DNA of 64,000 nt from Prochlorococcus marinus str. MIT 0918 (GTDB lineage Bacteria; Cyanobacteriota; Cyanobacteriia; PCC-6307; Cyanobiaceae). The DNA lies in assembly GCF_027359415.1 (NCBI RefSeq), contig NZ_CP114780.1, forward strand, positions 62,001-126,000, written 5' to 3'. Every line of letters starts with the position of its first letter. Within the stretch, counting starts at the first letter, position 1. Of the stretch, positions 1 to 64,000 are shown piece after piece. A model generated the notes under the pieces. That model worked only from the letters and a program-made list of their open reading frames with translations, was not told the origin of the DNA and did not search any database. Both the position numbers and the translations under genes were made by a program.

Positions 1-747
1 AAATCAGGTGGTGGACAGCATATAGGTGGAGGTCTTTCAATGGTTGAAATAATGTGTTACTTATATGGATATAGATTAAATATTAGTCCAGATAATCTTA
101 CAGAAATAGATAGAGACCGCTTTATATTGTCCAAGGGACATGGAGTGCTAGGTTTTTATCCAATCCTTAATCATTATGGAATAATTAATGATGAAACTTT
201 AAATACATATAAACAACAAGATTCTGAACTAATTTCTCACCCGATAAAAAATTATAATCTTGGAATTGAATCTTCTAATGGAAGTCTTGGTCATGGTTTA
301 TCATATGGTTTAGGAATAGCTCATGGCTTAAAGTTAAAAGAAATTAATTCTAAGGTATTTATTTTAATGGGTGATGGTGAATGTAACGAAGGATCAGTTT
401 GGGAAGCTGCAATGTCAGCTAGCACTTTAAAAATAGACAATTTAATATTAATAATTGATTTTAATAAGTATCAGAGTGATGGGAAAACACAAGAAATTAT
501 CAATCAAGATCAATTAGCTGCAAGGTGGTCTTCATTTGGTTGGAATGTTATAGAAGTAAATGGACATGATTTTTTATCAATAGATAATGCCTTTCAGAAT
601 AAAATGTTAATTGGATCTCCCAATCTCATATTAGCCCATACAATTAAAGGTAAAGGGGTTGATTTTATGGAGAACAACAATTCTTGGCATCATGGAAGAC
701 TTACCGAAAATTTGTTTAATGAAGCAATAAATATTCTAAAAAGATGA
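1..747 (+). CDS. Transketolase, N-terminal subunit (5' partial)
   Basis: Thiamine-diphosphate-binding half of a two-subunit transketolase, which transfers two-carbon ketol units between sugar phosphates. The frame is open from base 1, so the true start lies outside the window; the first in-frame ATG at 40 is internal. Visible family features are the SKGHG motif near the beginning, the NGSLGHGLS stretch and the ThDP motif GDGECNEGS followed by the downstream asparagine of the DFNK segment. Its stop overlaps the start of the C-terminal subunit by 4 bases, so the two halves are translationally coupled. Housekeeping transketolase is normally a single chain; split forms are common in sugar and secondary-metabolite clusters, which fits the downstream genes. 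Confidence 0.9.
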   Translation, partial: KSGGGQHIGGGLSMVEIMCYLYGYRLNISPDNLTEIDRDRFILSKGHGVLGFYPILNHYGIINDETLNTYKQQDSELISHPIKNYNLGIESSNGSLGHGLSYGLGIAHGLKLKEINSKVFILMGDGECNEGSVWEAAMSASTLKIDNLILIIDFNKYQSDGKTQEIINQDQLAARWSSFGWNVIEVNGHDFLSIDNAFQNKMLIGSPNLILAHTIKGKGVDFMENNNSWHHGRLTENLFNEAINILKR

Positions 748-1730
748 TGCCAATTTTAAATAAGAATTTATCTAGACAGTGGTCAAGAATAGGTCAAAGA
801 GGAATTTATGGCCAAAGTCTTTTATCTTTGGCAAATGACAATACCAATATATTTGCAATCTCAGCAGATTTGGGTAATTCTTCTGGTTTAGATAGATTCA
901 AACAAAGTTTTCCAGAAAGGTTTATTAATATAGGTATTGCTGAACAAAATATGATTGGTTTCTCATCTGGATTATCCACTCTAGGTTATAACGTTTTTGT
1001 TTCTAGTTTTGCTCCATTTATTACTATGAGAGCGTGCGAACAAGTAAGAATGAATCTTGGATATATGCAGTCTAACGTCAAAATAGTTGCTATAGGAAGT
1101 GGTCTTTCGATGGGGTTTTTAGGTAATTCACATTTTGGTATAGAAGATATATCTATTGTTAGGTCAATTCCTAATATCCCTATTATTTGCCCATGTGATT
1201 GTTTTGAAGTTTATAAATCCCTAGAAGCATTATCTAATTACCAAGGCCCTGCCTTTTTAAGATTAACCGGAGGTTCTCCAGCTTCATCAATATATAAAGA
1301 AGACTATGAATTTGAAATTGGTAAATCAATTACCCTTAAGGAGGGTAAAGACATTTTGATTTTATCTCATGGAAGTATTCTTTCTAATGTTATTAAAGCT
1401 TCAGAGAAATTGGAAGATAATTACTCTATCTCCTGTCATATAGAAAATGTTCATACATTAAATCCTATCGATGATAAAATATTTTCTATTATAAAACAAT
1501 ATCAAACTATAATTACTATCGAGGAACACTCTATCATTGGGGGATTAAGTTCAATTATTTCTGATTCATTACTTTCGTTTAAAAATGATGTTAGTAACCA
1601 TATAAAAATAAATTTACCAGATAGCTTTCTTAAATCTGGTACATATGAGCAATTGTTAGAAAAATACTCACTCAGTAGTGATAAAATCTATTCTAGAATT
1701 GTTCATGAATATATAGAGACTAATAATTGA
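744..1730 (+). CDS. Transketolase, C-terminal subunit
   Basis: Partner of the preceding gene, carrying the pyrimidine-binding and C-terminal domains of transketolase. The 328-residue protein shows the GIAEQNMIG motif (about residue 75), whose glutamate activates thiamine diphosphate in this family, then an SHFGIED segment and a C-terminal transketolase_C-like domain with an IEEHSIIGG stretch. The start ATG overlaps the upstream TGA. DXS-like and PDH-beta-like enzymes share this fold, so the substrate is not certain; a split sugar-phosphate or ketol-transfer enzyme in a glycan pathway is the likely role. Confidence 0.9.
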   Translation: MMPILNKNLSRQWSRIGQRGIYGQSLLSLANDNTNIFAISADLGNSSGLDRFKQSFPERFINIGIAEQNMIGFSSGLSTLGYNVFVSSFAPFITMRACEQVRMNLGYMQSNVKIVAIGSGLSMGFLGNSHFGIEDISIVRSIPNIPIICPCDCFEVYKSLEALSNYQGPAFLRLTGGSPASSIYKEDYEFEIGKSITLKEGKDILILSHGSILSNVIKASEKLEDNYSISCHIENVHTLNPIDDKIFSIIKQYQTIITIEEHSIIGGLSSIISDSLLSFKNDVSNHIKINLPDSFLKSGTYEQLLEKYSLSSDKIYSRIVHEYIETNN

Positions 1731-1739
1731 TATTATTAA

Positions 1740-2744
1740 ATGGAAAATAAACGATTTAAAGCATTAGTTGTTCGACGAAGTATAGAAAAAGATTATAGTT
1801 TTAAATTAGAAGATAAAAACTTATCTGAGTTGCCTGATAAAGAACTTCTTGTTAGAGTCTATTATTCTTCTATAAACTATAAGGATGGAATGTCATGCTT
1901 AGGTAATCCCTCAATAACAAGAAGATACCCTCATACCCCAGGAGTTGATGCAGTAGGGGTTGTTGAAGAAAGTAATAATTCCGAATATAAAATAGGAGAT
2001 AAGGTAATTGTTATTACTTACCCATTAGGTATGAATATATCAGGAGGCTTTGGAGAATATATTAGAGTGCCATCTCAATGGGTCCAAAAGTTGGATTTTA
2101 ATTTAAATATGGAAGAAGTAATGGCTTTCGGGACAGCAGGATTTACCGCAGCATTAGCTATATATAAAATATTAAATAGAATTGATACATTTAATCAGAA
2201 GGATTTCATTGTCTCAGGAGTTACAGGAGGTTGTGGTAGTATAACTGCTTCAATTTTAAATAAACTTGGTGCTAATGTTACAGGGGTTATTAGACAAAAT
2301 AAATTAAAGAATGATTTTTTGGAAATACTCCAATTAAAAGAAACTATTCATTATGATACCTTCATAAATAATACTAAACAAAATTTAGCTATTCCAAAGT
2401 GGGATGGAGGTTTTGATTATGTGGGAGGTATAATACTTAATTCAATAATCAAGAGTATAAGAACTAATGGTAATGTTACTATTGCAGGAATGGTTAACTC
2501 TTCTAGTCTAAATACTTCTTTATTACCATTTTTTCTTAGAGGCATTACTTTGTACGGAATTAATGCAGAAGAATCATCATTTTCATTAAGGTCAGAAATA
2601 TGGCATCTTCTTAGTTCTAGCTGGAAACCAAATAATTTAAACAAATTATATAAAGTTGTAGAATTAAATGATTTACCAGAAACATTACATGAATATCTTG
2701 AAGGTAAGGTAACAGGTAGAATAGTTATTCAACATGAAAAATAA
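1740..2744 (+). CDS. YhdH/AcuI-type NADPH-dependent reductase
   Basis: Medium-chain dehydrogenase/reductase of the zinc-free YhdH/AcuI group, which reduces activated double bonds such as acrylyl-CoA or quinone-like substrates with NADPH. Features are the N-terminal NYKDGM motif, the HTPGVDAVG segment, the ISGGFGEY stretch and the nucleotide-binding SGVTGGCGS glycine-rich loop near residue 160; there is no structural zinc Cys cluster. Length (334) is normal for the family. It lies 9 bp after the split transketolase and 2 bp before the hot-dog gene, so it belongs to the same operon, where an enoyl reduction step is plausible. The actual substrate is inferred, not seen. Confidence 0.8.
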   Translation: MENKRFKALVVRRSIEKDYSFKLEDKNLSELPDKELLVRVYYSSINYKDGMSCLGNPSITRRYPHTPGVDAVGVVEESNNSEYKIGDKVIVITYPLGMNISGGFGEYIRVPSQWVQKLDFNLNMEEVMAFGTAGFTAALAIYKILNRIDTFNQKDFIVSGVTGGCGSITASILNKLGANVTGVIRQNKLKNDFLEILQLKETIHYDTFINNTKQNLAIPKWDGGFDYVGGIILNSIIKSIRTNGNVTIAGMVNSSSLNTSLLPFFLRGITLYGINAEESSFSLRSEIWHLLSSSWKPNNLNKLYKVVELNDLPETLHEYLEGKVTGRIVIQHEK

Positions 2745-2746
2745 AT

Positions 2747-3208
2747 ATGAGTTTAAAGTTTACTAAGCCCATCATCTCTGATCAACTTGATATACTAGAA
2801 CCTTTTCTTTTAATTGATTCTATTAAAATTGATATTGCTAACCAGAAAGCTATTGCTAAAAGAGCAATAGACCATAATGATTGGTTTTTTAGTTGTCATC
2901 TACCCAAAACCCAAGTTATGCCAGCAACTCTGATTATAGAAGGAATGCTCCAAACTATGGCAATGTTGATCTATAAGTCTATAGATCACAAATTTAATAG
3001 AGCATATATTGTTGATATAAGATCTAAATTATTAGCTTCAATAACTCCAAAGGATAAAGAGATAATTTATACCGCCACTTTAATTTCATCTAAAAGAGGA
3101 ATTACTAAAGGTTATGTAGATGCTAAATATAAGGATGAGAAGAAATCAGAGGGTAATTTTATTTATGCTTCCCCTCACCTTATGAATATTCCTTCTAATA
3201 CGATATAA
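2747..3208 (+). CDS. FabZ/FabA-like 3-hydroxyacyl dehydratase (hot-dog fold)
   Basis: Probable hot-dog-fold dehydratase related to FabZ, which removes water from 3-hydroxyacyl-ACP. The sequence keeps the family core CHLPKTQVMPATLIIEGM with the catalytic histidine and the downstream glutamate followed by a LQ pair, in the same spacing as FabZ (HFP..PVMPG...E...Q). At 153 residues it is close to family length. It sits 2 bp after the YhdH-type reductase, suggesting a dehydrate-then-reduce pair acting on an acyl group. It is divergent from housekeeping FabZ, so a specialised role in the local glycan or lipid cluster is inferred. Confidence 0.75.
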   Translation: MSLKFTKPIISDQLDILEPFLLIDSIKIDIANQKAIAKRAIDHNDWFFSCHLPKTQVMPATLIIEGMLQTMAMLIYKSIDHKFNRAYIVDIRSKLLASITPKDKEIIYTATLISSKRGITKGYVDAKYKDEKKSEGNFIYASPHLMNIPSNTI

Positions 3209-3230
3209 TTTCTTTATCTTAGTTAATAAA

Positions 3231-4115
3231 ATGATTAATAAAGATATTATATTTAACTTATTGGATGATTCCTTTAATAATTTAGGAGATTCAGAACATA
3301 TTTGGTTGTCTTTAGATTTAGTCAATATACTTATCCCTTTAAAGATCAAAAAGAAAACTGAGATTGAAGAAACATTAGAATTTATTGTTTCTTATTTACA
3401 GAATAATATTCTTCTTTCTACTATTATAATACCCTCATTTACTTTTGATTTTCCGAAATCTAGGATATTTCATACTCATCAAAGCAATCCATCTTTTGGA
3501 TCCTTTTCCCGATACCTTTTTGAGAGAAGAGATATTTCTAGATCAATCCACCCTTTCTATAGTTTTTTTGTCTTTGGAAAAGATAAAGACAAATTTCTTG
3601 ATCAAACCTCATCCCTTACAGATAGTATAGGCAATAAATCTGTATTTAATTATATTAATACTCATAAATTCAAAATTCTATCAATAGGTCATCACTATGT
3701 TTCAGCATTAACACCTATTCATCATACCGAATACCTAATGGATGCTGATTATCGAGAATTAATTTCATTTAATGGTAAATTAATTGATCCAGTACAAGAT
3801 TATTCTAAAGAAGGTACCTTTTTGTTTTATGGAAGAAAGAGAGATAGATGTAAATTTTCTGGAGTTACTAAAGACGCTGTATTGCAATATCTAGATAATT
3901 CTATTTCAAACCAATTTATTTATACACGATCATTTTACCCAATTGGATATTATACTTTAGATTTGCACCTGTCAAATAAATATACATTAGAGAATCATAA
4001 TAAGAGAAATATTTTATTTGATATGATAAATAATTTAGGAGATAACAACTCTGAAGTTATTTCAAAGGATTTGTCTGTACAATTATATAATAAGTTGATA
4101 AATGATTCTACTTAA
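3231..4115 (+). CDS. AAC(3)-family (YokD-like) N-acetyltransferase
   Basis: Member of the aminoglycoside 3-N-acetyltransferase superfamily, which moves an acyl group from CoA onto an amine. The family signature is visible: a PSFTFDF stretch near residue 70, the SRSIHPFYSFFVFG region (about residue 105-118) and a later HHTEYL segment matching the conserved His/Glu pair. In surface-polysaccharide clusters these proteins usually acylate amino sugars rather than resist antibiotics. It ends the operon that begins with the split transketolase. A link to the aminotransferases at 24.8 and 29.2 kb is only an inference. Confidence 0.75.
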   Translation: MINKDIIFNLLDDSFNNLGDSEHIWLSLDLVNILIPLKIKKKTEIEETLEFIVSYLQNNILLSTIIIPSFTFDFPKSRIFHTHQSNPSFGSFSRYLFERRDISRSIHPFYSFFVFGKDKDKFLDQTSSLTDSIGNKSVFNYINTHKFKILSIGHHYVSALTPIHHTEYLMDADYRELISFNGKLIDPVQDYSKEGTFLFYGRKRDRCKFSGVTKDAVLQYLDNSISNQFIYTRSFYPIGYYTLDLHLSNKYTLENHNKRNILFDMINNLGDNNSEVISKDLSVQLYNKLINDST

Positions 4116-4295
4116 TGATAGGCTAATCTACTATTATTCTATTATATTACAATTAACTTAGATTTTGTAGCTTATTATAAATATTCTTATCTTTAAATCT
4201 TTATTAAGTAAATGTCCTTGCCCTTACAAGTTAAAATTATTAAATAATATTTATAAGCTGTTCTAGCAGAAAATTATTCATTTTTACCTATTACT

Positions 4296-4517
4296 TTATA
4301 TTCCTTTTAAAGAGTTTCTTCCATGTTGAAGTTTTAATTCCAGCATCCTTTCTTTTAGTCGTTGTTCATTTTTTATTAAGCGTGTGCCTATCCATACAAC
4401 ACCTATGCCAAAAAGGGTAGGAATAGTAATTGAAGGAAGTTTTGAGAGATAGCTCATATTTAAATTATCGCATTGAACTTTAATTTCGCTATGAATCTTA
4501 TTTTGATTTAATTTCAT
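4296..4517 (-). CDS. Small single-span membrane protein, unknown
   Basis: Not recognised. The 73-residue frame has one clear membrane span (a TIPTLFGIGVVWIGT segment) followed by a charged C-terminal amphipathic stretch rich in Lys, Arg and Glu. An internal methionine at residue 21 (start at 4457) would give a 53-residue protein that begins right before the span and is an equally likely start. It is transcribed towards the operon that ends at 4115 and diverges from the gene at 4579. Confidence 0.5.
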   Translation of the reverse strand: MKLNQNKIHSEIKVQCDNLNMSYLSKLPSITIPTLFGIGVVWIGTRLIKNEQRLKERMLELKLQHGRNSLKGI

Positions 4518-4578
4518 AATAGATTAAAAAGTTAACTGTCCTTTTTTGACTAAAATGGTTTGACCACTTTTAATTCCT

Positions 4579-4953
4579 ATGAGCAATCTTTATTTTGGAC
4601 TAGTATTTTTAGTTGGCTTAGTTGCTACAGGCTTGTTATTGGCTTTTATTTTTTCTAGATCAGGAACTTCAAAAGAGGTTTTCCAAGCTATAGACGGCTC
4701 AACGTTCTCTACCAAAAAAGCTTGTAATGAGTATGAATTCCTTTATAGTAAATTGAGATTTCTTTATGAAGAAGCACCTACTTCATATCAGAGAGATAAA
4801 AAAAAATTGCAAGGACTTAGCTTAGGATTTGTAAAACAGATAAAGAGCAATGGCTTTAAAGATCCTAACGCATTAATTAGTAATAAAGAACAATTTAAAA
4901 AATTGGTTGAATTACTTGATGTATCTGATATGCCTAATGATTATCTAGAGTAA
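4579..4953 (+). CDS. Membrane-anchored protein of unknown function
   Basis: Not assigned to a family. The 124-residue product has an N-terminal hydrophobic span (about residues 5-25), then a soluble alpha-helical domain containing a FSTKKACNEY stretch and a C-terminal acidic tail. The layout suggests a protein anchored in the inner or thylakoid membrane with its domain in the cytoplasm. The gene stands alone: the next plus-strand gene is more than 500 bp away. Codon use looks like the neighbouring genes, so it is probably a real picocyanobacterial gene. Confidence 0.65.
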   Translation: MSNLYFGLVFLVGLVATGLLLAFIFSRSGTSKEVFQAIDGSTFSTKKACNEYEFLYSKLRFLYEEAPTSYQRDKKKLQGLSLGFVKQIKSNGFKDPNALISNKEQFKKLVELLDVSDMPNDYLE

Positions 4954-5489
4954 TAAAAGACTTTTTTGTGGTTAGATATTATTTTGTTAGAAACCTAAAC
5001 AATTTAAATATCTTATAGGAAAACTAGGAAAACAAGGGTTAGTTCTAGTTTAAATTTAACCTATCTAGTCTTTACCTAGTATTTTAGATGATTTAATATA
5101 ACTTCTATTTAGTTATTATGTAAAATCTTTTGTGTTAAATAGACTTGTTTTTTTATTTTCATAACTTCAGTTTTTGTTATGTAAGGTTTAATACTATAAT
5201 ATTAGATTGAGAATTCAATTCTATTCCCTCGATAGGAAAAAGATAGGAATTTATGATTAATTCATTTATTAATTGAATCGCCTTTCTTTTGAAAGAGAAC
5301 TATGAACTCTTGGCTTTAAATTCCATGATTTGTTTTTAACATTGATTTTGCCTGAAGGGTTGACAGAGCAATAGCCCCTTGGTAGTATGCATGTACTACT
5401 AAGGGGCTATTGCTCTGTCTTTTCGACTTATGCTATTTACCAAGTACCAAGTTGGAGTCTTCTAGTAGAACATCAATTGGACAAAAGCA
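4954..5489. other. Long intergenic stretch without a convincing gene
   Basis: No open frame with protein-like composition was found on either strand. The only structure seen is the long inverted repeat at 5362-5419, described separately. The upstream part is very AT-rich and could hold the promoter of a short untranslated RNA ending at that hairpin, but nothing in the sequence proves it. Confidence 0.4.
5362..5419 (+). terminator. Long hairpin, terminator-like
   Basis: Arms 5362-5387 and 5394-5419 form a 26-bp stem with one G-U type mismatch around a 6-nt loop. The stem contains a GC-rich part, AATAGCCCCTT on the left arm, and is followed on the plus strand by TTTTC. It can act as a rho-independent terminator with a short U tract. 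No gene ends just before it: the nearest plus-strand stop is about 400 bp upstream, which hints at an unannotated transcript. Confidence 0.6.
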
Positions 5490-5771
5490 ATGTTTCAAAG
5501 TTCCACCAACAAAATATCACCTCAAAAGCGATACCCTGAAGAAGATGCATGGGAATATATTGAAGAAAGAAAACTAAAGCGATCATATTCATCTTGTGTT
5601 TGCATGACATGTAATTATTTTGACTACTCTTGTGATAGGCATTGTCGAACTCTCCTGATTTGCAGAATTCAAGAAAGACTTATACCTCATGGAGACCACT
5701 TAATTAGTAGATGTCCACTTTGGAATAAACCAATACAACCTTTAAAGTATGATTATCCAGACGCAGCTTAA
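5490..5771 (+). CDS. Cysteine-rich protein of unknown function
   Basis: Not recognised by name. The 93-residue protein has a compact cysteine cluster (pattern CVCMTCNYFDYSC, then HC, LLIC and RCPLW) typical of small metal-binding or Fe-S proteins, preceded by a polar N-terminus and no signal peptide. Cys and His spacing suggests zinc binding, an inference only. The start ATG follows about 70 bp after the strong hairpin at 5362-5419, so the gene probably has its own promoter. Confidence 0.65.
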   Translation: MFQSSTNKISPQKRYPEEDAWEYIEERKLKRSYSSCVCMTCNYFDYSCDRHCRTLLICRIQERLIPHGDHLISRCPLWNKPIQPLKYDYPDAA

Positions 5772-6197
5772 TAGATATTTAAGACCATCTCTCTTTATGT
5801 ATTATTGAATGAATTTCATTCACAATAGATTTCTATTTTTCATTGATCTTAAACGAGATCTCTTTTGATATTGTTAATACCTAATTATTGCTTAGAATAG
5901 ATCCATCTAGTCTTTTATTCTATTGCGGACCAAAAATTTACTAATAATAAGAGCCTAACGCGATTTGAAAATAATCAACCTAATGCAAGATCTATTTTAA
6001 TTAATCATACAGTACAAATGAATTACTAATTAAAATATCTTAAATATAATATTTAACCCTTAAAATAACTATAAGTATTAAAAATACTTTGTAGAGTTAA
6101 AATTATAACCTGATAGTGATATTCTTTATTTCATAGAGCTATTCTTTAATTACCTCTATGAGAGTAGCTATCTTTTCTGACTATACTTTACTTTATT
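5772..6197. other. Intergenic, one small palindrome
   Basis: No convincing gene. A short inverted repeat lies at 5802-5826, where TATTG-AATGAA on the left pairs with its complement on the right with a 2-nt bulge. It stands about 30 bp after the stop of the Cys-rich gene and is not followed by a clear U tract, so it is a weak terminator or a processing hairpin at best. The remainder is AT-rich. Confidence 0.35.
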
Positions 6198-6590
6198 ATG
6201 GAATCCATTAATCATGGTTCAGACCCTTTAAAAGATTTTACCGATAAACAATTATCTGATCTAGAGGAATCTATTGATATTTTGGAACAAGAAGATGCCA
6301 ATATGATATGTCAAGACTTAGAGGATAAAAAAAGAATGATATCTACTAAGAAACCTTTTATGAGACTCCGAAAATCACCAGTTGAAATTTTTAACCGTCT
6401 TTTATTTTTAGTATTCCTTGGTAGTTTTATATTTTCATTTTTCTTAGTTTACAACTATAATTCCTGGTGTTTTTTCTTTTATTTAATTAGCGCTTTCTCT
6501 TGTATTTTATATACACCAAATAGAAAAGCTATTAAGGAACTATTAGATGCTTGGCCAAATATCTTAACCCTTATAAAGAATAAAAATTAA
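6198..6590 (+). CDS. Two-span membrane protein of unknown function
   Basis: Not recognised. The 130-residue product begins with an acidic, soluble N-terminal half (about 60 residues rich in Asp and Glu), then a basic stretch and two closely spaced hydrophobic spans near residues 70-90 and 93-108, ending in a short cytoplasmic tail. The hairpin-like pair of spans resembles many small cyanobacterial envelope or thylakoid proteins. It stands alone between gaps of 426 and about 100 bp. Confidence 0.6.
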   Translation: MESINHGSDPLKDFTDKQLSDLEESIDILEQEDANMICQDLEDKKRMISTKKPFMRLRKSPVEIFNRLLFLVFLGSFIFSFFLVYNYNSWCFFFYLISAFSCILYTPNRKAIKELLDAWPNILTLIKNKN

Positions 6591-6688
6591 TATAATATTT
6601 TTAATTTTGGATTTAATGATTTAGATAAATTTAAATGAACTTTACAACTATGCACTAAATTATAGACTAATGAAATATCTATTTATTC

Positions 6689-6895
6689 ATGAAAAAATTA
6701 GTTTTGGTTCTACTAGCTATGATGGCAATCCCTAGCATTGTCAAATCAGATAGTTATTATTTGATTCTTTCTAAAAAAGGAACTGGTTTAGAGAGGATAG
6801 AGATGACGGATCTAAGTGAATGTGAGGAGCTAGGAGAACAATGGTCAAATGTTTCTGGAAGACATTCTTTTGTATGTCTTGAAGCAACAAAATAA
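6689..6895 (+). CDS. Small exported protein of unknown function
   Basis: A 68-residue protein with a clear Sec-type signal peptide: KK at the N-terminus, the hydrophobic core LVLVLLAMMAIPSIV and a probable cleavage site near residue 20. The mature part is about 48 residues with two cysteines (LSECEEL and FVCLE), which could form a disulphide in the periplasm or thylakoid lumen. No family could be named. It may be co-transcribed with the preceding membrane-protein gene, about 100 bp upstream. Confidence 0.6.
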   Translation: MKKLVLVLLAMMAIPSIVKSDSYYLILSKKGTGLERIEMTDLSECEELGEQWSNVSGRHSFVCLEATK

Positions 6896-7121
6896 GTAAC
6901 TAACCTTAGCCATATAATTCTTAATAGTTCAAGTTCCAACTACCATTACATTATTTATTAAATAGGATAGCTAAAATCCATTTACTTATCAATTATAGAA
7001 TCAAACTATATTATAAGTTAATGATCTATCTGCTGAGAATTTATATAGTTGAATGATGATCTTTTACAAGAGTGTAAATAAATAAGTTTTTTAAGTCATA
7101 TTATATTTACTTTCCACTGAC

Positions 7122-7223
7122 TTAATCTTTGTCATAAGTAAATATGTAATACAAGCTCCAAGCAACTCCACCTATTAAGAGAAGGACCATCAAATTCACC
7201 GACCAAACAATTTCGTTAACCAT
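7122..7223 (-). CDS. 33-residue single-span membrane peptide
   Basis: Short frame read directly from the minus strand: it starts MVNEIVWSVN, continues with a hydrophobic span LMVLLLIGGVAWSLYYIF and ends in TYDKD. The size and single span match the low-molecular-weight subunits of photosystems and cytochrome b6f, but it does not match any of those I can recall. The composition strongly suggests a real coding frame despite the length. Confidence 0.5.
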   Translation of the reverse strand: MVNEIVWSVNLMVLLLIGGVAWSLYYIFTYDKD

Positions 7224-7404
7224 TCCAAAATCACTTTTTAGTTTTGTTCTAACGTATTAATTACGCAACTGTTGCTTTTTGTTGTTGCATTGATAAATGG
7301 TTTTTATTCTATAACATTCTTAAACAAGCATTCTCTTGATTCTGGATTTACGAAAAACAGGTGTTTTTACTCTTTTAGGTACTATTAATAATAATTAGTA
7401 TTTA

Positions 7405-7480
7405 ATTAGGAGTCCAAGCTCGGTAGGAAACAAATAAGGGCTGGACTCAAAGGGGGGCATCGAAATACGCCCCCCTTCTA
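7405..7480 (+). ncRNA. yfr2: Yfr2-family small RNA
   Basis: The sequence has the layout of the cyanobacterial Yfr2 family: a first stem GAGTCCA (7410-7416) pairing with TGGACTC (7442-7448), a loop carrying the hallmark GGAAACA (7426-7432), then a second GC-rich hairpin GGGGGGC (7452-7458) / GCCCCCC (69-75 of the same block, 7469-7475) followed by TTCT as terminator. An AT-rich stretch upstream (TAATTAGTATTTAAT) can supply the -10 region. Yfr2 RNAs are abundant and are thought to act as regulators; the target here is unknown. The flanks 7224-7404 and 7481-7768 hold no gene. Confidence 0.85.
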
Positions 7481-7768
7481 CATGCCAATCACTGGTTTGA
7501 GAAAATGATCGAGGGTTTAGTCAAATTAAAGAAATAAACTGGCTTTTAAGCAGTTAATCAAATATGTCATTAGTAAGCTCGTAAATAAATAATTGAGATT
7601 GCAGTTAAAGAAGAGTTTTCAATTGCCTGGCAAAAATTGTTTGTTGTTAATCGAGCTAAGAATAGTCTCACTAAAGTTCATTTATGAGGATTAGCACAAA
7701 GTTTATTTAAAAATTACCTTGAGCATTTTGAAGTATGAGATGCTCTGCATAGCTTTATTTTCTATCAA

Positions 7769-8086
7769 ATGCAGCTTTACCTAGTTGACGCACAATTCCC
7801 AAATATCGAGAACCAAATAGCTGCTTATAAGCAGTTTGTAGATGTTTGGGAGAGCGGTGAAATGGCTAAACAGGATAAATTTGAAGGCTTTGAAATGCTA
7901 TTTCGTGTACACGCTCCAGGGGAAGGACGTGTAGTTCTACTTTGCAAAGCAAGTAGTGATAAGGAATTGTTTTCTCATTTCGCCCCATGGCGCGCAAAAT
8001 TTGGAATTCATATGGAGATGAGTCCAGTTATAAGTTGCCAGAATGTGGTTGACTACCACAAAGATCTATTTCAGAAAATGGGTTAG
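7769..8086 (+). CDS. DUF3303-like small protein
   Basis: A 105-residue soluble protein resembling the DUF3303-type alpha/beta dimeric proteins: it starts with a beta strand MQLYLVDAQF, has a mid-protein EGFEMLFRVHAPGEGRVVLL segment and ends with a helix. No catalytic motif stands out. The function is not known. The gene stands alone with its own upstream region of about 290 bp after the Yfr2 locus. The family assignment is by general pattern and is tentative. Confidence 0.65.
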   Translation: MQLYLVDAQFPNIENQIAAYKQFVDVWESGEMAKQDKFEGFEMLFRVHAPGEGRVVLLCKASSDKELFSHFAPWRAKFGIHMEMSPVISCQNVVDYHKDLFQKMG

Positions 8087-8470
8087 GTTATAAATCAAGA
8101 AAATAGCGGAAAAATATTTCATATCTACTAAATCAATTTTAGGAGATTATTCCTAGAGGCCAAGAATAAACGAGTATGTTTTTAATACAGGCTAAAAACT
8201 CACTGCCATAGATGGTGCAGCAAAAGATCTTCAATGCTACATGTAGTGTTACATCTGTTTGTCAGTCTCATGATTCTTGCTATGTTTATCTTATTGGCTG
8301 GGTGATGGGGATCCCTCAGCTTTCAAAATTCTCTCTTAAATAAGAGATTTATTATTCTTTATTAATGAGTTTTATATTTGATTTTAAGTTATTTAAGTAT
8401 ATTTATTTAATGTTATATCTACAAGCTAAGCCTTAAAAAAAACTTCTATTAGCCAAAAATGATTGTTATT
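8087..8470. other. Intergenic with doubtful tiny frames
   Basis: No gene is certain here. Two overlapping small plus-strand frames exist: 8212-8343 (43 codons, starting MVQQKIFNAT) and 8234-8305 (23 residues, almost wholly hydrophobic: MLHVVLHLFV then SLMILAMFILLAG). The second could be a tiny membrane peptide. A small hairpin TCTCTTA/TAAGAGA lies around 8334-8349. None of these has a supporting ribosome-binding site that decides the matter. Confidence 0.3.
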
Positions 8471-9370
8471 TTAGAGTAAATTTTTATGTTTTTTTTCATA
8501 TTCGAGTGTCTGTTCTACCGCTTTCTTCCATTCTCCTGGTTCAAATTGCTTAGCATATCCGTGCCCCGGTAATAACCATCTTACATCTAGATTTAAAAGC
8601 CTTTTGACAGATTTCAATTGTTCAGTCCAATTCCACCAACAGTATTCTTTAGAAGCAACTAATACTTCCTTTTTTGGATTCCACCAAAGGTGGTCCCCAC
8701 TGAAAAGTATTTGTTTTTGATCACCAAGTACAGCAACTATAGAACCTTTGGTATGCCCTGGAACAGGAATCAATGTGATTTGATTTCCAATAGAAATTAA
8801 ATCCATTCCTATTAATTGGTTTTCTGATTCAGGAGCCGCATCCATATCGTCTTTATGAATCCATCTTTCACATTTGAATGCTTTAGACCATTTAGCATGA
8901 TCGGCCACATCATCTCGATGAGTTAGAACCATTTGATCGATTCTTCCCATTTTATCTATTGTCTTAGCAAGTGAAGTACTCCATCGAGGTGAATCAATTA
9001 ATATATTGCCTTCGGGTCTAACAATCAGCCAACTACTTGCACCAAAACTAAGGCTGGAACTCCAACCACAGTAATACACCTCACCTGCAAAGTTTTTTGC
9101 CACAAAGATTGGGAAAATATTATTAGAGACATTGGAAATGATATCTGTGGGAGCACCAATTGCTCCGACAGGGCAATCAGTAAGAGCTAAAATAGCTTTA
9201 TAAATTTCTTTTTCTTGAATTGGTTGCTTATGAACGAAAGCAGTATTAGCGTTTGTTTGCGAAAAGTTTTTAGGGGCAATTTGCCAGCAACTTCCGCAGT
9301 TTATACAGCTTGCATCAACAAAAAATGGTCCGACTACATTTTGACTTAAACGCTTATTCTTGTTAGCCAT
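8471..9370 (-). CDS. Ferredoxin / metallo-beta-lactamase fusion protein
   Basis: Two-domain protein of 299 residues. The N-terminal domain (about residues 10-75) is a small ferredoxin with the pattern CINCGSC and a later DCPVGAIG, as in single-cluster ferredoxins. The rest is a metallo-beta-lactamase hydrolase domain with a degenerate metal motif THRDDVADH, then PGHTKGS, FSGDHL and LPGHG. Such fusions are known in cyanobacteria and plants; the substrate is unknown, and a redox-linked hydrolase is an inference. The first His-x-His is replaced (H-R-D-D), so the metal site may differ from the classical one. Confidence 0.85.
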   Translation of the reverse strand: MANKNKRLSQNVVGPFFVDASCINCGSCWQIAPKNFSQTNANTAFVHKQPIQEKEIYKAILALTDCPVGAIGAPTDIISNVSNNIFPIFVAKNFAGEVYYCGWSSSLSFGASSWLIVRPEGNILIDSPRWSTSLAKTIDKMGRIDQMVLTHRDDVADHAKWSKAFKCERWIHKDDMDAAPESENQLIGMDLISIGNQITLIPVPGHTKGSIVAVLGDQKQILFSGDHLWWNPKKEVLVASKEYCWWNWTEQLKSVKRLLNLDVRWLLPGHGYAKQFEPGEWKKAVEQTLEYEKKHKNLL

Positions 9371-9530
9371 TGGGGGTTAAAACTTTATATAAAATTTGAG
9401 TAACTCTGTTTAAAAGCAAAGTTATTTTTCTGAATAGTTTAATACATACAATCTTGAGTTCATTTTAAATAGCTCATGAGTTTTGTATCACATTTCTTTT
9501 CTAGATAATATTTCAAAGCCTGCTATTAGT

Positions 9531-9704
9531 TTAAGCAGCATTACAGTCTGTATTTTCTTTATTCCACATTTGTGAAATTATTCTGCTAGAAAGCTGTCTA
9601 TGTACATTCTTTGAGGTGAGGTTGGATTCATATTTTTTTGCTCTGACTCTTGCAGCACCATCTAAAAATCTATCAATGATCATATCAAATTCATTTTGAT
9701 TCAT
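9531..9704 (-). CDS. 57-residue protein of unknown function
   Basis: Frame read from the minus strand, beginning MNQNEFDMIIDRFLDG and ending near NTDCNAA. The composition is that of a soluble helical protein, rich in charged residues, with no membrane span. No family recognised. It lies between the ferredoxin-lactamase gene and the SemiSWEET gene with gaps of 160 and 267 bp that hold no other gene. Confidence 0.55.
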   Translation of the reverse strand: MNQNEFDMIIDRFLDGAARVRAKKYESNLTSKNVHRQLSSRIISQMWNKENTDCNAA

Positions 9705-9971
9705 CTGTTTAATTGCTGGGGACCAACCTTAGCCTTCAAAAAAGGTCTTTCAAGTCCGTCAATACACCTATTTCTTCGACTGAGAGAATGACTGAATCTA
9801 GTAATAATGCCTGCAATTTCATTCAGCTAAAATTTTTAAAATTATATCCACCTTAAGATTTTTTTTTAATAGTAAATAAATGTGCTTTTCTTGGTAATAA
9901 AATACCAATGAAAATTTTGTAATGCTTTTCTAGGAAATTGGAGGAGTGTTAACTAGTCTTAAAGTTGGGAT

Positions 9972-10247
9972 ATGAATGATTTATTTCCAGACATCTTCGG
10001 CTTTTTAGCCGCTTTATTAACGTCAATTGCATTTCTTCCTCAGGTAATTAAGATTTGGAAGACCAAGAATGCTGAAGATATATCGATCACAATGCTTGTA
10101 ATTTTCATCAGTGGACTTTTATTTTGGATTATCTATGCAATTAAAAAGAATGATCTACCAGTCTTACTTGCAAATCTTACTACTTTAGTTTTGAATAGTA
10201 TAATTCTTGGTTTAAAATTAGTTTATAAAGTTAAAAGTAAAATATAA
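9972..10247 (+). CDS. SemiSWEET-type sugar transporter (PQ-loop)
   Basis: A 91-residue protein with three membrane spans and the PQ-loop signature: FLPQVIKIWKTKNAEDIS after the first span, followed by a second span with a LLFWIIYA element. This matches bacterial SemiSWEETs, which dimerise to move sugars across the plasma membrane along the gradient. The length is normal for the family. The gene is isolated, with 105 bp to the oppositely oriented SGNH hydrolase. The substrate cannot be read from sequence. Confidence 0.85.
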   Translation: MNDLFPDIFGFLAALLTSIAFLPQVIKIWKTKNAEDISITMLVIFISGLLFWIIYAIKKNDLPVLLANLTTLVLNSIILGLKLVYKVKSKI

Positions 10248-10352
10248 ATATTATTGTGGCATCCTAAATGTTCATAATTTTTATTAGGAATATTAATAAA
10301 ATGCTTATCTTTTATTTAATTAATAGACTAAAACTCTATATATTAGGTGTAA

Positions 10353-11504
10353 TTATTTATCGATATTAAGAAATTTCTTTACAGAGATATTATTGGCAAC
10401 ACATTGACCTATAAGCTGTTGACCCTTTTTATTTGGGTGCCCATCTTTTAGGTAAAAATGATCACTAGTTAAAGGGCATGATCTAAGGTCTACCTTAGAG
10501 ATAGAAGGATCTAAAAGTTGTAAAAAATTTTGAAGATCTGATTCTTTAGAAGCCATTTGATGATTAATCTTAACTGATTTAATACGGTCACTTTTGTTTG
10601 GTATTATAACCAGAATGATATTCTCTGGTTTATAAATAGTAGCTATTTTATTAAGAGCCTGGATTGAATTTTTTATTATAATTTCCTTTTTCTCTGGGAT
10701 AGCAGTAATAATACCTGTCTTTTTTAGAAAGTTTGATGGATTATTATAAGTAATTTTTCTAATAACATCTTTTAGAATATTTTTTGCATATTTCTCTAAA
10801 CCTGAAAGTGAACTACGCAATCCAAACTTATATTTTGATTTGGCAAAGGTGATTATTTCTTTAGAATTCATTTCTTTAGGTATATGCCACCAAGTAGCAG
10901 AAATTCCACATAGTTTTAGGTCGGTTACATAATAGGCTGAACATTTAGCATTTGAATGCATAATTGCATTCCTTCTATATATATCACTGGTTATAATTGA
11001 GAATATAGCTTTCTCTGCATTTAATCTTTTTTTTGCAAAGACCAAACTATTTGACATGTCAATGATTCCATAGCCTGGCATTGCTAGATTTATTGAATCT
11101 GTTCCAATATTACAAAGTTTGAATTGGAGATCTTTTGTCCAAGAAATTTTTGAGCCTTGACCTTCTGTGAATGAATCACCCGTTATAGCAACTATAGGAT
11201 TTTTAGTTTCCAAATTACAGGAATAAGTATTGCGGAAACCATATTTATTAGTTTTAAAAGTATAATCATAAATTACATTTTTTCCATATACTGCTGCATG
11301 ACGAATTGTTCTATTTGGAGTATATTTCCTTATTAGGTTTTCTTCATCTGTTTTTAAGGATCCTCCTCCTAAAAGCATAATCCTTCCATTTTGTTTCGGA
11401 AGATTTAATTGTTTCAGTATTAGGTCAGCGGCAGCTATTGGTATAAACATTGACAATAATATAAGCATTAATCTAATAAGAAATTCGTTTGTTTTCTTTT
11501 CCAT
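10353..11504 (-). CDS. SGNH/GDSL-family hydrolase, membrane-anchored
   Basis: A 383-residue protein with an N-terminal hydrophobic segment (about residues 8-28), probably an uncleaved signal anchor. The SGNH signature is seen as ITGDSFTEGQG (about residue 105) with the nucleophile Ser, and near the C-terminus as DGHPNKKG, which carries the catalytic Asp and His. Family members de-acylate or acylate glycans and lipids in the envelope. The gene stands alone, so the substrate is open; a role in surface polysaccharide acetylation would be consistent. Confidence 0.75.
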   Translation of the reverse strand: MEKKTNEFLIRLMLILLSMFIPIAAADLILKQLNLPKQNGRIMLLGGGSLKTDEENLIRKYTPNRTIRHAAVYGKNVIYDYTFKTNKYGFRNTYSCNLETKNPIVAITGDSFTEGQGSKISWTKDLQFKLCNIGTDSINLAMPGYGIIDMSNSLVFAKKRLNAEKAIFSIITSDIYRRNAIMHSNAKCSAYYVTDLKLCGISATWWHIPKEMNSKEIITFAKSKYKFGLRSSLSGLEKYAKNILKDVIRKITYNNPSNFLKKTGIITAIPEKKEIIIKNSIQALNKIATIYKPENIILVIIPNKSDRIKSVKINHQMASKESDLQNFLQLLDPSISKVDLRSCPLTSDHFYLKDGHPNKKGQQLIGQCVANNISVKKFLNIDK

Positions 11505-11827
11505 TTTTAGTAAATTTGTATATAAGTGGATAAATTTTTAACCTTAGTAAGAAATTTGCTATTTAAACAGCAGTCATAAATATGCTATATCAGGGGCTCC
11601 CTTTTGTTGATTAAAAGTATCATAAAGTGATAGGATCGAATTGAATTTAATAGCTTTAAGGCTTTCCGATCAGGGTTTATTTTGTTATAGCAAGAGTTTT
11701 CGCTAGCTATAAAATGAGCCTACATGCTTAATATGATGATTATATATTTCTTTTATACCAGAAGGCCTTCGATAAAAATAAAGTGATGCCCTAAGCTGCT
11801 TAAATAAGGTATCTATTAAAGAGATCT
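11505..11827. other. Intergenic region between divergent genes
   Basis: Contains the promoters of the SGNH hydrolase (minus) and the exported protein at 11828 (plus). No gene and no strong repeat found. A short inverted TAGC/GCTA pair flanks AAGAGTTTTC near 11690-11710, too weak to interpret. Confidence 0.4.
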
Positions 11828-12130
11828 ATGCAAAAAACAATGTTGAGACCTATAGCATTTATAGCTTTTTTTGTAGTGTTAATCTCTTCGATCTTGTTTG
11901 TTGGAACTGTTAGGGTTGAGGCTAAGGGCCTTTCGGGATTGGCTAATTCTTCTATTTTAGAAAATGACAAGAATATGTCAGAAATAGGTTTAGATACACT
12001 TGGTGAAGAACAGATGTTAATTACCCAAGATAAAGATGAAAATATTAGTGGAACAAATCAAGAGTCTTATCCTGACTTAGGTGATGATCAGGTTTTCCCT
12101 TTTGTGGCAGGTTTGGATTCTTATGAATAA
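11828..12130 (+). CDS. Exported acidic small protein
   Basis: 100-residue protein with a signal peptide (hydrophobic core IAFIAFFVVLISSILFVG, residues about 9-26) and an apparent VEA-type cleavage site near residue 32. The mature part is acidic and low in complexity, with several Asp/Glu/Gln stretches and no cysteine, suggesting a soluble lumenal or periplasmic protein. No family recognised. About 80 bp separates it from the next plus-strand gene, so they may share a transcript. Confidence 0.6.
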   Translation: MQKTMLRPIAFIAFFVVLISSILFVGTVRVEAKGLSGLANSSILENDKNMSEIGLDTLGEEQMLITQDKDENISGTNQESYPDLGDDQVFPFVAGLDSYE

Positions 12131-12213
12131 CTTTAGATTCTAATAAGTATGTAAAAAAATCATCTTTTAAGATATCTTTAGGATATTCTTAACTAGTTAA
12201 ACAAAAGAATTAG

Positions 12214-12405
12214 ATGGCACTCAAAGATAAATTTCTTACAAGAGTTTTCAGTAGTGAAGGAACTGAGACAAGTCAGCAGAACTCAAATAAACCCATGAAG
12301 CCTACTAACATATTGCCAATCTTGCAAATAGGGATTGCAATTTTAATTGCTGGAATATGTATTGCTCCGATTGCTATAAACGTTATTAATCAAGGTGGTC
12401 TTTAA
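12214..12405 (+). CDS. Small C-terminal-anchored membrane protein
   Basis: 63-residue protein with a polar N-terminal half (Ser, Gln, Asn rich) and one long hydrophobic span, ILQIGIAILIAGICIAPIAI, near the C-terminus. The topology suggests a tail-anchored thylakoid or plasma membrane peptide. It follows the exported protein in the same direction at 83 bp. No family recognised. Confidence 0.6.
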   Translation: MALKDKFLTRVFSSEGTETSQQNSNKPMKPTNILPILQIGIAILIAGICIAPIAINVINQGGL

Positions 12406-12435
12406 GACCGACCATGAATGTTAGCCATAGAATTA

Positions 12436-12639
12436 TTATCTAAACCCTTTAGGGGCTAGTTTTTTAGGATTTGAAGTTTGATCCTTTTTATAAAATTTAA
12501 TTCTTCTTATTAAAGCTATACTCATTCCACTGATCAGAATTATTAAAAATATACTCATTGACCAAAGTACTAATGTGGTTGAGGATGGAAACGTAATGAG
12601 TAAAATCTTTTTTGTAACTAAATAGTTCATTGCTTTCAA
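12436..12639 (-). CDS. Small single-span membrane protein
   Basis: 67-residue frame with a hydrophobic span (LVLWSMSIFLIILISGMSIALI) and a basic C-terminal tail. A second Met at residue 4 is an alternative start. It converges on the gene ending at 12405, 30 bp away. Hydrophobic profile and Lys/Arg tail support a real protein, but no homologue is known to me. Confidence 0.5.
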   Translation of the reverse strand: MKAMNYLVTKKILLITFPSSTTLVLWSMSIFLIILISGMSIALIRRIKFYKKDQTSNPKKLAPKGFR

Positions 12640-12841
12640 TTAAGGTCTCTTTTAAAATTTGCTAGGAATTAGAATTTAGATTCTAAAAAAATATAAACAA
12701 AAACTTTGCAAACTTAATCAAAAATAGAATTAGCTTATTTTAAGCATGATGGTTTTGATTGTCATTGTATATAATAGTTGTGATTATGTATTAAACTTTA
12801 TTCAATCTAATATCTTTAATAAATTGAATAAATAGATCTTT

Positions 12842-13039
12842 TCACTTTTTTATAAGCTGTTCTAATTTTCTTCTCGTTTCTTCTAAACCATTATTTTTTG
12901 CTTCAACCATATTTTCCTTAGTGGGCTTAAGAGTCTTAGAGATCCAATAAATCTGAAGACTAAAAAAGCTTATTCCAAATAACACTAAAGCCATGGTGCC
13001 TGGAGGTAGATTATGCATTAGATTTAAAAATATAAACAT
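12842..13039 (-). CDS. Small single-span membrane protein, unknown
   Basis: 65-residue product with a span built on TMALVLFGISFFSLQIYWI (residues about 15-33) and a C-terminal charged helix rich in Glu, Lys and Arg. The N-terminus contains a NLPPG turn just before the span. Not recognised. The second methionine at residue 8 is a possible alternative start. Confidence 0.6.
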   Translation of the reverse strand: MFIFLNLMHNLPPGTMALVLFGISFFSLQIYWISKTLKPTKENMVEAKNNGLEETRRKLEQLIKK

Positions 13040-13244
13040 AGAACTTTAATTTATATACTTTAATTCTAACTAATTACCCTTAGCTAGTTATTTAATTTTC
13101 TGTGCTGAAAATATTTTATTATATATATAATAAAATAGATTTAGGTCCTGAAACCTAACATTCATTAACTGATTTTCTATTATTAGATTGAATAAGTTCC
13201 AAAGTTTAAATTGAATCATATGTTATTCATTTTAACGATTTAAT

Positions 13245-13586
13245 TTAGTTAAGAGTAAGTTCATCTAAATCACTTTTAGAAAAATCGAAGTAGTTACATG
13301 TATAAGCAATATCATCTAGAATTTCATCTTTTAATTCATCAATGTTAATTTTAGAGATAAGCGGGTTTTTCACAAATTCACCTTTGGTTTCACCTAGTGC
13401 AAATTTCAGAGCACCTTCTTCAGAAATGCCAAAACCAGTTGTGTTGCAAAATGTCTTAGCAAACTTTTTCGAGACTTTATTTTCTAGAGATGAAATTTTC
13501 TTGTCTATATCTTGAGCTGCTATGGCTGCTGAAGTAGAACAAAGAGTAATAAGTGTGATTAAAAAGGCAAGAAGAATTCTTTTCAT
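13245..13586 (-). CDS. Exported protein of unknown function
   Basis: 113-residue protein with a typical signal peptide (KR, then LLAFLITLITLCSTSAAIAA, cleavage after AIAA or nearby). The mature domain has two cysteines (FCNTTGFG and YTCNYF) that may pair, and helices carrying FGISEEGALKFALGE. It looks like a conserved lumenal or periplasmic protein of marine picocyanobacteria, but I cannot name a family. It starts 27 bp downstream of the small basic protein at 13613-13741, so they probably form one transcript. Confidence 0.65.
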   Translation of the reverse strand: MKRILLAFLITLITLCSTSAAIAAQDIDKKISSLENKVSKKFAKTFCNTTGFGISEEGALKFALGETKGEFVKNPLISKINIDELKDEILDDIAYTCNYFDFSKSDLDELTLN

Positions 13587-13612
13587 TGTTTTTTGTATAT
13601 CATAATCATATT

Positions 13613-13741
13613 TTATTTCCTAGACCTTAGTTCTTCAACAATAGAATCCCATTTCTTTCCAGCTTTAATTTCTTCTGCTCGTTTGATCCTGTTTTTAAGT
13701 GAGGAAAGAAATGCTCTTAGGCGTTTTTGTAAGCTCTTCAT
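13613..13741 (-). CDS. 42-residue basic peptide
   Basis: Minus-strand frame beginning MKSLQKRLRAFLSSLKNRIK and continuing as a charged helix ending in ELRSRK. The amphipathic, strongly basic character suggests a nucleic-acid or membrane-surface binding helix. An upstream ATG in the same region runs into a stop after three codons, which fixes the start at 13741. Followed 27 bp later by the exported protein. Confidence 0.55.
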   Translation of the reverse strand: MKSLQKRLRAFLSSLKNRIKRAEEIKAGKKWDSIVEELRSRK

Positions 13742-13913
13742 GAATCCATATTCAAGTCTAAAAGATACCTTTGCTAAGGATTAGTTTCTGGCTAATAGTT
13801 AGGTGTGTTACTGCTATGAATTTCATTTATATTTTAGCTATGATACTTAGGAAGTACTTTTCTTGAAATACTCTTTGACTGATAAACCTCTTGCTAGTAA
13901 TTAGCTTTGATAA

Positions 13914-14663
13914 TTATGCGTTGTTAATTTGATTGAGGAATCTCCTGCTCCTTTCTTCTTTTGCATTTGAAAAGAATATCTCTGGCGAAGAAATTTCTAC
14001 AATTTTGCCAGAATCCATGAATAAAATTCTATCGCCTACTTCCTTTGCAAAGTTAATTTCATGAGTAACTACAACCATGGTCATACCTTGTTTTGCAAGA
14101 GTGCGCATAGCATCTAGTACTTCATTGACACGCTCTGGATCTAGTGCACTAGTAGGCTCGTCAAATAAAAGTATTTCGGGGTTTAAGGCCAGAGCCCTTG
14201 CTATAGCTACTCTTTGTTGTTCACCTCCACTAAGTTGACTTGGATATTTTTTCGCTTGTGCAGCTATACCCATTTGATGTAGAAGTTCTAATGCCTGCTT
14301 TTCAGCATCTGCTCTTTGACGGTTTTGTACTTTAATAGGGGCAAGAGTTATATTCTCAATAATAGATAGGTGGGGGAATAAATTAAATTGTTGAAATACC
14401 ATTCCAACTCTTCGTCGAATTCTGCGGATTTTTTGATCATTATTACTTCTTGGATTAATTGTAATATCTAGTATTTTTAAATTTCCAGAATCAAAGCTCT
14501 CTAGCCCATTAAATGTACGAATTAGCGTGCTTTTTCCTGACCCTGAAGGCCCCATTACAACAAGAACTTCTCCATGGTTTATGTCAATAGAAACATTATC
14601 AAGAGCATGAAAACCTCTGGTGTACGTTTTAATTAGATTATTTGCTTTTATAACAGTTTTCAT
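13914..14663 (-). CDS. aapP: Polar amino acid ABC transporter, ATPase
   Basis: ATP-binding subunit of an amino acid importer at the cytoplasmic face of the plasma membrane. Canonical features in order: Walker A GPSGSGKST (about residue 37), Q-loop FQQFNLFPHL, signature LSGGEQQRVAIARAL, Walker B ILLFDEPTSALDPE and H-loop VVVTHE. The 249-residue length fits the GlnQ/AapP type. It is the last gene of the operon that begins with the binding protein at 17681, 6 bp after the second permease. Confidence 0.93.
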   Translation of the reverse strand: MKTVIKANNLIKTYTRGFHALDNVSIDINHGEVLVVMGPSGSGKSTLIRTFNGLESFDSGNLKILDITINPRSNNDQKIRRIRRRVGMVFQQFNLFPHLSIIENITLAPIKVQNRQRADAEKQALELLHQMGIAAQAKKYPSQLSGGEQQRVAIARALALNPEILLFDEPTSALDPERVNEVLDAMRTLAKQGMTMVVVTHEINFAKEVGDRILFMDSGKIVEISSPEIFFSNAKEERSRRFLNQINNA

Positions 14664-14669
14664 AGTGAA

Positions 14670-15689
14670 TTAGAGATTTGATCTATTAGTAGACATATTT
14701 AATTCGATATGTCTAGCTAAAAGTGCCATTATGGTACAAACAATCCAGTAAACTAAAGCGAGCCAAATATATACCTCTATGTAATGGCCTATGAATTGAG
14801 GATTGGCAAGTAGACTTCTGCCTATACCAAGCAGCTCTACTAATCCTAAAATAGCCATTAAAGAAGTGTTTTGAAGAAGTCCTATTGCTTGATTAGTTAA
14901 AGCTGGCAAGGCCACTTGGATGGCCTGGGGCAAAATTATATAACTTGTTATTTGGTACTGATTCAATCCAAGTGCTTTCCCAGCTTCAAATTGGGTTTTT
15001 GGTATCGATTGCAATCCACCCCTAATATCTTCAGCTATATATGCTGAGACAAATAATGTAAAAGCAAGAACTGCTCTCCATACCCGACTAATTTCTAGCC
15101 CTACTGGTAGAAATAAAGGTATTAAAAGTTGACCAAAGAAGAGAACTGCAATTAGCGGGACAGATCTCATTGAATCAATATATACTGAGCTGACTTTTTT
15201 AATTATTGGTAATTTACTTTGCCGCCCAAGAGCTAATAATATTCCAAGTGGTAATGAAAATAATGAACTAGTTGCTGTTAGTAAAATAGTTAGAGTTAGG
15301 CCACCCCAATATCTACTTTCAACATGTAAAAGTCCAAACCCTCCTGAGAGGAGATAAATTCCTAGAGGTGTAATACTAAACCATGCAAAAGGTAATATTT
15401 TCCGAAGCCATAACCATCTAGAATCCAAAAGAGTTGCTAGTGTAATAATTACTATAAAAAGAATCCAAAGAGCTGGCCTCCATCTTTGTTCTACAGGAAA
15501 ACTACCGTATAAAAATAAAGGAAAATTTTGTAATATTACGCTCCAATCAGCACTAGTAAATATCCAATTAAATCCTAGTATTAGGCTGAAGCTTCCTCCT
15601 AATATAATAGTTACAGTTATTATTTTATCGAATAGATTTGAAAAAATTAGCCTTCTTAATTCCTTGATTATTTTTTGTCTTATTCTCAT
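14670..15689 (-). CDS. aapM: Polar amino acid ABC transporter, permease (AapM-like)
   Basis: Integral membrane subunit with the binding-protein-dependent transport permease domain in its C-terminal two thirds and an EAGKALGL...PQA coupling motif (FEAGKALGLNQYQ, then ILPQAIQVALP). The N-terminus carries extra spans, as in AapM/NatH, giving 339 residues. It pairs with the Aap Q-like permease encoded 17 bp upstream to form the membrane heterodimer. The gene order binding protein, Q, M, P is the classical general L-amino acid (Aap/Nat) arrangement. Confidence 0.9.
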   Translation of the reverse strand: MRIRQKIIKELRRLIFSNLFDKIITVTIILGGSFSLILGFNWIFTSADWSVILQNFPLFLYGSFPVEQRWRPALWILFIVIITLATLLDSRWLWLRKILPFAWFSITPLGIYLLSGGFGLLHVESRYWGGLTLTILLTATSSLFSLPLGILLALGRQSKLPIIKKVSSVYIDSMRSVPLIAVLFFGQLLIPLFLPVGLEISRVWRAVLAFTLFVSAYIAEDIRGGLQSIPKTQFEAGKALGLNQYQITSYIILPQAIQVALPALTNQAIGLLQNTSLMAILGLVELLGIGRSLLANPQFIGHYIEVYIWLALVYWIVCTIMALLARHIELNMSTNRSNL

Positions 15690-15706
15690 GAGAGTTATTT
15701 TTATGG

Positions 15707-16606
15707 TTAATAATTTTTACGTGAATTAAGGATGCTAGAGTTAAAGAACTCCATTCCATAGCTAATAATTAGATTTAAGAACAAAAAACTTAGAAGTAAT
15801 ATTATAAATCCTTCTATTGATCTACCTGTTTGAGTTATTATGGTATCATTTATCGCATAAATATCTGCAAAGCCAATTGCTATTGCTAAAGTGCTATTTT
15901 TGGCCAGATTCAAATATTGACTTGTTAGCCCTGGGAGGATTGCAGGTAATGCTTGAGGAATTATTACTGTATAAAGACCTGTCCTGTCAGATAATCCAAG
16001 ACTTCTAAATGCTTCCCATTGTCCAAGAGGCACAGAGTTAATTCCACCACGGACAACTTCCGCAATATACGCACCTGTAAATACACTTAGGCCAATTAAT
16101 AACGCTAAAAATTCAGGGGATATTTGTAAACCATAAATATTTAAACCTTGATTGGAAATTCTGAATATATTTCCAAAGGGACTAATTACATTGGTCTTTA
16201 GGCCCAAAAAACCTACAAAATACCAAAAAAGAAGTTGTAATAATAAAGGTATTTGACGAATTAAAGTGATATAAGTTGCTGATACAAGATTAAGTAGTTT
16301 ATTTTTACCTACTCTCGCTAGACCTACAAATACTCCGATAAAGGTTGCTAATAATAGAGACCCAGTAATTATCTTAAGACTGTTAATCCATCCCATAAAT
16401 AAAGCCCATGCATAACTATCTGATGGAGAATATGAGAGGGGAGCGTCGGCTAAAGCAAAACCTGCTGGTTGAAATAGCCATTTAAAATTAAAACCAAGTC
16501 CAGTTCTATTTATATTTATAATAAGATTATTAATAAGGATACAGGTAAGAGAAATTATTAATAAAATAGTAAATAACTGTATTAACTTTTCACTTGATAT
16601 TTTCAT
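15707..16606 (-). CDS. aapQ: Polar amino acid ABC transporter, permease (AapQ-like)
   Basis: 299-residue permease with the EAFRSLGL...PQALPAILPG coupling loop in the C-terminal half and about 6 spans plus a long periplasmic N-terminal loop typical of AapQ/NatG. Starts 10 bp after the binding-protein gene, so it is translated from the same mRNA. In picocyanobacteria these systems import neutral and acidic amino acids from dilute sea water; this specificity is family knowledge, not visible in the sequence. Confidence 0.9.
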   Translation of the reverse strand: MKISSEKLIQLFTILLIISLTCILINNLIININRTGLGFNFKWLFQPAGFALADAPLSYSPSDSYAWALFMGWINSLKIITGSLLLATFIGVFVGLARVGKNKLLNLVSATYITLIRQIPLLLQLLFWYFVGFLGLKTNVISPFGNIFRISNQGLNIYGLQISPEFLALLIGLSVFTGAYIAEVVRGGINSVPLGQWEAFRSLGLSDRTGLYTVIIPQALPAILPGLTSQYLNLAKNSTLAIAIGFADIYAINDTIITQTGRSIEGFIILLLSFLFLNLIISYGMEFFNSSILNSRKNY

Positions 16607-16616
16607 TTTACATTAA

Positions 16617-17681
16617 TTAATTAAAAGGAGGAGATATAAAAAGCCCTCCATTCTTGTATAGCCTATTAAACCCTCTTGAAATAGGTACTTTACTATTTGG
16701 GCCAAGATGTCGATTGTAAATTTCACCATAATTACCGGTAGAACTTATTACCTTCACAACAAAGTCATTAGCTAATCCTATCTTTTCTCCAAGTCCTCCT
16801 TCGACGCCTAAAAATCTTCTCAATGGTTTCATTTGTGGATTGTTTTTTGCAAACTGAAGCTTTTGATTAATGTTGCTTTTTGATATCCCTAGCTCTTCAG
16901 CAAAAATGAGAGAGTAGACGACCCATCTCATTGCATCACTAAGCTTTTGGTCTTCTCCATTAGAGGCAGGAGCAAGAGGCTCTTTGCTTAGTATATCGCT
17001 AAGTATAATGTGGTTTTTTGGATTTTTAAAACCAGACCTTGCAGCTGCCAATTGAGAACGATCTGATGTCATTGCTGTACATCTACCTTGCAAATAACCT
17101 GCCACTACTTGATTCAGGTCTTGATACTTAATAGGTGTATAAGGAAGTAATAATGCTTCAAATGCATCATTAATATTTTGTTCTGTTGTTGTACCTGAAC
17201 CAACGCAAATTGCTTTATTTGAAAGCTGTTTAATGCTTTTTATACCACTACTTTTCTTAACCATTAGGCCTTGGCCATCATGAAAAATAACAGGTGCAAA
17301 TGTTAATCCGTTCCCTCCTGTGGCATCTCTACTGAGATTAAAAGTTGTATTTCTTGAGAGCAGATCAATTTCCCCAGTCCTTATTGCTGTAAACCTTTCA
17401 GCAGCTGTTAGTGGTCTATATTCAACTTTTTTCGAATCACCTAGGAATGCTGCCGCAAATGCTTTGCAAATATCCACATCTAACCCTTGAAGACTTCCAT
17501 CACTTTCAAGAAAGCTAAAGCCAGGAATTTTCCCACTTACTCCGCATATAAGAGAATCGCGTTTTTTTATTAGTCCTAGTCTTGAAAAATTTTCATCATT
17601 TGTCGTTGCACAACCACTCATTAGTATTGACAAAGACATAATCCCTGAAATAAAGCGCTGCATTTCTCTTGATAAGTTCAT
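16617..17681 (-). CDS. aapJ: Polar amino acid ABC transporter, solute-binding lipoprotein (AapJ-like)
   Basis: Periplasmic binding protein of family 3. A short hydrophobic signal ends in LMSGC, a near-canonical lipobox, so the mature 330-residue domain is probably lipid anchored at Cys24. Domain marks: FSFLESDGSLQGLDVDICKA, the LLSRNTTFNLSRD segment that is typical of AapJ/NatF, and GSGTTTEQN. First gene of the four-gene aap operon; the promoter should lie in the roughly 290 bp to its right. Confidence 0.9.
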   Translation of the reverse strand: MNLSREMQRFISGIMSLSILMSGCATTNDENFSRLGLIKKRDSLICGVSGKIPGFSFLESDGSLQGLDVDICKAFAAAFLGDSKKVEYRPLTAAERFTAIRTGEIDLLSRNTTFNLSRDATGGNGLTFAPVIFHDGQGLMVKKSSGIKSIKQLSNKAICVGSGTTTEQNINDAFEALLLPYTPIKYQDLNQVVAGYLQGRCTAMTSDRSQLAAARSGFKNPKNHIILSDILSKEPLAPASNGEDQKLSDAMRWVVYSLIFAEELGISKSNINQKLQFAKNNPQMKPLRRFLGVEGGLGEKIGLANDFVVKVISSTGNYGEIYNRHLGPNSKVPISRGFNRLYKNGGLFISPPFN

Positions 17682-17973
17682 ATATATTATATTTAAAGTA
17701 ATAGAGAACTGAAATTCTGTACTAGCTCCTTAATTATGCGTTGTGATTTTTAAGATTTGATTTAACCATTAAACAGCTTTTTAAATATGCTTATGCTAAG
17801 CGAGAATAATTTATATTATTAAGTATACTTTTAATCTTAAAGTCTAACTTCTCTTGTCCATTTAATTCAACTTTAAGCTATGAAGAAATAGCGTTCTTTT
17901 AAACTAATTTAAATATATAATTAGATAGAAAATTTCTCCTAAGATAAGTTTAAGTTTATTATATTATTCAAGA

Positions 17974-18198
17974 TTAAAACTCACCTTTGATTATAAATGG
18001 AATTGCAATAAATGCAAAAGCAATTAAAAGGCTTGTACTTCTTAGGAAGTTGTTTAATGATTGGCTTTTCTTCTTTTCCTGTAATCTTATAAAAAAAGAA
18101 GAGAAATAGAAAATCAAGGCAAGAACTTCGCCAAGATATTGATACCAACTTAAATGTTCAATCCATCTTAAAATATTTGAATTAGTTAATTCAATCAT
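17974..18198 (-). CDS. Two-span membrane protein of unknown function
   Basis: 74-residue protein with two hydrophobic spans (LGEVLALIFYFSSFFI and LLIAFAFIAIPFII) separated by a basic Lys-rich loop, which should sit in the cytoplasm. Its start overlaps the stop of the lipoprotein gene by 8 bases, so the two are coupled. No family recognised. Confidence 0.6.
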   Translation of the reverse strand: MIELTNSNILRWIEHLSWYQYLGEVLALIFYFSSFFIRLQEKKKSQSLNNFLRSTSLLIAFAFIAIPFIIKGEF

Positions 18199-18442
18199 TT
18201 TCTTTAACTAGATTTTTAATAATTGGCTTAGCACATTTGTTGCTAGTTGCAAATGGAGATCCACCTTTAATTGAATCCTTAGCAAAGCAATTGCAGTAAT
18301 CTGAGGCTAATCGATTTCCATATAATTCTTTCACCTCAGAATTCATGCATTTATTATATTTAGACCTAAGCGCAAAACTGCACCCAGAAATTAAAATTAA
18401 AATCATCTGAAAAAATAGAAAAAGACGTAAGATTTTTATCAC
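18191..18442 (-). CDS. Small lipoprotein of unknown function
   Basis: 83 residues with a signal peptide ending in the lipobox LISGC (Cys21), so the mature part is anchored in a membrane facing the periplasm or lumen. Four further cysteines (CMNS, YCNCF, KCAK) could form two disulphides. Overlaps the next gene by 8 bases and is preceded by only 3 bp from the small membrane protein at 18446, indicating a tight four-gene operon 18752-17974. Confidence 0.65.
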   Translation of the reverse strand: MIKILRLFLFFQMILILISGCSFALRSKYNKCMNSEVKELYGNRLASDYCNCFAKDSIKGGSPFATSNKCAKPIIKNLVKEND

Positions 18443-18445
18443 AAC

Positions 18446-18583
18446 TTAAGACTTTATTAGGTGAAGAATCTTCTCAATAAAGCCCTGGGAAGAACCTAAG
18501 ACAAAAAGAATAATTCCTATTATTACAGCAATATAAGCTATATCGTAGATTAAATCTGTAGAGCTATATTTTTTTTTGCTCAT
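18446..18583 (-). CDS. 45-residue single-span membrane protein
   Basis: Minus-strand frame with a basic N-terminus (MSKKKYS), a hydrophobic span IAYIAVIIGIILFVLG and a short C-terminal tail. It fits neatly between the lipoprotein gene (3 bp) and the coiled-coil gene (4 bp), which strongly supports that it is real. Function unknown. Confidence 0.6.
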   Translation of the reverse strand: MSKKKYSSTDLIYDIAYIAVIIGIILFVLGSSQGFIEKILHLIKS

Positions 18584-18587
18584 AGCA

Positions 18588-18752
18588 CTAAAAATTGCAC
18601 GAGTTAAATAAACGATTAGCTTTTTGCTGTTCTTCTAGTATTTTTATTTTCTTTTCCATTTCTTCCATTTCTTGTTCAGCTTGCTTGATAAGTTTTAGTG
18701 TCCATTGCCAGTTCCTTTGAGTACAGTGTTTTTTTGCGGCTAGCCAGTCCAT
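18588..18752 (-). CDS. 54-residue coiled-coil protein
   Basis: Starts MDWLAAKKHCTQRN and continues as a helix of alternating Glu and Lys (QAEQEMEEMEKKIKILEEQQ), a short coiled coil. First gene of a compact run of four small genes on the minus strand (18752 to 17974). Function unknown; the combination with two membrane peptides and a lipoprotein suggests an envelope-associated module, which is inference. Confidence 0.55.
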   Translation of the reverse strand: MDWLAAKKHCTQRNWQWTLKLIKQAEQEMEEMEKKIKILEEQQKANRLFNSCNF

Positions 18753-18969
18753 TCGATTAAAGTAAATTTTAAGGCGTTATTGAATTATTAACCTTTATTT
18801 AAGCATTGTCAGTATTCTATACAATATTCTTTTTTGCATTTCTAGAAAATTCCCACTGTGACTGTTTTATGTTCTAGAGAGTTGCTTTTTGTCTTTTGAA
18901 ATAATTGAGTTTAAATTCTCTATGCATATTAACCAAGATGCGCTAAGAATATAAAAAGACTTTTTTTCT

Positions 18970-19119
18970 ATGCCTGTATTAGCCAAAGCAACCTCAACAA
19001 AGTCTAATGTCTCTGTTCAGTCTCGATTTGCTACTAGTAAGCTTATTCAAAATTTAGGATCTAATCCAGAGCAATATAATTTCAACGAGAACTTAAGAAC
19101 AGTTTATGGTAGAGACTGA
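18970..19119 (+). CDS. 49-residue soluble protein, unknown
   Basis: Plus-strand frame starting MPVLAKATSTKSNV and ending NLRTVYGRD. The second half is polar and carries an Asn-rich NPEQYNFNENLR segment. No signal peptide or span. The codon use and the clean ATG with an AT-rich upstream support a real gene; I do not recognise the family. Confidence 0.55.
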   Translation: MPVLAKATSTKSNVSVQSRFATSKLIQNLGSNPEQYNFNENLRTVYGRD

Positions 19120-19266
19120 TTTATTTTAGTTTATCTTTATATAAGCTTTGATAGCTGATTGTAAATAGATGATTCTTAGCTCATCTCTTAAGTTTTTATT
19201 TAAACTATAAAAAAAATTAATAAAATCAATTATAATAAATTAAAATCAAAAAACAATTGATATATA

Positions 19267-19392
19267 ATGAAATTTTTACTAATATTTGGATCTTTGACTT
19301 TAGTAACTATAATATTTTATATAATATTTCTTGGAATCGGCTTTGCTGGTGTTCCTCAAAATCGAAAAGCACAGAATTTAGATAGAGAATAG
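19267..19392 (+). CDS. 41-residue single-span membrane peptide
   Basis: Starts MKFLLIFGSL and has one span reaching to FLGIGFAGV, then a polar tail VPQNRKAQNLDRE. It could be read as a signal peptide, but the tail is too short to be a mature exported protein. It lies 4 bp before the next gene and is probably co-transcribed with it. Confidence 0.55.
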   Translation: MKFLLIFGSLTLVTIIFYIIFLGIGFAGVPQNRKAQNLDRE

Positions 19393-19396
19393 ACCA

Positions 19397-20017
19397 ATGA
19401 TCTTTAATAGTTATTCAATACTAGTTACTTTTTTTATCTTGATAGGCATTCCATTTGCATTTGTAAGCTATCGAATAATTAGAAGTAATTCTTTGGCAAA
19501 TTCAAATAATATTAATTTAGTCAAAAATAATACATCTCTTCCTGAATTAGATCAGCTTCTGGCATTAGAACTTATATCTAGGAAAGATGGAAGTGGAATA
19601 TCCTTTGATTCATTAATAGGACTTTGGAATTTCTTTTCAGTTTGGAAAAATGTAAATAATAAAATCGATTATTTATCTAGTTCATTATTGAAACTTTTTT
19701 CAGCAAACTTAGAACTTCGTGAAGCTTCACCTATAGAGAAAAGAAGGACTTTTGATATTACTAGCTCAATTCAATTTGGTTTGCTATCAATTAAATTTAT
19801 AGGTATTGGATATTTGAAGGGTAAACAACCTATCTTGGAGTTCTTCTTTAAAAGAATAGAACTTAAATTAGGATCAAATATGTTATTTTCTAAATTACTA
19901 AGTATCCCTGCAGAAAATAATAAACCATTCTTTTCTTTAATTGGTATGGGGGGCGATTCTCAATGGCTTTCTGCAAGAGGAAGAGGGGGAGGATTGGCTC
20001 TTTGGCTTAAAGATTAA
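19397..20017 (+). CDS. Membrane-anchored protein of unknown function
   Basis: 206-residue protein with an N-terminal span (ILVTFFILIGIPFAFVSY) and a soluble alpha/beta domain of about 170 residues. The C-terminus is unusual, ending in a glycine-rich GMGGDSQWLSARGRGGGLAL stretch that is likely conserved. It appears to be an uncharacterised conserved cyanobacterial family, but I cannot name it. The 41-residue membrane peptide gene is immediately upstream. Confidence 0.65.
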   Translation: MIFNSYSILVTFFILIGIPFAFVSYRIIRSNSLANSNNINLVKNNTSLPELDQLLALELISRKDGSGISFDSLIGLWNFFSVWKNVNNKIDYLSSSLLKLFSANLELREASPIEKRRTFDITSSIQFGLLSIKFIGIGYLKGKQPILEFFFKRIELKLGSNMLFSKLLSIPAENNKPFFSLIGMGGDSQWLSARGRGGGLALWLKD

Positions 20018-20037
20018 ATTTTTAGTAACTAAATTAA

Positions 20038-20418
20038 CTAAGCAAAAAAATCTAATTTTGGATCTTCTTCTTCCTCAGGAAGTTCCATTCTTATATCGCT
20101 TCCCATTTTGAGGCCATAAGCATCTGATATTTTTATCATTAATTGCCCTAAGGCTTGCCCCCAAGCTTCTTCTGTATTCTTCCACATCATTTCACTGAAC
20201 CTTTTATTGAAATCCTCATCACTTTCTCTTTTACTGTCTATTTCAAAAACTTTTTTTAGGCCTTCTTGACTTAATAGAGACTTCACTTTGTAATAACCCA
20301 TCATCATCATTTCAAGGCCAAATTTTTGTTGTTCATCTTCATATTTTCGTAATGCATCTTCGCGACATTTTCTTGCAAAATCTGGTGATAATTCCATAAA
20401 ACTAATTTGAGAAAACAT
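20038..20418 (-). CDS. Soluble helical protein of unknown function
   Basis: 126 residues, mostly charged helices without a membrane span. Features are an N-terminal FARKCREDALRKYEDE helix, several methionines in a row (EMMMMGYYKV) and a final acidic stretch PEEEEDPKLDF. A start at the internal Met at residue 8 is also possible. It converges on the gene ending at 20017 with 20 bp between. No family recognised. Confidence 0.65.
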   Translation of the reverse strand: MFSQISFMELSPDFARKCREDALRKYEDEQQKFGLEMMMMGYYKVKSLLSQEGLKKVFEIDSKRESDEDFNKRFSEMMWKNTEEAWGQALGQLMIKISDAYGLKMGSDIRMELPEEEEDPKLDFFA

Positions 20419-20604
20419 ACGTATACAAAACTATAATGAGATTTTTTATACTTTTGCTTTCTTAGTGAATGATTTTACTATTATCATAAAGATATGTTTA
20501 TTTGAACAAGCTTGTTAGTTTTCTAAGAGAGCTTAAGAGGAACTGGCTTATACTAGGATTTAATTTATAATTTTTCTGTATATATCGCTGCAATTGGTAT
20601 AAAG

Positions 20605-20660
20605 AATAGCAATACAAAAAGGAGGAGCCTATACAGGCTCCTCCTTTTTGTATTGCTATT
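20605..20660. terminator. Bidirectional rho-independent terminator
   Basis: A perfect 26-bp inverted repeat (20605-20630 and 20635-20660) around a 4-nt loop. The core GGAGGAGCCT pairs with AGGCTCCTCC and is flanked by A5 on the left and T5 on the right, so it can terminate transcripts from both strands. On the minus strand it would end a transcript arriving from the structured region at 20.7-20.96 kb. Confidence 0.85.
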
Positions 20661-20699
20661 TCAAGAAGAGATTATTTAAGAAAATAACAAATTGATTAA

Positions 20700-20960
20700 G
20701 AGGTTCGAAGCTTCTGGTTAGTGGCACGCCTGGGGCCAAAATTCTAGTTTTAAGGCTTTATCTCCTGAAAGGGCACCTAAACGATGCAGAAGGAGTATCG
20801 ACTGAATTGACGCACCTAAATCATTGATCCTTGTCGCTTCAGACGAGAGCCCACTATTTAATTGAGACTGTTGGAGCAGGGGCCAGAAGTCAGTCTGCTT
20901 CTATTAAATACTCAGGTGGAGTGTCTACCATAATTAGGTGCCTCTGAGTTCGATATAAAC
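20700..20960 (-). ncRNA. Candidate structured RNA, family not identified
   Basis: No open frame of protein character, but base composition is clearly richer in G and C than the neighbourhood and many short complementary segments occur: GGCACCTAA (20772-20780) with TTAGGTGCC (20934-20942), AGAAG/CTTCT around 20885-20901, ACTC/GAGT around 20910-20922 and CGAT/ATCG around 20782-20800. A second copy of GCACCTAA at 20812-20819 could compete for the same partner. The strong terminator at 20605-20660 would close a minus-strand transcript. I looked for RNase P, tmRNA, SRP and 6S signatures and could not confirm any; strand and ends are uncertain. Confidence 0.5.
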
Positions 20961-21405
20961 ATCATTACTGTGTTGGCCTATCAAAGCAATCAGCTTTTAT
21001 ACGCATTGCTTTTCATGGAAAAACATCCGATGATTATTACTTTGACTTATAGTAAACCTCCTGGATTAGAATTTTTAAAAGATTTGAGATGGAACCTCTT
21101 TTTATAATCATCTAATTTCAGTTATCCATTTGTTAACATAGTGTTAATGAAGCTTTTATTGGCGAATTTAACTAGGGATAGAAATAAAAACTATAAAATA
21201 GATTAATTCTTCTTTTAGGCTTTATAATTATATTCACCAATTGGTAATAAATACCTTGTAATTAATACTCCCGTGATTTAACTCATGGACATTATGGTTC
21301 CTATCTATTAAAAATATAAAGAGTATCCTAAATCTATCGCTTATTAAGAGACCTAAGTTTAATAGGCATAATTATTTTCATTAAAAAAATTGCTAATGCT
21401 TATTT

Positions 21406-21510
21406 ATGTCTTTATTTGCACGATTAAGTAGATCTGAATTGATTCACGGTAGGGTTGCTATGGCAATTATTATAGTTGTGATTGCTTATCATTATTTAAT
21501 ATCATTGTAA
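21406..21510 (+). CDS. Very short Hli-like (CAB-motif) protein
   Basis: 34-residue frame starting MSLFARLSRSELIHGRVAMA and continuing as a single hydrophobic helix ending YHYLISL. The ELIHGRVAM segment corresponds to the chlorophyll-binding helix of high-light-inducible proteins (E..NGR.AM), with His in place of the Asn. Hli proteins bind pigment in thylakoids and help to protect photosystems. This one lacks the usual TTGQ-type C-terminus, so it is a reduced or divergent member. Confidence 0.65.
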   Translation: MSLFARLSRSELIHGRVAMAIIIVVIAYHYLISL

Positions 21511-21572
21511 AAGCTCTATTCATTTAGCCTAAGGATTTGAAGAATAAAAACTTTATTTGATTTAATACTTTC

Positions 21573-22304
21573 CTAGCCTTCTCCATTAATCAGTATGTTT
21601 TGCCCAGTTATGAAGTTTGATTTCTCTGAGAGAAGGAATTCCATGGCAGGCAAAATATCAGAAGGATCACCAATGCGGCCTTTTGGGTGATTCGAAGCTT
21701 CCATTTCTTTAACCATTGTAGGGATATTCTCAAGAAAATCTGTATCTAACATAGATGGAGAGATAGAATTAATTGATAATCCAAAACCTGCATATTCTGC
21801 GGCTAAACTTTTCATTAATCCTAAAACTGCATATTTAGAAATTATATAATCTGACATACCTTTTGGAGGTTTATTATGAGTAACAGAGCTTAGGATAAAT
21901 AATATTTTCCCTGATTTTAACTTTACCATTTTAGGAAGTATTGTCTGCAAAATCTTAATTGATGAACCTAGTTGAATATTTAAATTATCTATAAATTCAT
22001 TTTCCCATTTAATTTTGGTAAAACGATTGATATTATTACGAGGTGCAGCTAAAAAAACAACTTCATGTAGATCTATAGTTAGATTTTGAAGAAAATAAAT
22101 TAATTGATCTAAATATTGTTTTTGATTTAAGTCAGCTTTGATTGGAATATACTTAGTTTTATTCCCCTCCATGATTTTATTTAAATCATTATTATTAGAT
22201 CTGTAATGGCATATTATCTTTTCATAATTTAAACCATATATTTTAATATACTCAATACCTAATGCTGATGAAGATCCAATGAGTAGAAGATTTCTTTTAG
22301 GCAT
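21573..22304 (-). CDS. Short-chain dehydrogenase/reductase (FabG-like)
   Basis: NAD(P)-dependent SDR of about 243 residues. The nucleotide loop is LIGSSSALG at the N-terminus; the active site shows SSV followed by YIISK with the catalytic Tyr and Lys; the C-terminus has SPSMLDTDFL and a final GQNILINGEG as in FabG. I chose the start at 22304 because it overlaps the MaoC stop by 8 bases; a longer frame would reach 22349. It is the last gene of the FkbH-ACP-MaoC-SDR set, where a 3-ketoacyl or 2-oxo reduction is likely. Confidence 0.85.
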   Translation of the reverse strand: MPKRNLLLIGSSSALGIEYIKIYGLNYEKIICHYRSNNNDLNKIMEGNKTKYIPIKADLNQKQYLDQLIYFLQNLTIDLHEVVFLAAPRNNINRFTKIKWENEFIDNLNIQLGSSIKILQTILPKMVKLKSGKILFILSSVTHNKPPKGMSDYIISKYAVLGLMKSLAAEYAGFGLSINSISPSMLDTDFLENIPTMVKEMEASNHPKGRIGDPSDILPAMEFLLSEKSNFITGQNILINGEG

Positions 22305-22746
22305 GACATCCTGCTTGAATCTTTGCCTTTGATACGATATTATTTTCACTATTAATGATACAAGTATTTATATCTAAGATTCTTAATGAATCATTTTTAT
22401 AAATTATTTCACCAGAGACAGTGAGTACATCATTAATATAAACTGGAGAGTTGAAGCTAATCTTTAGAGTATGTATGAGAGAAATTGCCCCTGGCAAGTA
22501 CATACCTATAAATGATGAGTATAGTGATGCTGTTAGCATTCCATAAACAACTCTCCGTTTATAACCTCTAGATTTTGCATAGTCATCATTAATATGTAGT
22601 TGATTTAAGTCTCCACTAATCTCAGCAAAGCTATCCATCATAGAAGATGTAATTTGTACTTGATAACTATCTTTCATCCCAACATATAAATCAGAAAAAT
22701 CAAGAAGTTTTGCTTCTTTTAATAAGGAATGTATTGTCATGCTCAA
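22297..22746 (-). CDS. MaoC-like (R)-specific hydratase
   Basis: 149-residue hot-dog protein of the MaoC type. The hydratase motif is seen as FAEISGDLNQLHINDDYA with the Asp and His pair, followed by RRVVYGML. Family members hydrate or dehydrate 2-enoyl/3-hydroxyacyl thioesters. Its start overlaps the end of the ACP gene by 4 bases and its stop overlaps the SDR start, so all four genes of the cassette are translationally coupled. Confidence 0.85.
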   Translation of the reverse strand: MSMTIHSLLKEAKLLDFSDLYVGMKDSYQVQITSSMMDSFAEISGDLNQLHINDDYAKSRGYKRRVVYGMLTASLYSSFIGMYLPGAISLIHTLKISFNSPVYINDVLTVSGEIIYKNDSLRILDINTCIINSENNIVSKAKIQAGCHA

Positions 22747-22982
22747 TTCTTAGTTAATACAAGGCTGACAAAGTCACCTATATTGTTTAATTTCTTTATT
22801 TCTCCTAAAGAAAAGCTACATTTAAACTCCTTTTCCATGGCTACAACAATACTTATATGTGCCAGAGAGTCCCAACCATCAATATCTTCAGCAGTCATTG
22901 TCTTTTCTAAATCAAGTGTTTCTAGATCTAGAATATCTTTAATGACTAATGTCATTTTAAACAGTACATCTTTTTCAGTCAC
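22743..22982 (-). CDS. Acyl carrier protein
   Basis: 79-residue acyl carrier protein. The phosphopantetheine attachment motif is DGWDSLAHI (Ser near residue 38). The gene overlaps both neighbours, by 8 bases with fkbH-like upstream and 4 with the MaoC gene downstream. A dedicated ACP beside an FkbH-type enzyme normally carries a glyceryl or derived C3 unit. It is not the housekeeping fatty-acid ACP, whose motif is GADSLD. Confidence 0.9.
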   Translation of the reverse strand: MTEKDVLFKMTLVIKDILDLETLDLEKTMTAEDIDGWDSLAHISIVVAMEKEFKCSFSLGEIKKLNNIGDFVSLVLTKN

Positions 22983-24771
22983 TTCTTTGTAGATTAATTA
23001 AGGTCTTTATAGGATTATAGCGATCTGTTTCCATAGACCATATAGTTCCCTCTTTAAAGTAATCAGATTGACTTAATATGAAGCCTTTTTCGTGATATAA
23101 ATCTTTAACCATAGAATTCTTTGAAGTTGGAATATAGTTTCCATATATTTTTTTGATTCCTAGAGTTTTGGCCTTAACTATAGCTTGATTAAGCATTAAG
23201 TCTTCCATTCCACGCTTAAGTACTCTGCAACTCATAAGCCATAAGTCAATATATGCTGAATTATTTATTATCTTTGCAATTATAAGAGAGACTAATCCAT
23301 TTTCACCAAATTTATCTTTGAGTTTTCCTTGTAATGTCAAATAATTTTTATTATTAGATACTTCATTAATTTCACTATAGGTATATCTTTTAGTAGTCAG
23401 GTTAAACTGGTTTGTTTTGTTACTTAACTGGGTAATTCTATCAAGATAAATATCCTTAAATATATCTATCTCAGCTTTCATTTCTAGCGATTTCAAGAAT
23501 TCTGTGTAGCTAGAAATTGACTTCTGAGATTCATATCTCATGAAATTTTCTTGATACATTTTGTTTCTCAAACGATCTTCTTTGGATATACTTGTAGGTT
23601 CAAATAATCCACTGGAGTCAATAATCGAAATATATTGAAGAAAATCTTCGCCAATGTCAGGTACATCAATCCCTTTTATATTTTGATTGACTATTTCTCT
23701 TTCTGCTGGATTATCATCCATAAATACAAGTGAGTTCAACCCTATATTTAGTGCTTTAGCTATTTCAATAATATTTAGATCTTTTCTTTCCCAATCTGCC
23801 ATGATTAACGAAAAATCTTCTTTCTTAATTTCATTTTCTGGGTGGCTAATTCCCTCTAAGGCTATGTCCAGGTTGTTTTTTGAAGAAATAGTTAGCAAGA
23901 TTCCTCTTCTTTTTAACTCTAAAATATATTTTTGTATATCTGTATAAGCTTCACCTATAGGAGTTTCCTTACCTATCTCTATTCCTTTAACCCCATCATC
24001 TCCAATAACGCCTCCCCAAAGTGTATTGTCTAAATCTAAGACAAGGCATTTAGACATCTTACCAAAGATTGAAGAAATGATAGAAGCTATATTATTTGCC
24101 AGCAGTGGTATTCCTTCTAGCCCAATAGCATATTTATAGCTATACCAATTCGAAAGGTTATTCCACTTATCATCACCAACTTTAAAAGCAAGCCAATTAA
24201 TATCACATAGATATAGATCACTACGAGCTTCAGCTTGCTCAGAGAAAAGCAAATTAAGCTTATTAATATATAGACAAAGGCCTTGAGATGAATATACCTC
24301 TAAATTACCTAAGGGCCTAAACTTTGGAGGATCAAAGTTATTCTGGATAATTGGACAGTTGAAGAGATTTTTTATCTTATCCCAAAGAGACTTATAAATT
24401 TCTAATTCCTTTAGTACAATACTATCTATATCAGTTGTATTTTCTTTTGGAGCAAATTTTATGTTTTCTTTATTAGTAAAGATGTATATTAGATCAGGCT
24501 TGAAATTAATTAATTTCTCTTCTTCGAACATAATATCTTCATAGTATTTATTATATTCAGACTCATAAAAACTACCTTTAATTCCTCGGCTAAGAAGAAG
24601 AATATCTAATAATTGAACTAGCTCATTGGTTGTAGAACCTCCTAAGATCGCAATTTTTTTTTCAAGCAAGCCTTCTTTGGTTAGAAGATTTTTTTTTATT
24701 TTCCTTCTATTCCTTAGTAGGTTTTCAAATGATAAAGGATATTGAATGTCGTTTGGATTGGAATTACTCAT
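22975..24771 (-). CDS. FkbH-like HAD-family protein (glyceryl-ACP synthase type)
   Basis: 598 residues with three parts: an N-terminal region with an ILGGSTTNEL motif, a central HAD IIIC domain starting with LDLDNTLWGG (about residue 245) and including DDNPAERE, and a C-terminal GNAT-like acyltransferase region (FNLTTKRYTYSE, then LMSCRVLKRGMED). In FkbH/TobE type enzymes the HAD domain loads 1,3-bisphosphoglycerate onto an ACP as a glyceryl thioester. The coupled ACP gene strengthens that assignment; the exact product remains an inference. Confidence 0.85.
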   Translation of the reverse strand: MSNSNPNDIQYPLSFENLLRNRRKIKKNLLTKEGLLEKKIAILGGSTTNELVQLLDILLLSRGIKGSFYESEYNKYYEDIMFEEEKLINFKPDLIYIFTNKENIKFAPKENTTDIDSIVLKELEIYKSLWDKIKNLFNCPIIQNNFDPPKFRPLGNLEVYSSQGLCLYINKLNLLFSEQAEARSDLYLCDINWLAFKVGDDKWNNLSNWYSYKYAIGLEGIPLLANNIASIISSIFGKMSKCLVLDLDNTLWGGVIGDDGVKGIEIGKETPIGEAYTDIQKYILELKRRGILLTISSKNNLDIALEGISHPENEIKKEDFSLIMADWERKDLNIIEIAKALNIGLNSLVFMDDNPAEREIVNQNIKGIDVPDIGEDFLQYISIIDSSGLFEPTSISKEDRLRNKMYQENFMRYESQKSISSYTEFLKSLEMKAEIDIFKDIYLDRITQLSNKTNQFNLTTKRYTYSEINEVSNNKNYLTLQGKLKDKFGENGLVSLIIAKIINNSAYIDLWLMSCRVLKRGMEDLMLNQAIVKAKTLGIKKIYGNYIPTSKNSMVKDLYHEKGFILSQSDYFKEGTIWSMETDRYNPIKTLINLQRSD

Positions 24772-24815
24772 AATTAGCTATTAATAGAATTGACTTAAGG
24801 AGTAGAAAATATTAT

Positions 24816-25943
24816 TCAATTATTATTAAAATATTCCTTTATCCAGTGGATCACATAATCTGAATCACCTTCATTCATTGCAGGATGGCAGGGTAAAGTG
24901 ATTAGCTTTAGCCATTCTTTATCAGCTATAGAGTATTCTCTATTATTCTCTTTAGAGAAAATAGAATGTTTGTGCAAAGGTTTATAATGAACACTCGTAT
25001 GGATTTTCTTTTCACTTAGATAATCAATTAATTTATCTCTATGCTTTATAGGTACTCTTGCTGAATAATGTTGAACTGTTTCACTATGCTCAGGTGGCTC
25101 TAAATAATCACATAAATTTGTATTATATTTTTGTTGGATCTTTCTTCTAATTTCCAAATGTTTTGGTAGTTTTTTCATTTGCTCTAGGCATATAGCAGCA
25201 GTCAAATCAACCATATAGCACTTATATCCCAATGTTTTTACATCATAATCCCATGAATAACCTGGTCTTGAGGATAAATTGCTAAGGCTATTTTTATTAG
25301 TTGTTCGTGAATAAGTACTTGTTATTCCAAGCCAAGTCATAGGTAGTAATTTCTCATATAGCTGTTTATCATTTGTGGTAATCATTCCACCATCACCGCA
25401 AGGCATTGTTTTTACAGCCTGGAATGACCATACAGCTGCATCACCTCTAGAACCTGCTCCTTTTGTATAACAACTATGAGCACAATCTTCAATAATAAAT
25501 CCATCAAAGAAATTTCTAATTTCTTCTATGGGGGCTAATATACCGGAGTAATTAACGGCAATAATTGCATGGGTATTAGGCTTTAAACTTTTTCTCACAT
25601 CTTCTGGGCAAATATTTAGATCTTTTTTTCTTATATCTACTATATTTGAAGAGCAATTGTTCCACAATGGCACTACTGCAGTAGTCATGAAAGACATTGT
25701 TGGGTTTATTACATCTTTATTCTCTGCATTAATTGCTTTTAATAAAAGATCTATCCCAGCTGTATTGCTTGTCACTGCAATAGCATATTTAGCACCTACC
25801 ATCTCAGCAAATTTCTTTTCAAATTCTGATACTTTGGGACCTTTTCCCCACCAACCACTATTAATGGTATTGGCTAATGATTCTATTTCTTCCTTGCCTC
25901 CCAGAGGACGAAGTACAGGCAAAACATCCTCGCGGATTTCCAT
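24816..25943 (-). CDS. DegT/DnrJ/EryC1/StrS-type aminotransferase
   Basis: PLP-dependent sugar aminotransferase of 375 residues. The fold marks are AITSNT-like TSNTAGIDLLLKA near the start, the VNYSGILAP region, EDCAHS, and the PLP-lysine segment SFQAVKTMPCGDGG, which fits the SxxxxKxxxxGxGG pattern. These enzymes convert keto-sugar nucleotides to 4-amino or 3-amino sugars. It begins the minus-strand set that includes the FkbH cassette, 44 bp upstream of the FkbH gene. The product sugar cannot be told from sequence. Confidence 0.9.
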   Translation of the reverse strand: MEIREDVLPVLRPLGGKEEIESLANTINSGWWGKGPKVSEFEKKFAEMVGAKYAIAVTSNTAGIDLLLKAINAENKDVINPTMSFMTTAVVPLWNNCSSNIVDIRKKDLNICPEDVRKSLKPNTHAIIAVNYSGILAPIEEIRNFFDGFIIEDCAHSCYTKGAGSRGDAAVWSFQAVKTMPCGDGGMITTNDKQLYEKLLPMTWLGITSTYSRTTNKNSLSNLSSRPGYSWDYDVKTLGYKCYMVDLTAAICLEQMKKLPKHLEIRRKIQQKYNTNLCDYLEPPEHSETVQHYSARVPIKHRDKLIDYLSEKKIHTSVHYKPLHKHSIFSKENNREYSIADKEWLKLITLPCHPAMNEGDSDYVIHWIKEYFNNN

Positions 25944-26047
25944 TTAATTCAGAAAATGATTATTAATATAGCATAAATAATATTTTTTCTTTAACTCATA
26001 GTTTTATAAAGTATAATAATCACATTGAATTAGGGTATGAAATCTAA

Positions 26048-26659
26048 TTACTTTATCTTTATCAAATCAAAAATTAACTCATATGGTGGTATTACATAGC
26101 ATAGGCGTTCTTCATATAACTCTTTGAAACAAGTTCTTGAATTAATAACCATTGTTAGCAACCTAAGTAACTTACCATAGATAAAGGTATTAGGTAGAGT
26201 CATAAATATCATTTTTGTATTAGTTAAAGCTAGTTTCAATTCTTTATTATAAGTAGGAACCTTACGTTTAAAATTGCAGTAATCTTTAGCTAAATAACAA
26301 AAACTATATAGACCAAAACTACTTACATGCGTATAGTCTGAATAGTAATAAGGGTTAGCAAAGTGAGGTACTATCACTCTTAGTTTACCTTTAACCTTAA
26401 GAACCCTAGTGAATTCATTTATTAAACTTTTTACGTCTTTTATATGCTCAAGAAAATGCCTTGTAAATATAGAATCAACACTATTACTTGGAAACTCTTC
26501 TAGGATTTCAAAGACATCTCCAACTATATCTACATTGTCATAATCGATTATATCAATTCCTATATAATCTTCATTATACTTTGAAGAACCACATCCTATT
26601 TCAAGGTTGATTTCTTTTTTTCTATCTATATTTAAAAGGAAATTATTTTTATCATTCAT
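26048..26659 (-). CDS. SAM-dependent methyltransferase (class I)
   Basis: 203-residue class I methyltransferase. The SAM-binding motif I is LEIGCGSSKYNE; motif II is around DIVGDVF and a THFLEH-type HFLEHI region follows, as in Methyltransf_11/UbiE-like small-molecule enzymes. Located in the glycan cluster and overlapping the glycosyltransferase gene by 8 bases, it probably methylates a sugar or the added acyl unit. The target is unknown. Confidence 0.8.
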   Translation of the reverse strand: MNDKNNFLLNIDRKKEINLEIGCGSSKYNEDYIGIDIIDYDNVDIVGDVFEILEEFPSNSVDSIFTRHFLEHIKDVKSLINEFTRVLKVKGKLRVIVPHFANPYYYSDYTHVSSFGLYSFCYLAKDYCNFKRKVPTYNKELKLALTNTKMIFMTLPNTFIYGKLLRLLTMVINSRTCFKELYEERLCYVIPPYELIFDLIKIK

Positions 26660-27746
26660 TTTTTAATTTTATAAACAGTTTAGATAGTTTAGTGCAGATC
26701 GACTCTAATGAATATTTTTCTAAGATTATATTTCTACCTTCTCCGAACTGAGTCCCCAAAACTTGTTTGTTTTTGTGCATATATGACAATGCTTCTTCCC
26801 AATCCTTCCCTGATTCACATGGAATTCCGATAGAGCCGTAAGAGAACAGTTCTTTGTTGACGGCAAGATTTGTCGCTATTACAGGTATTCCACAACTCAT
26901 GTAAAGAAGCTGTTTGAAAGCTGACTTTCCTTTAATCCACTCATTGTCAATAAGAGGCATTATTCCAACATCAAAACCTTGTATTTGTGAAACCTCATCC
27001 GATGGGTTCCATCTTTTATATTGGATATAATCAGATATCTTTGTTAATTCTTTTGGTTCTTTATCTGAACATATTTGTAACTTGCAATTTCTATTATTAG
27101 AGAAAAATCTGTACAAATTATCTTCAATTTCTAATAGATATGGGTATGAACTGCTAGTACCAGACCAGCCTATAATAAACTCTTTACTTTCTAATTCTCT
27201 TTTGGCTTTAGGTTTGAATTTTTTAGTATCTACAGAAGGAGGTATAATAGTTACATTATTATTAAACTGTTTACAATAATCATAAAGATATTGATTCTCA
27301 GCACATACATAACTGGCTTCTTTTGCTAAGAATTCTATACCTTTTCTTAAAAACCTATTTCTAATAAAAATAGCATCATCTATATCGTATATTATTGGTT
27401 TTTTTAATAGCCATTCAAAAGATGGATACCCAATGATTAATTCTCTTGAAATCCAAGTAAAATCGTATTCTCTAGCAGTTAAAATTCTAGAATATGTATC
27501 CGAAATATTTTTTAATTCTAGATTAATAGCTGATAGCAATTTTCTTTTACTATTTCTTATACGCCTATTTGGAAAGTATTTGCCAGATAGTTCCGATGAA
27601 AATCGTCTAGGTAAATCAATTACATTTATACTTCTCTCTTGAAGTCCATCTATTAGCTGCCTAATACGGAACCTTGAGCTAGGAGTAAATACATGGTCTG
27701 TCAGAGCAGCAATGTTTATTTGAAAATCGTTTTTATTTATTTCCAT
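26652..27746 (-). CDS. Glycosyltransferase, GT-B fold (GT4-like)
   Basis: 364-residue cytoplasmic glycosyltransferase of the GT-B type. The C-terminal half shows the FIIGWSGTSSSY segment and the E-x7-E type region GIMPLIDNEWIKGKSAFKQ followed by MSCGIPVIATN, the sugar-nucleotide site of GT4-like families. It carries no membrane anchor and probably acts in the polysaccharide assembly pathway. It overlaps the following methyltransferase gene by 8 bases. Confidence 0.85.
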   Translation of the reverse strand: MEINKNDFQINIAALTDHVFTPSSRFRIRQLIDGLQERSINVIDLPRRFSSELSGKYFPNRRIRNSKRKLLSAINLELKNISDTYSRILTAREYDFTWISRELIIGYPSFEWLLKKPIIYDIDDAIFIRNRFLRKGIEFLAKEASYVCAENQYLYDYCKQFNNNVTIIPPSVDTKKFKPKAKRELESKEFIIGWSGTSSSYPYLLEIEDNLYRFFSNNRNCKLQICSDKEPKELTKISDYIQYKRWNPSDEVSQIQGFDVGIMPLIDNEWIKGKSAFKQLLYMSCGIPVIATNLAVNKELFSYGSIGIPCESGKDWEEALSYMHKNKQVLGTQFGEGRNIILEKYSLESICTKLSKLFIKLKNE

Positions 27747-27978
27747 TAAAAGTTTCTCTTTTATGTATTCTAGCTATGCAAAAAGAACTTTACCATATAA
27801 TAGTTTCTGGGCCTAAAAAATGAGAATTTTTGTCCGATATTAATATCTATATTTAGGTTATTTCCTTCAATAGATTGGAAGAATAGAAATAGTTATTGAT
27901 ATATGAAAGTAATTATAATCCATTAAAATTATATCTGATTTTTATACAAGAAAAAATTAAGAATTAGAAGGAAATTGT

Positions 27979-28428
27979 TTATTTTATTTCTAACTTTTTA
28001 GCTAATTGGTCAATTCTTTTTTTATTTACACCATTATCTCCTATCCCTACTCTTGATTCTGATCTTACTTGAATCATATTCTCACTAGGTATTGCTTTGA
28101 TTAATAGGTCATCTGTATACCTTCTCCACCTTGTTTTAGCTTCAGCTTCAATTAAAGAATTAGTTTTCTTAACTATTTTTGTTCTTGGAGTATGTGATAG
28201 TTCCAGCGCAGTCTTTTCAAATACATCCTCTACATTATTGACTTCCCAATTTTCTCTTACACAGTGGGTAACTACGATGCATTCCGGTAAATAATTATCA
28301 CTTTGGTTATTTGTTATAGCAGCATTGGCGCTTTCAGCTGCAATGCACAGAATAAGGAGAATATATAAGATTTGCTTTGTTAATACTGCAAAAGGTTTAA
28401 ATTCATTTTTATGCTTTTCTGGAATCAT
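27979..28428 (-). CDS. DUF1499-family protein, exported or membrane-anchored
   Basis: 149 residues with an N-terminal hydrophobic region (ILYILLILCIAAESANAA) that looks like a signal peptide. The DUF1499 marks are the two-cysteine ECIVVTHCV stretch and the C-terminal IQVRSESRVGIGDNGVNKKR motif, which is the most recognisable part of that family. The function is unknown; members occur in many cyanobacteria and algal plastids. It is not obviously part of the surrounding sugar cluster. Confidence 0.85.
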   Translation of the reverse strand: MIPEKHKNEFKPFAVLTKQILYILLILCIAAESANAAITNNQSDNYLPECIVVTHCVRENWEVNNVEDVFEKTALELSHTPRTKIVKKTNSLIEAEAKTRWRRYTDDLLIKAIPSENMIQVRSESRVGIGDNGVNKKRIDQLAKKLEIK

Positions 28429-28494
28429 CTCTTAAAGTATTGATTTTATTTCAGAGGTTAGAAAAACTATAACCAATAATATAGGAAATAAAAT

Positions 28495-28611
28495 TCATAA
28501 TATTCCTAATGAGCCCCCTGTAAAACCAATAATACAGAAAAAAGTAAATTCTAGTAATTCTCTATTTGCAATAGGAATTGAATTTAAAGCAACGGAGATT
28601 CGTTGAGCCAT
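28495..28611 (-). CDS. 38-residue single-span membrane peptide
   Basis: Starts MAQRISVALNSIPIANRE and ends with a hydrophobic span FTFFCIIGFTGGSLGIL. Similar in style to other tiny photosynthetic membrane proteins in this window. No known homologue. It lies just right of the DUF1499 gene, same strand. Confidence 0.45.
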   Translation of the reverse strand: MAQRISVALNSIPIANRELLEFTFFCIIGFTGGSLGIL

Positions 28612-28880
28612 TTGAACCTTGTACTCACAGGAACATAGAAACTAGTAAAAATTCTTTTTAGTCGTGGGTTTTTTGGCTTTTTAAAGAGAAAACCATAGAT
28701 TTTCTTAGTAATTCATTCCTTGGAATGAAGTAAACACTCAAAAGACTTGTGTTTGTGCTTAGGCTATTTCTCTAGAATCTGATTTTTGTAATGATAGAGA
28801 GCATTTTGATTAATTATAAGCTGGTCAGTCAAAACTAATATTTATACAAGCTATATAACTACACCTTATAAGTGATTACC
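28612..28880. other. Intergenic, with a near-perfect palindrome
   Basis: Contains a palindrome with arms TTCATTCC (28712-28719) and GGAATGAA (28722-28729) and a 2-nt centre, which has the look of a protein-binding operator, since a 2-nt loop is too small for a good hairpin. Nothing else of note. Confidence 0.35.
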
Positions 28881-29048
28881 TTACTGAAGCTTGAAAAGCA
28901 TACTAAGAATAGAATTGTGAAAACCAGGTACTGCTTTGTCTAATGCAAGAAAAAAAATAAGTAACGACATAAGAGTCATTGCCGCATATTGTCCCCAATG
29001 GATACCAGCAGCGTCTACACCGTGCTTATTAAATCCAGTTGAGGTCAT
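28881..29048 (-). CDS. 55-residue single-span membrane protein
   Basis: Starts MTSTGFNKHGVDAAGIHWG, then a span YAAMTLMSLLIFFLALDKAV and a C-terminal SILSMLFKLQ. The conserved-looking hydrophilic N-terminus with HGVDAAGIHWG suggests a real conserved picocyanobacterial gene, but I do not know the family. It stands between the glycan genes and WecE-like gene without obvious relation to them. Confidence 0.55.
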   Translation of the reverse strand: MTSTGFNKHGVDAAGIHWGQYAAMTLMSLLIFFLALDKAVPGFHNSILSMLFKLQ

Positions 29049-29202
29049 GATTTTATAGAAGGTATTGGATTTTAACTTATTTATTAATTTTTTGAGGGTT
29101 TAGTACTCTTCTTGATAATCTGATCGAAGTAAAATGCGTCATTAAAAGTTACTCAAGATTGTAAAATTTGATTCACGATAAGAAATATTTAAAGAACCAT
29201 TT

Positions 29203-30327
29203 CTATTTTATAAACTCATGTGCTTTGGTAATGATGTAATCTAATTTATCTTCAATACCAAGCCATAAGGGAAGTCTTACGATTCTATTTGAGATAGATT
29301 TTGTAATAGGTAATTCGTTATGATCGAGATTTAATTTTTTTGCATATGAAGATTCGTGTAGCGGTATGTAATGGAAAAGACAGGAAATAGATTGCTCTTT
29401 CATTTTAGAAATAAAGCTATTACGCATTTTTTGATCTTTAAGTATTAAATAAAAAATATGGCCACTATGTTTACAATAGGTTGGAACATATGGAGTTCTC
29501 AAAACACCTTTTTTTTCAAGACCTTTAAATCCTTCTTTGTAAATGTTCCAAATAGCAATACGCTTACTATTTATTGACTTGGCAGCTTCTAGTTGTGCCC
29601 AGAGAAAAGCAGCAACTAATTCTCCTTGCATATATGAAGAGCCAATATCATTCCATGAATATTTATCTACTTTCCCTTCAGAAAACTCCTTTCTATTAGT
29701 TCCTCTCTCTCTAATAATTTCGGCTCTATCGATATATTGACTATTGTTAATTAATAGAGCTCCACCATGTCCTGAAATTAGATTTTTAGTTTCATGAAAC
29801 GAATAACATCCAAAGTCACCTAATGAACCTAGAGGTAAGCCTTTATAGTAACAACATACTCCATGGGCTGAATCTTCAATAACTAATAAATTATGTTTTT
29901 TTGCAATACTATTTATTTTCTCCATTTCACATGCAACGCCAGCATAGTGTACAACAATAATTGCCTTTGTTTTATCTGTAATAGCAGGCTCAATTAAAGA
30001 CTCATCTATATTCAAGGTATCCTTTCTTATATCTACAAATACAGGTTTTCCACCTCTAATAACAAATGAATTGGCTGTTGATACAAAAGTAAATGAGGGT
30101 AATATTATTTCATCACCCTTTTGTATATTTGCTAATATTGATGCTATCTCTAGAGCAGACGTACAAGAATTAGTAAGTAATGATTTCTTTGTTCCAGTTA
30201 ACCTATCAAGCCAATACTCACATTTATTGGTAAAATACCCATCTCCAGCAAGTTGTTTTTTTAAATAGGCTTGAGAAATATTCTCAATTTCGTTCCCTGT
30301 CATGTATGGTTTATTAAAAGGAATCAT
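29203..30327 (-). CDS. wecE: dTDP-4-amino-4,6-dideoxygalactose transaminase (WecE/RffA-like)
   Basis: PLP-dependent transaminase of 374 residues that, in the WecE family, aminates dTDP-4-keto-6-deoxyglucose. The match is strong: IPFNKPYMTGNE at the start, KQLAGDGYFTNKCEYWL, NSCTSALEIAS, LPSFTFVSTANSF, VVHYAGVACEM, and the PLP-lysine segment FHETKNLISGHGGA. The gene stands alone, 154 bp from the next minus-strand gene, but lies beside the glycan cluster. It provides the amino sugar that an N-acyltransferase could modify. Confidence 0.9.
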   Translation of the reverse strand: MIPFNKPYMTGNEIENISQAYLKKQLAGDGYFTNKCEYWLDRLTGTKKSLLTNSCTSALEIASILANIQKGDEIILPSFTFVSTANSFVIRGGKPVFVDIRKDTLNIDESLIEPAITDKTKAIIVVHYAGVACEMEKINSIAKKHNLLVIEDSAHGVCCYYKGLPLGSLGDFGCYSFHETKNLISGHGGALLINNSQYIDRAEIIRERGTNRKEFSEGKVDKYSWNDIGSSYMQGELVAAFLWAQLEAAKSINSKRIAIWNIYKEGFKGLEKKGVLRTPYVPTYCKHSGHIFYLILKDQKMRNSFISKMKEQSISCLFHYIPLHESSYAKKLNLDHNELPITKSISNRIVRLPLWLGIEDKLDYIITKAHEFIK

Positions 30328-30473
30328 TAGAATGCGATGAAGTAGACTTTGATGCGTTAAAAAAATTACTTAAAAGAGTCTAATTAATAGTTTGAATATT
30401 ATGGTTTTTGGTTCATTCTTTTTCATGGAACTATATTGAAGAAATAGGTTAAGCAATCTTTGCTTATTAGTTT

Positions 30474-30662
30474 ATGGTAATTATAATTACTATAATTAAT
30501 AGTTTTTCTAGATCAATGAATAACTTGATAGGAGTTTTGGGCACTGAAATTAAACTTTTTATAAGTATTGTATTTGTTCTTGGCCCTTTCAGTATTGCAG
30601 CATTAATTTTATTACTTAAAAAGATAGAGAAAACTAACCCAGACCGTATCAGATGGCATTAA
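30474..30662 (+). CDS. Small membrane protein of unknown function
   Basis: 62 residues; one long hydrophobic segment (FISIVFVLGPFSIAALILLL) then a basic tail ending in DRIRWH. An internal Met at residue 15 (MNNLIGVLG) is the more likely start because the first 14 residues are poorly typical. Divergent from the WecE-like gene and convergent with the SbcC-like gene. Confidence 0.5.
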   Translation: MVIIITIINSFSRSMNNLIGVLGTEIKLFISIVFVLGPFSIAALILLLKKIEKTNPDRIRWH

Positions 30663-30708
30663 CAAAATTTGTTTAAAGAGACTCTACTAGTATAGATCTT
30701 TTATAAGT

Positions 30709-33459
30709 TTACTTCATTTGGCTTTCCTTATTTTGATTAACTTTCTCTAATAAAATTGTTTTATTTGCGAAAGACAAGTAGTCATTTGGATTACATGTTA
30801 GCAATATTATTTGCAATCCATTAGTAATTGCAGTCTCTAGCATTTTTTTGACCAGCTCAATTCTTCTTGGATCAGAGTTTGTAAATGCATCATCAAAAAC
30901 AAGTGGTAGGCAACCATTATATTTCTCTTTAAGAACATCAGCCATAGATAAACGTAATGCTGCTGTTAATTGTTCTTTCATCCCTCCGCTTAGTTGATCG
31001 AAATTATAAAAATTATTTCCCCGTCTAAGTTGAATTCCAGAAAAGCCATCTATTTGATCAAAAGCTAATTTTGCTATTTCTCTATCGTTGCTCAAAGGCC
31101 TTAGATATAATCCAATGGATTTTGCTAAAGGTGTTGTATAACGGTTGGAAAGATCTGATTGGGCAGTAGTAAAAAGAGTTTGTAATAACTTATGTGATTC
31201 GGTGATTAGTTTGAGCGATGTGTACTCAGCTTTGGCAGTTTCTATTTGTACCTTTGCTTTTTCAAGAGCTTCATAGGGATTTTGAGAGCTAATTTCGAGA
31301 CAGTTTCTTTGTGCTGATCCCCTTTCAGCAATCAAATCTTCTCTTTGTTTGGTTATTGATTCAATTTTATTTTCAATGTTTAAAAGTTCAGCTGCGTAAT
31401 CATAATCTATTAGAGATTCAAGCTTTTTCCTTAGCTTACCCAAGTTTTTTTCTGATGCCTGTAGTTGTGCTTTGATAGCTAGACATTGATTAATTAACCT
31501 TGGACTATCTCCATTTTCTTTTTGGAGAAGATCAAGATTTCTTTGTGAAGACTTTACTTCACTCTTAATGATTTCTAAGTTGCTCTGAGCTTTAACTTTA
31601 GAGACAATAAAGTCATTTACTTTTAAGTCGGTAGTTTCTAAGTTCTCTTCCACATGTCTAAAAGAAGTAGTGGTATGAGTAAAGCTTGCTTCAGTTTTTT
31701 GTTGTATTTTCTTTAGTTCATTCATATCATTTGCAATAAAATTTTCATTAACACCTAATTCTTTTAGATGTATATTTAGACTCGAAATACCTTTTTTTAT
31801 TTCTATAGCTTTTAACTTGTAGGCGTTTATTTCTTTTTCTGTTGTTATAATCTCTTGCTGACTCGAATAATTTATATTTTCAAGTTGTTGCTCAATAGAA
31901 GATTTCTTTATAAAATTATTTTCTGCAATTTCCAATGACTTCAGTTGAAATTTAGAGAGACAATCTGAATAGCTCTTTTCAGCTTCAAAATATTCATTTT
32001 CTAAATTATCTTGGTTAATTCCCCCCCCCGGTTGGATTTCTAGAAAGATTTCTTTGCCTATTTTTAATTCAAACTTTTCATTCATATGTTTTTTAGTACC
32101 AATTTTTAGTTCATCATCATTTATCAGAATTTTTTGATTGGATTTTATTACTTTTATAGATGAAGCTAATGTACTCTTGCGAGTAATAATATCTCTAAGC
32201 TTTTGATGTAGATCTTTTATTTTTTTTAAATCAGTATGATTTATTTTAGGGAGTAAATCTAACTCTTCTTCTAATGCCTTTCTCTTTTCAAATAAAACCC
32301 TTTGTTCTTTGAGTTGCTTATTCAGTCTATAGATTATTTCTTCATTAAGAAATTGATCGATTAAAAGTTGTATCAGTTGACGTTTTCTATCTATTTCTAA
32401 AAGATCCATTTTAAGTTTTCTATGGTTTCCTTTTAGTTTCTTCAACTCATTTTTTAGTTTATTTTCTTTTTCATGAAGTGTATTATGCTCCGCTTGTAAG
32501 CTTTCTATTTTGAGTTCCTTCCCTTTTATTGCTTTCTCAAGAAAGTTAATATTTATTATTACTTTATTTAATGTATTATATTTAAATCTAATTGGCTCTG
32601 ATTCTTTTTCAGTAAGATTTATATCTGCTTTTATATTTTCACATGCTCTAACCTTTTCCGATAAGATAGACTTCTTTTGTAGAAGATTTGGTAGGTGATT
32701 GTTATTTATCTGAGCAAGTTTTTCATTAATTGCTATTAGCTCTTCACTTGCTTTTTCATATTCCTTGATATTTGATCGAGCCGAAGCCAATAATTCTTCT
32801 GAATTTCTTAACTGTTTTTTGCATTCCCATAAGGCAGAATTTTTTTTAATGCCACGACTTGTAAATGTTTGATCGACTTTCTTTTCAATTTCTTTTACGA
32901 CCTTTTGGTCATGAATAGATTGTTGAATAGTAGCTCCCCCCTTTTTTTCCAATTGACTTACCAATGAGTCAAAGTCGTAGCTGCTTTTATCTTTATTAAG
33001 TAGGTTATTTAACGCAGATCCTTGCATTACCCACAAATGTGCCCATCTACTTGCTAAAAGGCTATTTGCTTGTCGGCTACCTAAGGATTCTTTGACCCCA
33101 ATTAATTCTGCTAATAATTCTTCTGCGTTTGTCCCTGAGACCTGTTCTCCATTAGTTTCATTGAGGAGTGTGATTTGCCCTGAATGCCCTGTAAATCGCT
33201 TGCGTAATAAATAAACCTTGCCTATTGCTTCAAATTTAATCTGAACAGTGGGGTGTCCTAAATATAATTTGGATTTAAGAGCTTCGATAGGTGCACCTGT
33301 AGAAGTCGCTTTAAGGAATAATGTCCTGTGAAGACTCTCTATTAATGTACTTTTACCTGTCTCATTGGCTCCACCTATTAATGTAATTCTTGGAGAAAAG
33401 TCTATTGAAAGATCAGCGTGTATTCTTACATTTTGAATTCGACAGTTAATTAGGCGCAT
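30709..33459 (-). CDS. SbcC/YhaN-like AAA ATPase of DNA repair
   Basis: 916-residue SMC-type ATPase, expected to pair with the SbcD-like nuclease for processing DNA ends. N-terminal Walker A is GGANETGKST (about residue 30). Long coiled coils fill the middle. The C-terminal half carries the signature LSGGMKEQLTAALRLS and Walker B LPLVFDDAFTNSDP. No Cys-x-x-Cys zinc hook was found at the centre; instead there is a beta-rich insert, as in YhaN-type proteins. A run of nine Cs in the plus strand (32021-32029) encodes a Pro-Gly-Gly-Gly stretch in the centre. It overlaps nothing and starts 6 bp after the sbcD-like stop. Confidence 0.85.
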   Translation of the reverse strand: MRLINCRIQNVRIHADLSIDFSPRITLIGGANETGKSTLIESLHRTLFLKATSTGAPIEALKSKLYLGHPTVQIKFEAIGKVYLLRKRFTGHSGQITLLNETNGEQVSGTNAEELLAELIGVKESLGSRQANSLLASRWAHLWVMQGSALNNLLNKDKSSYDFDSLVSQLEKKGGATIQQSIHDQKVVKEIEKKVDQTFTSRGIKKNSALWECKKQLRNSEELLASARSNIKEYEKASEELIAINEKLAQINNNHLPNLLQKKSILSEKVRACENIKADINLTEKESEPIRFKYNTLNKVIININFLEKAIKGKELKIESLQAEHNTLHEKENKLKNELKKLKGNHRKLKMDLLEIDRKRQLIQLLIDQFLNEEIIYRLNKQLKEQRVLFEKRKALEEELDLLPKINHTDLKKIKDLHQKLRDIITRKSTLASSIKVIKSNQKILINDDELKIGTKKHMNEKFELKIGKEIFLEIQPGGGINQDNLENEYFEAEKSYSDCLSKFQLKSLEIAENNFIKKSSIEQQLENINYSSQQEIITTEKEINAYKLKAIEIKKGISSLNIHLKELGVNENFIANDMNELKKIQQKTEASFTHTTTSFRHVEENLETTDLKVNDFIVSKVKAQSNLEIIKSEVKSSQRNLDLLQKENGDSPRLINQCLAIKAQLQASEKNLGKLRKKLESLIDYDYAAELLNIENKIESITKQREDLIAERGSAQRNCLEISSQNPYEALEKAKVQIETAKAEYTSLKLITESHKLLQTLFTTAQSDLSNRYTTPLAKSIGLYLRPLSNDREIAKLAFDQIDGFSGIQLRRGNNFYNFDQLSGGMKEQLTAALRLSMADVLKEKYNGCLPLVFDDAFTNSDPRRIELVKKMLETAITNGLQIILLTCNPNDYLSFANKTILLEKVNQNKESQMK

Positions 33460-33465
33460 AAGTTA

Positions 33466-34659
33466 TTAATCTCTCACAGCAAGTTGATATAACTCACATA
33501 GAGCTATACGTGTTATTTGAGCTTTTTCAGATATCGGATTTTCTTTCTCTTCTTCTTTTAGTTGCTCTTTGAGTTGATTTGCTACATGAGCTATTAAAGG
33601 ATTTTCAATTGACCTTGTTAATTGCTCTAATTCTTCATCCTCTGGGGCTTTTTGACATTCACCTTTAATACGTAGTCTTAATAACTTGTTGTTCAAGTCT
33701 TCTTTTAACAATTCATATTTTTGATGACCTGCAAGACTAAGATTTCCACTAACTTCTAGTCTTATAAGATCTCTTGAAACACGATCAGAGGTTAGTATTT
33801 TTATTTTATCTCTAAGTTTGTCTATGTCATTATCGCTATGAAAGTTAATAACTATGTTGTGCCAGTGAATATAACCAGTTGATATAGATTCTATTTTTGG
33901 TAGATGATCTCTTGTAAGGTCTACGTGTAAAATTTGACCACGCTGGTTTGTTTCTCCTTGATTAAAACGATCAGGTTCAGGAGTCCCTGAGTAGTAAGTT
34001 TTCTTGTTGATTTCTTTTAGGCTGTGCCAATCACCTAAAGCTATGTAGTCAATCTGATCATTTGGTAACTTTTCTAAATTAATAACATTACTAATATATG
34101 ATTTTTCTGTGTTCTTTTCCAAGGCATAATCACGAGGTCCAAATTCATAGACTGAGCCATGAGCTAAAACAATTCTCGGTTTAGTAATGGATGTTTTACT
34201 CCAATCAAAATTTCTTAGCCAGCGTGTTGGATCAATATTATTTTTATTCCGAAGTAAGGGACATGGAAAAATAACAGCTTCTGCTAGTTCAATTGGTTGG
34301 CAATCAAGCAAAATTAGAAGATTTGGTGCTATTTCTTTTTGATATTTTTTAAAAATTTCATTATGCCAAATTGTTCCAAGTGCCCCGTGATCATGATTGC
34401 CAGGTATGACTAGTACTGGAACATTCATTTCTCCTATAGGTTGCAACACCTCAGCCACTGTAGGGATAGATGGCGTTGGTGAGTCGAATAAGTCTCCTGC
34501 TACTAGAACGAATTGAGCTGAGGTCCTTTTTACAGAATCTCGAATACGGTTAATAGCATTCAAACGCTCTTGTTGAAGTTTGAAACGCTTCTGACCATCT
34601 TTTATTTGTAAATACGGCTTACCTATCTGCCAATCTGCTGTATGGATAAAACGTGCCAA
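33466..34659 (-). CDS. SbcD-like DNA exonuclease (Mre11 type)
   Basis: Calcineurin-type phosphoesterase of 397 residues, partner of the SbcC-like ATPase. The metal motifs are present: HTADWQIGKP (Asp-x-His variant), VLVAGDLFDSP, VIPGNHDHG, and later LGDWHSLKE. It starts the operon, with the ATPase 6 bp downstream. In bacteria the pair trims hairpins and blocked double-strand ends. The first motif reads TADWQ rather than SDxH, a common variation of this subfamily. Confidence 0.88.
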   Translation of the reverse strand: MARFIHTADWQIGKPYLQIKDGQKRFKLQQERLNAINRIRDSVKRTSAQFVLVAGDLFDSPTPSIPTVAEVLQPIGEMNVPVLVIPGNHDHGALGTIWHNEIFKKYQKEIAPNLLILLDCQPIELAEAVIFPCPLLRNKNNIDPTRWLRNFDWSKTSITKPRIVLAHGSVYEFGPRDYALEKNTEKSYISNVINLEKLPNDQIDYIALGDWHSLKEINKKTYYSGTPEPDRFNQGETNQRGQILHVDLTRDHLPKIESISTGYIHWHNIVINFHSDNDIDKLRDKIKILTSDRVSRDLIRLEVSGNLSLAGHQKYELLKEDLNNKLLRLRIKGECQKAPEDEELEQLTRSIENPLIAHVANQLKEQLKEEEKENPISEKAQITRIALCELYQLAVRD

Positions 34660-34876
34660 TTTTTCCTAGCTTCGTGTGTATAGTTCTCTTAATTATCCGA
34701 TAAAATTGAGTAATTGCATCATCTGATTAATAGTAATAAGTTTAAGCTTTTTATAATGGTTTACTTCTTTCAAGTGAATTGCATATTTTATTTAGAAAAC
34801 ATAGTTGGATTTTATTGAGATTTGACCAAGCCTCTTTTTCTCCATGGTTGACAAGCTTACTTTTTGCTGCTAGTAC

Positions 34877-35146
34877 ATGAATACTAGTAGATGTGCTGTG
34901 ATTGGCGTGACTTTTCTTTCTGTTAGAAGTGGTGATTTTGTGGCCATTTCTTCCTCTGATCAAGCCCCTAGTAATTGGTGGGTTGGTAAAGTGCTTAGTA
35001 GGGTAGGTAACTCAATAGATGCTAATGTAAATACTCTTTTTCAAGTGATTGATATAGATACTGGAGTTGTGAAAATAATTAATGCTGACTTTGTGATGGG
35101 AATTATACAATCTGGTTATTTAGCTAATAAATTGGATAAATACTGA
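34877..35146 (+). CDS. DUF3104-like protein
   Basis: 89-residue protein whose middle fits DUF3104, a family restricted to marine picocyanobacteria: GDFVAISSSDQAPSNWWVGKV then IDIDTGVVKIINADFV. The fold is probably a small beta barrel. The ATG at 34877 is the longest start; a start further in, near codon 9, is possible because the first residues are not family-like. Function unknown. Confidence 0.7.
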   Translation: MNTSRCAVIGVTFLSVRSGDFVAISSSDQAPSNWWVGKVLSRVGNSIDANVNTLFQVIDIDTGVVKIINADFVMGIIQSGYLANKLDKY

Positions 35147-35200
35147 TGAGATAAAATAAAATTTACGAAATTAGCGTTTGGCTAACCAGGAGACATACTC

Positions 35201-35341
35201 ATGAATTTGTCTGAGTTTGTTAGAAATCAACCATGGCGTATTTGGGTCTTTGTTATTGCGCTGAATATAGTTGCTTTTCTTGGGATGTTCTTTTTAAAGA
35301 TGAAGGGTATCGATTTGTATTCCTTTAGAGGAGGTACTTGA
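35201..35341 (+). CDS. 46-residue single-span membrane protein
   Basis: Starts MNLSEFVRNQPWRIWVFV and continues as a transmembrane helix ending FLGMFFLKMKG, then DLYSFRGGT. The gene follows 54 bp after the DUF3104-like gene in the same direction. AGGAG lies 8 bp before the ATG (CCAGGAGACATACTCATG), a good Shine-Dalgarno, which supports the start. Function unknown. Confidence 0.65.
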   Translation: MNLSEFVRNQPWRIWVFVIALNIVAFLGMFFLKMKGIDLYSFRGGT

Positions 35342-35353
35342 AAATTCAGGAAG

Positions 35354-35674
35354 CTATCTATGACTTAATTGTTTATACTCTAAAAAATGAGTGTATATAA
35401 GAACTTGAGATGATATTTTTTGATTGTTTTTTTTGTTTTGACCATTAGTAAAAACAACAGTCATCATTATTAATGGTGCTATAAAAGCAGCTGATAAAAT
35501 GAGAGCAAGTAATTGAGTTGGTTTTACTATGGATACTTGTATTAAAGGCTCTTTACAAATAACACAGAGCATTTCTTTATTTTTGATGGTTCTCTTGACT
35601 TCAAGATAGGTCGAACAGTATGGGCAATGGTATTTAATCATTTTGCTTGGGACTGTGAAGCTTTTACTTTTCAT
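35354..35674 (-). CDS. Zinc-ribbon membrane protein
   Basis: 106 residues with a zinc-ribbon-like N-terminal part (CPYC near residue 17, and CVIC about 20 residues later) and a hydrophobic span LLALILSAAFIAPLIMMTVVF. The start could be the Met at residue 12 (MIKYHCPYC), directly before the ribbon. The last 25 residues look less conserved. Likely a small membrane-bound metal-binding protein. Confidence 0.6.
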   Translation of the reverse strand: MKSKSFTVPSKMIKYHCPYCSTYLEVKRTIKNKEMLCVICKEPLIQVSIVKPTQLLALILSAAFIAPLIMMTVVFTNGQNKKNNQKISSQVLIYTHFLEYKQLSHR

Positions 35675-35767
35675 TAGAAATTATGATTAATAAAATATTC
35701 GAAAATGAAACTTGGAAATCAAGATTAGAATAATGATATAAGATTATTTTGGCTAGTGTCTTTGCAT

Positions 35768-35839
35768 GCGGGTGTAGTTCAGTGGTAGAACGTCAGCTTC
35801 CCAAGCTGAATGTCGCCAGTTCAAATCTGGTCATCCGCT
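35768..35839 (+). tRNA. tRNA-Gly (anticodon CCC)
   Basis: 72-nt cloverleaf with acceptor GCGGGTG (35768-35774) paired to CATCCGC, D arm with GTTCAGTGGTAG, anticodon stem TCAGC/GCTGA around the loop TTCCCAA (anticodon CCC, reading GGG), and T arm CCAG-TTCAAAT-CTGG. The CCA end is not encoded. It is the only tRNA gene that I can see in the window. Confidence 0.95.
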
Positions 35840-35963
35840 TCATAGAGTTGCTTTTATTATTTAAATAACTACTAAAAATAGTGATTGCTTTTATTGAGGA
35901 ATTTATAACAGCTTCTACAAATGAGGTGTAGTGGTTTTCTCAAGTGCTCGATTTTAATGGCCT

Positions 35964-36449
35964 TTAAGTATTTTTTTCTGTTGTTTTAGTAGGTGATTTT
36001 CTGGCTCTTCTCGCTTTTCTTGGCTTTACTGCAGTCGTATCTGTAGCTTGTTTAGCAACAGAGCTTTTATTTGCTACGGCTTTAGTTGTTTTTGCTTTTG
36101 CTTTTGCTTTTGCTTTTGCTTTGGGAGCCTTATTTGCAGATGGTTTAGTTGTTTTCGTGCCTTTGCGTGTGCGATGGCTTAAGACCATAGCCCACTCATC
36201 AGAACTAAGATTTGCGGGTTTATTTCCATGGACCTCAGATACTTTAGCGGCCTTTTCAATATCCTTAATTAAGTTCATCCAAGATGAAGCATATCGCTTG
36301 TCAGATTGAGACTTTGCACCGCTTTCTACTAAGGATTCGACTACGCCTGCAGCTGTGATTTTCTTACGCCTACGATTGAAGATTTCTTTTTGAAGTTGAG
36401 CGATTAAGGCATCTGCCTTAGCGCTTAGCTTGATTGTAAATTGAGACAT
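35964..36449 (-). CDS. Histone H1-like basic protein, nucleoid or RNA binding
   Basis: 161 residues: a predicted soluble N-terminal helical domain (about residues 1-95) with KKITAAGVVESLVESG, and a low-complexity C-terminal tail rich in Lys, Ala and Thr (KAPKAKAKAKAKAKTTKA and KPRKARRARKSPTK). Such tails resemble eukaryotic histone H1 and bacterial H1-like DNA-binding proteins. The tail includes five tandem 6-bp DNA repeats. The protein is likely to bind nucleic acids, but the partner is not known. Expressed alone; converging with the tRNA region. Confidence 0.7.
   Translation of the reverse strand: MSQFTIKLSAKADALIAQLQKEIFNRRRKKITAAGVVESLVESGAKSQSDKRYASSWMNLIKDIEKAAKVSEVHGNKPANLSSDEWAMVLSHRTRKGTKTTKPSANKAPKAKAKAKAKAKTTKAVANKSSVAKQATDTTAVKPRKARRARKSPTKTTEKNT
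36090..36119. repeat. Hexanucleotide tandem repeat inside the H1-like gene
   Basis: Five tandem TTTTGC units on the plus strand, encoding alternating Lys-Ala in the basic tail on the minus strand. The repeat is in frame, so changes in copy number would only lengthen or shorten the tail by two residues per unit. Confidence 0.9.
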
Positions 36450-36630
36450 TGAGAGGAAGGCACCTAATTTATATCTACCATAAAAAAAGAAAGTCGCTTC
36501 AACAACTCTCTAATTAATGCTAGAGATTTAGTTTGAATTCTTATCTTAATTTACATGATTGATTCTAAAGATAATAATATTGATTCACATAACCTTAATA
36601 GGAAGTAAAAATTTATAAAATTAAAAAATT

Positions 36631-37056
36631 ATGAGATTATTAACATGGAATGATTTTGATGCTTGTGTATTGAATATTACCCATTCATGTAGACATAAAA
36701 AATTTAGAGGGGTTTATGGCTTCCCTAGAGGAGGCTTGTGCTTGGCAGTTGCAGTTAGTCATTCAATGAGAATTCCTTTTTTGTATGAACCTATGCCTGA
36801 TTCATTAGTTGTTGATGATATTTATGAAACAGGAGCTACTTTAAATAAAGTAAGAGAGTTGCCTGGTATTAGTACTTTTGTTTGGATTAGTAAGGTAGTG
36901 CCCGATTGGTGGAATGCAGTAGAAGTGAATGATTCGAAGGATTGGATTGTGTTCCCTTGGGAAGACCATCAATTTGCAGAACAAGATGAGAGGTCTTATC
37001 TAATGATGCGTAGTAAATTGAGTTATCCAAATTATTCCCAGGATATTTCCAGTTAG
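36631..37056 (+). CDS. Phosphoribosyltransferase-family protein
   Basis: 141-residue type I PRTase: VYGFPRGGLCLAVAVSH (PRPP loop region) and the signature LVVDDIYETGATLNK with two adjacent Asp residues, as in the PRPP-binding motif. It is shorter than nucleotide salvage enzymes, so the acceptor is unclear. It is isolated, more than 180 bp from neighbours on both sides. Confidence 0.8.
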   Translation: MRLLTWNDFDACVLNITHSCRHKKFRGVYGFPRGGLCLAVAVSHSMRIPFLYEPMPDSLVVDDIYETGATLNKVRELPGISTFVWISKVVPDWWNAVEVNDSKDWIVFPWEDHQFAEQDERSYLMMRSKLSYPNYSQDISS

Positions 37057-37261
37057 ATTATTTAATTAATCCAAAGAGCTTTTATCTGAGAATGTCTTTT
37101 AGTGTAAATGGGCTTGAGACTGTGTTTTAGTGTTTTGTGCATCCATTGGGACAATATGTGTTTTTGGTCGAGCTGGTTGACCTTATATTTTAGGAAATAA
37201 GAGATGTTTTTTTAAGTTATCACTGTAAAAATCCAATTTTCCTCAGAAGAATTAGAAAATA

Positions 37262-37393
37262 GTGCGATTTTCAGGAATTCATCAAAATAATTTAGGTGGG
37301 CTTTACGTGATTTTCGTAGAGAAATCATTCCTAGAAGAACATTCGTACTACTTGAGTGAGCTTGGACGCTATTGGTGGTGTCAGCCTAAATAA
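37262..37393 (+). CDS. Possible 43-residue protein with GTG start
   Basis: A frame starting at GTG (37262) reads MRFSGIHQNNLGGLYVIFV and continues KSFLEEHSYYLSELGRYWWCQPK. The aromatic and charged mixture looks protein-like, and the frame is closed upstream by a TAG three codons before the GTG, so no earlier ATG is available. A perfect terminator follows at 37463. It may be a real small gene or a coincidental frame in a small RNA. Confidence 0.4.
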   Translation: MRFSGIHQNNLGGLYVIFVEKSFLEEHSYYLSELGRYWWCQPK

Positions 37394-37721
37394 AATTGGT
37401 CGATATTTGGGGGCTTGATTTCTTCAGTTAAATCATTTAAAAAGAGTATTCCCCATCACCCAGACCCAGCGCATGTCGCAAGGGTCTTTTTTTTGGTTGT
37501 TGCTGGTTTGAGCAGAAGTTTTCCTATAAGCGTAAGTTTTATAATAAGAAAATCAATGAGTTTTAATTCCTTACGAAAAATTGATAGCCCAACTTTAATA
37601 GCTAGATAAATACCATCACATTTGTTACTTTTAGTTGAAGATCAATAGAATTTTTTTTAATAAGGATATACAACATGTTTGATTTGATTATTCTCTTAGT
37701 AGAACTTAAAACCGATCTTAA
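37394..37721. other. Intergenic stretch with a terminator
   Basis: The only structure is the terminator at 37463-37494. The frame at 37415-37609 runs over it, has no support and was rejected. The rest is AT-rich and precedes the ATG at 37722. Confidence 0.4.
37463..37494 (+). terminator. Rho-independent terminator with U8
   Basis: GACCC (37463-37467) pairs with GGGTC (37482-37486), with an inner GCG/CGC pair around the CATGT loop (single-base and two-base mismatches), followed directly by eight Ts. This is a textbook plus-strand terminator. It closes the transcript of the 43-residue frame at 37262 or an unannotated RNA. Confidence 0.85.
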
Positions 37722-37970
37722 ATGATTTTATTGAATATTACCAATGCGTCTGAGGTTGTAAAAGCAAAGGCCGGTAAGTTGTTTGAAAAAATTACTCCTG
37801 ATAGGATTGATCAAAAGCTGGTTGAAGCCCAAGTAATTCAAACCATGATAGAACAGATGAAATTGGAAGGCCTTGAAGGGGAAATCTCTAGTGTCAAAGG
37901 ACTTGAAGTAATAGGAACAGATCTGATAACCAAAAGTACTTTTGTTGTAAGAGAAACTAAAAAGTTTTGA
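37722..37970 (+). CDS. Small soluble protein of unknown function
   Basis: 82 residues without a span. The N-terminal half is helical (TNASEVVKAKAGKLFEKIT), the C-terminus has strands (GLEVIGTDLITKSTFVV). The pattern suggests an alpha/beta fold seen in picocyanobacterial conserved hypotheticals, but no family is known to me. A clean ATG lies after an AT-rich stretch. Confidence 0.6.
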   Translation: MILLNITNASEVVKAKAGKLFEKITPDRIDQKLVEAQVIQTMIEQMKLEGLEGEISSVKGLEVIGTDLITKSTFVVRETKKF

Positions 37971-38129
37971 TTAAATATATTTAATCTATTCTTTTAGGTT
38001 GGAAATTTAATTGCAATATCATTAAAAGCCATTTAAAATAGATAAATTTATTTATTAAACTTTGCACGTATAAAATTTCATTGGTTAATATTATAAATGG
38101 ATAGGTTTAATTAAAAAGTCTTTTGTCTT

Positions 38130-38468
38130 ATGCCATTAATTACAGTTCAAACATCAAGTTGTGATATTGAGAACCCTCAGTCATTTCTTCAAGATCTTTC
38201 GAAAGAGTTATCTTCATTAACCGGTAAGCCAGAAAGTTATGTCATGACACAACTTCATCAAAATGTTCCTATGACTTTTGGTGGAACACCCAAAGCTTCT
38301 TGTTATATAGAAATTAAATCAATAGGTTCGATTGATCCGTCTAATATGTCGAAGGCTTTTTGCAAGTTGATAGAAGAAAGGATTGGGATCCCTAGTGATC
38401 GTATTTATATTAGTTTTGAGGATGTACCGGCAAAATTATGGGGTTGGGATGGTAGGACTTTTGGATAA
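38130..38468 (+). CDS. MIF/tautomerase-superfamily protein
   Basis: 112-residue macrophage-migration-inhibitory-factor-like protein. After Met removal the N-terminal proline (MPLITVQT) would be the general base, as in all tautomerase superfamily members. Further marks are KELSSLTGKPESYVM and the C-terminal DVPAKLWGWDGRTFG. These cyanobacterial MIF homologues have tautomerase activity in vitro in some species; the physiological substrate is unknown. Confidence 0.9.
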   Translation: MPLITVQTSSCDIENPQSFLQDLSKELSSLTGKPESYVMTQLHQNVPMTFGGTPKASCYIEIKSIGSIDPSNMSKAFCKLIEERIGIPSDRIYISFEDVPAKLWGWDGRTFG

Positions 38469-38536
38469 GACAGGTCTAAATACTTATGACAAATCTTTAG
38501 AATTTTGCCATTTTATAAATTACACTTTTAAATAAT

Positions 38537-38704
38537 ATGGCCCATCCAATACCTTGGTTGTTTATAGTTTGCTTTTTTCTATGGATTATTAATAATCTTT
38601 TATTACTTAACCATAAAGTATACCTTAGTCGAGAAGAGCAAATAGACCATCAGTATAAATCGATTGCAAAATTATATCCTAAAGGTACTTATATCTCTAA
38701 ATAA
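38537..38704 (+). CDS. 55-residue single-span membrane protein
   Basis: Starts MAHPIPWLFIVCFFLWIINN, with a hydrophobic span through residue 22, then a polar tail with KVYLSREEQ. It follows the MIF gene by 68 bp in the same direction and converges with the Nramp-like gene 45 bp away. Function unknown. Confidence 0.55.
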   Translation: MAHPIPWLFIVCFFLWIINNLLLLNHKVYLSREEQIDHQYKSIAKLYPKGTYISK

Positions 38705-38749
38705 GATTCAATTTAATTTAATTGGTAATTAATATTATTCAGCTAACAT

Positions 38750-40057
38750 TCATTTTATAATTCCAAACCCAAAAAATGAATTAGCTATAAATAACAAGCT
38801 AAATCCTGAAAGGAATATTAATCCAAACCAGCACAAGCCTTTCATTAACCTTCCATACCGATATTTCTTTGATATTAGAGAACTATTAATAGTGTCCATT
38901 GCCATCCAAGCAAATAGAGGAGCAGTTAAAAAACTTCCTGACATTGCACCAAACACAAAATCTTTGATTGTTATGCCGCCTGTTTTTGCTATTAGTAGTG
39001 AAAATATAGAAGCTAATACATGCAATACAATCCATAATTTTAAGCGTTTCTTTTCTTTAGAAGAAGAGGTTATTCCCCTATCTTTAGCTTGTAAAAGACC
39101 TTGTATAGCAGAAATACTACGAGGGTAGGCATCTAAGCAAGTTAGTGTAGTACTAAACATTGCAGCAAAAGAGGCCGGTACAATTATCCATTTAGCCCAA
39201 CCTCCTATAGCTTCTGTGTAAAGTCGAATAAGGTTTTGAGCAAAAGACACTCCACTCCCTGACATCATTGTTTCTCCACTTCCGTACATTGTTAAAGCAC
39301 CAAGAGATACAAAAAATATTGCAGTAATAACAGTAATTAAATAGCCAAGATTAAAATCAAATTCAGCTTCTTCAATGCTTGCTTTATGTTTAGTGTCATT
39401 TTCTTTAGAAAACATCCATAAAGATGGCCAAACACATAGCTCTACTGGACCAGGCATCCATCCCATTAGTGGTATTAAAAATGAAAGGTTCTCAAGTCTC
39501 CATGGGCTTGGATTAGAATCGTATAAGTTTATCACTACTGAATCTATTGAACCACTTATCAGTAGTGATATTAGAGCAAATCCTGTTAAAATTGTTAGCA
39601 GAATCACTAAAAATTTTGATATTCGGTCTAGCGCTTTGTATTGACCTATTAGTAAAATTAGCCCACTAATAATTAATACTCCTATTGATAAATCGATAGG
39701 AGGGGAAAGTGAAAGTAACGGGATATTAGTTAAAAGAAGACCAGAAACAAAACTTACTGCAGCTATAGTAAAGGTTCCAGTTATCAAACTGACAGTTAGA
39801 TAAAGTGGTAAATATAGTTTGCTTCTAGCTTTAAACCCTTCTAGTAATGAAAGTCCACTAACTGCTGTAAATCTTGTACCAACAAGTAAAAATGGATACT
39901 TTATTAAATTAGTCAATAAAATTAGTCCAATTAAACTAAACCCAAACTTTGCTCCAGCTGTAGTTGAAGACATTAAATGCGAACCCCCAATGCAAGCACC
40001 AGCTAGAAGAATGCCAGGTCCTAGGCTTTTTTGAATTCCTTGCCTCAAATCTTTCAT
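38750..40057 (-). CDS. Nramp-related divalent metal transporter
   Basis: 435 residues with about 11 spans. The first span contains GPGILLAGACIGGSHLMSS, related to the Nramp DPGN region, and the sixth-span equivalent carries GWMPGPVEL where classical Nramp proteins have a MPH-type motif. The altered metal-site residues place it in the Nramp-related (NRMT-like) branch, so Mn, Fe or Mg cannot be told apart. Plasma membrane importer of divalent metals is the best call. Confidence 0.75.
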   Translation of the reverse strand: MKDLRQGIQKSLGPGILLAGACIGGSHLMSSTTAGAKFGFSLIGLILLTNLIKYPFLLVGTRFTAVSGLSLLEGFKARSKLYLPLYLTVSLITGTFTIAAVSFVSGLLLTNIPLLSLSPPIDLSIGVLIISGLILLIGQYKALDRISKFLVILLTILTGFALISLLISGSIDSVVINLYDSNPSPWRLENLSFLIPLMGWMPGPVELCVWPSLWMFSKENDTKHKASIEEAEFDFNLGYLITVITAIFFVSLGALTMYGSGETMMSGSGVSFAQNLIRLYTEAIGGWAKWIIVPASFAAMFSTTLTCLDAYPRSISAIQGLLQAKDRGITSSSKEKKRLKLWIVLHVLASIFSLLIAKTGGITIKDFVFGAMSGSFLTAPLFAWMAMDTINSSLISKKYRYGRLMKGLCWFGLIFLSGFSLLFIANSFFGFGIIK

Positions 40058-40239
40058 TATTAAGTTAGTTGTCTTATCTATGGTGAGTACTAAAACAACT
40101 ATTGTGTACTTTAGATTACAAAAGTAGATGATTATAGTTTTCCATTTTTCGCTTATAGAATCATATGTATCCAGCTAAGACTTCAGCATATAGAGTTTCT
40201 ATTATCTAATTGAATGATTAGTAAGTATTAATTTTCTTT

Positions 40240-40485
40240 TTAAGAGTAAAAAAGAATCACTAACCCTTTTTTTGAATAATGTGACTCTCTTTCTTCTCTA
40301 CTTAAATCCAGACCAACCTCCAAACCTTCCTTAAGTGCTTCTTCGTAGGATACTTTAGGAGAGTTAGGTATCTCTTTCTTGCATAATGCAGCTATTCCAA
40401 TAGGTGTAGCGTGCCAATGAAATTTAGAAGTTTGCCCTATAGCAGGTTCTCTAAGTGAATCCTCCAGCAGTTCTTGTGTAGACAT
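40240..40485 (-). CDS. Soluble protein of unknown function
   Basis: 81 residues with a conserved-looking mid segment KFHWHATPIGIAALCKKE and a following amphipathic helix. No motif permits a functional call. Short intergenic gaps on either side. Confidence 0.55.
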   Translation of the reverse strand: MSTQELLEDSLREPAIGQTSKFHWHATPIGIAALCKKEIPNSPKVSYEEALKEGLEVGLDLSREERESHYSKKGLVILFYS

Positions 40486-40647
40486 GTGTTTTGAACTAAA
40501 AGAGTAAGTTCTTATAACAATGGCAAAGATTTTATAAAATTGCGATAAATTCTTTGTTTTCAGGACTTAAAGCAAAAAATATTTTAAGTCTCTTTAATAA
40601 ATTAATAATGTTAGAGATATTTAAAAGCAGATTAATTCCCTGATTTG

Positions 40648-41574
40648 CTAGTTAATGATTTGCAGCACAAATGACCATATAGGTATGGTTATTAATGACG
40701 AAAGCGTGCTCCAGACGACAAGTGAGCGGGCTATATCTTGATTTCGTTCACTTGATTCAGCGATTAATAATATTGACAATGCAGTAGGAGCAGCAGCCTG
40801 AAGAACCAATGCATTTCTCATAATGTTATTCATACCAATGCTTAGACATATTCCAAGCATCAAAGTTGGAAATAATATTAGCTTTGTTAATAAGCTATTT
40901 TTTACTGTTTGAAATTCTTTAGTAATAGTTGCTTTTTTAAAGGGATTTAATACCCCAAGACGCATGCCAACAATTAAAAGAGCTAGGAAAATGACAATTT
41001 TAGATGGAATCCAAAGAATCGAAGCTATTGGCTTATCCCATGGTGTGATACTAATTATCAGGAATCCAAGTAGACCTTTGCTTGCAGGGCTTTTAGTTAT
41101 GTGTCCTAAGAAAACTTTAAACTTTTCAAGTATTGTCAACTTTTTATCGGCATCCCCAATTATGAATGGCCCTACAGTCCATATGAGTAAAGTTGCACCA
41201 ATATCAAATCCCATGCTGAAGCTCAGTGCCTCAGTAGGTAATAAAGATAAAGATATGGGAATTCCAAAATAGCCTGTATTTCCGAAGGTACTTCCTAGAA
41301 GCAAAATAGAATTTAAAAAAACCTTTCTGTATTTTTGGTAAATAATTAATGTAACTATTAAAATGCCAATTGCTAATAATCCTATAAATGCAGCTTCTAA
41401 AAGATTCCAATCGATACCAGTATTAAGAAGTAAGCCCATTAAGCTTATGGGAATTCCAAATTCGCTAAGTGGTTTAGCTACTCTTGTTGAAATGTTTTGA
41501 TCAAATTGCCCAATTAAATACCCTAGAAAAAGACATGGAATTAACTCAGTAATTAGATTTAAAATATTCATCAA
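40648..41574 (-). CDS. Auxin efflux carrier (AEC) family permease
   Basis: 308-residue transporter with about ten spans arranged as two repeats, as in the AEC/MleP family. The N-terminal repeat has CLFLGYLIGQ and the central part GSTFGNTGYFGIPIS, with the NxGxxGxP-like crossover motif of these carriers. Members export small organic anions or indole compounds, but the substrate is not predictable. Confidence 0.85.
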   Translation of the reverse strand: MMNILNLITELIPCLFLGYLIGQFDQNISTRVAKPLSEFGIPISLMGLLLNTGIDWNLLEAAFIGLLAIGILIVTLIIYQKYRKVFLNSILLLGSTFGNTGYFGIPISLSLLPTEALSFSMGFDIGATLLIWTVGPFIIGDADKKLTILEKFKVFLGHITKSPASKGLLGFLIISITPWDKPIASILWIPSKIVIFLALLIVGMRLGVLNPFKKATITKEFQTVKNSLLTKLILFPTLMLGICLSIGMNNIMRNALVLQAAAPTALSILLIAESSERNQDIARSLVVWSTLSSLITIPIWSFVLQIIN

Positions 41575-41625
41575 ATTATTAAAAACTGTTCTAGTGAGAA
41601 ATTGTTATTCTTGATTGATCCTTTA

Positions 41626-42258
41626 TTAAGGAGCAGCTAGTCGAGATAGATATGCCCCCTCTTTTCCGGCGTTAATCCAACCTGTTGCAATTGTTTTAGT
41701 AGCAATATGACTAATGCGACCTCTATGAATATGAGATAATCCCGCTGGAAAGATTATAAGCTTTCCACGTTTTGCAGGTTCATGATGCTTTTGCCAATGA
41801 AACTCTGTACCTCCAGAGGTAACATCATTACAATAAAGAATCCATGCAAGTACCCTAGCAGTAGGTTCTGTGATTTCAGAATTAATAGTCCAATCACAAT
41901 GCCATTCTTTAAAACCTTCGCCAGGAGCATAATTTTGTATATTAAATATTGGATTTATAAAAAGATCTTTGTCAGGGCAGCACTCTTTAAAGAGGGGGCG
42001 TTCTTTTAAGTAACAATTAAGAGCAGCATTTACTCCTTTTAAGAGGACCTGAGAAAGTGCAAAACCTTCTGGATCTGAGCGGTCAATAGCCACAAGACTA
42101 ATATCGGTAGATATTTTAGCCTCTGTTGGTACCCCATTCAGTTGACTCCCAAATGCGATGCCTTTCCTATGTAAATCAGTACGCCTATGAAAAAAATCAA
42201 TAATCCCATCGGCTACAGTTTCAAATCCTTTATTGCTATAGGAGGCTATTAAATACAT
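41626..42258 (-). CDS. 2-oxoglutarate-Fe(II) dioxygenase family protein
   Basis: 210-residue PKHX-type hydroxylase-like protein. The iron site is seen as HCD (in KEWHCDWTIN) and the distal His in GLSHIHRGRIS, followed by the basic K-x-I-x-TGW that binds 2-oxoglutarate. The middle segment SGGTEFHW matches the double-stranded beta helix. The substrate is unknown. Confidence 0.8.
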   Translation of the reverse strand: MYLIASYSNKGFETVADGIIDFFHRRTDLHRKGIAFGSQLNGVPTEAKISTDISLVAIDRSDPEGFALSQVLLKGVNAALNCYLKERPLFKECCPDKDLFINPIFNIQNYAPGEGFKEWHCDWTINSEITEPTARVLAWILYCNDVTSGGTEFHWQKHHEPAKRGKLIIFPAGLSHIHRGRISHIATKTIATGWINAGKEGAYLSRLAAP

Positions 42259-42322
42259 AGATAAATATGTTTTTAAGCATTAATAATAAAGAGTTATAGT
42301 TAGGATCTTTATTTGTTTTTAG

Positions 42323-42520
42323 CTAAGCTTCATGCTTTTTTTCCTCGGAAGTCATATCCGGGAAAGCTAGAACATCTTCGTAACTAGGTAAATCTACAAT
42401 CCATTCGGCGAATTCGTTGATCAAAGCATATTGATCTTTCCCCTTTACGTGCTTGGACCTATCTAATACATGAATCATAGCAAGAGAAAGTGATTCAATT
42501 GCTGAATTGACTTCTTGCAT
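42323..42520 (-). CDS. Small soluble protein of unknown function
   Basis: 65 residues, helical and acidic, ending in FPDMTSEEKKHEA. The stretch INEFAEWIVD resembles IMEFKEWLIED in the 76-residue protein at 49550-49780, so the two may be distant paralogues. No further assignment. Confidence 0.5.
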   Translation of the reverse strand: MQEVNSAIESLSLAMIHVLDRSKHVKGKDQYALINEFAEWIVDLPSYEDVLAFPDMTSEEKKHEA

Positions 42521-42838
42521 AGCATTTAATATTCACTTTATGTTACCTACATTTGCAAGGAAAGCTACTCTAAGTAGTCAATTTTGTTTTGCAGGCTGTA
42601 ATTCTATCGTTTCAGCTGAAAAATATCTTTGTGTTTGATTTTAAGATTTATATAATTCAACCTATCTTATTAACATCTTATCTTGATTGATTAATTTAAT
42701 ATTAGGCATGAAGATATTTTATTAAAATAAATTTAAGAGAATTCATATTTTCTTCTAAGGTAAAAAGATTTTAATTTAGTAATCAATTGATATTAATCAT
42801 TTTTCTCTATAAGGACTGATATGCTCCTTTGAACTGAA
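42521..42838. other. Intergenic, no structure recognised
   Basis: AT-rich stretch without a protein-like frame or clear hairpin; it presumably holds the promoter of the gene at 42520 (minus strand). Confidence 0.4.
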
Positions 42839-43270
42839 TTAAGTGATTATTTCTATGATTCCTTCTGTTACATATTTAGCAAGATCTTCAATATTAGTGT
42901 CTATCTCATCAGTTTCAATATTCCATCTGCTTGAAATTTTCTTGGTTAATTGATGTTGTTTAGCATGATCAAGCATTGATTTAATCATAAAATCATGCAA
43001 ACTTACTTTCATTCTTATCTTTAGATAATCCCATACTGAATTATCTAGATTATTAATATACTTTATATCATCAGTTCCTGTGTAGTCATATAGTTCCATT
43101 ACCCCATGATGGCAAAAAATTTGACCTAATTCATCATAAGCGCTTGTTGCTTCTTTGGCATGTTCATATTCTGCAAGCATCCACTCTAATTCCTTACTCT
43201 TAACTTCATTGCCATCTCGGACTGAACGAAGAAGTTTATAGAATGAACCAAATTCGACTGGGTTCGCCAT
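42839..43270 (-). CDS. Soluble helical protein of unknown function
   Basis: 143 residues, helical throughout, with no signal peptide or span. A pair of histidines (IFCHHGVMELYDY) in the middle could coordinate a metal, which is speculative. No recognisable family. Confidence 0.55.
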   Translation of the reverse strand: MANPVEFGSFYKLLRSVRDGNEVKSKELEWMLAEYEHAKEATSAYDELGQIFCHHGVMELYDYTGTDDIKYINNLDNSVWDYLKIRMKVSLHDFMIKSMLDHAKQHQLTKKISSRWNIETDEIDTNIEDLAKYVTEGIIEIIT

Positions 43271-43587
43271 TTAATCAGTTTAATTTAACTAACAATAGTA
43301 ATCTTTTATGATTTAGTAAATGGTTTTAAAATTTATTTGTACTTTTGTCCATATATCCTCTATGAGCGTTTATTTGATTTTTCAGACCTGAATTACAATA
43401 TCTAAATTCAATTACTTAATTAAGCTTAGCTTCTTCAAGAATTTATTTCTTGTTGATTAGAGGAATACCCTTTTTAATACAAGTATTAAAGATGTATGTA
43501 AGATAAATACCGTCTTTATATCCTCATAATCAATCGCCTACTTCATTTCTGATTAATAAGATATATAATCATATATTCCATATACAA
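43271..43587. other. Intergenic, one weak hairpin
   Basis: No gene-like frame. A weak CAAGAA/TTCTTG hairpin is near 43437-43453. AT-rich. Confidence 0.35.
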
Positions 43588-43761
43588 ATGAAATATATAA
43601 TTTCTAGACATGATGGTGGTTTTGATCACATCACTAAACAAGAATTTGATAATTATGATGATGCCTATGATCTTTTAGAAGGTATTTACTCAGATCTATG
43701 CTGTTCTGATGCAGATTATGATGATCGTCCTTATTATGAGATAAGGGGAGTCAAAAATTAG
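43588..43761 (+). CDS. 57-residue acidic protein
   Basis: Starts MKYIISRHDGGFDHITKQEF and includes a run of acidic and aromatic residues (NYDDAYDLLEGIYSD, then DADYDDRPYYE). The acidic-aromatic composition is highly distinctive and argues for a real protein. No family known. Confidence 0.6.
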   Translation: MKYIISRHDGGFDHITKQEFDNYDDAYDLLEGIYSDLCCSDADYDDRPYYEIRGVKN

Positions 43762-43833
43762 ATATGCTAATTTTTATCTAATAAATAGCCGTTTTCTATA
43801 TATTAATACTATTATAAAAAAAATTTTTTTAAT

Positions 43834-44007
43834 ATGTCTAAGAACAGTCTTAATGAAGAAGAATTAAGAGAGATTTGTGAAGATGCCTTTGTTAATATCA
43901 AGGAGGCTTGTATTACTTTGCAGGAAAAAACCAAGTGTTCAAATAAAGTAGTTGTAGACATGCTTAACAATGTTATTGATTTCTATACTTCTAAGAAACT
44001 AAAATAA
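43834..44007 (+). CDS. 57-residue soluble protein
   Basis: Starts MSKNSLNEEELREICEDAF, helical, three cysteines (EIC, EACIT, KCSN). It follows the acidic protein by 72 bp, same strand, possibly the same transcript. Function unknown. Confidence 0.55.
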   Translation: MSKNSLNEEELREICEDAFVNIKEACITLQEKTKCSNKVVVDMLNNVIDFYTSKKLK

Positions 44008-44057
44008 TTTGATTTGAAATTACTTTTGTTTTTTAACAAGAAAATATATATATTATT

Positions 44058-44243
44058 TTAGTTATTATATTCAATTCTTCTTCTTTCTTCATGCATCTCT
44101 TCAATTCTTTGATATATAGTCTTTAAACTTTTATTTATTTCATCTATATTATCAAAACATTCCAATGATTTGATAACTTTAAGAAGATTCTCTTTGCTTT
44201 CAATAAGTCTTCTGCATTCTAGACTTCCAGATTCATAGGACAT
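44058..44243 (-). CDS. Small coiled-coil protein
   Basis: 61 residues, helical (YESGSLECRRLIESKENL... IYQRIEEMHEERRRIE), probably a coiled coil. It converges on the gene ending at 44007. Not recognised. Confidence 0.5.
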   Translation of the reverse strand: MSYESGSLECRRLIESKENLLKVIKSLECFDNIDEINKSLKTIYQRIEEMHEERRRIEYNN

Positions 44244-44520
44244 GGTATTTGATCAAAAGAATAATGATTGGATGAAAATCAACCTAATGAAGGTTACCTA
44301 TAGAGGCTGTAGGCTTTTACACCTAAATAGATTTTCAATATAAGCTTAGTCGTTATTTACTTTATTTTAAGTTTCTGTGATGAGTTAAATTATACAAAAC
44401 GATAAATTAAAATGATATATGTCTTTTCGCATAGACCATCAAATTTCGTCTATTTAATAATGTTTTAGTTTAACTTTACTTATCATTGACTATAAGCACT
44501 TATTGTCATAGGACATATAA

Positions 44521-45258
44521 ATGACCTTTTCTGCCACTTATTTTGGATCGAGTAGCTGGTTAGTTGAAATAGATAATTTTAGGATTTTGATTGACCCTTG
44601 GTTTAAAGGAGATTTGGTTTTCCTTCCTGGTCCATGGTTAATTAAAGGCACACTGAAATCTAATTTTCAAGTGCCGAAAAAAATTAACCTTATACTTTTG
44701 ACTCAAGGTTTACCAGATCATTCACATCCAGAATCATTAGATCTTTTTAACCGCTCTATTCCAATTATAGGTTCTGCAGGTGCCGTAAAAGTAGTTTATA
44801 AACTTGGCTTTAGGAATATCTCAAAACTTTTACCAGGTCAAAGTCTTAAAATAGATCATATTACTATTGAGGCTACAGCAGGAGCTAATGTCCCAAACCC
44901 AGAAAATGGTTATATTGTTTCTAATAAAAACTTCTCATTTTATGTAGAACCTCACGGTTTTCTAGATCAACACATAAAACCAAGACATGTGGATGTAATT
45001 TTTACTCCTGTTGTTGATTTAAGTATTCCTTTGGCTGGATCTTTTATTGAAGGGAAATCAATTTTACCAAAACTCTTAAAGACTTTTACCCCCCATACCA
45101 TTTTTGCTAGTACTACCGGTGGCGATGCAACTTTTACAGGAATTTTAAATAATTTAATTTCAGTTAATGGTACTTATGAAGAAGCATCTAAAGTAATTAA
45201 TGGAGATTCAATATTTATCAACCCAGTTTTAGATAAACTTTATGAAATAAAGATCTAA
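44521..45258 (+). CDS. Metallo-beta-lactamase-fold protein
   Basis: 245 residues of the UPF0173/YycJ-like soft type: LVEIDNFRILIDPWF, the metal motif LLTQGLPDHSHPE (degenerate HxHxDH with Gln in the first His place), then a GAKVVYKLG-like GAVKVVYKLG segment and PHGFL. The changed metal ligands suggest an altered site or reaction. It stands alone, beside the minus-strand 39-residue membrane peptide. Confidence 0.8.
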   Translation: MTFSATYFGSSSWLVEIDNFRILIDPWFKGDLVFLPGPWLIKGTLKSNFQVPKKINLILLTQGLPDHSHPESLDLFNRSIPIIGSAGAVKVVYKLGFRNISKLLPGQSLKIDHITIEATAGANVPNPENGYIVSNKNFSFYVEPHGFLDQHIKPRHVDVIFTPVVDLSIPLAGSFIEGKSILPKLLKTFTPHTIFASTTGGDATFTGILNNLISVNGTYEEASKVINGDSIFINPVLDKLYEIKI

Positions 45259-45266
45259 TTAATTGA

Positions 45267-45386
45267 TTAGAAGGGTGTTCCTGGAACGAAATGAAGTATT
45301 AGCAAGCCAATACCAGCTGCAAAAACGATAGAAATGGCTATCGCAACTAAACCATTAACCATTCCCCCGCCTTCTTCTGAATTCAT
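45267..45386 (-). CDS. 39-residue single-span membrane protein, photosystem-peptide-like
   Basis: Minus-strand frame starting MNSEEGGGMVNGLVAIAIS with one span to GLLILHF and ending VPGTPF. The length and single span are typical for low-molecular-weight photosystem subunits, but it does not match any Psa, Psb or Pet subunit I recall. It is convergent with the lactamase-fold gene, with only 8 bp between the stops. Confidence 0.6.
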   Translation of the reverse strand: MNSEEGGGMVNGLVAIAISIVFAAGIGLLILHFVPGTPF

Positions 45387-45547
45387 GATCTCTAACTCCC
45401 AATAATTTTTGAATAACTATTTAATTTTATAACTAGGTCAAAGAAAAAAAATTATATATTTTGAATTAAATATTTAATCTAATATTATTTAGTCTTACAA
45501 AAGCATTATAGAGAAATTTAATTTTTCATAAACTTTGTATTTTCTTA

Positions 45548-45883
45548 TTAAGCTGCTATTAACCCAGATTGAGATAATATATCGACTATTCTATCGATTC
45601 TATTTTTAGATGACTCTATGGGGCGAATTTTATCCAATATAGCAGCATTACATATTATCCAATAACTTCCTCTGGCTACTCCTGCCTCATCGCAAACTAT
45701 TGCTGGAGCCATGCCTGGGAATCTGTTGTAATGAACTCTATTTAAGGAGTCAAACCAACATCTTTCAAGAAAATCAAGTTCTTTTTCAGAAAGTTTTTTA
45801 GAGTAACAGTAGTTTTCAAGTAAGTGGCAGAGATTAAGTCCAGTCATCAGATTATTTTCTTTGAGTAACCAAGAAAATAACAT
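45548..45883 (-). CDS. Soluble protein of unknown function
   Basis: 111 residues with a WF, NLCHLLENYCYS region (two cysteines) and a conserved-looking MAPAIVCDEAGVARGSYW segment. No signal peptide or span. I cannot assign a family. Confidence 0.55.
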   Translation of the reverse strand: MLFSWLLKENNLMTGLNLCHLLENYCYSKKLSEKELDFLERCWFDSLNRVHYNRFPGMAPAIVCDEAGVARGSYWIICNAAILDKIRPIESSKNRIDRIVDILSQSGLIAA

Positions 45884-46003
45884 TAACTTCGAGTAAAAAA
45901 AACTTAATTTCTTAAGTGATTGTTAAGATAAATTTTGTAAGATTTGATGATCAAACATTATTAATCAATTTAGTTAGATAAATTATTACTTATTTTATAA
46001 TTA

Positions 46004-47170
46004 TTACCCTTTAAATATTTCAATAAATGCAGCTGCCTTATCTGCCTTATCCCTTGCCTTTTTTATAGTTTCAGCCTTGGCCAGAGATACACCCATTCTC
46101 CTACCTGCCTTTGCTATAGGCTTGCCAAAAATTAATATGCTCGTGTTTTCTATTGCAAGAGCATTTTCAATTCCTTTATATACTACTTTCGAAAGACTTT
46201 CTGTTGATAAGATCACTCTACTTGCTGAGGGTGAGATGCATTTTATTTCGGGAATAGGTAGAGCTAGTATAGCCCTTAAATGTAATTCAAATTCGCTTAG
46301 GTTTTGACTTATAAGTGTTACTAGTCCAGTATCATGAGGCCTTGGAGATAATTCAGAGAAAATTACTTCGTTTCCTCTAATAAAAAACTCAACTCCAAAC
46401 AAACCAGCTCCACCAAGTTCATTTGTAATTGTTTTTGCAATGGTTTTCATTTCTTTTAAAAGCTCTTCGCATATAACCTGAGGTTGCCAGCTGCATTGGT
46501 AGTCACCACCTTCTTGTTCGTGTCCAATTGGAGGGCAAAATAATGTAGGACCATTTCTTTGTTTAATAGTTAAGAGTGTAATCTCTTGATCAAAGTTTAT
46601 AAACTCTTCTACTATTACGTGCTTAGATTTTCCTCTTGACTCTCTTATTGCCGATTCCCAAGCTCCCTCAAGGTATTTTTCTTCATCTACTTTTGATTGA
46701 CCTTTTCCTGATGAACTCATAACAGGTTTAATTAATAGAGGGTACTTAATTTTTCGGGATACTATTTTTAGTTCTTCTATATTTGAGGCATATGCATATT
46801 TAGCCGTTTTCACGTTTAAGGTTTCAGAAGCTAAATTTCTTATCTTATCCCTGTTCATTGTTATTGCAGTAGCTCTGGCTGTTGGTATTACATTTATTCC
46901 TTCTTCTTCTATCTCTTGCAAAGCTTCAACGGCTAGAGCTTCTATTTCAGGAATAACAGCATCAGGTCTATATTGTCTTATAGATTTTTGAAGAAGATCT
47001 TTATTGTTCATCTCAAAGACAATTGCATGATCAGCAACCTGCATAGCAGGAGCATCTTTATAACGATCACAAGCAATTACCTTGCAACCTAATCTTTTTG
47101 CAGCAATTGCTACTTCTTTTCCTAATTCCCCACTTCCAAGGAGCATTAAGGTTTTTGGAAAGATATTCAT
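46004..47170 (-). CDS. purT: Formate-dependent phosphoribosylglycinamide formyltransferase (PurT)
   Basis: ATP-grasp enzyme of purine biosynthesis that uses formate and ATP to formylate glycinamide ribonucleotide. Diagnostic parts: LMLLGSGELGKEVAIAAK at the N-terminus, the KPVMSSSGKGQSK ATP-grasp loop, and GLFGVEFFIRG...SELSPRPHDTG near the middle. The 388-residue length is normal. This is the PurN-independent route; the gene stands alone. Confidence 0.95.
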   Translation of the reverse strand: MNIFPKTLMLLGSGELGKEVAIAAKRLGCKVIACDRYKDAPAMQVADHAIVFEMNNKDLLQKSIRQYRPDAVIPEIEALAVEALQEIEEEGINVIPTARATAITMNRDKIRNLASETLNVKTAKYAYASNIEELKIVSRKIKYPLLIKPVMSSSGKGQSKVDEEKYLEGAWESAIRESRGKSKHVIVEEFINFDQEITLLTIKQRNGPTLFCPPIGHEQEGGDYQCSWQPQVICEELLKEMKTIAKTITNELGGAGLFGVEFFIRGNEVIFSELSPRPHDTGLVTLISQNLSEFELHLRAILALPIPEIKCISPSASRVILSTESLSKVVYKGIENALAIENTSILIFGKPIAKAGRRMGVSLAKAETIKKARDKADKAAAFIEIFKG

Positions 47171-47455
47171 AGTTTAAAATCAAAATATTTAAACATATTC
47201 TCATTATATAAAAGGATATATATAAATGTGTTTAATTAAATTATTAGATCTTATTATGGACATTTACAATAAAGGGTAAATGATTGCTTATCGCAATATT
47301 TAATTGCTAATAATCTATAGAAGTAAATAATATATTTATTAGGTTAAATAACTTAACTTTAATTCAAAATATTTAAGTTAATTCAATAATTTTTTTATTA
47401 ATAGTAAATAGATTATTATGATTACATATTTTTTATGATAAATTAAACAGAAAAG

Positions 47456-47671
47456 ATGTCATTAGACCAACTTAAGGATTTTTTGCAAAAGATGCAGGAA
47501 GACTCTCAACTGAAAGATGAGATACTTGCTGCATCTACAGCTGATGACGTTGCAAAAATAGCTTTCGAATATGGATATGAATTTTCAGGAGATGAATTAC
47601 TCAGATTTTCTGGCAAAAAAGTAGGGAAGGTAACAGTTAGGAAAAAGGATGTGCCTGGAGAATATAATTAG
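47456..47671 (+). CDS. Nif11-family leader-like peptide
   Basis: 71 residues matching the Nif11 domain: MSLDQLKDFLQKMQEDSQL, then KDEILAASTADDVAKIAFEYGY and FSGDELLRF. Nif11-type leaders precede ribosomally made peptides, including the prochlorosins. Here there is no clear GG/GA cleavage site and the tail is short (GKKVGKVTVRKKD), so it may be a stand-alone Nif11 protein rather than a precursor. No modification enzyme gene lies nearby. Confidence 0.75.
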   Translation: MSLDQLKDFLQKMQEDSQLKDEILAASTADDVAKIAFEYGYEFSGDELLRFSGKKVGKVTVRKKDVPGEYN

Positions 47672-47679
47672 TAAAATGA

Positions 47680-47913
47680 TTACAATGTGTTTTCAGAGGA
47701 AAGTTTTTTCTTAGCAAGTCTCCAAATAAATATAACACCTATAATCATTAATGAAAAAGTAATAATCGCATTTAAGAAAAATATTATCAGGCTAAATATA
47801 ATTATTAAAATTGATATTGTAATCCATTTAGGATATACAGGCTTAGCTTCTTCCCCTGCATCACTATTATTAGGAATAATCTCAGGTTCTATAGCCAAAG
47901 ATTGTACGAACAT
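47680..47913 (-). CDS. Small two-span membrane protein
   Basis: 77 residues: a polar N-terminus and two hydrophobic spans (ITISILIIIFSLIIFFL and TFSLMIIGVIFIW), then a basic end. The opposite-strand frame 47687-47971 is a shadow of this one. It converges with the Nif11 gene, 8 bp between ends. Unknown function. Confidence 0.5.
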   Translation of the reverse strand: MFVQSLAIEPEIIPNNSDAGEEAKPVYPKWITISILIIIFSLIIFFLNAIITFSLMIIGVIFIWRLAKKKLSSENTL

Positions 47914-48079
47914 AGAAGAATTTTATTTTAACCCATTATCCTGGGCATGGCGCTTTTTAGTTTTGGTTTAAGGAAAATCAAAACCTCTTTTAGAATAAGA
48001 AGAACTAATAGGTTATTATTGTTTAATTATTTTATTATTGTTAAATTATAGTTAATATTATTATTATCCTCTAATTTCA

Positions 48080-48748
48080 ATGTCAGAAGAGAATTCCTAT
48101 ATAGGTAAAAATTGTTCTAAGCTATTCAAAGCTGCTTATGAAAATCGTTATACTTGGGATACTAATTTTTGTGGATATAAAGGCATATGCACTTGGACAA
48201 ATGGCGATGAAGAGGTTCAAGGATTATTTTCTCTTGGCAAAGATTTAAAAGCTAATGTGACAGAAATAGAGAATGAAATTATTAGCAAAGCTATTTCTTC
48301 CCAATTATGGGAAGTTGCAATTCATAGAGTTAAGAGGAGCTTTGATCAAGTCCATGGGGAAAATACCTTTTTAGGTGGAGATATGAATGAACTAGGACTA
48401 GAGGTTTTAGTGGGAGGTAAAAATTCCGGTGATAAATATAGGATTAAAGATAATGTAGTCACTATGGTTTATAGGCATATTCATGGCAATATCGTAGAGA
48501 TATTTACTAAGGAAACTATAGAAACTGGCAGTGGTTATTTGAGTAGAAAATATACAAGCCAATATTATGATACTACTACTAAGTTACCCAAAGGTAATAG
48601 AAGTATTTTTGTGGATGAATTTGTTCCTTTGAACGAAAATGGACCTTGGGCTCTTTCTACGAGAACCATCGAGAAAGAAAACCCTAATAATAATAATAAT
48701 TCTTCTATAGAAAAGTATTGCTTCTTAAATCTAAGTATTCTAAAATAA
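48080..48748 (+). CDS. DUF3386-family protein
   Basis: 222 residues carrying the DUF3386 hallmarks: AAYENRYTWDTNFCGYKG near the start, SQLWEVAIHRVKRSF, EVLVGGKNSGDKYRIK and MVYRHIHGN. The family is found in cyanobacteria and plant plastids and is uncharacterised. The tail ends with an Asn run. The protein is soluble and lacks a signal peptide. Confidence 0.9.
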   Translation: MSEENSYIGKNCSKLFKAAYENRYTWDTNFCGYKGICTWTNGDEEVQGLFSLGKDLKANVTEIENEIISKAISSQLWEVAIHRVKRSFDQVHGENTFLGGDMNELGLEVLVGGKNSGDKYRIKDNVVTMVYRHIHGNIVEIFTKETIETGSGYLSRKYTSQYYDTTTKLPKGNRSIFVDEFVPLNENGPWALSTRTIEKENPNNNNNSSIEKYCFLNLSILK

Positions 48749-48793
48749 TCTTATAGTACCATCTAATATTTCTTTTCATCTTAATAATCAGCT

Positions 48794-49069
48794 ATGGATA
48801 ATGACCTTTTAAATATTAATGTTAGCAAGAGAATTTGCAAGCATATGAATTCTGATCATAAAGGTTCACTAATAAAATATGCTTCTTATTATGGAGGTAT
48901 TAAGAAGCCTGTTAATGTTATTATGATTGATATAAAACCTGATATGATGATATTATTAGTAGATAATAAAAGTGTTAAAATACCTTTTGACCATTACTTA
49001 AAGGACAGTTCAGATGCTCATAAAACATTGGTTTCCATGATTAAAGAGCTTCCAGAACAATCTATTTAG
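48794..49069 (+). CDS. DUF2470-family protein
   Basis: 91-residue DUF2470 domain (VSKRICKHMNSDHKGSLIKYA), as found at the C-terminus of heme- and iron-binding pyridoxamine-oxidase-fold enzymes. Here it stands alone, 46 bp after the DUF3386 gene, probably in the same operon. It may take part in heme handling, but that is inferred from the family only. Confidence 0.8.
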   Translation: MDNDLLNINVSKRICKHMNSDHKGSLIKYASYYGGIKKPVNVIMIDIKPDMMILLVDNKSVKIPFDHYLKDSSDAHKTLVSMIKELPEQSI

Positions 49070-49292
49070 AGGATGAAGCTTTATCTAATAACCTATTAGC
49101 TTTTACATTAAAAAGATAATTTTTAAATTAAAACAATTGCAATAATCAAAAGTCTTGTTAAATCTTAATACTTGAAAACCCAATTGAATCGGTGAAATCG
49201 TTTATATCTTTTCTTTATATTTAAATAAATATAACTGGAATTCAATTTACATTGTTTTTTTTGTAAATTTAAAAAAAGAGGGAATTATTCAC

Positions 49293-49499
49293 ATGGACAA
49301 TGAAATAGAGAAGTTAACAGGAAAGGCTCTTGCTGAGTTCATAGAGCATCACCGAGATGAATATCAGAATAATGGCGATGCCCTTTGTTTAGCTTCAGGT
49401 TATGGAACGAAATCTGACGATGGTCTAGTGAAATGTAATTTGACGGATTTCATCAATGCTTTAGGAAAAGCTTTAGATTTAGATGATTTTCTGCCCTAA
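49293..49499 (+). CDS. Short AbrB-like (cyAbrB) domain protein
   Basis: 68 residues that follow the N-terminal pattern of cyAbrB regulators: LTGKALAEFIEHH, then a CLASGYGTKSDDGLVKCNLTDFINAL segment in the place of the usual CGY...G...F..AL. The second half of typical cyAbrB proteins is missing. This may be a truncated regulator or a domain that modulates the full-length paralogue; inferred from pattern only. Confidence 0.6.
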   Translation: MDNEIEKLTGKALAEFIEHHRDEYQNNGDALCLASGYGTKSDDGLVKCNLTDFINALGKALDLDDFLP

Positions 49500-49549
49500 A
49501 ACAAATCTTTTCATCTAATACCCTGACTAGTATTTTGCTCTAATTGAAC

Positions 49550-49780
49550 TTACTTATATTTTTTAGAAATCGCTCGCTTGAAAAACTCACATAAGATCTT
49601 ATCTGTTAAATCAGGAATACTCCAGATAGAGTCATCCTCAATCTTGTCTTCTATAAGCCATTCCTTAAATTCCATAATTACAGCCTTGCGATTTTCCCCA
49701 TGAAGAAAATTGAGCCTAGTCGTTAAAAAAACATCTATTTCTCTAAGGCTCTTATCAGGATGATGGGATAAATACCTCAT
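49550..49780 (-). CDS. Small soluble protein of unknown function
   Basis: 76 residues, helical, with KAVIMEFKEWLIEDKI in the middle and a final basic stretch. Possibly related to the 65-residue protein at 42323-42520. No further call. Confidence 0.5.
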   Translation of the reverse strand: MRYLSHHPDKSLREIDVFLTTRLNFLHGENRKAVIMEFKEWLIEDKIEDDSIWSIPDLTDKILCEFFKRAISKKYK

Positions 49781-49887
49781 TCTCCTTAAGATTCTCTTTA
49801 TATTCTAGCTCTTTGAGGTGCGTGTTTGAAGAATCTTGATTTTCGTTGAATCTCTGTAAATTAAAAAACGGTTATAAATTTTCAATT

Positions 49888-50028
49888 CTAATTTCTGGAA
49901 CCTAGATAAACAGGTTGCATTAAGCCACCTCCTTCATCATCATCATCTCCGCTATCTTGAAAAAATAAGTATGCAATTAGAATAATTGCTACAGATGAGT
50001 ATATGCTTAGCTCTTGGAATTCGTTCAA
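49888..50028 (-). CDS. 46-residue membrane protein with acidic tail
   Basis: Minus-strand frame with a TTG start (50028), no upstream ATG before a stop, reading NEFQELSIYSSVAIILIAYLF then a DSGDDDDEGGG stretch and LMQPVYLGSRN. The span followed by a run of acidic residues and a conserved-looking Gly-Gly-Gly-Leu-Met-Gln-Pro-Val-Tyr end is typical of a small conserved cyanobacterial family. Function unknown. Confidence 0.6.
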   Translation of the reverse strand: MNEFQELSIYSSVAIILIAYLFFQDSGDDDDEGGGLMQPVYLGSRN

Positions 50029-50167
50029 AAGAAATAAAAAATTTGATTGAGCCTACTCGATAATCTTCAAAAGGGGAAATTTCTTAGAAAGCTATTACAA
50101 AATCTTCATGCAGGTGACTAAATTTATTCTTATGGATTGTTTATTGGAGAAAACGAAACCCGTTTTT

Positions 50168-50497
50168 TTATTCTTTGGACAAACTTGCGCCCCCTCTCTT
50201 TAAGATTTCTCTTTCATTTTTCACTTTTAATGCTGCTTCAAATGCTGTAATTGATGATATTGCAATTAATCCTAGAAAGCCTATATCTTCACCTTGAAAG
50301 CCTGCTGGATCAGAAGGGTCATATGCTAATTGCCTAGAGAAATCAAAATAAACCCAAAATGCAGATACTAGTGAGGTGATCCAATATGCTCTCCAGCGCC
50401 TCTGGTATAAATAACCTGTTCCTAATCCTGGAATGAAATTTAGCAAGGCGGATACCCATCCAGCAGAGGAAGCGATGATTTCGCTTTTTGATTGCAT
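50168..50497 (-). CDS. Membrane protein of unknown function
   Basis: 109 residues with a TM2-domain-like start: ALLNFIPGLGTGYLYQRRWRAYW, then a WITSLVSAFWVYF span and a C-terminal DIGFLGLIAISSITAFEAAL span. TM2-type proteins are membrane proteins of mostly unknown function. Located just upstream of the hli pair. Confidence 0.6.
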   Translation of the reverse strand: MQSKSEIIASSAGWVSALLNFIPGLGTGYLYQRRWRAYWITSLVSAFWVYFDFSRQLAYDPSDPAGFQGEDIGFLGLIAISSITAFEAALKVKNEREILKRGGASLSKE

Positions 50498-50699
50498 TGA
50501 GAATTATTTTAAGAATATAAATAAATACTAGTTCTTTTAGCAAAAATTTTAGTTAATATTTTTAATTGTTATAACCTAGATTTCTCAGTTATTCATAATA
50601 GTTTGATATCCCTTAAGCTATATTATTTTTTTGTTTTAATGAATAAAATATTATTTTATTATCTTTCTAAATTTCACAAAGTCTTGTTTTTATATCCTT

Positions 50700-50909
50700 T
50701 TAAAAAACACCGGGAATTATTTGACCAGTTGTTATATAAGAACCAATTAGTGCTACAAAGCCAATCATTGCCCAGCGGCCATTAGCTTTTTCTGCATCCT
50801 CAACATAACTTGAATAATTTTCTATTAATTGAGGTTGAGCTTCTACAGGAAAGATGTTTTGCCTGTTACCTGATTCAGTTGTTATTTGATCTTGAGTTGA
50901 TGAAGTCAT
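50700..50909 (-). CDS. hli: High-light-inducible protein (Hli)
   Basis: 69-residue one-helix CAB-family protein. The C-terminal half has the pigment-binding ENYSSYVEDAEKANGRWAMI region and the typical end YITTGQIIPGVF. Hli proteins protect photosystems by binding chlorophyll or carotenoid in the thylakoid. The N-terminal 35 residues are polar. It is in tandem with the shorter hli gene at 50922 and upstream of the pcb genes. Confidence 0.9.
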   Translation of the reverse strand: MTSSTQDQITTESGNRQNIFPVEAQPQLIENYSSYVEDAEKANGRWAMIGFVALIGSYITTGQIIPGVF

Positions 50910-50921
50910 TATTTTCTAGGG

Positions 50922-51029
50922 TTAAAATATGCCTGGGATTATTTGACCAGTAGTGGCATAAGCACCAAATGCAGCTAAAAAGCCAATCATTGCTGCCCAG
51001 CCATTAAATTTTTCAGCTTCTGGAGTCAC
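50922..51029 (-). CDS. hli: High-light-inducible protein (Hli), short
   Basis: With the GTG start at 51029 the product is 35 residues starting VTPEAEKFNGWAAMIG and ending TTGQIIPGIF, the standard length for short Prochlorococcus Hli. A longer frame reaches 51122, but its extra N-terminus is not Hli-like, so I prefer the GTG. It lies 12 bp upstream of the 69-residue hli, probably co-transcribed, and divergent from the pcb side. Confidence 0.85.
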   Translation of the reverse strand: MTPEAEKFNGWAAMIGFLAAFGAYATTGQIIPGIF

Positions 51030-51244
51030 AATCAAAAAGTAATGTTGTAAAGCATTATTACATAATATGTAAAGCTTTGTAAAGCAATTTTTGGTTCTTT
51101 TTGCTGCCTTTAGCAGAAACATATGTATGAGGTGTAAAAATCTGCCGGCAATATCTTTTAAAGCAATTCATTTTGTAAGTTGATAGTTTTCCTAGATATG
51201 CATAGCTACATTCTTTTATAAAGGTTTTTATCCATTTTATATTT

Positions 51245-51403
51245 ATGTCTTCTAAAGCAAGCGAAGACAGTCAATTTCAAGATTTCTTTCTCGAATTAAT
51301 GGAATTAACTGGTTGTTCTTATTCAGATTTAACTGAATTAATTGCTTTTCTAAATTTTAATGATCCTAATGAGCTAAAAGAATCAGATGAAAAATCACCG
51401 TAA
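51245..51403 (+). CDS. 52-residue acidic protein
   Basis: Starts MSSKASEDSQFQDFFLELME and ends NELKESDEKSP. Soluble and acidic, with one Cys (LTGCSYS). It precedes pcb1 by 108 bp in the same direction, but a leader element of its own sits between them, so it need not be on the pcb transcript. Function unknown. Confidence 0.55.
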   Translation: MSSKASEDSQFQDFFLELMELTGCSYSDLTELIAFLNFNDPNELKESDEKSP

Positions 51404-51424
51404 TTTCCAAGATAATTTTTTTAT

Positions 51425-51449
51425 TAAATAAAGACCTTTAACTATTCTG
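51425..51449 (+). promoter_or_regulatory. Conserved pcb leader element (pcb1)
   Basis: A 25-nt block, TAAATAAAGACC then TTTAACTATTCTG, identical in all 25 positions to the block before pcb3 and with three differences from that before pcb2. It lies 62 bp before the pcb1 ATG (distance from block end). A TATTCT string inside the block could be a -10 element, so it may be the promoter; a binding site or RNA leader are alternatives. Confidence 0.6.
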
Positions 51450-51511
51450 TCCATATTTAGATAGACGCTTGTACTCTTATGTCAGGTTTTTTGTTTTCAT
51501 TTTAAAAAATT

Positions 51512-52570
51512 ATGCAGACCTACGGAAACCCAGATGTCACCTATGGGTGGTGGGTTGGTAATTCTGTAGTAACCAACAGAGCTGGCCGTTTTATTGGCTC
51601 TCATGTTGGCCACACAGGAATTATTTGCTTCGCGACTGGTGCAAGTTGTCTTTGGGAACTTTCACGTTTTGATCCCTCAGTACCAATGGGACATCAGAGC
51701 TCTATATACCTTTCCCATTTAGCGTCTTTAGGTATTGGCTTTGATGAAGCTGGTGTATGGACAGGAGCAGGTGTTGCAACTATTGCAATTTTCCATTTAA
51801 TCTTTTCTTTGGTTTATGGAGGAGCAGGCTTAGCTCATTCCTTATTTTTTGATCCAGACCTACAAGAAGGTCCAATTGGTCGTGTAGATAAATTTAGGCT
51901 GGAATGGGACAACCCTGACAACCTGACCTTTATCCTTGGGCACCATTTGATTTTCTTGGGTGTTGCGAATATCTGGTTCGTTGAGTGGGCCAGGGTTCAT
52001 GGCATATATGACCCTTCTTTAGGCGCTGTACGTACAATTTTCCCTGGATATGGGGATTTTGGAATGGTATGGGGGCATCAATTTGATTTCCTCACTATAG
52101 ATAGCCTCGAAGATGTTATGAGTGGTCATGCCTTTTTAGCTTTCTTACAAATAAGTGGAGGAGCTTTTCACATTGCCACTAGACAAATTGGGGAATACAC
52201 CAAATTCAAGGGGAATGGACTTCTTTCTGCAGAAGCTGTTCTTTCTTGGTCTTTAGCAGGTCTTTTCCTAATGGGTGTAGTTGCAGCTTTTTGGGCAGCT
52301 GGAAACACAACTGTTTATCCAACAGAATGGTATGGGGAACCATTGCAATTTAAGTTTGGTATTTCTCCTTATTGGGCTGATACTGGCGACATTTCAGATT
52401 GCAAGTACTTTTTTGGACATACTTCTAGGGCCGCTTTGGTCAATGTTCAATATTATTTTGCTTTCTTCTGCCTTCAAGGACATCTTTGGCACGCTTTACG
52501 TGCATTAGGATTCGACTTTAGGCGTATAGCAAAAGCTATTGGCGGTTTAACTGAATCAACAGCTTCTTAG
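51512..52570 (+). CDS. pcb: Pcb divinyl-chlorophyll a/b-binding antenna protein
   Basis: 352-residue six-helix antenna protein of the Pcb/IsiA family that binds divinyl chlorophylls in the thylakoid around photosystem II or I. Diagnostic parts are MQTYGNPDVTYGWW at the start, MGHQSSIYLSHLAS, GIGFDEAGVWTG, FILGHHLIFLG and HTSRAALVNVQYYF. Several conserved histidines in the spans coordinate chlorophyll. It is followed by a perfect terminator and by the minus-strand small membrane protein at 52719. Which photosystem it serves cannot be read here. Confidence 0.95.
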   Translation: MQTYGNPDVTYGWWVGNSVVTNRAGRFIGSHVGHTGIICFATGASCLWELSRFDPSVPMGHQSSIYLSHLASLGIGFDEAGVWTGAGVATIAIFHLIFSLVYGGAGLAHSLFFDPDLQEGPIGRVDKFRLEWDNPDNLTFILGHHLIFLGVANIWFVEWARVHGIYDPSLGAVRTIFPGYGDFGMVWGHQFDFLTIDSLEDVMSGHAFLAFLQISGGAFHIATRQIGEYTKFKGNGLLSAEAVLSWSLAGLFLMGVVAAFWAAGNTTVYPTEWYGEPLQFKFGISPYWADTGDISDCKYFFGHTSRAALVNVQYYFAFFCLQGHLWHALRALGFDFRRIAKAIGGLTESTAS

Positions 52571-52585
52571 CATTAGATTAAAATC

Positions 52586-52627
52586 CCAATAAAAAAGCCT
52601 CGCAGTAATGCGAGGCTTTTTTATTGG
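52586..52627. terminator. Bidirectional terminator after pcb1
   Basis: Perfect 19-bp inverted repeat (52586-52604 and 52609-52627) around a GTAA loop. GC core GCCTCGCA with T6 on the plus and A6 on the minus side, so it stops both pcb1 and the oppositely oriented gene that ends at 52719. Confidence 0.9.
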
Positions 52628-52718
52628 TGCAAATTAAAAATCCTTAATGCTCTTTTCTTAATTTAAAGATTGAGTAAAAGGAAAGTTTGAGATTTTTCTA
52701 AACCCTTTTCAGAAAAAA

Positions 52719-52928
52719 CTAGTCTCTTTTAGCCCAGGGATCGATTCTTTTAGCATCGTCAGAATAATAAAAGAATTGAGAAGCTCCAAAAAATGCTCCT
52801 AAGCCACATAGAGCAGCTCCTAGGTTAAAGCCACCTGATGGCTTGATAATTCCAATGTCAGTTGGGTGAGGAAGTTGGGTGGCGAAATCAAGTAAATGAG
52901 TTGGATCAATCATTGAGTTGGATTGCAA
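52719..52928 (-). CDS. Small single-span membrane protein, pcb-associated family
   Basis: 69 residues: HLLDFATQLPHPTDIG, then KPSGGFNLG, a hydrophobic span (ALCGLGAFFGASQFF) and a charged end. An internal Met at residue 6 (start at 52913) aligns with the paralogue at 54891 and may be the true start. The family pattern is GGF, span, QF, aromatic residue, acidic tail; two further copies are at 53307 and 54891. No known photosystem subunit fits, so the function is open. Confidence 0.8.
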   Translation of the reverse strand: MQSNSMIDPTHLLDFATQLPHPTDIGIIKPSGGFNLGAALCGLGAFFGASQFFYYSDDAKRIDPWAKRD

Positions 52929-53306
52929 TTGTGTGTATAGATAACCCAGGTGGCCACTTTGCCAAACCCGTGCTGACTAATTTTACATCAGCTTTATCAA
53001 ATTTCTCTAACAAGTAAAAACTCTACTTACATTGACAAACAAATAAAAACCTTTCCCTAGTGCTTAAAAAGCATTATTTTTTTTTTTTACTAAGAATTCA
53101 TATGGCATGAGCCTAAAAAACAAAGGAATTTGCACTAAATCTGATTATCTGAACTATTAGGGATATCTTAAAACGAGTTTTATTCTATGTAGCTTGCTTT
53201 TGTTAACTTCTTTAAAGCAAACATAAAAAAGCCCCTTCAATATTTAAAGGGGCTTTTTTATGTTTGCTTTAAACAATCTTTGATGGTTTAGTCCATAACC
53301 ACTCCT
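52929..53306. other. Spacer between antenna genes
   Basis: No gene. Includes a T-run of 13 at about 53078-53090 and the terminator at 53211-53273. On the minus strand the small gene at 52719 has its promoter here. Confidence 0.4.
53211..53273. terminator. Bidirectional terminator between small genes and antenna
   Basis: Perfect 27-bp inverted repeat (53211-53237 and 53247-53273) around a 9-nt loop, with core GCCCCTT/AAGGGGC and A/T tracts on both sides. It terminates the minus-strand gene 53307-53456. No plus-strand gene reads into it from the left. Confidence 0.85.
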
Positions 53307-53456
53307 TTAGTTAGAAGGATCATTGGCGTCTAAGCCGTAGTAAATAAACTGTGTTACTTGAATAAAGGTAATTAATCCAAAAGTTGCTGCGAGTGGATTA
53401 AACCCCCCAACTGTAATAGTTGCTAACAAAGGACTTGAGTGAATGAGTTCAAGCAT
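53307..53456 (-). CDS. 49-residue pcb-associated membrane protein, short form
   Basis: Minus-strand frame starting MLELIHSSPLLATITVGGFN, a span LAATFGLITFIQVTQF, then IYYGLDANDPSN. The order GGF, span, QF, YY, acidic tail is that of the 69- and 71-residue relatives at 52719 and 54891, but the first 20 residues of those are missing. Divergent from pcb2 with 191 bp between, so both could respond to the same signals. Confidence 0.75.
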   Translation of the reverse strand: MLELIHSSPLLATITVGGFNPLAATFGLITFIQVTQFIYYGLDANDPSN

Positions 53457-53554
53457 TGAATCTTAGTGATGTGGAAAATTTCCTTATAGATAAACATAAA
53501 GAGCACAGAAAATCTCATCTCGTTGCATGTTGAAAAATGTTTTTTTATTTCTCT

Positions 53555-53579
53555 TAGATAAAGACCTCTAACTATTCCG
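53555..53579 (+). promoter_or_regulatory. Conserved pcb leader element (pcb2)
   Basis: 25-nt block TAGATAAAGACC then TCTAACTATTCCG, three differences from the identical blocks of pcb1 and pcb3. Ends 68 bp before the ATG of pcb2. Confidence 0.6.
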
Positions 53580-53647
53580 CACAAAACAATGAACCTGCAT
53601 GTAGTGTTCATGGGGAATAGCGCCTTTTTTTCGCTTAAAAAGAAATT

Positions 53648-54697
53648 ATGCAGACCTACGGAAACCCAAACGTCACCTACGGGTGGTGGGCTGGTAATTC
53701 TGGAGTAACCAACCGTTCAGGCAAATTCATTGCAGCTCATGCTGCTCATACAGGACTAATTGCCTTTGGGTGCGGTGCGGCCACACTTGTTGAACTAGCA
53801 GGCTTTGACCCTTCATTACCTATGGGTCATCAAAGTTCTCTTTTCCTTGCACATTTGGCTTCAGTTGGCATTGGCTTTGATGAAGCTGGAGTCTGGACTG
53901 GTGTTGGTGTTGCCAATATCGCGATACTTCATTTAATTCTCTCCATGGTTTATGGGGGAGGAGGACTTTTACATTCCGTATATTTCACAGGAGATATGCA
54001 GGAATCAGAAGTGCCACAAGCCAGAAAGTTCAAATTGGAATGGGATAACCCAGACAATCAAACTTTTATTCTTGGTCACCACTTAATTTTCTTTGGTGTG
54101 GCCAATATTTGGTTTGTTGAGTGGGCAAGGATTCATGGCATTTACGATCCAGCTATTGAGGCAATTCGTCAAGTTAATTACAATCTTGACCTCACTCAGA
54201 TTTGGAATCATCAATTTGATTTCTTAGCCATTGATAACCTTGAGGATGTCATGGGTGGACATGCGTTTTTAGCTTTCTTCCAGATTGGTGGAGGTGCATT
54301 CCATATTGCAACTAAGCAAATTGGTACTTACACAAAATTCAAAGGTAAAGGATTGCTTTCTGCAGAAGCAATTCTTTCTTGGTCATTAGCAGGTATTGGA
54401 TGGATGGCATGTGTTGCTGCTTTCTGGGCCGCAACAAATACAACTGTTTATCCTGAGTCTTGGTATGGAGAAGTTCTTCAATTAAAGTTTGGGATTGCTC
54501 CTTATTGGATAGATACAGTTCCTGGTGGAACAGCTTTCTTAGGTCATACCTCTAGAGCTGCTCTTGTTAACGTCCATTACTACCTTGGCTTCTTCTTTAT
54601 TCAAGGTCATTTATGGCATGCTTTAAGAGCTATGGGATTTGACTTCAAGCGCTTGCTTGATAGAACAGGTCCATTTGGTATACCAAGAACACTCTGA
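53648..54697 (+). CDS. pcb: Pcb divinyl-chlorophyll a/b-binding antenna protein
   Basis: 349-residue Pcb, second of three tandem copies. Shares MQTYGNP, MGHQSSLFLAHLAS, GIGFDEAGVWTG, FILGHHLIFFG and HTSRAALVNVHYYL with the others. The loop after the fourth span is shorter than in the third gene. It follows a divergent small membrane protein and ends in front of a double terminator. The paralogues suggest gene duplication and specialisation for light or iron conditions, but the sequence does not say which. Confidence 0.95.
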   Translation: MQTYGNPNVTYGWWAGNSGVTNRSGKFIAAHAAHTGLIAFGCGAATLVELAGFDPSLPMGHQSSLFLAHLASVGIGFDEAGVWTGVGVANIAILHLILSMVYGGGGLLHSVYFTGDMQESEVPQARKFKLEWDNPDNQTFILGHHLIFFGVANIWFVEWARIHGIYDPAIEAIRQVNYNLDLTQIWNHQFDFLAIDNLEDVMGGHAFLAFFQIGGGAFHIATKQIGTYTKFKGKGLLSAEAILSWSLAGIGWMACVAAFWAATNTTVYPESWYGEVLQLKFGIAPYWIDTVPGGTAFLGHTSRAALVNVHYYLGFFFIQGHLWHALRAMGFDFKRLLDRTGPFGIPRTL

Positions 54698-54729
54698 ATA
54701 CAAAAAGCTTTCTCTTAAGTTGAATAGCT

Positions 54730-54782
54730 TTAAAGAAGATAAAAAAACCCCTAACTTTTAGGGGTTTTTTTATCTTCTTTAA
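54730..54782. terminator. Bidirectional terminator after pcb2, first
   Basis: Perfect 25-bp inverted repeat, arms 54730-54754 and 54758-54782, loop CTT; core ACCCCTAA/TTAGGGGT with T7 and A7 tracts. Stops pcb2 on the plus strand. Confidence 0.9.
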
Positions 54783-54796
54783 CAAATGAGGAAAAT

Positions 54797-54830
54797 AAAA
54801 AGGCAGGGCATAATTTAGCCCTGCCTTTTT
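54797..54830. terminator. Bidirectional terminator after pcb2, second
   Basis: 13-bp inverted repeat AAAAAGGCAGGGC / GCCCTGCCTTTTT (arms 54797-54809, 54818-54830) around an 8-nt loop. It lies between the first terminator and the stop of the gene at 54891, so each convergent gene has its own stop. Confidence 0.85.
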
Positions 54831-54890
54831 TAGTTAACTAAAGCTCTAATAAGAAACCTTAGGTTTGGATAACGTTTTTCTGAAGTGAGT

Positions 54891-55106
54891 TTAACGGGAT
54901 AATTTTTGTCTTTCCGTTCCTTCAAACTTCTCCGGATCGTTACAGTCTCTTGCATACCAATGAAATTGAGATACTTGAATTATTGCAAGTATTCCAAAGA
55001 TAACTGGTACTAATTGGAATCCACCTGATGGCTTTACTAAACCTAAATCTGATGGATGAGGTAGTTGCGTTGCGAAATCCAGCAAATGCGAGAAATCAAT
55101 CATCAA
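54891..55106 (-). CDS. Small single-span membrane protein, pcb-associated family
   Basis: 71 residues, nearly identical in its first 25 residues to the protein at 52719 (MIDFSHLLDFATQLPHPSDLG, KPSGGF), followed by a hydrophobic span and QFHWYARDCNDP. The C-terminus is charged. It faces pcb2 tail to tail and is divergent from pcb3 with about 570 bp between. The function is unknown, but repeated pairing with pcb genes suggests a role near the antenna. Confidence 0.8.
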   Translation of the reverse strand: MMIDFSHLLDFATQLPHPSDLGLVKPSGGFQLVPVIFGILAIIQVSQFHWYARDCNDPEKFEGTERQKLSR

Positions 55107-55589
55107 GACAATTAAAAGTAAGTCAGTTATAGCCTAGAGATTTGCATTATTTACGAGAAAACTTTTTTTTGACATTACTATTAATTTAATGAGCGTAAGA
55201 AACTCGAGAAATTCTTGTGCTTGATTTTAAATCCTATCCATTCATAGATGGCTTATTTCGAGAGTATTTGATTTAAGAGAAGGATCGTATAGAAATGGTT
55301 GAAAAAAAATTTAGAATTCGATAGTAAGATTTAGAGTTTTTTTTGGTTAAGTCAGCTTGAATTGATTTCTTAATGTTTTTTTTTTTTTTTAAGTTCACTT
55401 TTTTAGGTTGTGTTCATATTTCATCGAACCTTTCTTTTCTTGCTCAGCTTTTTTTTTGGTTAACTCTGTAAAGACTTGCACTGCAGTCATTTTCTCTGAT
55501 TTCTCCAATTATGATGCCTTTAAATTTTTTGTTGAAATGGCCTTTAGTTACGAGTTTTTTTTTACAGATCGAAAATATTTCTTACCAAC
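55107..55589. other. Long leader region of pcb3, no gene
   Basis: Contains a T-run of about 14 near 55377-55390. The plus-strand frame 55408-55596 is poorly composed and was rejected. On the minus strand the promoter of the gene ending at 55106 must lie here. Confidence 0.4.
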
Positions 55590-55614
55590 TAAATAAAGAC
55601 CTTTAACTATTCTG
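55590..55614 (+). promoter_or_regulatory. Conserved pcb leader element (pcb3)
   Basis: 25-nt block identical to the pcb1 element (TAAATAAAGACC then TTTAACTATTCTG). It ends 61 bp before the ATG at 55676, which also supports that start over the longer frame from 55646. Confidence 0.65.
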
Positions 55615-55675
55615 CGCATATCTATTGAGCACAGTGTAATCTGCATTGGATATTTGCCTGTATTGCTTAAAAATT

Positions 55676-56761
55676 ATGCAGACCTATGGAAATCCAGAAG
55701 TTACCTATGGATGGTGGGCTGGTAATTCTGTGGTTACCAACCGCTCTGGCCGATTTATTGCCTCTCATGTAGGCCATACAGGCTTGATCTGCTTTGCGGC
55801 TGGTGGTAGCACTCTTTGGGAGCTTGCTAGATACAACCCAGAAATACCTATGGGGCATCAAAGCTCTTTATTCTTGGCTCACCTTGCTTCTATCGGCATT
55901 GGCTTTGATGAAGCTGGAGTATGGACAGGAGCTGGTGTAGCAACCATTGCAATCTTTCACCTTATCTTCTCTATGGTTTATGGAGGAGGAGGACTCCTTC
56001 ATGGAATTCTCTTTGATGAGAATGTAGAAGATAGTGAAGTGTTACAAGCTCAGAAATTTAAGCTTGAATGGAATAACCCAGACAATCAAACTTTTATTCT
56101 TGGACACCATTTGATTTTTATGGGTGTTGCTTGTGTTTGGTTTGTTGAATGGGCAAGGATTCATGGTATTTATGATCCTGCTGTAGAAGCAGTACGTCAG
56201 GTTAATTACAACCTTGACCTTTCTATGATCTGGCAAAGACAATTTGATTTCATTACTATTGACAGCCTTGAGGATGTCATGGGTGGACATGCTTTCCTAG
56301 GATTCGCTGAAATTACAGGTGGAGCTTTCCATATCGTTGCTGGATCAACTCCATGGGAAGAGAAAAGACTTGGCGAATGGAGTAAATTTAAAGGAGCAGA
56401 ATTGCTTTCTGCAGAGGCTGTTCTTTCTTGGTCATTAGCAGGTATTGGTTGGATGGCAATCGTTGCAGCTTTCTGGTGTGCAAGCAATACGACTGTTTAT
56501 CCAGAAGCTTGGTACGGAGAACCATTAGAACTTAAATTTGCTGTTTCTCCTTATTGGGTAGATACTGGTGACCTTTCTGATGCAACAGCATTTTGGGGGC
56601 ATTCAGCGCGTGCTGCTTTGAGCAATGTTCATTATTATCTTGGTTTCTTCTTTCTGCAAGGCCATTTCTGGCATGCACTAAGAGCCTTAGGCTTTAACTT
56701 TAAGAATGTAACTGCATCAATTGGAAATGAGCAAAAAGCAACTTTTACAATTAAGAACTAA
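55676..56761 (+). CDS. pcb: Pcb divinyl-chlorophyll a/b-binding antenna protein (isiB-linked)
   Basis: 361-residue Pcb. The longer frame begins at 55646, but the family-specific MQTYGNPEVTYGWW starts at 55676. It carries an extra loop with VAGSTPWEEKRLGEWS that the other two copies lack. Downstream on the same strand come a small membrane peptide, a 118-residue membrane protein and flavodoxin, which suggests that this copy belongs to an iron-stress group like PcbC/IsiA, although no regulatory site for that was found. Confidence 0.93.
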   Translation: MQTYGNPEVTYGWWAGNSVVTNRSGRFIASHVGHTGLICFAAGGSTLWELARYNPEIPMGHQSSLFLAHLASIGIGFDEAGVWTGAGVATIAIFHLIFSMVYGGGGLLHGILFDENVEDSEVLQAQKFKLEWNNPDNQTFILGHHLIFMGVACVWFVEWARIHGIYDPAVEAVRQVNYNLDLSMIWQRQFDFITIDSLEDVMGGHAFLGFAEITGGAFHIVAGSTPWEEKRLGEWSKFKGAELLSAEAVLSWSLAGIGWMAIVAAFWCASNTTVYPEAWYGEPLELKFAVSPYWVDTGDLSDATAFWGHSARAALSNVHYYLGFFFLQGHFWHALRALGFNFKNVTASIGNEQKATFTIKN

Positions 56762-56817
56762 TTAAGTTGCATTTAATAGATTTTATTTTTTTATATAAAG
56801 TCTTTTAACCAGTTATT

Positions 56818-56845
56818 AAAGCCTCTTCTTTATTGAAGAGGCTTT
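56818..56845 (+). terminator. Rho-independent terminator after pcb3
   Basis: AAAGCCTCTTC / GAAGAGGCTTT stem, arms 56818-56828 and 56835-56845, loop TTTATT, followed by a long T run. Ends pcb3 and so separates it from the isiB side. Confidence 0.85.
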
Positions 56846-56978
56846 TTTTTTAGCCTTTAGTTTGAAAATGGTAAATGTTATTTATAAAGGTAAAAAAAAA
56901 TGCTCAATAGCATAATTTTGATCACATCTTAGTCAAGTCTTTGGTTATAGAATTTGTAGATATTAATGAAATAAGATT

Positions 56979-57122
56979 ATGACTGCTGATGAAATTCAAA
57001 CAGTATCTAAATTAATTTCAGCCCATCCTCCAATAATTATAGGAACACTTTGCATCTTTATGTATATAAGAGGTAAGATTTTAGATAATAATAAAAGATC
57101 CTCAAATATATCTACTTTATAA
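56979..57122 (+). CDS. 47-residue single-span membrane peptide
   Basis: Starts MTADEIQTVSKLISAHPPII, a span IIGTLCIFMYIRG and a basic tail. It is 133 bp beyond the pcb3 terminator and 30 bp before the next gene, so it is likely the start of the isiB-side unit. Unknown function. Confidence 0.55.
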   Translation: MTADEIQTVSKLISAHPPIIIGTLCIFMYIRGKILDNNKRSSNISTL

Positions 57123-57152
57123 GTTCTAACAACATTATTTTTAAACTCTTAT

Positions 57153-57509
57153 ATGGAAATCTTTAAGTATTTTCTCTTTGGAATTAGCGGCTTTAGTATG
57201 ATCTTTTGGGTTGCTGTAATTGCTTTATGGCATACTTATATGTTCCCACGATTATTTAAGGAAGATCGTAATCCAACAAATAATATAGATAAAACTTCTG
57301 CTCAATCGGGATTCAAATTAAAACCTTCTGGGCTTTTTGATAGGTCTAAATATTCATTAAAAACATTTGTTATAGCAGATTTTACACCAGTAGAAGAAAA
57401 TTATTCAATTAATAGGCTCTATACTTCTATGCTTTTAAGTTTAGGTTTCATGTCTTTTATTATCATTACTTATGGTCTTCATAGCGCACTCCCTCAGTTG
57501 CTGTACTAA
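57153..57509 (+). CDS. Two-span membrane protein of unknown function
   Basis: 118 residues with spans at both ends (IFWVAVIALWHTYMF, then LLSLGFMSFIIITYG) and a soluble middle part of about 60 residues. Located between a tiny membrane peptide and flavodoxin. I do not recognise it, but the location suggests a role in the antenna or iron-stress group. Confidence 0.6.
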   Translation: MEIFKYFLFGISGFSMIFWVAVIALWHTYMFPRLFKEDRNPTNNIDKTSAQSGFKLKPSGLFDRSKYSLKTFVIADFTPVEENYSINRLYTSMLLSLGFMSFIIITYGLHSALPQLLY

Positions 57510-57620
57510 GAAAAGAAAAGATAGTTACTCTTAAAAGTATAAGATTAACCTTTGAATTGTAATTTCTTTTCATCAGGAATTTAAAAGATGTCTTAGGACA
57601 TATTTGATTAAATATTTTCA

Positions 57621-58142
57621 ATGACAATAGGAATTTATTTCGCCACAACAACAGGAAAAACGGAAGACATTGCAGAAAGGATTCATGGCTTGCTAGGCCA
57701 AGCTAATTCTCCAAAAGATATGTCAGATGTTGATGATCTAAATGAATTTGCCACTCATGATGGAATCATTTGTGGGATACCTACTTGGAATACGGGAGCA
57801 GATTCAGAGAGATCAGGCACGGCTTGGGATACTATTTTGGAGGAAATAGGAGAACTTAATCTTTCAGGTAAGAAAGTGGCTATTTTTGGTTTAGGTGATT
57901 CATCAACTTATACAGAAAACTATTGCGATGCAATGGAAGAACTGCATAGATATTTCAAACAAGCTGGAGCAACAATGGTTGGTTATGTAAATACGAATGA
58001 TTATACTTTTGACGAATCAAAAAGCGTAATTGGATCTACTTTCTGTGGGTTGCCACTTGATGAAGATAGTGAATCTGATATGACTGATACAAGAATATCT
58101 CAGTGGGCTGAGCAGTTGAAACAGGAGATGCCTGGCCTATAA
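57621..58142 (+). CDS. isiB: Flavodoxin
   Basis: 173-residue FMN-binding flavodoxin, which replaces ferredoxin as electron carrier of photosystem I when iron is scarce. The FMN phosphate loop is ATTTGKTED, the isoalloxazine loop includes PTWNTGADSE and the second flavin segment is FGLGDSSTYTENYCDA. Length and motifs fit the long-chain type. It stands 111 bp after the two-span protein and about 0.85 kb after pcb3. Confidence 0.95.
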   Translation: MTIGIYFATTTGKTEDIAERIHGLLGQANSPKDMSDVDDLNEFATHDGIICGIPTWNTGADSERSGTAWDTILEEIGELNLSGKKVAIFGLGDSSTYTENYCDAMEELHRYFKQAGATMVGYVNTNDYTFDESKSVIGSTFCGLPLDEDSESDMTDTRISQWAEQLKQEMPGL

Positions 58143-58182
58143 AGGCTTTTAGATAGAACTCTGCAAAAAATAGATTCTAATA

Positions 58183-58386
58183 TTAATCATCAAATTCAGG
58201 CTTAGGTTTCTTCTTTACTTTCCCAGTTAGAAGTTGATGTAGAGCATCTAATGAGTTATAGACTTCTTTTAACTCTGTCAGTTCAGGGAGTAAACCATCT
58301 TCAGTAAGAATTTGGTCTAAATCTCTTAGCTCTTGGCGTATATAGCGCAAATGAGAGCTAATCTCTTCTCGTTTACTTGTGGACAT
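58183..58386 (-). CDS. Helical protein of unknown function
   Basis: 67-residue charged helical protein with two halves (REEISSHLRYIRQELRDL and ELKEVYNSLDALHQLL) and a basic end KVKKKPKPEFDD. No family. It ends 40 bp after isiB and a 9-bp palindrome (58418-58439) lies 32 bp upstream of its start. Confidence 0.6.
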   Translation of the reverse strand: MSTSKREEISSHLRYIRQELRDLDQILTEDGLLPELTELKEVYNSLDALHQLLTGKVKKKPKPEFDD

Positions 58387-58964
58387 TTACTTAAACATTT
58401 ATTTGACGATGTTATGCTCAATGAGATACTTCTCATTGAACAAACTCAATAATAATAGAGATCGTTCCCATAGAACAACCTTAAAATTCTAGATCTTTGT
58501 CGTTAGGCTTCATTAGAGCAAAATAACTAGGAGTTAAAAGTATTCGAAAAAAGAGCAATAAATGATCAGATTAAGCTCTTAGCTTTTGAATTGACTACTA
58601 GTTAGATACTATTAACCAGAGTCCTAATACCCAAATATCAATATGGATTTACTTTATTACTACCTTTTGTTAATTAGCTTAAGGTTAATATATCTTTCTG
58701 ATTAATTTCATTTTAATTATAAATACATTTCTCGAATTTCCTAAATGATTCATTTCTTTCTTAAGTGTTTATATAAATTGTTAAAATGATAAGAAGATTG
58801 TTTTGAATGCAATATGTCTCCACCTTCTCTCCTCCAAAATAAGGACTTCTCCAAAAGGTTAAGGAAACCTTTTAAATGGATTATTTATCTCTAAAGATTT
58901 AAATTAACTCACAGTAGGAATTTTTATTAGTTATATTTTCTAAAAAGTTATTTTCTTAATATCA
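58387..58964. other. Long intergenic region with two small hairpins
   Basis: No convincing gene. TCAATGAGA (58418-58426) and TCTCATTGA (58431-58439) form a 9-bp hairpin or operator close to the start of the minus-strand gene at 58386. A second short stem, AAAAGGTT/AACCTTTT, lies around 58854-58874. The rest is AT-rich and gives the promoter of the gene at 58965. Confidence 0.45.
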
Positions 58965-59141
58965 ATGGAGTTTAGGTCACTTTTGGATAAAGAAATAAGG
59001 CAAGGCAATTCATATGCTCTTAATCAATCATTTTTCATGGGAGGCATACTCGTTTTTTTTAACTTGTTACTTATGTCAGGCGTAGGGTTGTATTGGATCA
59101 ATCCAGCAGTGCATCTATATTTTTCTGGTAAGCCACTTTGA
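58965..59141 (+). CDS. 58-residue membrane protein, unknown
   Basis: Starts MEFRSLLDKEIRQGNSYALN, a long hydrophobic span GGILVFFNLLLMSGVGLYW and the tail NPAVHLYFSGKPL. No family known. It is 113 bp before the pentapeptide-repeat gene. Confidence 0.6.
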   Translation: MEFRSLLDKEIRQGNSYALNQSFFMGGILVFFNLLLMSGVGLYWINPAVHLYFSGKPL

Positions 59142-59254
59142 TTAAATGACTTGACTACCCATTGTTTTATCTATAGTAATGATTATATAAATTGTGTGAT
59201 AGATAATTAGAATTAGAGAGATAATTATTTTCTGACTCCTCACGACTAAATTTC

Positions 59255-59806
59255 ATGTCGTCATTTTTTTCTTTTAAAAAGTTGTTTGCTTTAGCAGTAA
59301 CACTTCTGGTTTGGCTTTGGACTTGTTTGCCAGCTGAGGCAGTCTTGAATGTAGGAGATGAAGTACCTAATTATGTTAGGTCTCAAATTACAGGAATCGA
59401 TCTTCATGGCCAGGACTTGTCTAAGTCTTCTATAGCAGGCGCTACTGCTAGAGATGCAAATTTTAGTGATGTTGACTTACATGGGACGGTGGTTACATTG
59501 GCTGACCTCAAAGGGTCAAATCTCAACGGTATAGATTTAACAGACACGCTTTCTGATCGAGTTAACTTTCAGAAAACTGATTTGAGAAATGCTGTCCTTG
59601 TAAACATGATTGCTTCTGGAAGTAGTTTTGCTGGCGCACAAATAGATGGTGCTGATTTTAGTTTTGCAGTTCTTGATAGTGATGATCAGCGCAATCTTTG
59701 CAAAATTGCCGAAGGTGTTAACCCTGTTACGGGGGTTTCAACTAGTGAAAGTCTTGAATGTTTAGATAATGAAGGGGGTTATAAACCTGCTATGCCAGGG
59801 AGTTGA
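59255..59806 (+). CDS. Pentapeptide-repeat protein, lumenal
   Basis: 183 residues: a signal peptide of about 28 residues (LFALAVTLLVWLWTC) and tandem pentapeptide repeats forming a right-handed beta helix, with A(N/D)LxG-type units such as ADLKG, SNLNG, IDLTD, TDLRN and ADFSF. Exported to the thylakoid lumen or periplasm. Cyanobacterial members of this type have been found in the lumen, function unclear. The two cysteines near the C-terminus could pair. Confidence 0.85.
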   Translation: MSSFFSFKKLFALAVTLLVWLWTCLPAEAVLNVGDEVPNYVRSQITGIDLHGQDLSKSSIAGATARDANFSDVDLHGTVVTLADLKGSNLNGIDLTDTLSDRVNFQKTDLRNAVLVNMIASGSSFAGAQIDGADFSFAVLDSDDQRNLCKIAEGVNPVTGVSTSESLECLDNEGGYKPAMPGS

Positions 59807-59929
59807 GAATTAGTATCTATTTTATTAGTTATAAATGAAGCTTTTAATATATTGATTGGCAGACATTTCTGGTAATTAGCCTTGAAGAAGAGTGATAGTG
59901 AAATTGACATCCTAATTCTTAAGGAGTCA

Positions 59930-60124
59930 ATGAATCATTTAAGACCATATACAGTTCGTTATCGATCTTTTGATAATGGCAAGGAAGAGAACTGCTTTTA
60001 TGCAAGTGATTCTTTCGAAGCTAGGACACTTGCGATGGAATTCAATAAATATATACATGACCATCCCAACTGTATTGATTTAATTCGTTGCGAAGAACAA
60101 CTTATTAGTCCTATTAATACTTGA
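59930..60124 (+). CDS. Soluble protein of unknown function
   Basis: A frame with a TTG start at 59882 exists, but a strong AAGGAG (59921-59926) stands 3 nt before the in-frame ATG at 59930, so the 64-residue form is preferred. It contains TVRYRSFDNGKEENCFYASD and SFEARTLAMEFNKYI. No family assigned. Confidence 0.6.
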   Translation: MNHLRPYTVRYRSFDNGKEENCFYASDSFEARTLAMEFNKYIHDHPNCIDLIRCEEQLISPINT

Positions 60125-60250
60125 AAATAATTTAGGTATTTTATTATTTATTTAATTATTTTTAGACCAACTTTAGGATTGATAAAATAAGACTTTGTTA
60201 TTGCTTATCTAACATTATATGTTTTAATAAAAATATTATATGTTGTTTAA

Positions 60251-60499
60251 ATGACTGATCATTTAGTAGAAAGATCTGTTACTCAGGGTTTTTCAATAGA
60301 AAAACTTGCTAAAAGTTATAGAGATAAGTTAAATAGCGTCTCTTCTAAAGGGGTTAACAATAATCTAAGAGTTGAAGAGCAAATCCATAAACTCATATCT
60401 AAAAACAAAGCAAGTAAACTAGAGACTCCTGAGCAATTTAATTTGTATAAGGATCATTGGGCAAATAGGGATTATAGAGATTATTATGGCGCAGCATAG
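60251..60499 (+). CDS. Soluble protein of unknown function
   Basis: 82 residues, helical and basic, ending in HWANRDYRDYYGAA, which looks conserved. It lies 126 bp after the preceding unknown gene on the same strand. Confidence 0.6.
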   Translation: MTDHLVERSVTQGFSIEKLAKSYRDKLNSVSSKGVNNNLRVEEQIHKLISKNKASKLETPEQFNLYKDHWANRDYRDYYGAA

Positions 60500-60578
60500 C
60501 TATGGTTTACAGTATAAAAGAATAAATATATATGCCTAAAAAGAATTAAGGTAAGGATTTGGTTGGAGCATGTATAGG

Positions 60579-60950
60579 CTAAACGTATTTTTTATTACCT
60601 TTGTTTGAAAGAGTAAATATACCCCCTTTTGGTCCTTTATAATATACTTGATCATTCATTTTGGATTCCCCATATTTTTTTAATCTACTTTTGTGAATAT
60701 TTACTTTTTCCAATAACTCATCTTCTTTATCCCAAGGATTTATTTTTATATTATTCATTGGATTGATAAGTAGAGAATCCCAATAACTTTCATAGAGCCT
60801 ACGATTAATATGTGTTCTTTTCTTGGAAACTTTTCTAAACCTTTTTATAAGAGTTAGATCTTTGCTCTTAAAGATTGATTTTTTATTAAAATAAATTAAT
60901 AGAAATAAACTTATGAATATTATAAGCGTAATTACTTTCATGATAAACAC
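60579..60950 (-). CDS. Membrane-anchored protein with basic-adaptor-like C-terminus
   Basis: 123 residues: an N-terminal span (VITLIIFISLFLLIYF), a basic middle part and a C-terminus with the pattern VYYKGPKGGIFTLSNKGNKK, which resembles the short basic adaptor domains (KGPRGG...G.K.YV) found in large eukaryotic viruses and in several bacterial and cyanobacterial proteins. The function is not known; recognition is by pattern only. Confidence 0.6.
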   Translation of the reverse strand: MFIMKVITLIIFISLFLLIYFNKKSIFKSKDLTLIKRFRKVSKKRTHINRRLYESYWDSLLINPMNNIKINPWDKEDELLEKVNIHKSRLKKYGESKMNDQVYYKGPKGGIFTLSNKGNKKYV

Positions 60951-61007
60951 TTCTTTTAGCTAATTAAAACATTATTTTTTGCTTAGTGCCAATAATATAT
61001 TACTATT

Positions 61008-61220
61008 TTATGATTTAATAATTATATCAATATCAAAGCCAAGATTACTTCGATTAGAAAGGACTTGCTTCTTAAATATTCCTCTTCGGAATCCCTTTAA
61101 TAAAACAAAAATAGATTCAATAAATAAAATAGTGATTGTTAACAAAGCTATGAGAACTTTTGAAGTTAGGCTTTTGCTCGTTTTTATTTGAGTTTTTTGA
61201 GCTGTTTTTTGTTCTTTCAT
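61008..61220 (-). CDS. Small membrane protein of unknown function
   Basis: 70 residues with a Gln/Lys/Thr-rich N-terminus and one hydrophobic span (VLIALLTITILFIESIFVLL), then a basic tail. An opposite-strand frame of similar length is less likely. No family. Confidence 0.45.
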   Translation of the reverse strand: MKEQKTAQKTQIKTSKSLTSKVLIALLTITILFIESIFVLLKGFRRGIFKKQVLSNRSNLGFDIDIIIKS

Positions 61221-61289
61221 TTTTTAAATTTAAGTTTTGATGTTCTTAAGACAATAGTTATTGGAGTCTGGTTGGTTAATCTTTGCCCT

Positions 61290-62108
61290 TTAATTATATG
61301 GTCCAAATCTAGCGGTGCATTCAGCTCCACACTTAGCACCTATTTCTATTGCTTTCGATATGTCTAAACCTCCTGCTAAACCAACTGTTACACCAGCGGC
61401 AAAACTGTCACCGCATCCATAAGTATCAACTATCTTTTTATTCAATTTCAAAGCTTTATATCGACCTCCAGGCTCTACTTTTCCTCCAAGAGCTCCTTCA
61501 GTTGAGATTTTTATCTTTGTCTTGAATTTTTTCTCTTCTTCTTTTATTTGTTCGTCTGGATCTAAACCGCTTCCAATTAATGCATCAAGCTCTATATTGG
61601 CAGAATTTAAATTCTCTATCTTCACTCTCGGAGTTGCACATAATATTTGTGCCTGTCTAGCTAAATTAATAGCCATTCCATCAGCTGCAGTTATAAAAAC
61701 CCCATCAAATTCATTTAATATTTCCCAAGGCAACTTGTCTTGCCCTTTAGGTTGCAGCCTCTCTCCTATTACAGTTATTGCTCTTTCTCCACTGCTATCA
61801 ATAAGACTAATGGCTCTTCTAGTGGGTTGATTTCTCCATGCTATATGCATTATGAGGCCTAGTTCTTCAAGTCTTTGAGCACATATTTTCCCAATATTGT
61901 CATTGCCAAGAGAAGTGAAAAAGTGCACTTTTTCCTTAGTTAGATTTGCCATTTGCACCCCAGCCACTGCTCCTCCCCCAGCAGGTTCTTCTAATAGATT
62001 AGAACCATGGCTAATTAATCCTTCCGAAGGTAATTTGTTTACAGATAGGAAAGTCACCCATTCAATATGACCTACTACGGCTAAATTTAAGGAGTTAAAT
62101 GGTTTCAA
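61290..62108 (-). CDS. PfkB-family carbohydrate kinase
   Basis: 272-residue sugar or nucleoside kinase of the ribokinase/PfkB superfamily. Signature 1 is seen around EEPAGGGAVAGVQMANL and signature 2 as VDTYGCGDSFAAGV, with the catalytic Asp. Substrates in this family include ribose, fructose and adenosine, and cannot be told from sequence. The gene stands alone. Confidence 0.85.
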   Translation of the reverse strand: MKPFNSLNLAVVGHIEWVTFLSVNKLPSEGLISHGSNLLEEPAGGGAVAGVQMANLTKEKVHFFTSLGNDNIGKICAQRLEELGLIMHIAWRNQPTRRAISLIDSSGERAITVIGERLQPKGQDKLPWEILNEFDGVFITAADGMAINLARQAQILCATPRVKIENLNSANIELDALIGSGLDPDEQIKEEEKKFKTKIKISTEGALGGKVEPGGRYKALKLNKKIVDTYGCGDSFAAGVTVGLAGGLDISKAIEIGAKCGAECTARFGPYN

Positions 62109-62283
62109 ATGAGTCGAGGCTCTTTTGTACTCAAATGTAAGTTTAATATTTTTTTTAGTTTTAAATACGATTCTTTAATTTTGATTTTAATTTATTAACC
62201 TTGATTTTTAGTTGATTTCAGCAAGTGAGCGATAAATTTGTTCTTATAATTCGTTTCGCTTATAAAATCCAGTAAGTAATTGC

Positions 62284-62640
62284 TTGCAAATGAAACTTCC
62301 TTCTTCAAAAATCGGATACTTGTATTTACTACTATGTATTGCAGGTGCTGTTTTGCCAACACTTTCTAATATTGATTTCGTACGAGCTTATGGACCTGGA
62401 TTTGATATTCAATCTTTTATATCTTTAGCAACAAATAATCCAGCAGCAAAATCTTTATCTTTAGATTTATTCATATCTTCTTCATCAATTTTTCTATGGA
62501 TGTATATCGAATCGAGGAGGCTTGAAATGAGGAATTTTTGGATTATAGTTTTAACTACATTTACTATTGCAATTGCTTTCTCAACCCCACTCTTTCTGTT
62601 TTTACGTGAACTTAGGCTGAGTGAAATAGAAGATAAATAA
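62284..62640 (+). CDS. DUF2834-family membrane protein
   Basis: 118 residues with three to four membrane spans, fitting DUF2834: LYLLLCIAGAVLPTLSN, LDLFISSSSIFLWMYIESRRLEMR and the end STPLFLFLREL. The function is unknown. A second Met at residue 3 is possible as start. It is divergent from the PfkB gene. Confidence 0.85.
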   Translation: MQMKLPSSKIGYLYLLLCIAGAVLPTLSNIDFVRAYGPGFDIQSFISLATNNPAAKSLSLDLFISSSSIFLWMYIESRRLEMRNFWIIVLTTFTIAIAFSTPLFLFLRELRLSEIEDK

Positions 62641-62691
62641 GATTACTAAGTCTGATTATTGTTAGGGATAGTTAAATAAAATATTTATAGC

Positions 62692-63945
62692 TTAAATAAT
62701 TCTAGTCCTTTCAATATAATTTGTTATAGGATATGCAACTATGCAAGTAAAGCTTATTATTAACCATAGTAACATAGCATTTCCTTGACTATCTATCAAT
62801 TTACCAGCTACTAAAGGGAATATTAGAAAACTTATTCCAAAAGTTTGAGAATATAGAGCCATACCTAACCCTTTATATTTGATGGGTGATACCTTAAATA
62901 TAGCTTCAGTCCCTGTTGGTAAATAACTTGCAATTCCAATTGATATAGGTATTAAAGCTATAATTAACAAGAAGATTCCATTACTAAATAAACTTGATAA
63001 TGATAGTAATAGGCATCCTAATGAAAAGCTTAAGAGACTTATCTTGAAACCATAGATAAAATTCCTCTTTGTCAACCAATAGCCTATGGGCCATTGTATT
63101 AAGGGGAGTAACGTTAGTTGAAAAGATATTATCCATGTTGTCCATTTCCCATTTATTCCAGGCCTATATATACCCCCATTGGCGATGTCAAGTTGTAGCG
63201 CTATTTGCATTAATGATAATATACCTGTACTCAAAATACTTAAAATAAGTATTGGAGCAATTAATTTAAGTAAATCATTCAATTCTTTTCTTTTGGTATA
63301 TAATCTTTCTTCTTTTCTGTGGTTTTTTTGTTTATTTGAAGATTGGAATAGGCTTTTAAAAGATATCCCTTGAACAATTGATATAAGTATAAGCATGCAT
63401 ATTGCTTCGTTGATGTAAATAAACCTTATATAGTTAAAAGATGCTGCTATAGAACCAATTAATGCACCAGTAGTTATTCCTAGTGCATCAGCACTTCTTG
63501 CTAAAGCAAAACCTTTATTTGAATTATTTTTATCGCAGCATGTTGGAATAGCTAGTTCAACTGATGGCCAGTAAATCCCTGCAGCAGCTCCAAGAAAAAA
63601 TTCGCCTATAAAATAGATTTGTTTTGTAGAAGCAATTAATAAAAACAAGTCAGCCGTAATAGCCAGTATTCCTGCAATTCTTAGAGGCAATGAGAAGCTT
63701 ATACCTTTATCCAAAAAAACACCTGTGGAGAACCTTGTGATTGTTCCAGCGAAAGCTGCTGCAACAAAGCCAATTCCTATCTCTGTAGCGGAAAAAGAAA
63801 GATCGTTGAAAATTAATGGAGTTAAATAAAGAACACCCCCTGCTCCAATAGATGCTAAGAAGCGACAAATTGTTATTATGCGCAAATTAGATGGAAACTG
63901 GTTCCACCACTTTCTGAGCTTTGTCGTTGTTTTTAAGACGGTCAA
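62692..63945 (-). CDS. MFS-family transporter
   Basis: 417-residue major facilitator with 12 predicted spans. The motif A-like loop between spans 2 and 3 reads GTITRFSTGVFLDKG and the central cytoplasmic loop is lysine rich (NKQKNHRKEERLYTKRKE), as usual between the two six-span halves. The substrate is not apparent. Complete within the window; the last 55 bp to the right have no visible gene. Confidence 0.85.
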   Translation of the reverse strand: MTVLKTTTKLRKWWNQFPSNLRIITICRFLASIGAGGVLYLTPLIFNDLSFSATEIGIGFVAAAFAGTITRFSTGVFLDKGISFSLPLRIAGILAITADLFLLIASTKQIYFIGEFFLGAAAGIYWPSVELAIPTCCDKNNSNKGFALARSADALGITTGALIGSIAASFNYIRFIYINEAICMLILISIVQGISFKSLFQSSNKQKNHRKEERLYTKRKELNDLLKLIAPILILSILSTGILSLMQIALQLDIANGGIYRPGINGKWTTWIISFQLTLLPLIQWPIGYWLTKRNFIYGFKISLLSFSLGCLLLSLSSLFSNGIFLLIIALIPISIGIASYLPTGTEAIFKVSPIKYKGLGMALYSQTFGISFLIFPLVAGKLIDSQGNAMLLWLIISFTCIVAYPITNYIERTRII

Positions 63946-64000
63946 TACGAAGAATACTTCTTACTAGCTTGACTGCCAGTATTGCAGTCAGCAATATTTT

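Follow-up and report, generated by a model that had tools for sequence, protein, structure and literature searches.

Small one-span membrane proteins encoded beside pcb genes, probably parts or helpers of the extra Pcb antenna of low-light Prochlorococcus

Introduction

In photosystem II, the small proteins PsbK, PsbZ and Psb30 are helices arranged around CP43, PsbK being oriented lumen-out and PsbZ crossing the membrane twice, while the amino end of PsbH is cytoplasmic. Assembly of the complex involves Hlip/Ycf39 and Pam68. The antenna of low-light Prochlorococcus consists of many Pcb paralogues, and the PcbC/G proteins form the photosystem-I, iron-stress group. According to the published account, pcb expands at the LLVII grade, is kept in the later low-light clades and was lost in the high-light ancestor (PMC11559063).

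We analysed a window of 64,000 nucleotides from Prochlorococcus marinus str. MIT 0918 (contig NZ_CP114780.1, positions 62,001 to 126,000), in which three small genes lie among pcb genes. Like PsbK, PsbZ and Psb30, the family to which their products belong has one or two membrane spans: the one-span form is predicted to be lumen-out, as is PsbK, and the two-span form recalls PsbZ. The partners are comparable too, since the three known helices accompany CP43, to which Pcb is homologous, and the pcb genes of the window match the psbC model. We conclude that the small proteins are probably parts or helpers of the extra Pcb antenna of low-light Prochlorococcus.

Results

Three small genes among the pcb genes of the window

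The three ORFs reported on the minus strand by the initial annotation were all recovered, and their order in the window is pcbH-type, beta, gamma, pcbB-type, alpha, pcbD-type, with every small gene on the minus and every pcb gene on the plus strand (Table 1). Of the lengths first given, 69, 49 and 71 residues, only 49 stands. The TTG start of the beta gene at 52928 is not conserved and the conserved ATG lies five codons further in, while the conserved ATG of the alpha gene lies one codon inside the TTG start chosen earlier, which gives 64 and 70 residues. As had been noted, two of the three are divergent from a pcb gene, gamma from the one at 53648 with a gap of 191 bp and alpha from the one at 55676 with a gap of 572 bp; the beta gene is convergent with the pcbH-type gene. 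Searches of the whole genome (1,789,313 bases) at E up to 10, and likewise with a 38-row profile, returned these three copies, and eight pcb genes were found above the family cut-off. A terminator-like stem-loop follows each small gene, so that separate transcription in the window is possible. On both strands of 52400-55800, seven terminator-like sites were counted against a shuffle mean of 3.3. Rfam models gave nothing at gathering scores over 50000-60000.

Table 1. Features of the pcb region, in window coordinates.
Feature	Position	Strand	Remarks
pcb gene, putative PcbH-type	51512-52570	plus	TIGR03041 1.2e-157; name from tree position and accession order (PMC2644788 legend)
Terminator-like stem-loop after beta gene	52586-52627	minus	consensus match only
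Beta-subgroup small membrane protein	52719-52913 (stop included)	minus	64 aa, MIDPTHLLDFATQLPHP...DPWAKRD; conserved ATG start
Terminator-like stem-loop after gamma, between gamma and beta genes	53221-53263	minus	consensus match only
Gamma-subgroup small membrane protein	53307-53456	minus	49 aa, short amino-terminal form
pcb gene, putative PcbB-type	53648-54697	plus	TIGR03041 1.2e-165; name from trees
Terminator-like stem-loop after alpha gene	54797-54830	minus	consensus match only
Alpha-subgroup small membrane protein	54891-55103	minus	70 aa; conserved ATG start
pcb gene, putative PcbD-type	55676-56761	plus	TIGR03041 1.7e-165; name from trees

Relatedness, selection and predicted topology

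The beta and alpha proteins match at 57% over 54 aa (E 6e-23) and the gamma and alpha proteins at 40% over 47 aa (E 4e-12); when all three are aligned, 12 columns are invariant. The relationship proposed at first is thus borne out, and by their predicted topology the three genes encode paralogous one-span membrane proteins. They are under strong purifying selection, with pN/pS between orthologues of 0.06-0.15 for alpha (four genomes, one of them contributing a second copy), 0.03-0.16 for beta (seven genomes) and 0.13-0.31 for gamma (four genomes). Over the first 29 codons, alpha and beta of the same genome differ by a pS of 0.72-0.89 and a pN of only 0.11-0.12 in 4 of 4 genomes. Because the proteins are alike while their synonymous sites are far apart, the shared amino-terminal segment is held by selection, and the high synonymous difference rules out gene conversion or recent copying as the source of the likeness.

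Of 98 sequences, 81 have more lysine and arginine after the span than before it, 14 have equal numbers and 1 has fewer, and in 2 the motif was not found; from this, the conserved segment is predicted to be lumenal and the tail cytoplasmic. In the alignment, this predicted lumen-side segment, and not the tail, is the most conserved part. An AlphaFold2 model of low to moderate confidence (pLDDT 68.5, pTM 0.32) has helices at residues 5-13, 31-55 and 57-68. The two-span form has its first 60 residues in common with the one-span form (eight long members compared; profile match 99.9%) and adds a second helix in a model of low confidence (pLDDT 61.0).

Search for known relatives

The three window proteins matched nothing in Pfam or NCBIfam at E up to 10. 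With 38 members, Pfam at E up to 1 returned four weak families, PsbK not among them; the weak Pfam and NCBIfam matches (AmoC, DUF2272, TMEM37 and others) each concerned one member below the cut-offs and were attributed to chance. The sole PHROGs match was that of one member, at 0.095. Sequence searches of the PDB gave nothing below E 0.8, and the matches to reovirus sigma C (E 0.89) and to FXYD and Usp18 (E about 1) were likewise taken as chance. A phage origin was also rejected, as the phage records gave no match and none of 35 pattern matches in viral contigs was confirmed. By these comparisons the small proteins appear to have no convincing relative in Pfam, NCBIfam, PHROGs or the PDB. No published work naming them in its title or abstract opening was found in a search that mostly covered papers outside subscription journals.

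We compared the one-span and two-span sets with the known small photosystem proteins by hhalign profile comparison, for which reversed controls gave 0.0-0.5%. PsbK (PF02533) scored 0.9% with the one-span and 1.9% with the two-span set and PsbZ/Ycf9 (PF01737) 0.3% and 0.8%, neither with a Pfam match; at probabilities of at most 1.9%, a relation to either was rejected, and psbK and psbZ are present in the MIT 0918 genome as genes of their own. PsbH is of similar length, and PLNSEYGKVAPGWG can be set against PHPSDLGLVKPSGG in a register without gaps. However, the PsbH profile (PF00737) with the conserved segment around PLNSEYGKVAPGWG was not found, Pfam gave no match, and hhalign, with 29 of 30 retrieved PsbH loci, gave 0.8-1.4%; the value of 1.4% (single-comparison E 0.038) is above the reversed control yet unsupported, and the relation was not accepted. 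The orientation of PsbH is moreover opposite to that predicted for the new proteins, and a true psbH lies elsewhere in the genome. Hlips are likewise small one-span proteins, but the chlorophyll a/b-binding domain was not matched in Pfam, and what we take to be the Hlip motif (EKANGRWAMIGF, as in the ORF at 50700-50909) is by eye missing from the family alignment. Nor are the small proteins fragments of the products of the linked genes, as they did not match the Pcb/IsiA/CP43 antenna models PF00421 and TIGR03041. The statement of the initial annotation that no known Psa, Psb or Pet subunit fits agrees with these searches.

Distribution across genomes

In the taxonomic family, a three-row profile matched 94 of 400 genomes; four of these matches, all in genus g17, were weak (E about 0.005 to 0.008) and fell short of E 0.01 when repeated with the 38-row profile. 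With the latter, the family was found in 32 of 271 near-complete genomes. Seven or more pcb/CP43/CP47 matches, a score in which CP43 and CP47 pieces are included and which was counted up to "at least seven", were present in 31 of the 32 carriers vs 4 of the 239 non-carriers; the exceptional carrier has six. In a sample of the phylum, 9 of 386 genomes matched, eight within the same taxonomic family and one weakly (G678, E 0.014), and the titles of at least 78 loci name Prochlorococcus or uncultured Synechococcaceae. Among the genomes searched, the family occurs almost only in those with expanded pcb. Judging by size and pcb number, genus g17 would be the high-light group and Synechococcus would make up the larger non-carriers. 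The distribution follows the pattern of pcb expansion and loss given in PMC11559063.

Adjacency to pcb genes

Nine complete genomes together contain 25 one-span copies, 22 of which have a pcb gene no more than 1 kb away, vs a mean of 0.29 copies and a maximum of 4 in 2000 trials of random placement. When the copies of each genome were rotated together, the mean was 0.28 and none of 5000 rotations reached 22. None of the five two-span copies of these genomes is that close. Among the 78 loci listed, some of which end at contig ends, the proportion within 1 kb of pcb was 49/50 for beta (about half from near-identical genomes), 7/7 for gamma, 20/38 for alpha, 2/9 for two-span and 5/7 for unclassified copies. 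The initial annotation asked whether copies in other genomes always flank pcb; most one-span copies of the complete genomes do lie close to one, while the two-span copies of those genomes and about half of the alpha copies of the listed loci do not. Homologues away from pcb, which it had named as evidence against its reading, exist in part of the family (the other 18 alpha and 7 two-span copies of the listed loci).

The link recurs in dispersed pairs away from the main cluster. In an SS120-like genome and at five further loci, an alpha gene stands directly downstream of pcbE in the same orientation; its ATG comes 17-19 nt after the pcbE stop codon, and no obvious Shine-Dalgarno site was seen. 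In two genomes, a pcbF-type gene has a divergent small-gene copy. The pcbE-type and pcbF-type genes of the genome studied here have no small-gene neighbour, and a search for a remnant behind its pcbE gave no convincing match. Copy numbers do not match pcb numbers, with one-span/pcb counts of 1/7 in genome G056, 3/8 in G000 and 5/8 in G010. Because pcb genes are duplicated and move in clusters, some of the linkage may reflect a common history. At four alpha loci away from pcb there is a pentapeptide-repeat gene, by eye a relative of the one at 59255-59806 in the window.

Association with the pcb genes of the low-light expansion

The nine complete genomes, with the high-light-like G017 set aside, have 66 pcb genes, of which 7 are PcbA-type, 13 PcbC/G-type and 46 of the low-light expansion. 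Of these 46, 23 have a one-span small gene no further than 1 kb away, against 0/7 PcbA-type and 0/13 PcbC/G-type genes. None of 20000 shuffles of the labels within genomes reached 23, a control in which clustered genes are not independent. In the tree, the low-light-expansion genes group with PcbA. Since none of the PcbC/G-type genes is adjoined and the expansion groups with PcbA, a place on the PcbA-related, photosystem-II side looks likelier than that of a ring linker. Of the first proposal, accessory subunits that hold or link Pcb rings to a photosystem, the accessory part is supported by distribution and gene order, and the ring linker seems the less likely part.

The order of the SS120 pcb accessions given in a legend of PMC2644788 (A; C, G; D, B, H; F; E) agrees with the places of the eight pcb genes in the SS120-like genome. 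That series skips one number from D to B and four from B to H, and at these gaps we found one small gene (D-B) and three (B-H); the free numbers would fit small genes annotated there. Under azaserine, PcbD and PcbE rise in SS120 (PMC5451487), and the portion of that text which was examined does not mention these small proteins.

Discussion

Distribution and gene order both support a role accessory to the Pcb antenna. We give about an even chance to the reading that the small proteins are a lineage-specific thylakoid family which serves the enlarged Pcb antenna of low-light Prochlorococcus as accessory subunits, with docking through the lumen segment and wedging specific to each paralogue. The short amino-terminal helix and the loop would be lumenal, one helix would cross the membrane and the charged tail would be cytoplasmic. 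The strongly conserved lumen-side segment HLLDFATQLPHPSDLGLVKPSGGF might dock on a common partner, either the photosystem II core or a loop shared by the Pcb proteins, while particular Pcb copies might be selected through the variable span and tail. Wedged among Pcb units, or where Pcb meets the core, the small proteins could hold a larger antenna row, in the manner of the small helices around CP43 (PsbK, PsbZ, Psb30), relatedness aside. Several results run against accessory subunits: the mismatch of copy numbers with pcb, the unlinked alpha and two-span copies, the terminator-like sites that lie, in the window, between the small genes and the adjoining pcb genes, the 4 of 239 non-carriers with at least seven pcb/CP43/CP47 matches and the one carrier below that number.

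Two alternatives stand foremost: the proteins could be factors for assembly or pigment loading, or they could be functionally unrelated to pcb and encoded beside it for historical reasons. The proteins might help transiently in Pcb insertion, chlorophyll b loading or hand-over to the photosystem and be absent from the finished complex, a minor possibility that nevertheless deserves some weight, because the distribution and linkage fit it equally, the tight pcbE-alpha pair would suit co-translational help and the small genes are not 1:1 with pcb copies. However, several diversified paralogues beside particular pcb types would better suit structural partners, and no domain match above cut-off points to such a factor. 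It is unlikely that the family has a separate membrane function in low light, for example as a small subunit of another thylakoid complex, with a pcb link that is only historical. The occurrence in several lineages of alpha and two-span copies away from pcb, the lack of any linked two-span copy in the complete genomes and the pentapeptide-repeat gene of four unlinked alpha loci would agree with it, but in the complete genomes copies at dispersed chromosome sites still pair with pcb, rotation of the clustered copies never reproduced the observed adjacency, and 0/20 PcbA- or PcbC/G-type genes have a small gene within 1 kb. Regulators or adaptors of antenna turnover, which would recruit a protease or tune Pcb abundance when light or nutrients change, are improbable: the separate terminator-like sites, the divergent start regions beside two pcb genes and a variable cytoplasmic tail as possible adaptor would permit this, but conservation peaks in the predicted lumen-side segment and not in the tail, and no domain matched above cut-off.

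With accessory antenna subunits as the preferred reading, we propose more tentatively, at less than even odds, that the low-light Pcb expansion came with a new family of membrane linkers, whose common lumenal docking and paralogue-specific spans would have allowed a larger mixed antenna, and that the high-light lineages lost both together. If true, the family would give a CP43-type antenna dedicated linkers that are not pigment proteins, a counterpart of the phycobilisome linker proteins. A family gained, lost and placed with the Pcb paralogues offers specific candidates for the parts that sort or hold similar copies, and it would place a further component beside pcb in the history of expansion and loss already published (PMC11559063). 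Two hli-like ORFs, recognised by eye, are also present in the window at 50700-51122.

The two-span form, and synonymous divergence of the alpha copies

The alpha orthologues, one of the one-span subgroups of the family of small membrane proteins, exhibited a low synonymous divergence in the genomes G000, G010, G039 and G078, with pS values of 0.19-0.40, compared to 0.60-0.80 for the beta orthologues in these genomes. This lower divergence suggests that alpha was exchanged recently, either between genomes or between copies.

The two-span form, which in the eight long members compared has its first 60 residues in common with the one-span form and adds a second helix (SYRWKQFxGVQ...AGPxxIFFP), was found in the relatives' loci L067, L071, L080, L081, L083-L086, L154, L155 and L168-L170, mostly at a distance from pcb genes. 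At L078, the two-span form is apparently split over two frames, at 4983-5180 and at about 5462, with approximately 280 bases between them. Either the gene is disrupted here, or it has been truncated in a way that could yield a one-span form. In two relatives (L072 and L073), a near-repeat is inserted in the amino-terminal segment, before PHPSD.

Gene neighbourhood of the alpha copies

By eye, relatives of the pentapeptide-repeat protein of the window were found in L063, L074, L077 and L078, and all four carry an alpha copy without pcb in the same locus. This neighbourhood could point to a site that the family occupied earlier. ORFs terminated by ISGKPL and resembling by eye the 58-residue protein of the window were located close to alpha copies in four other loci (L064, L066, L076 and L163); these proteins possibly form a second small family sharing the neighbourhood of alpha. 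The 118-residue protein, encoded between the pcb cluster and the flavodoxin-like gene, gave no match in Pfam and NCBIfam searches.

Genes of the window downstream of the pcb cluster
Position	Strand	Feature	Basis
57153-57509	+	118-residue protein, two hydrophobic stretches	
57621-58142		flavodoxin-like gene	by eye
58965-59141	+	58-residue membrane protein, C-terminal end FSGKPL	
59255-59806	+	pentapeptide-repeat protein	Pfam match
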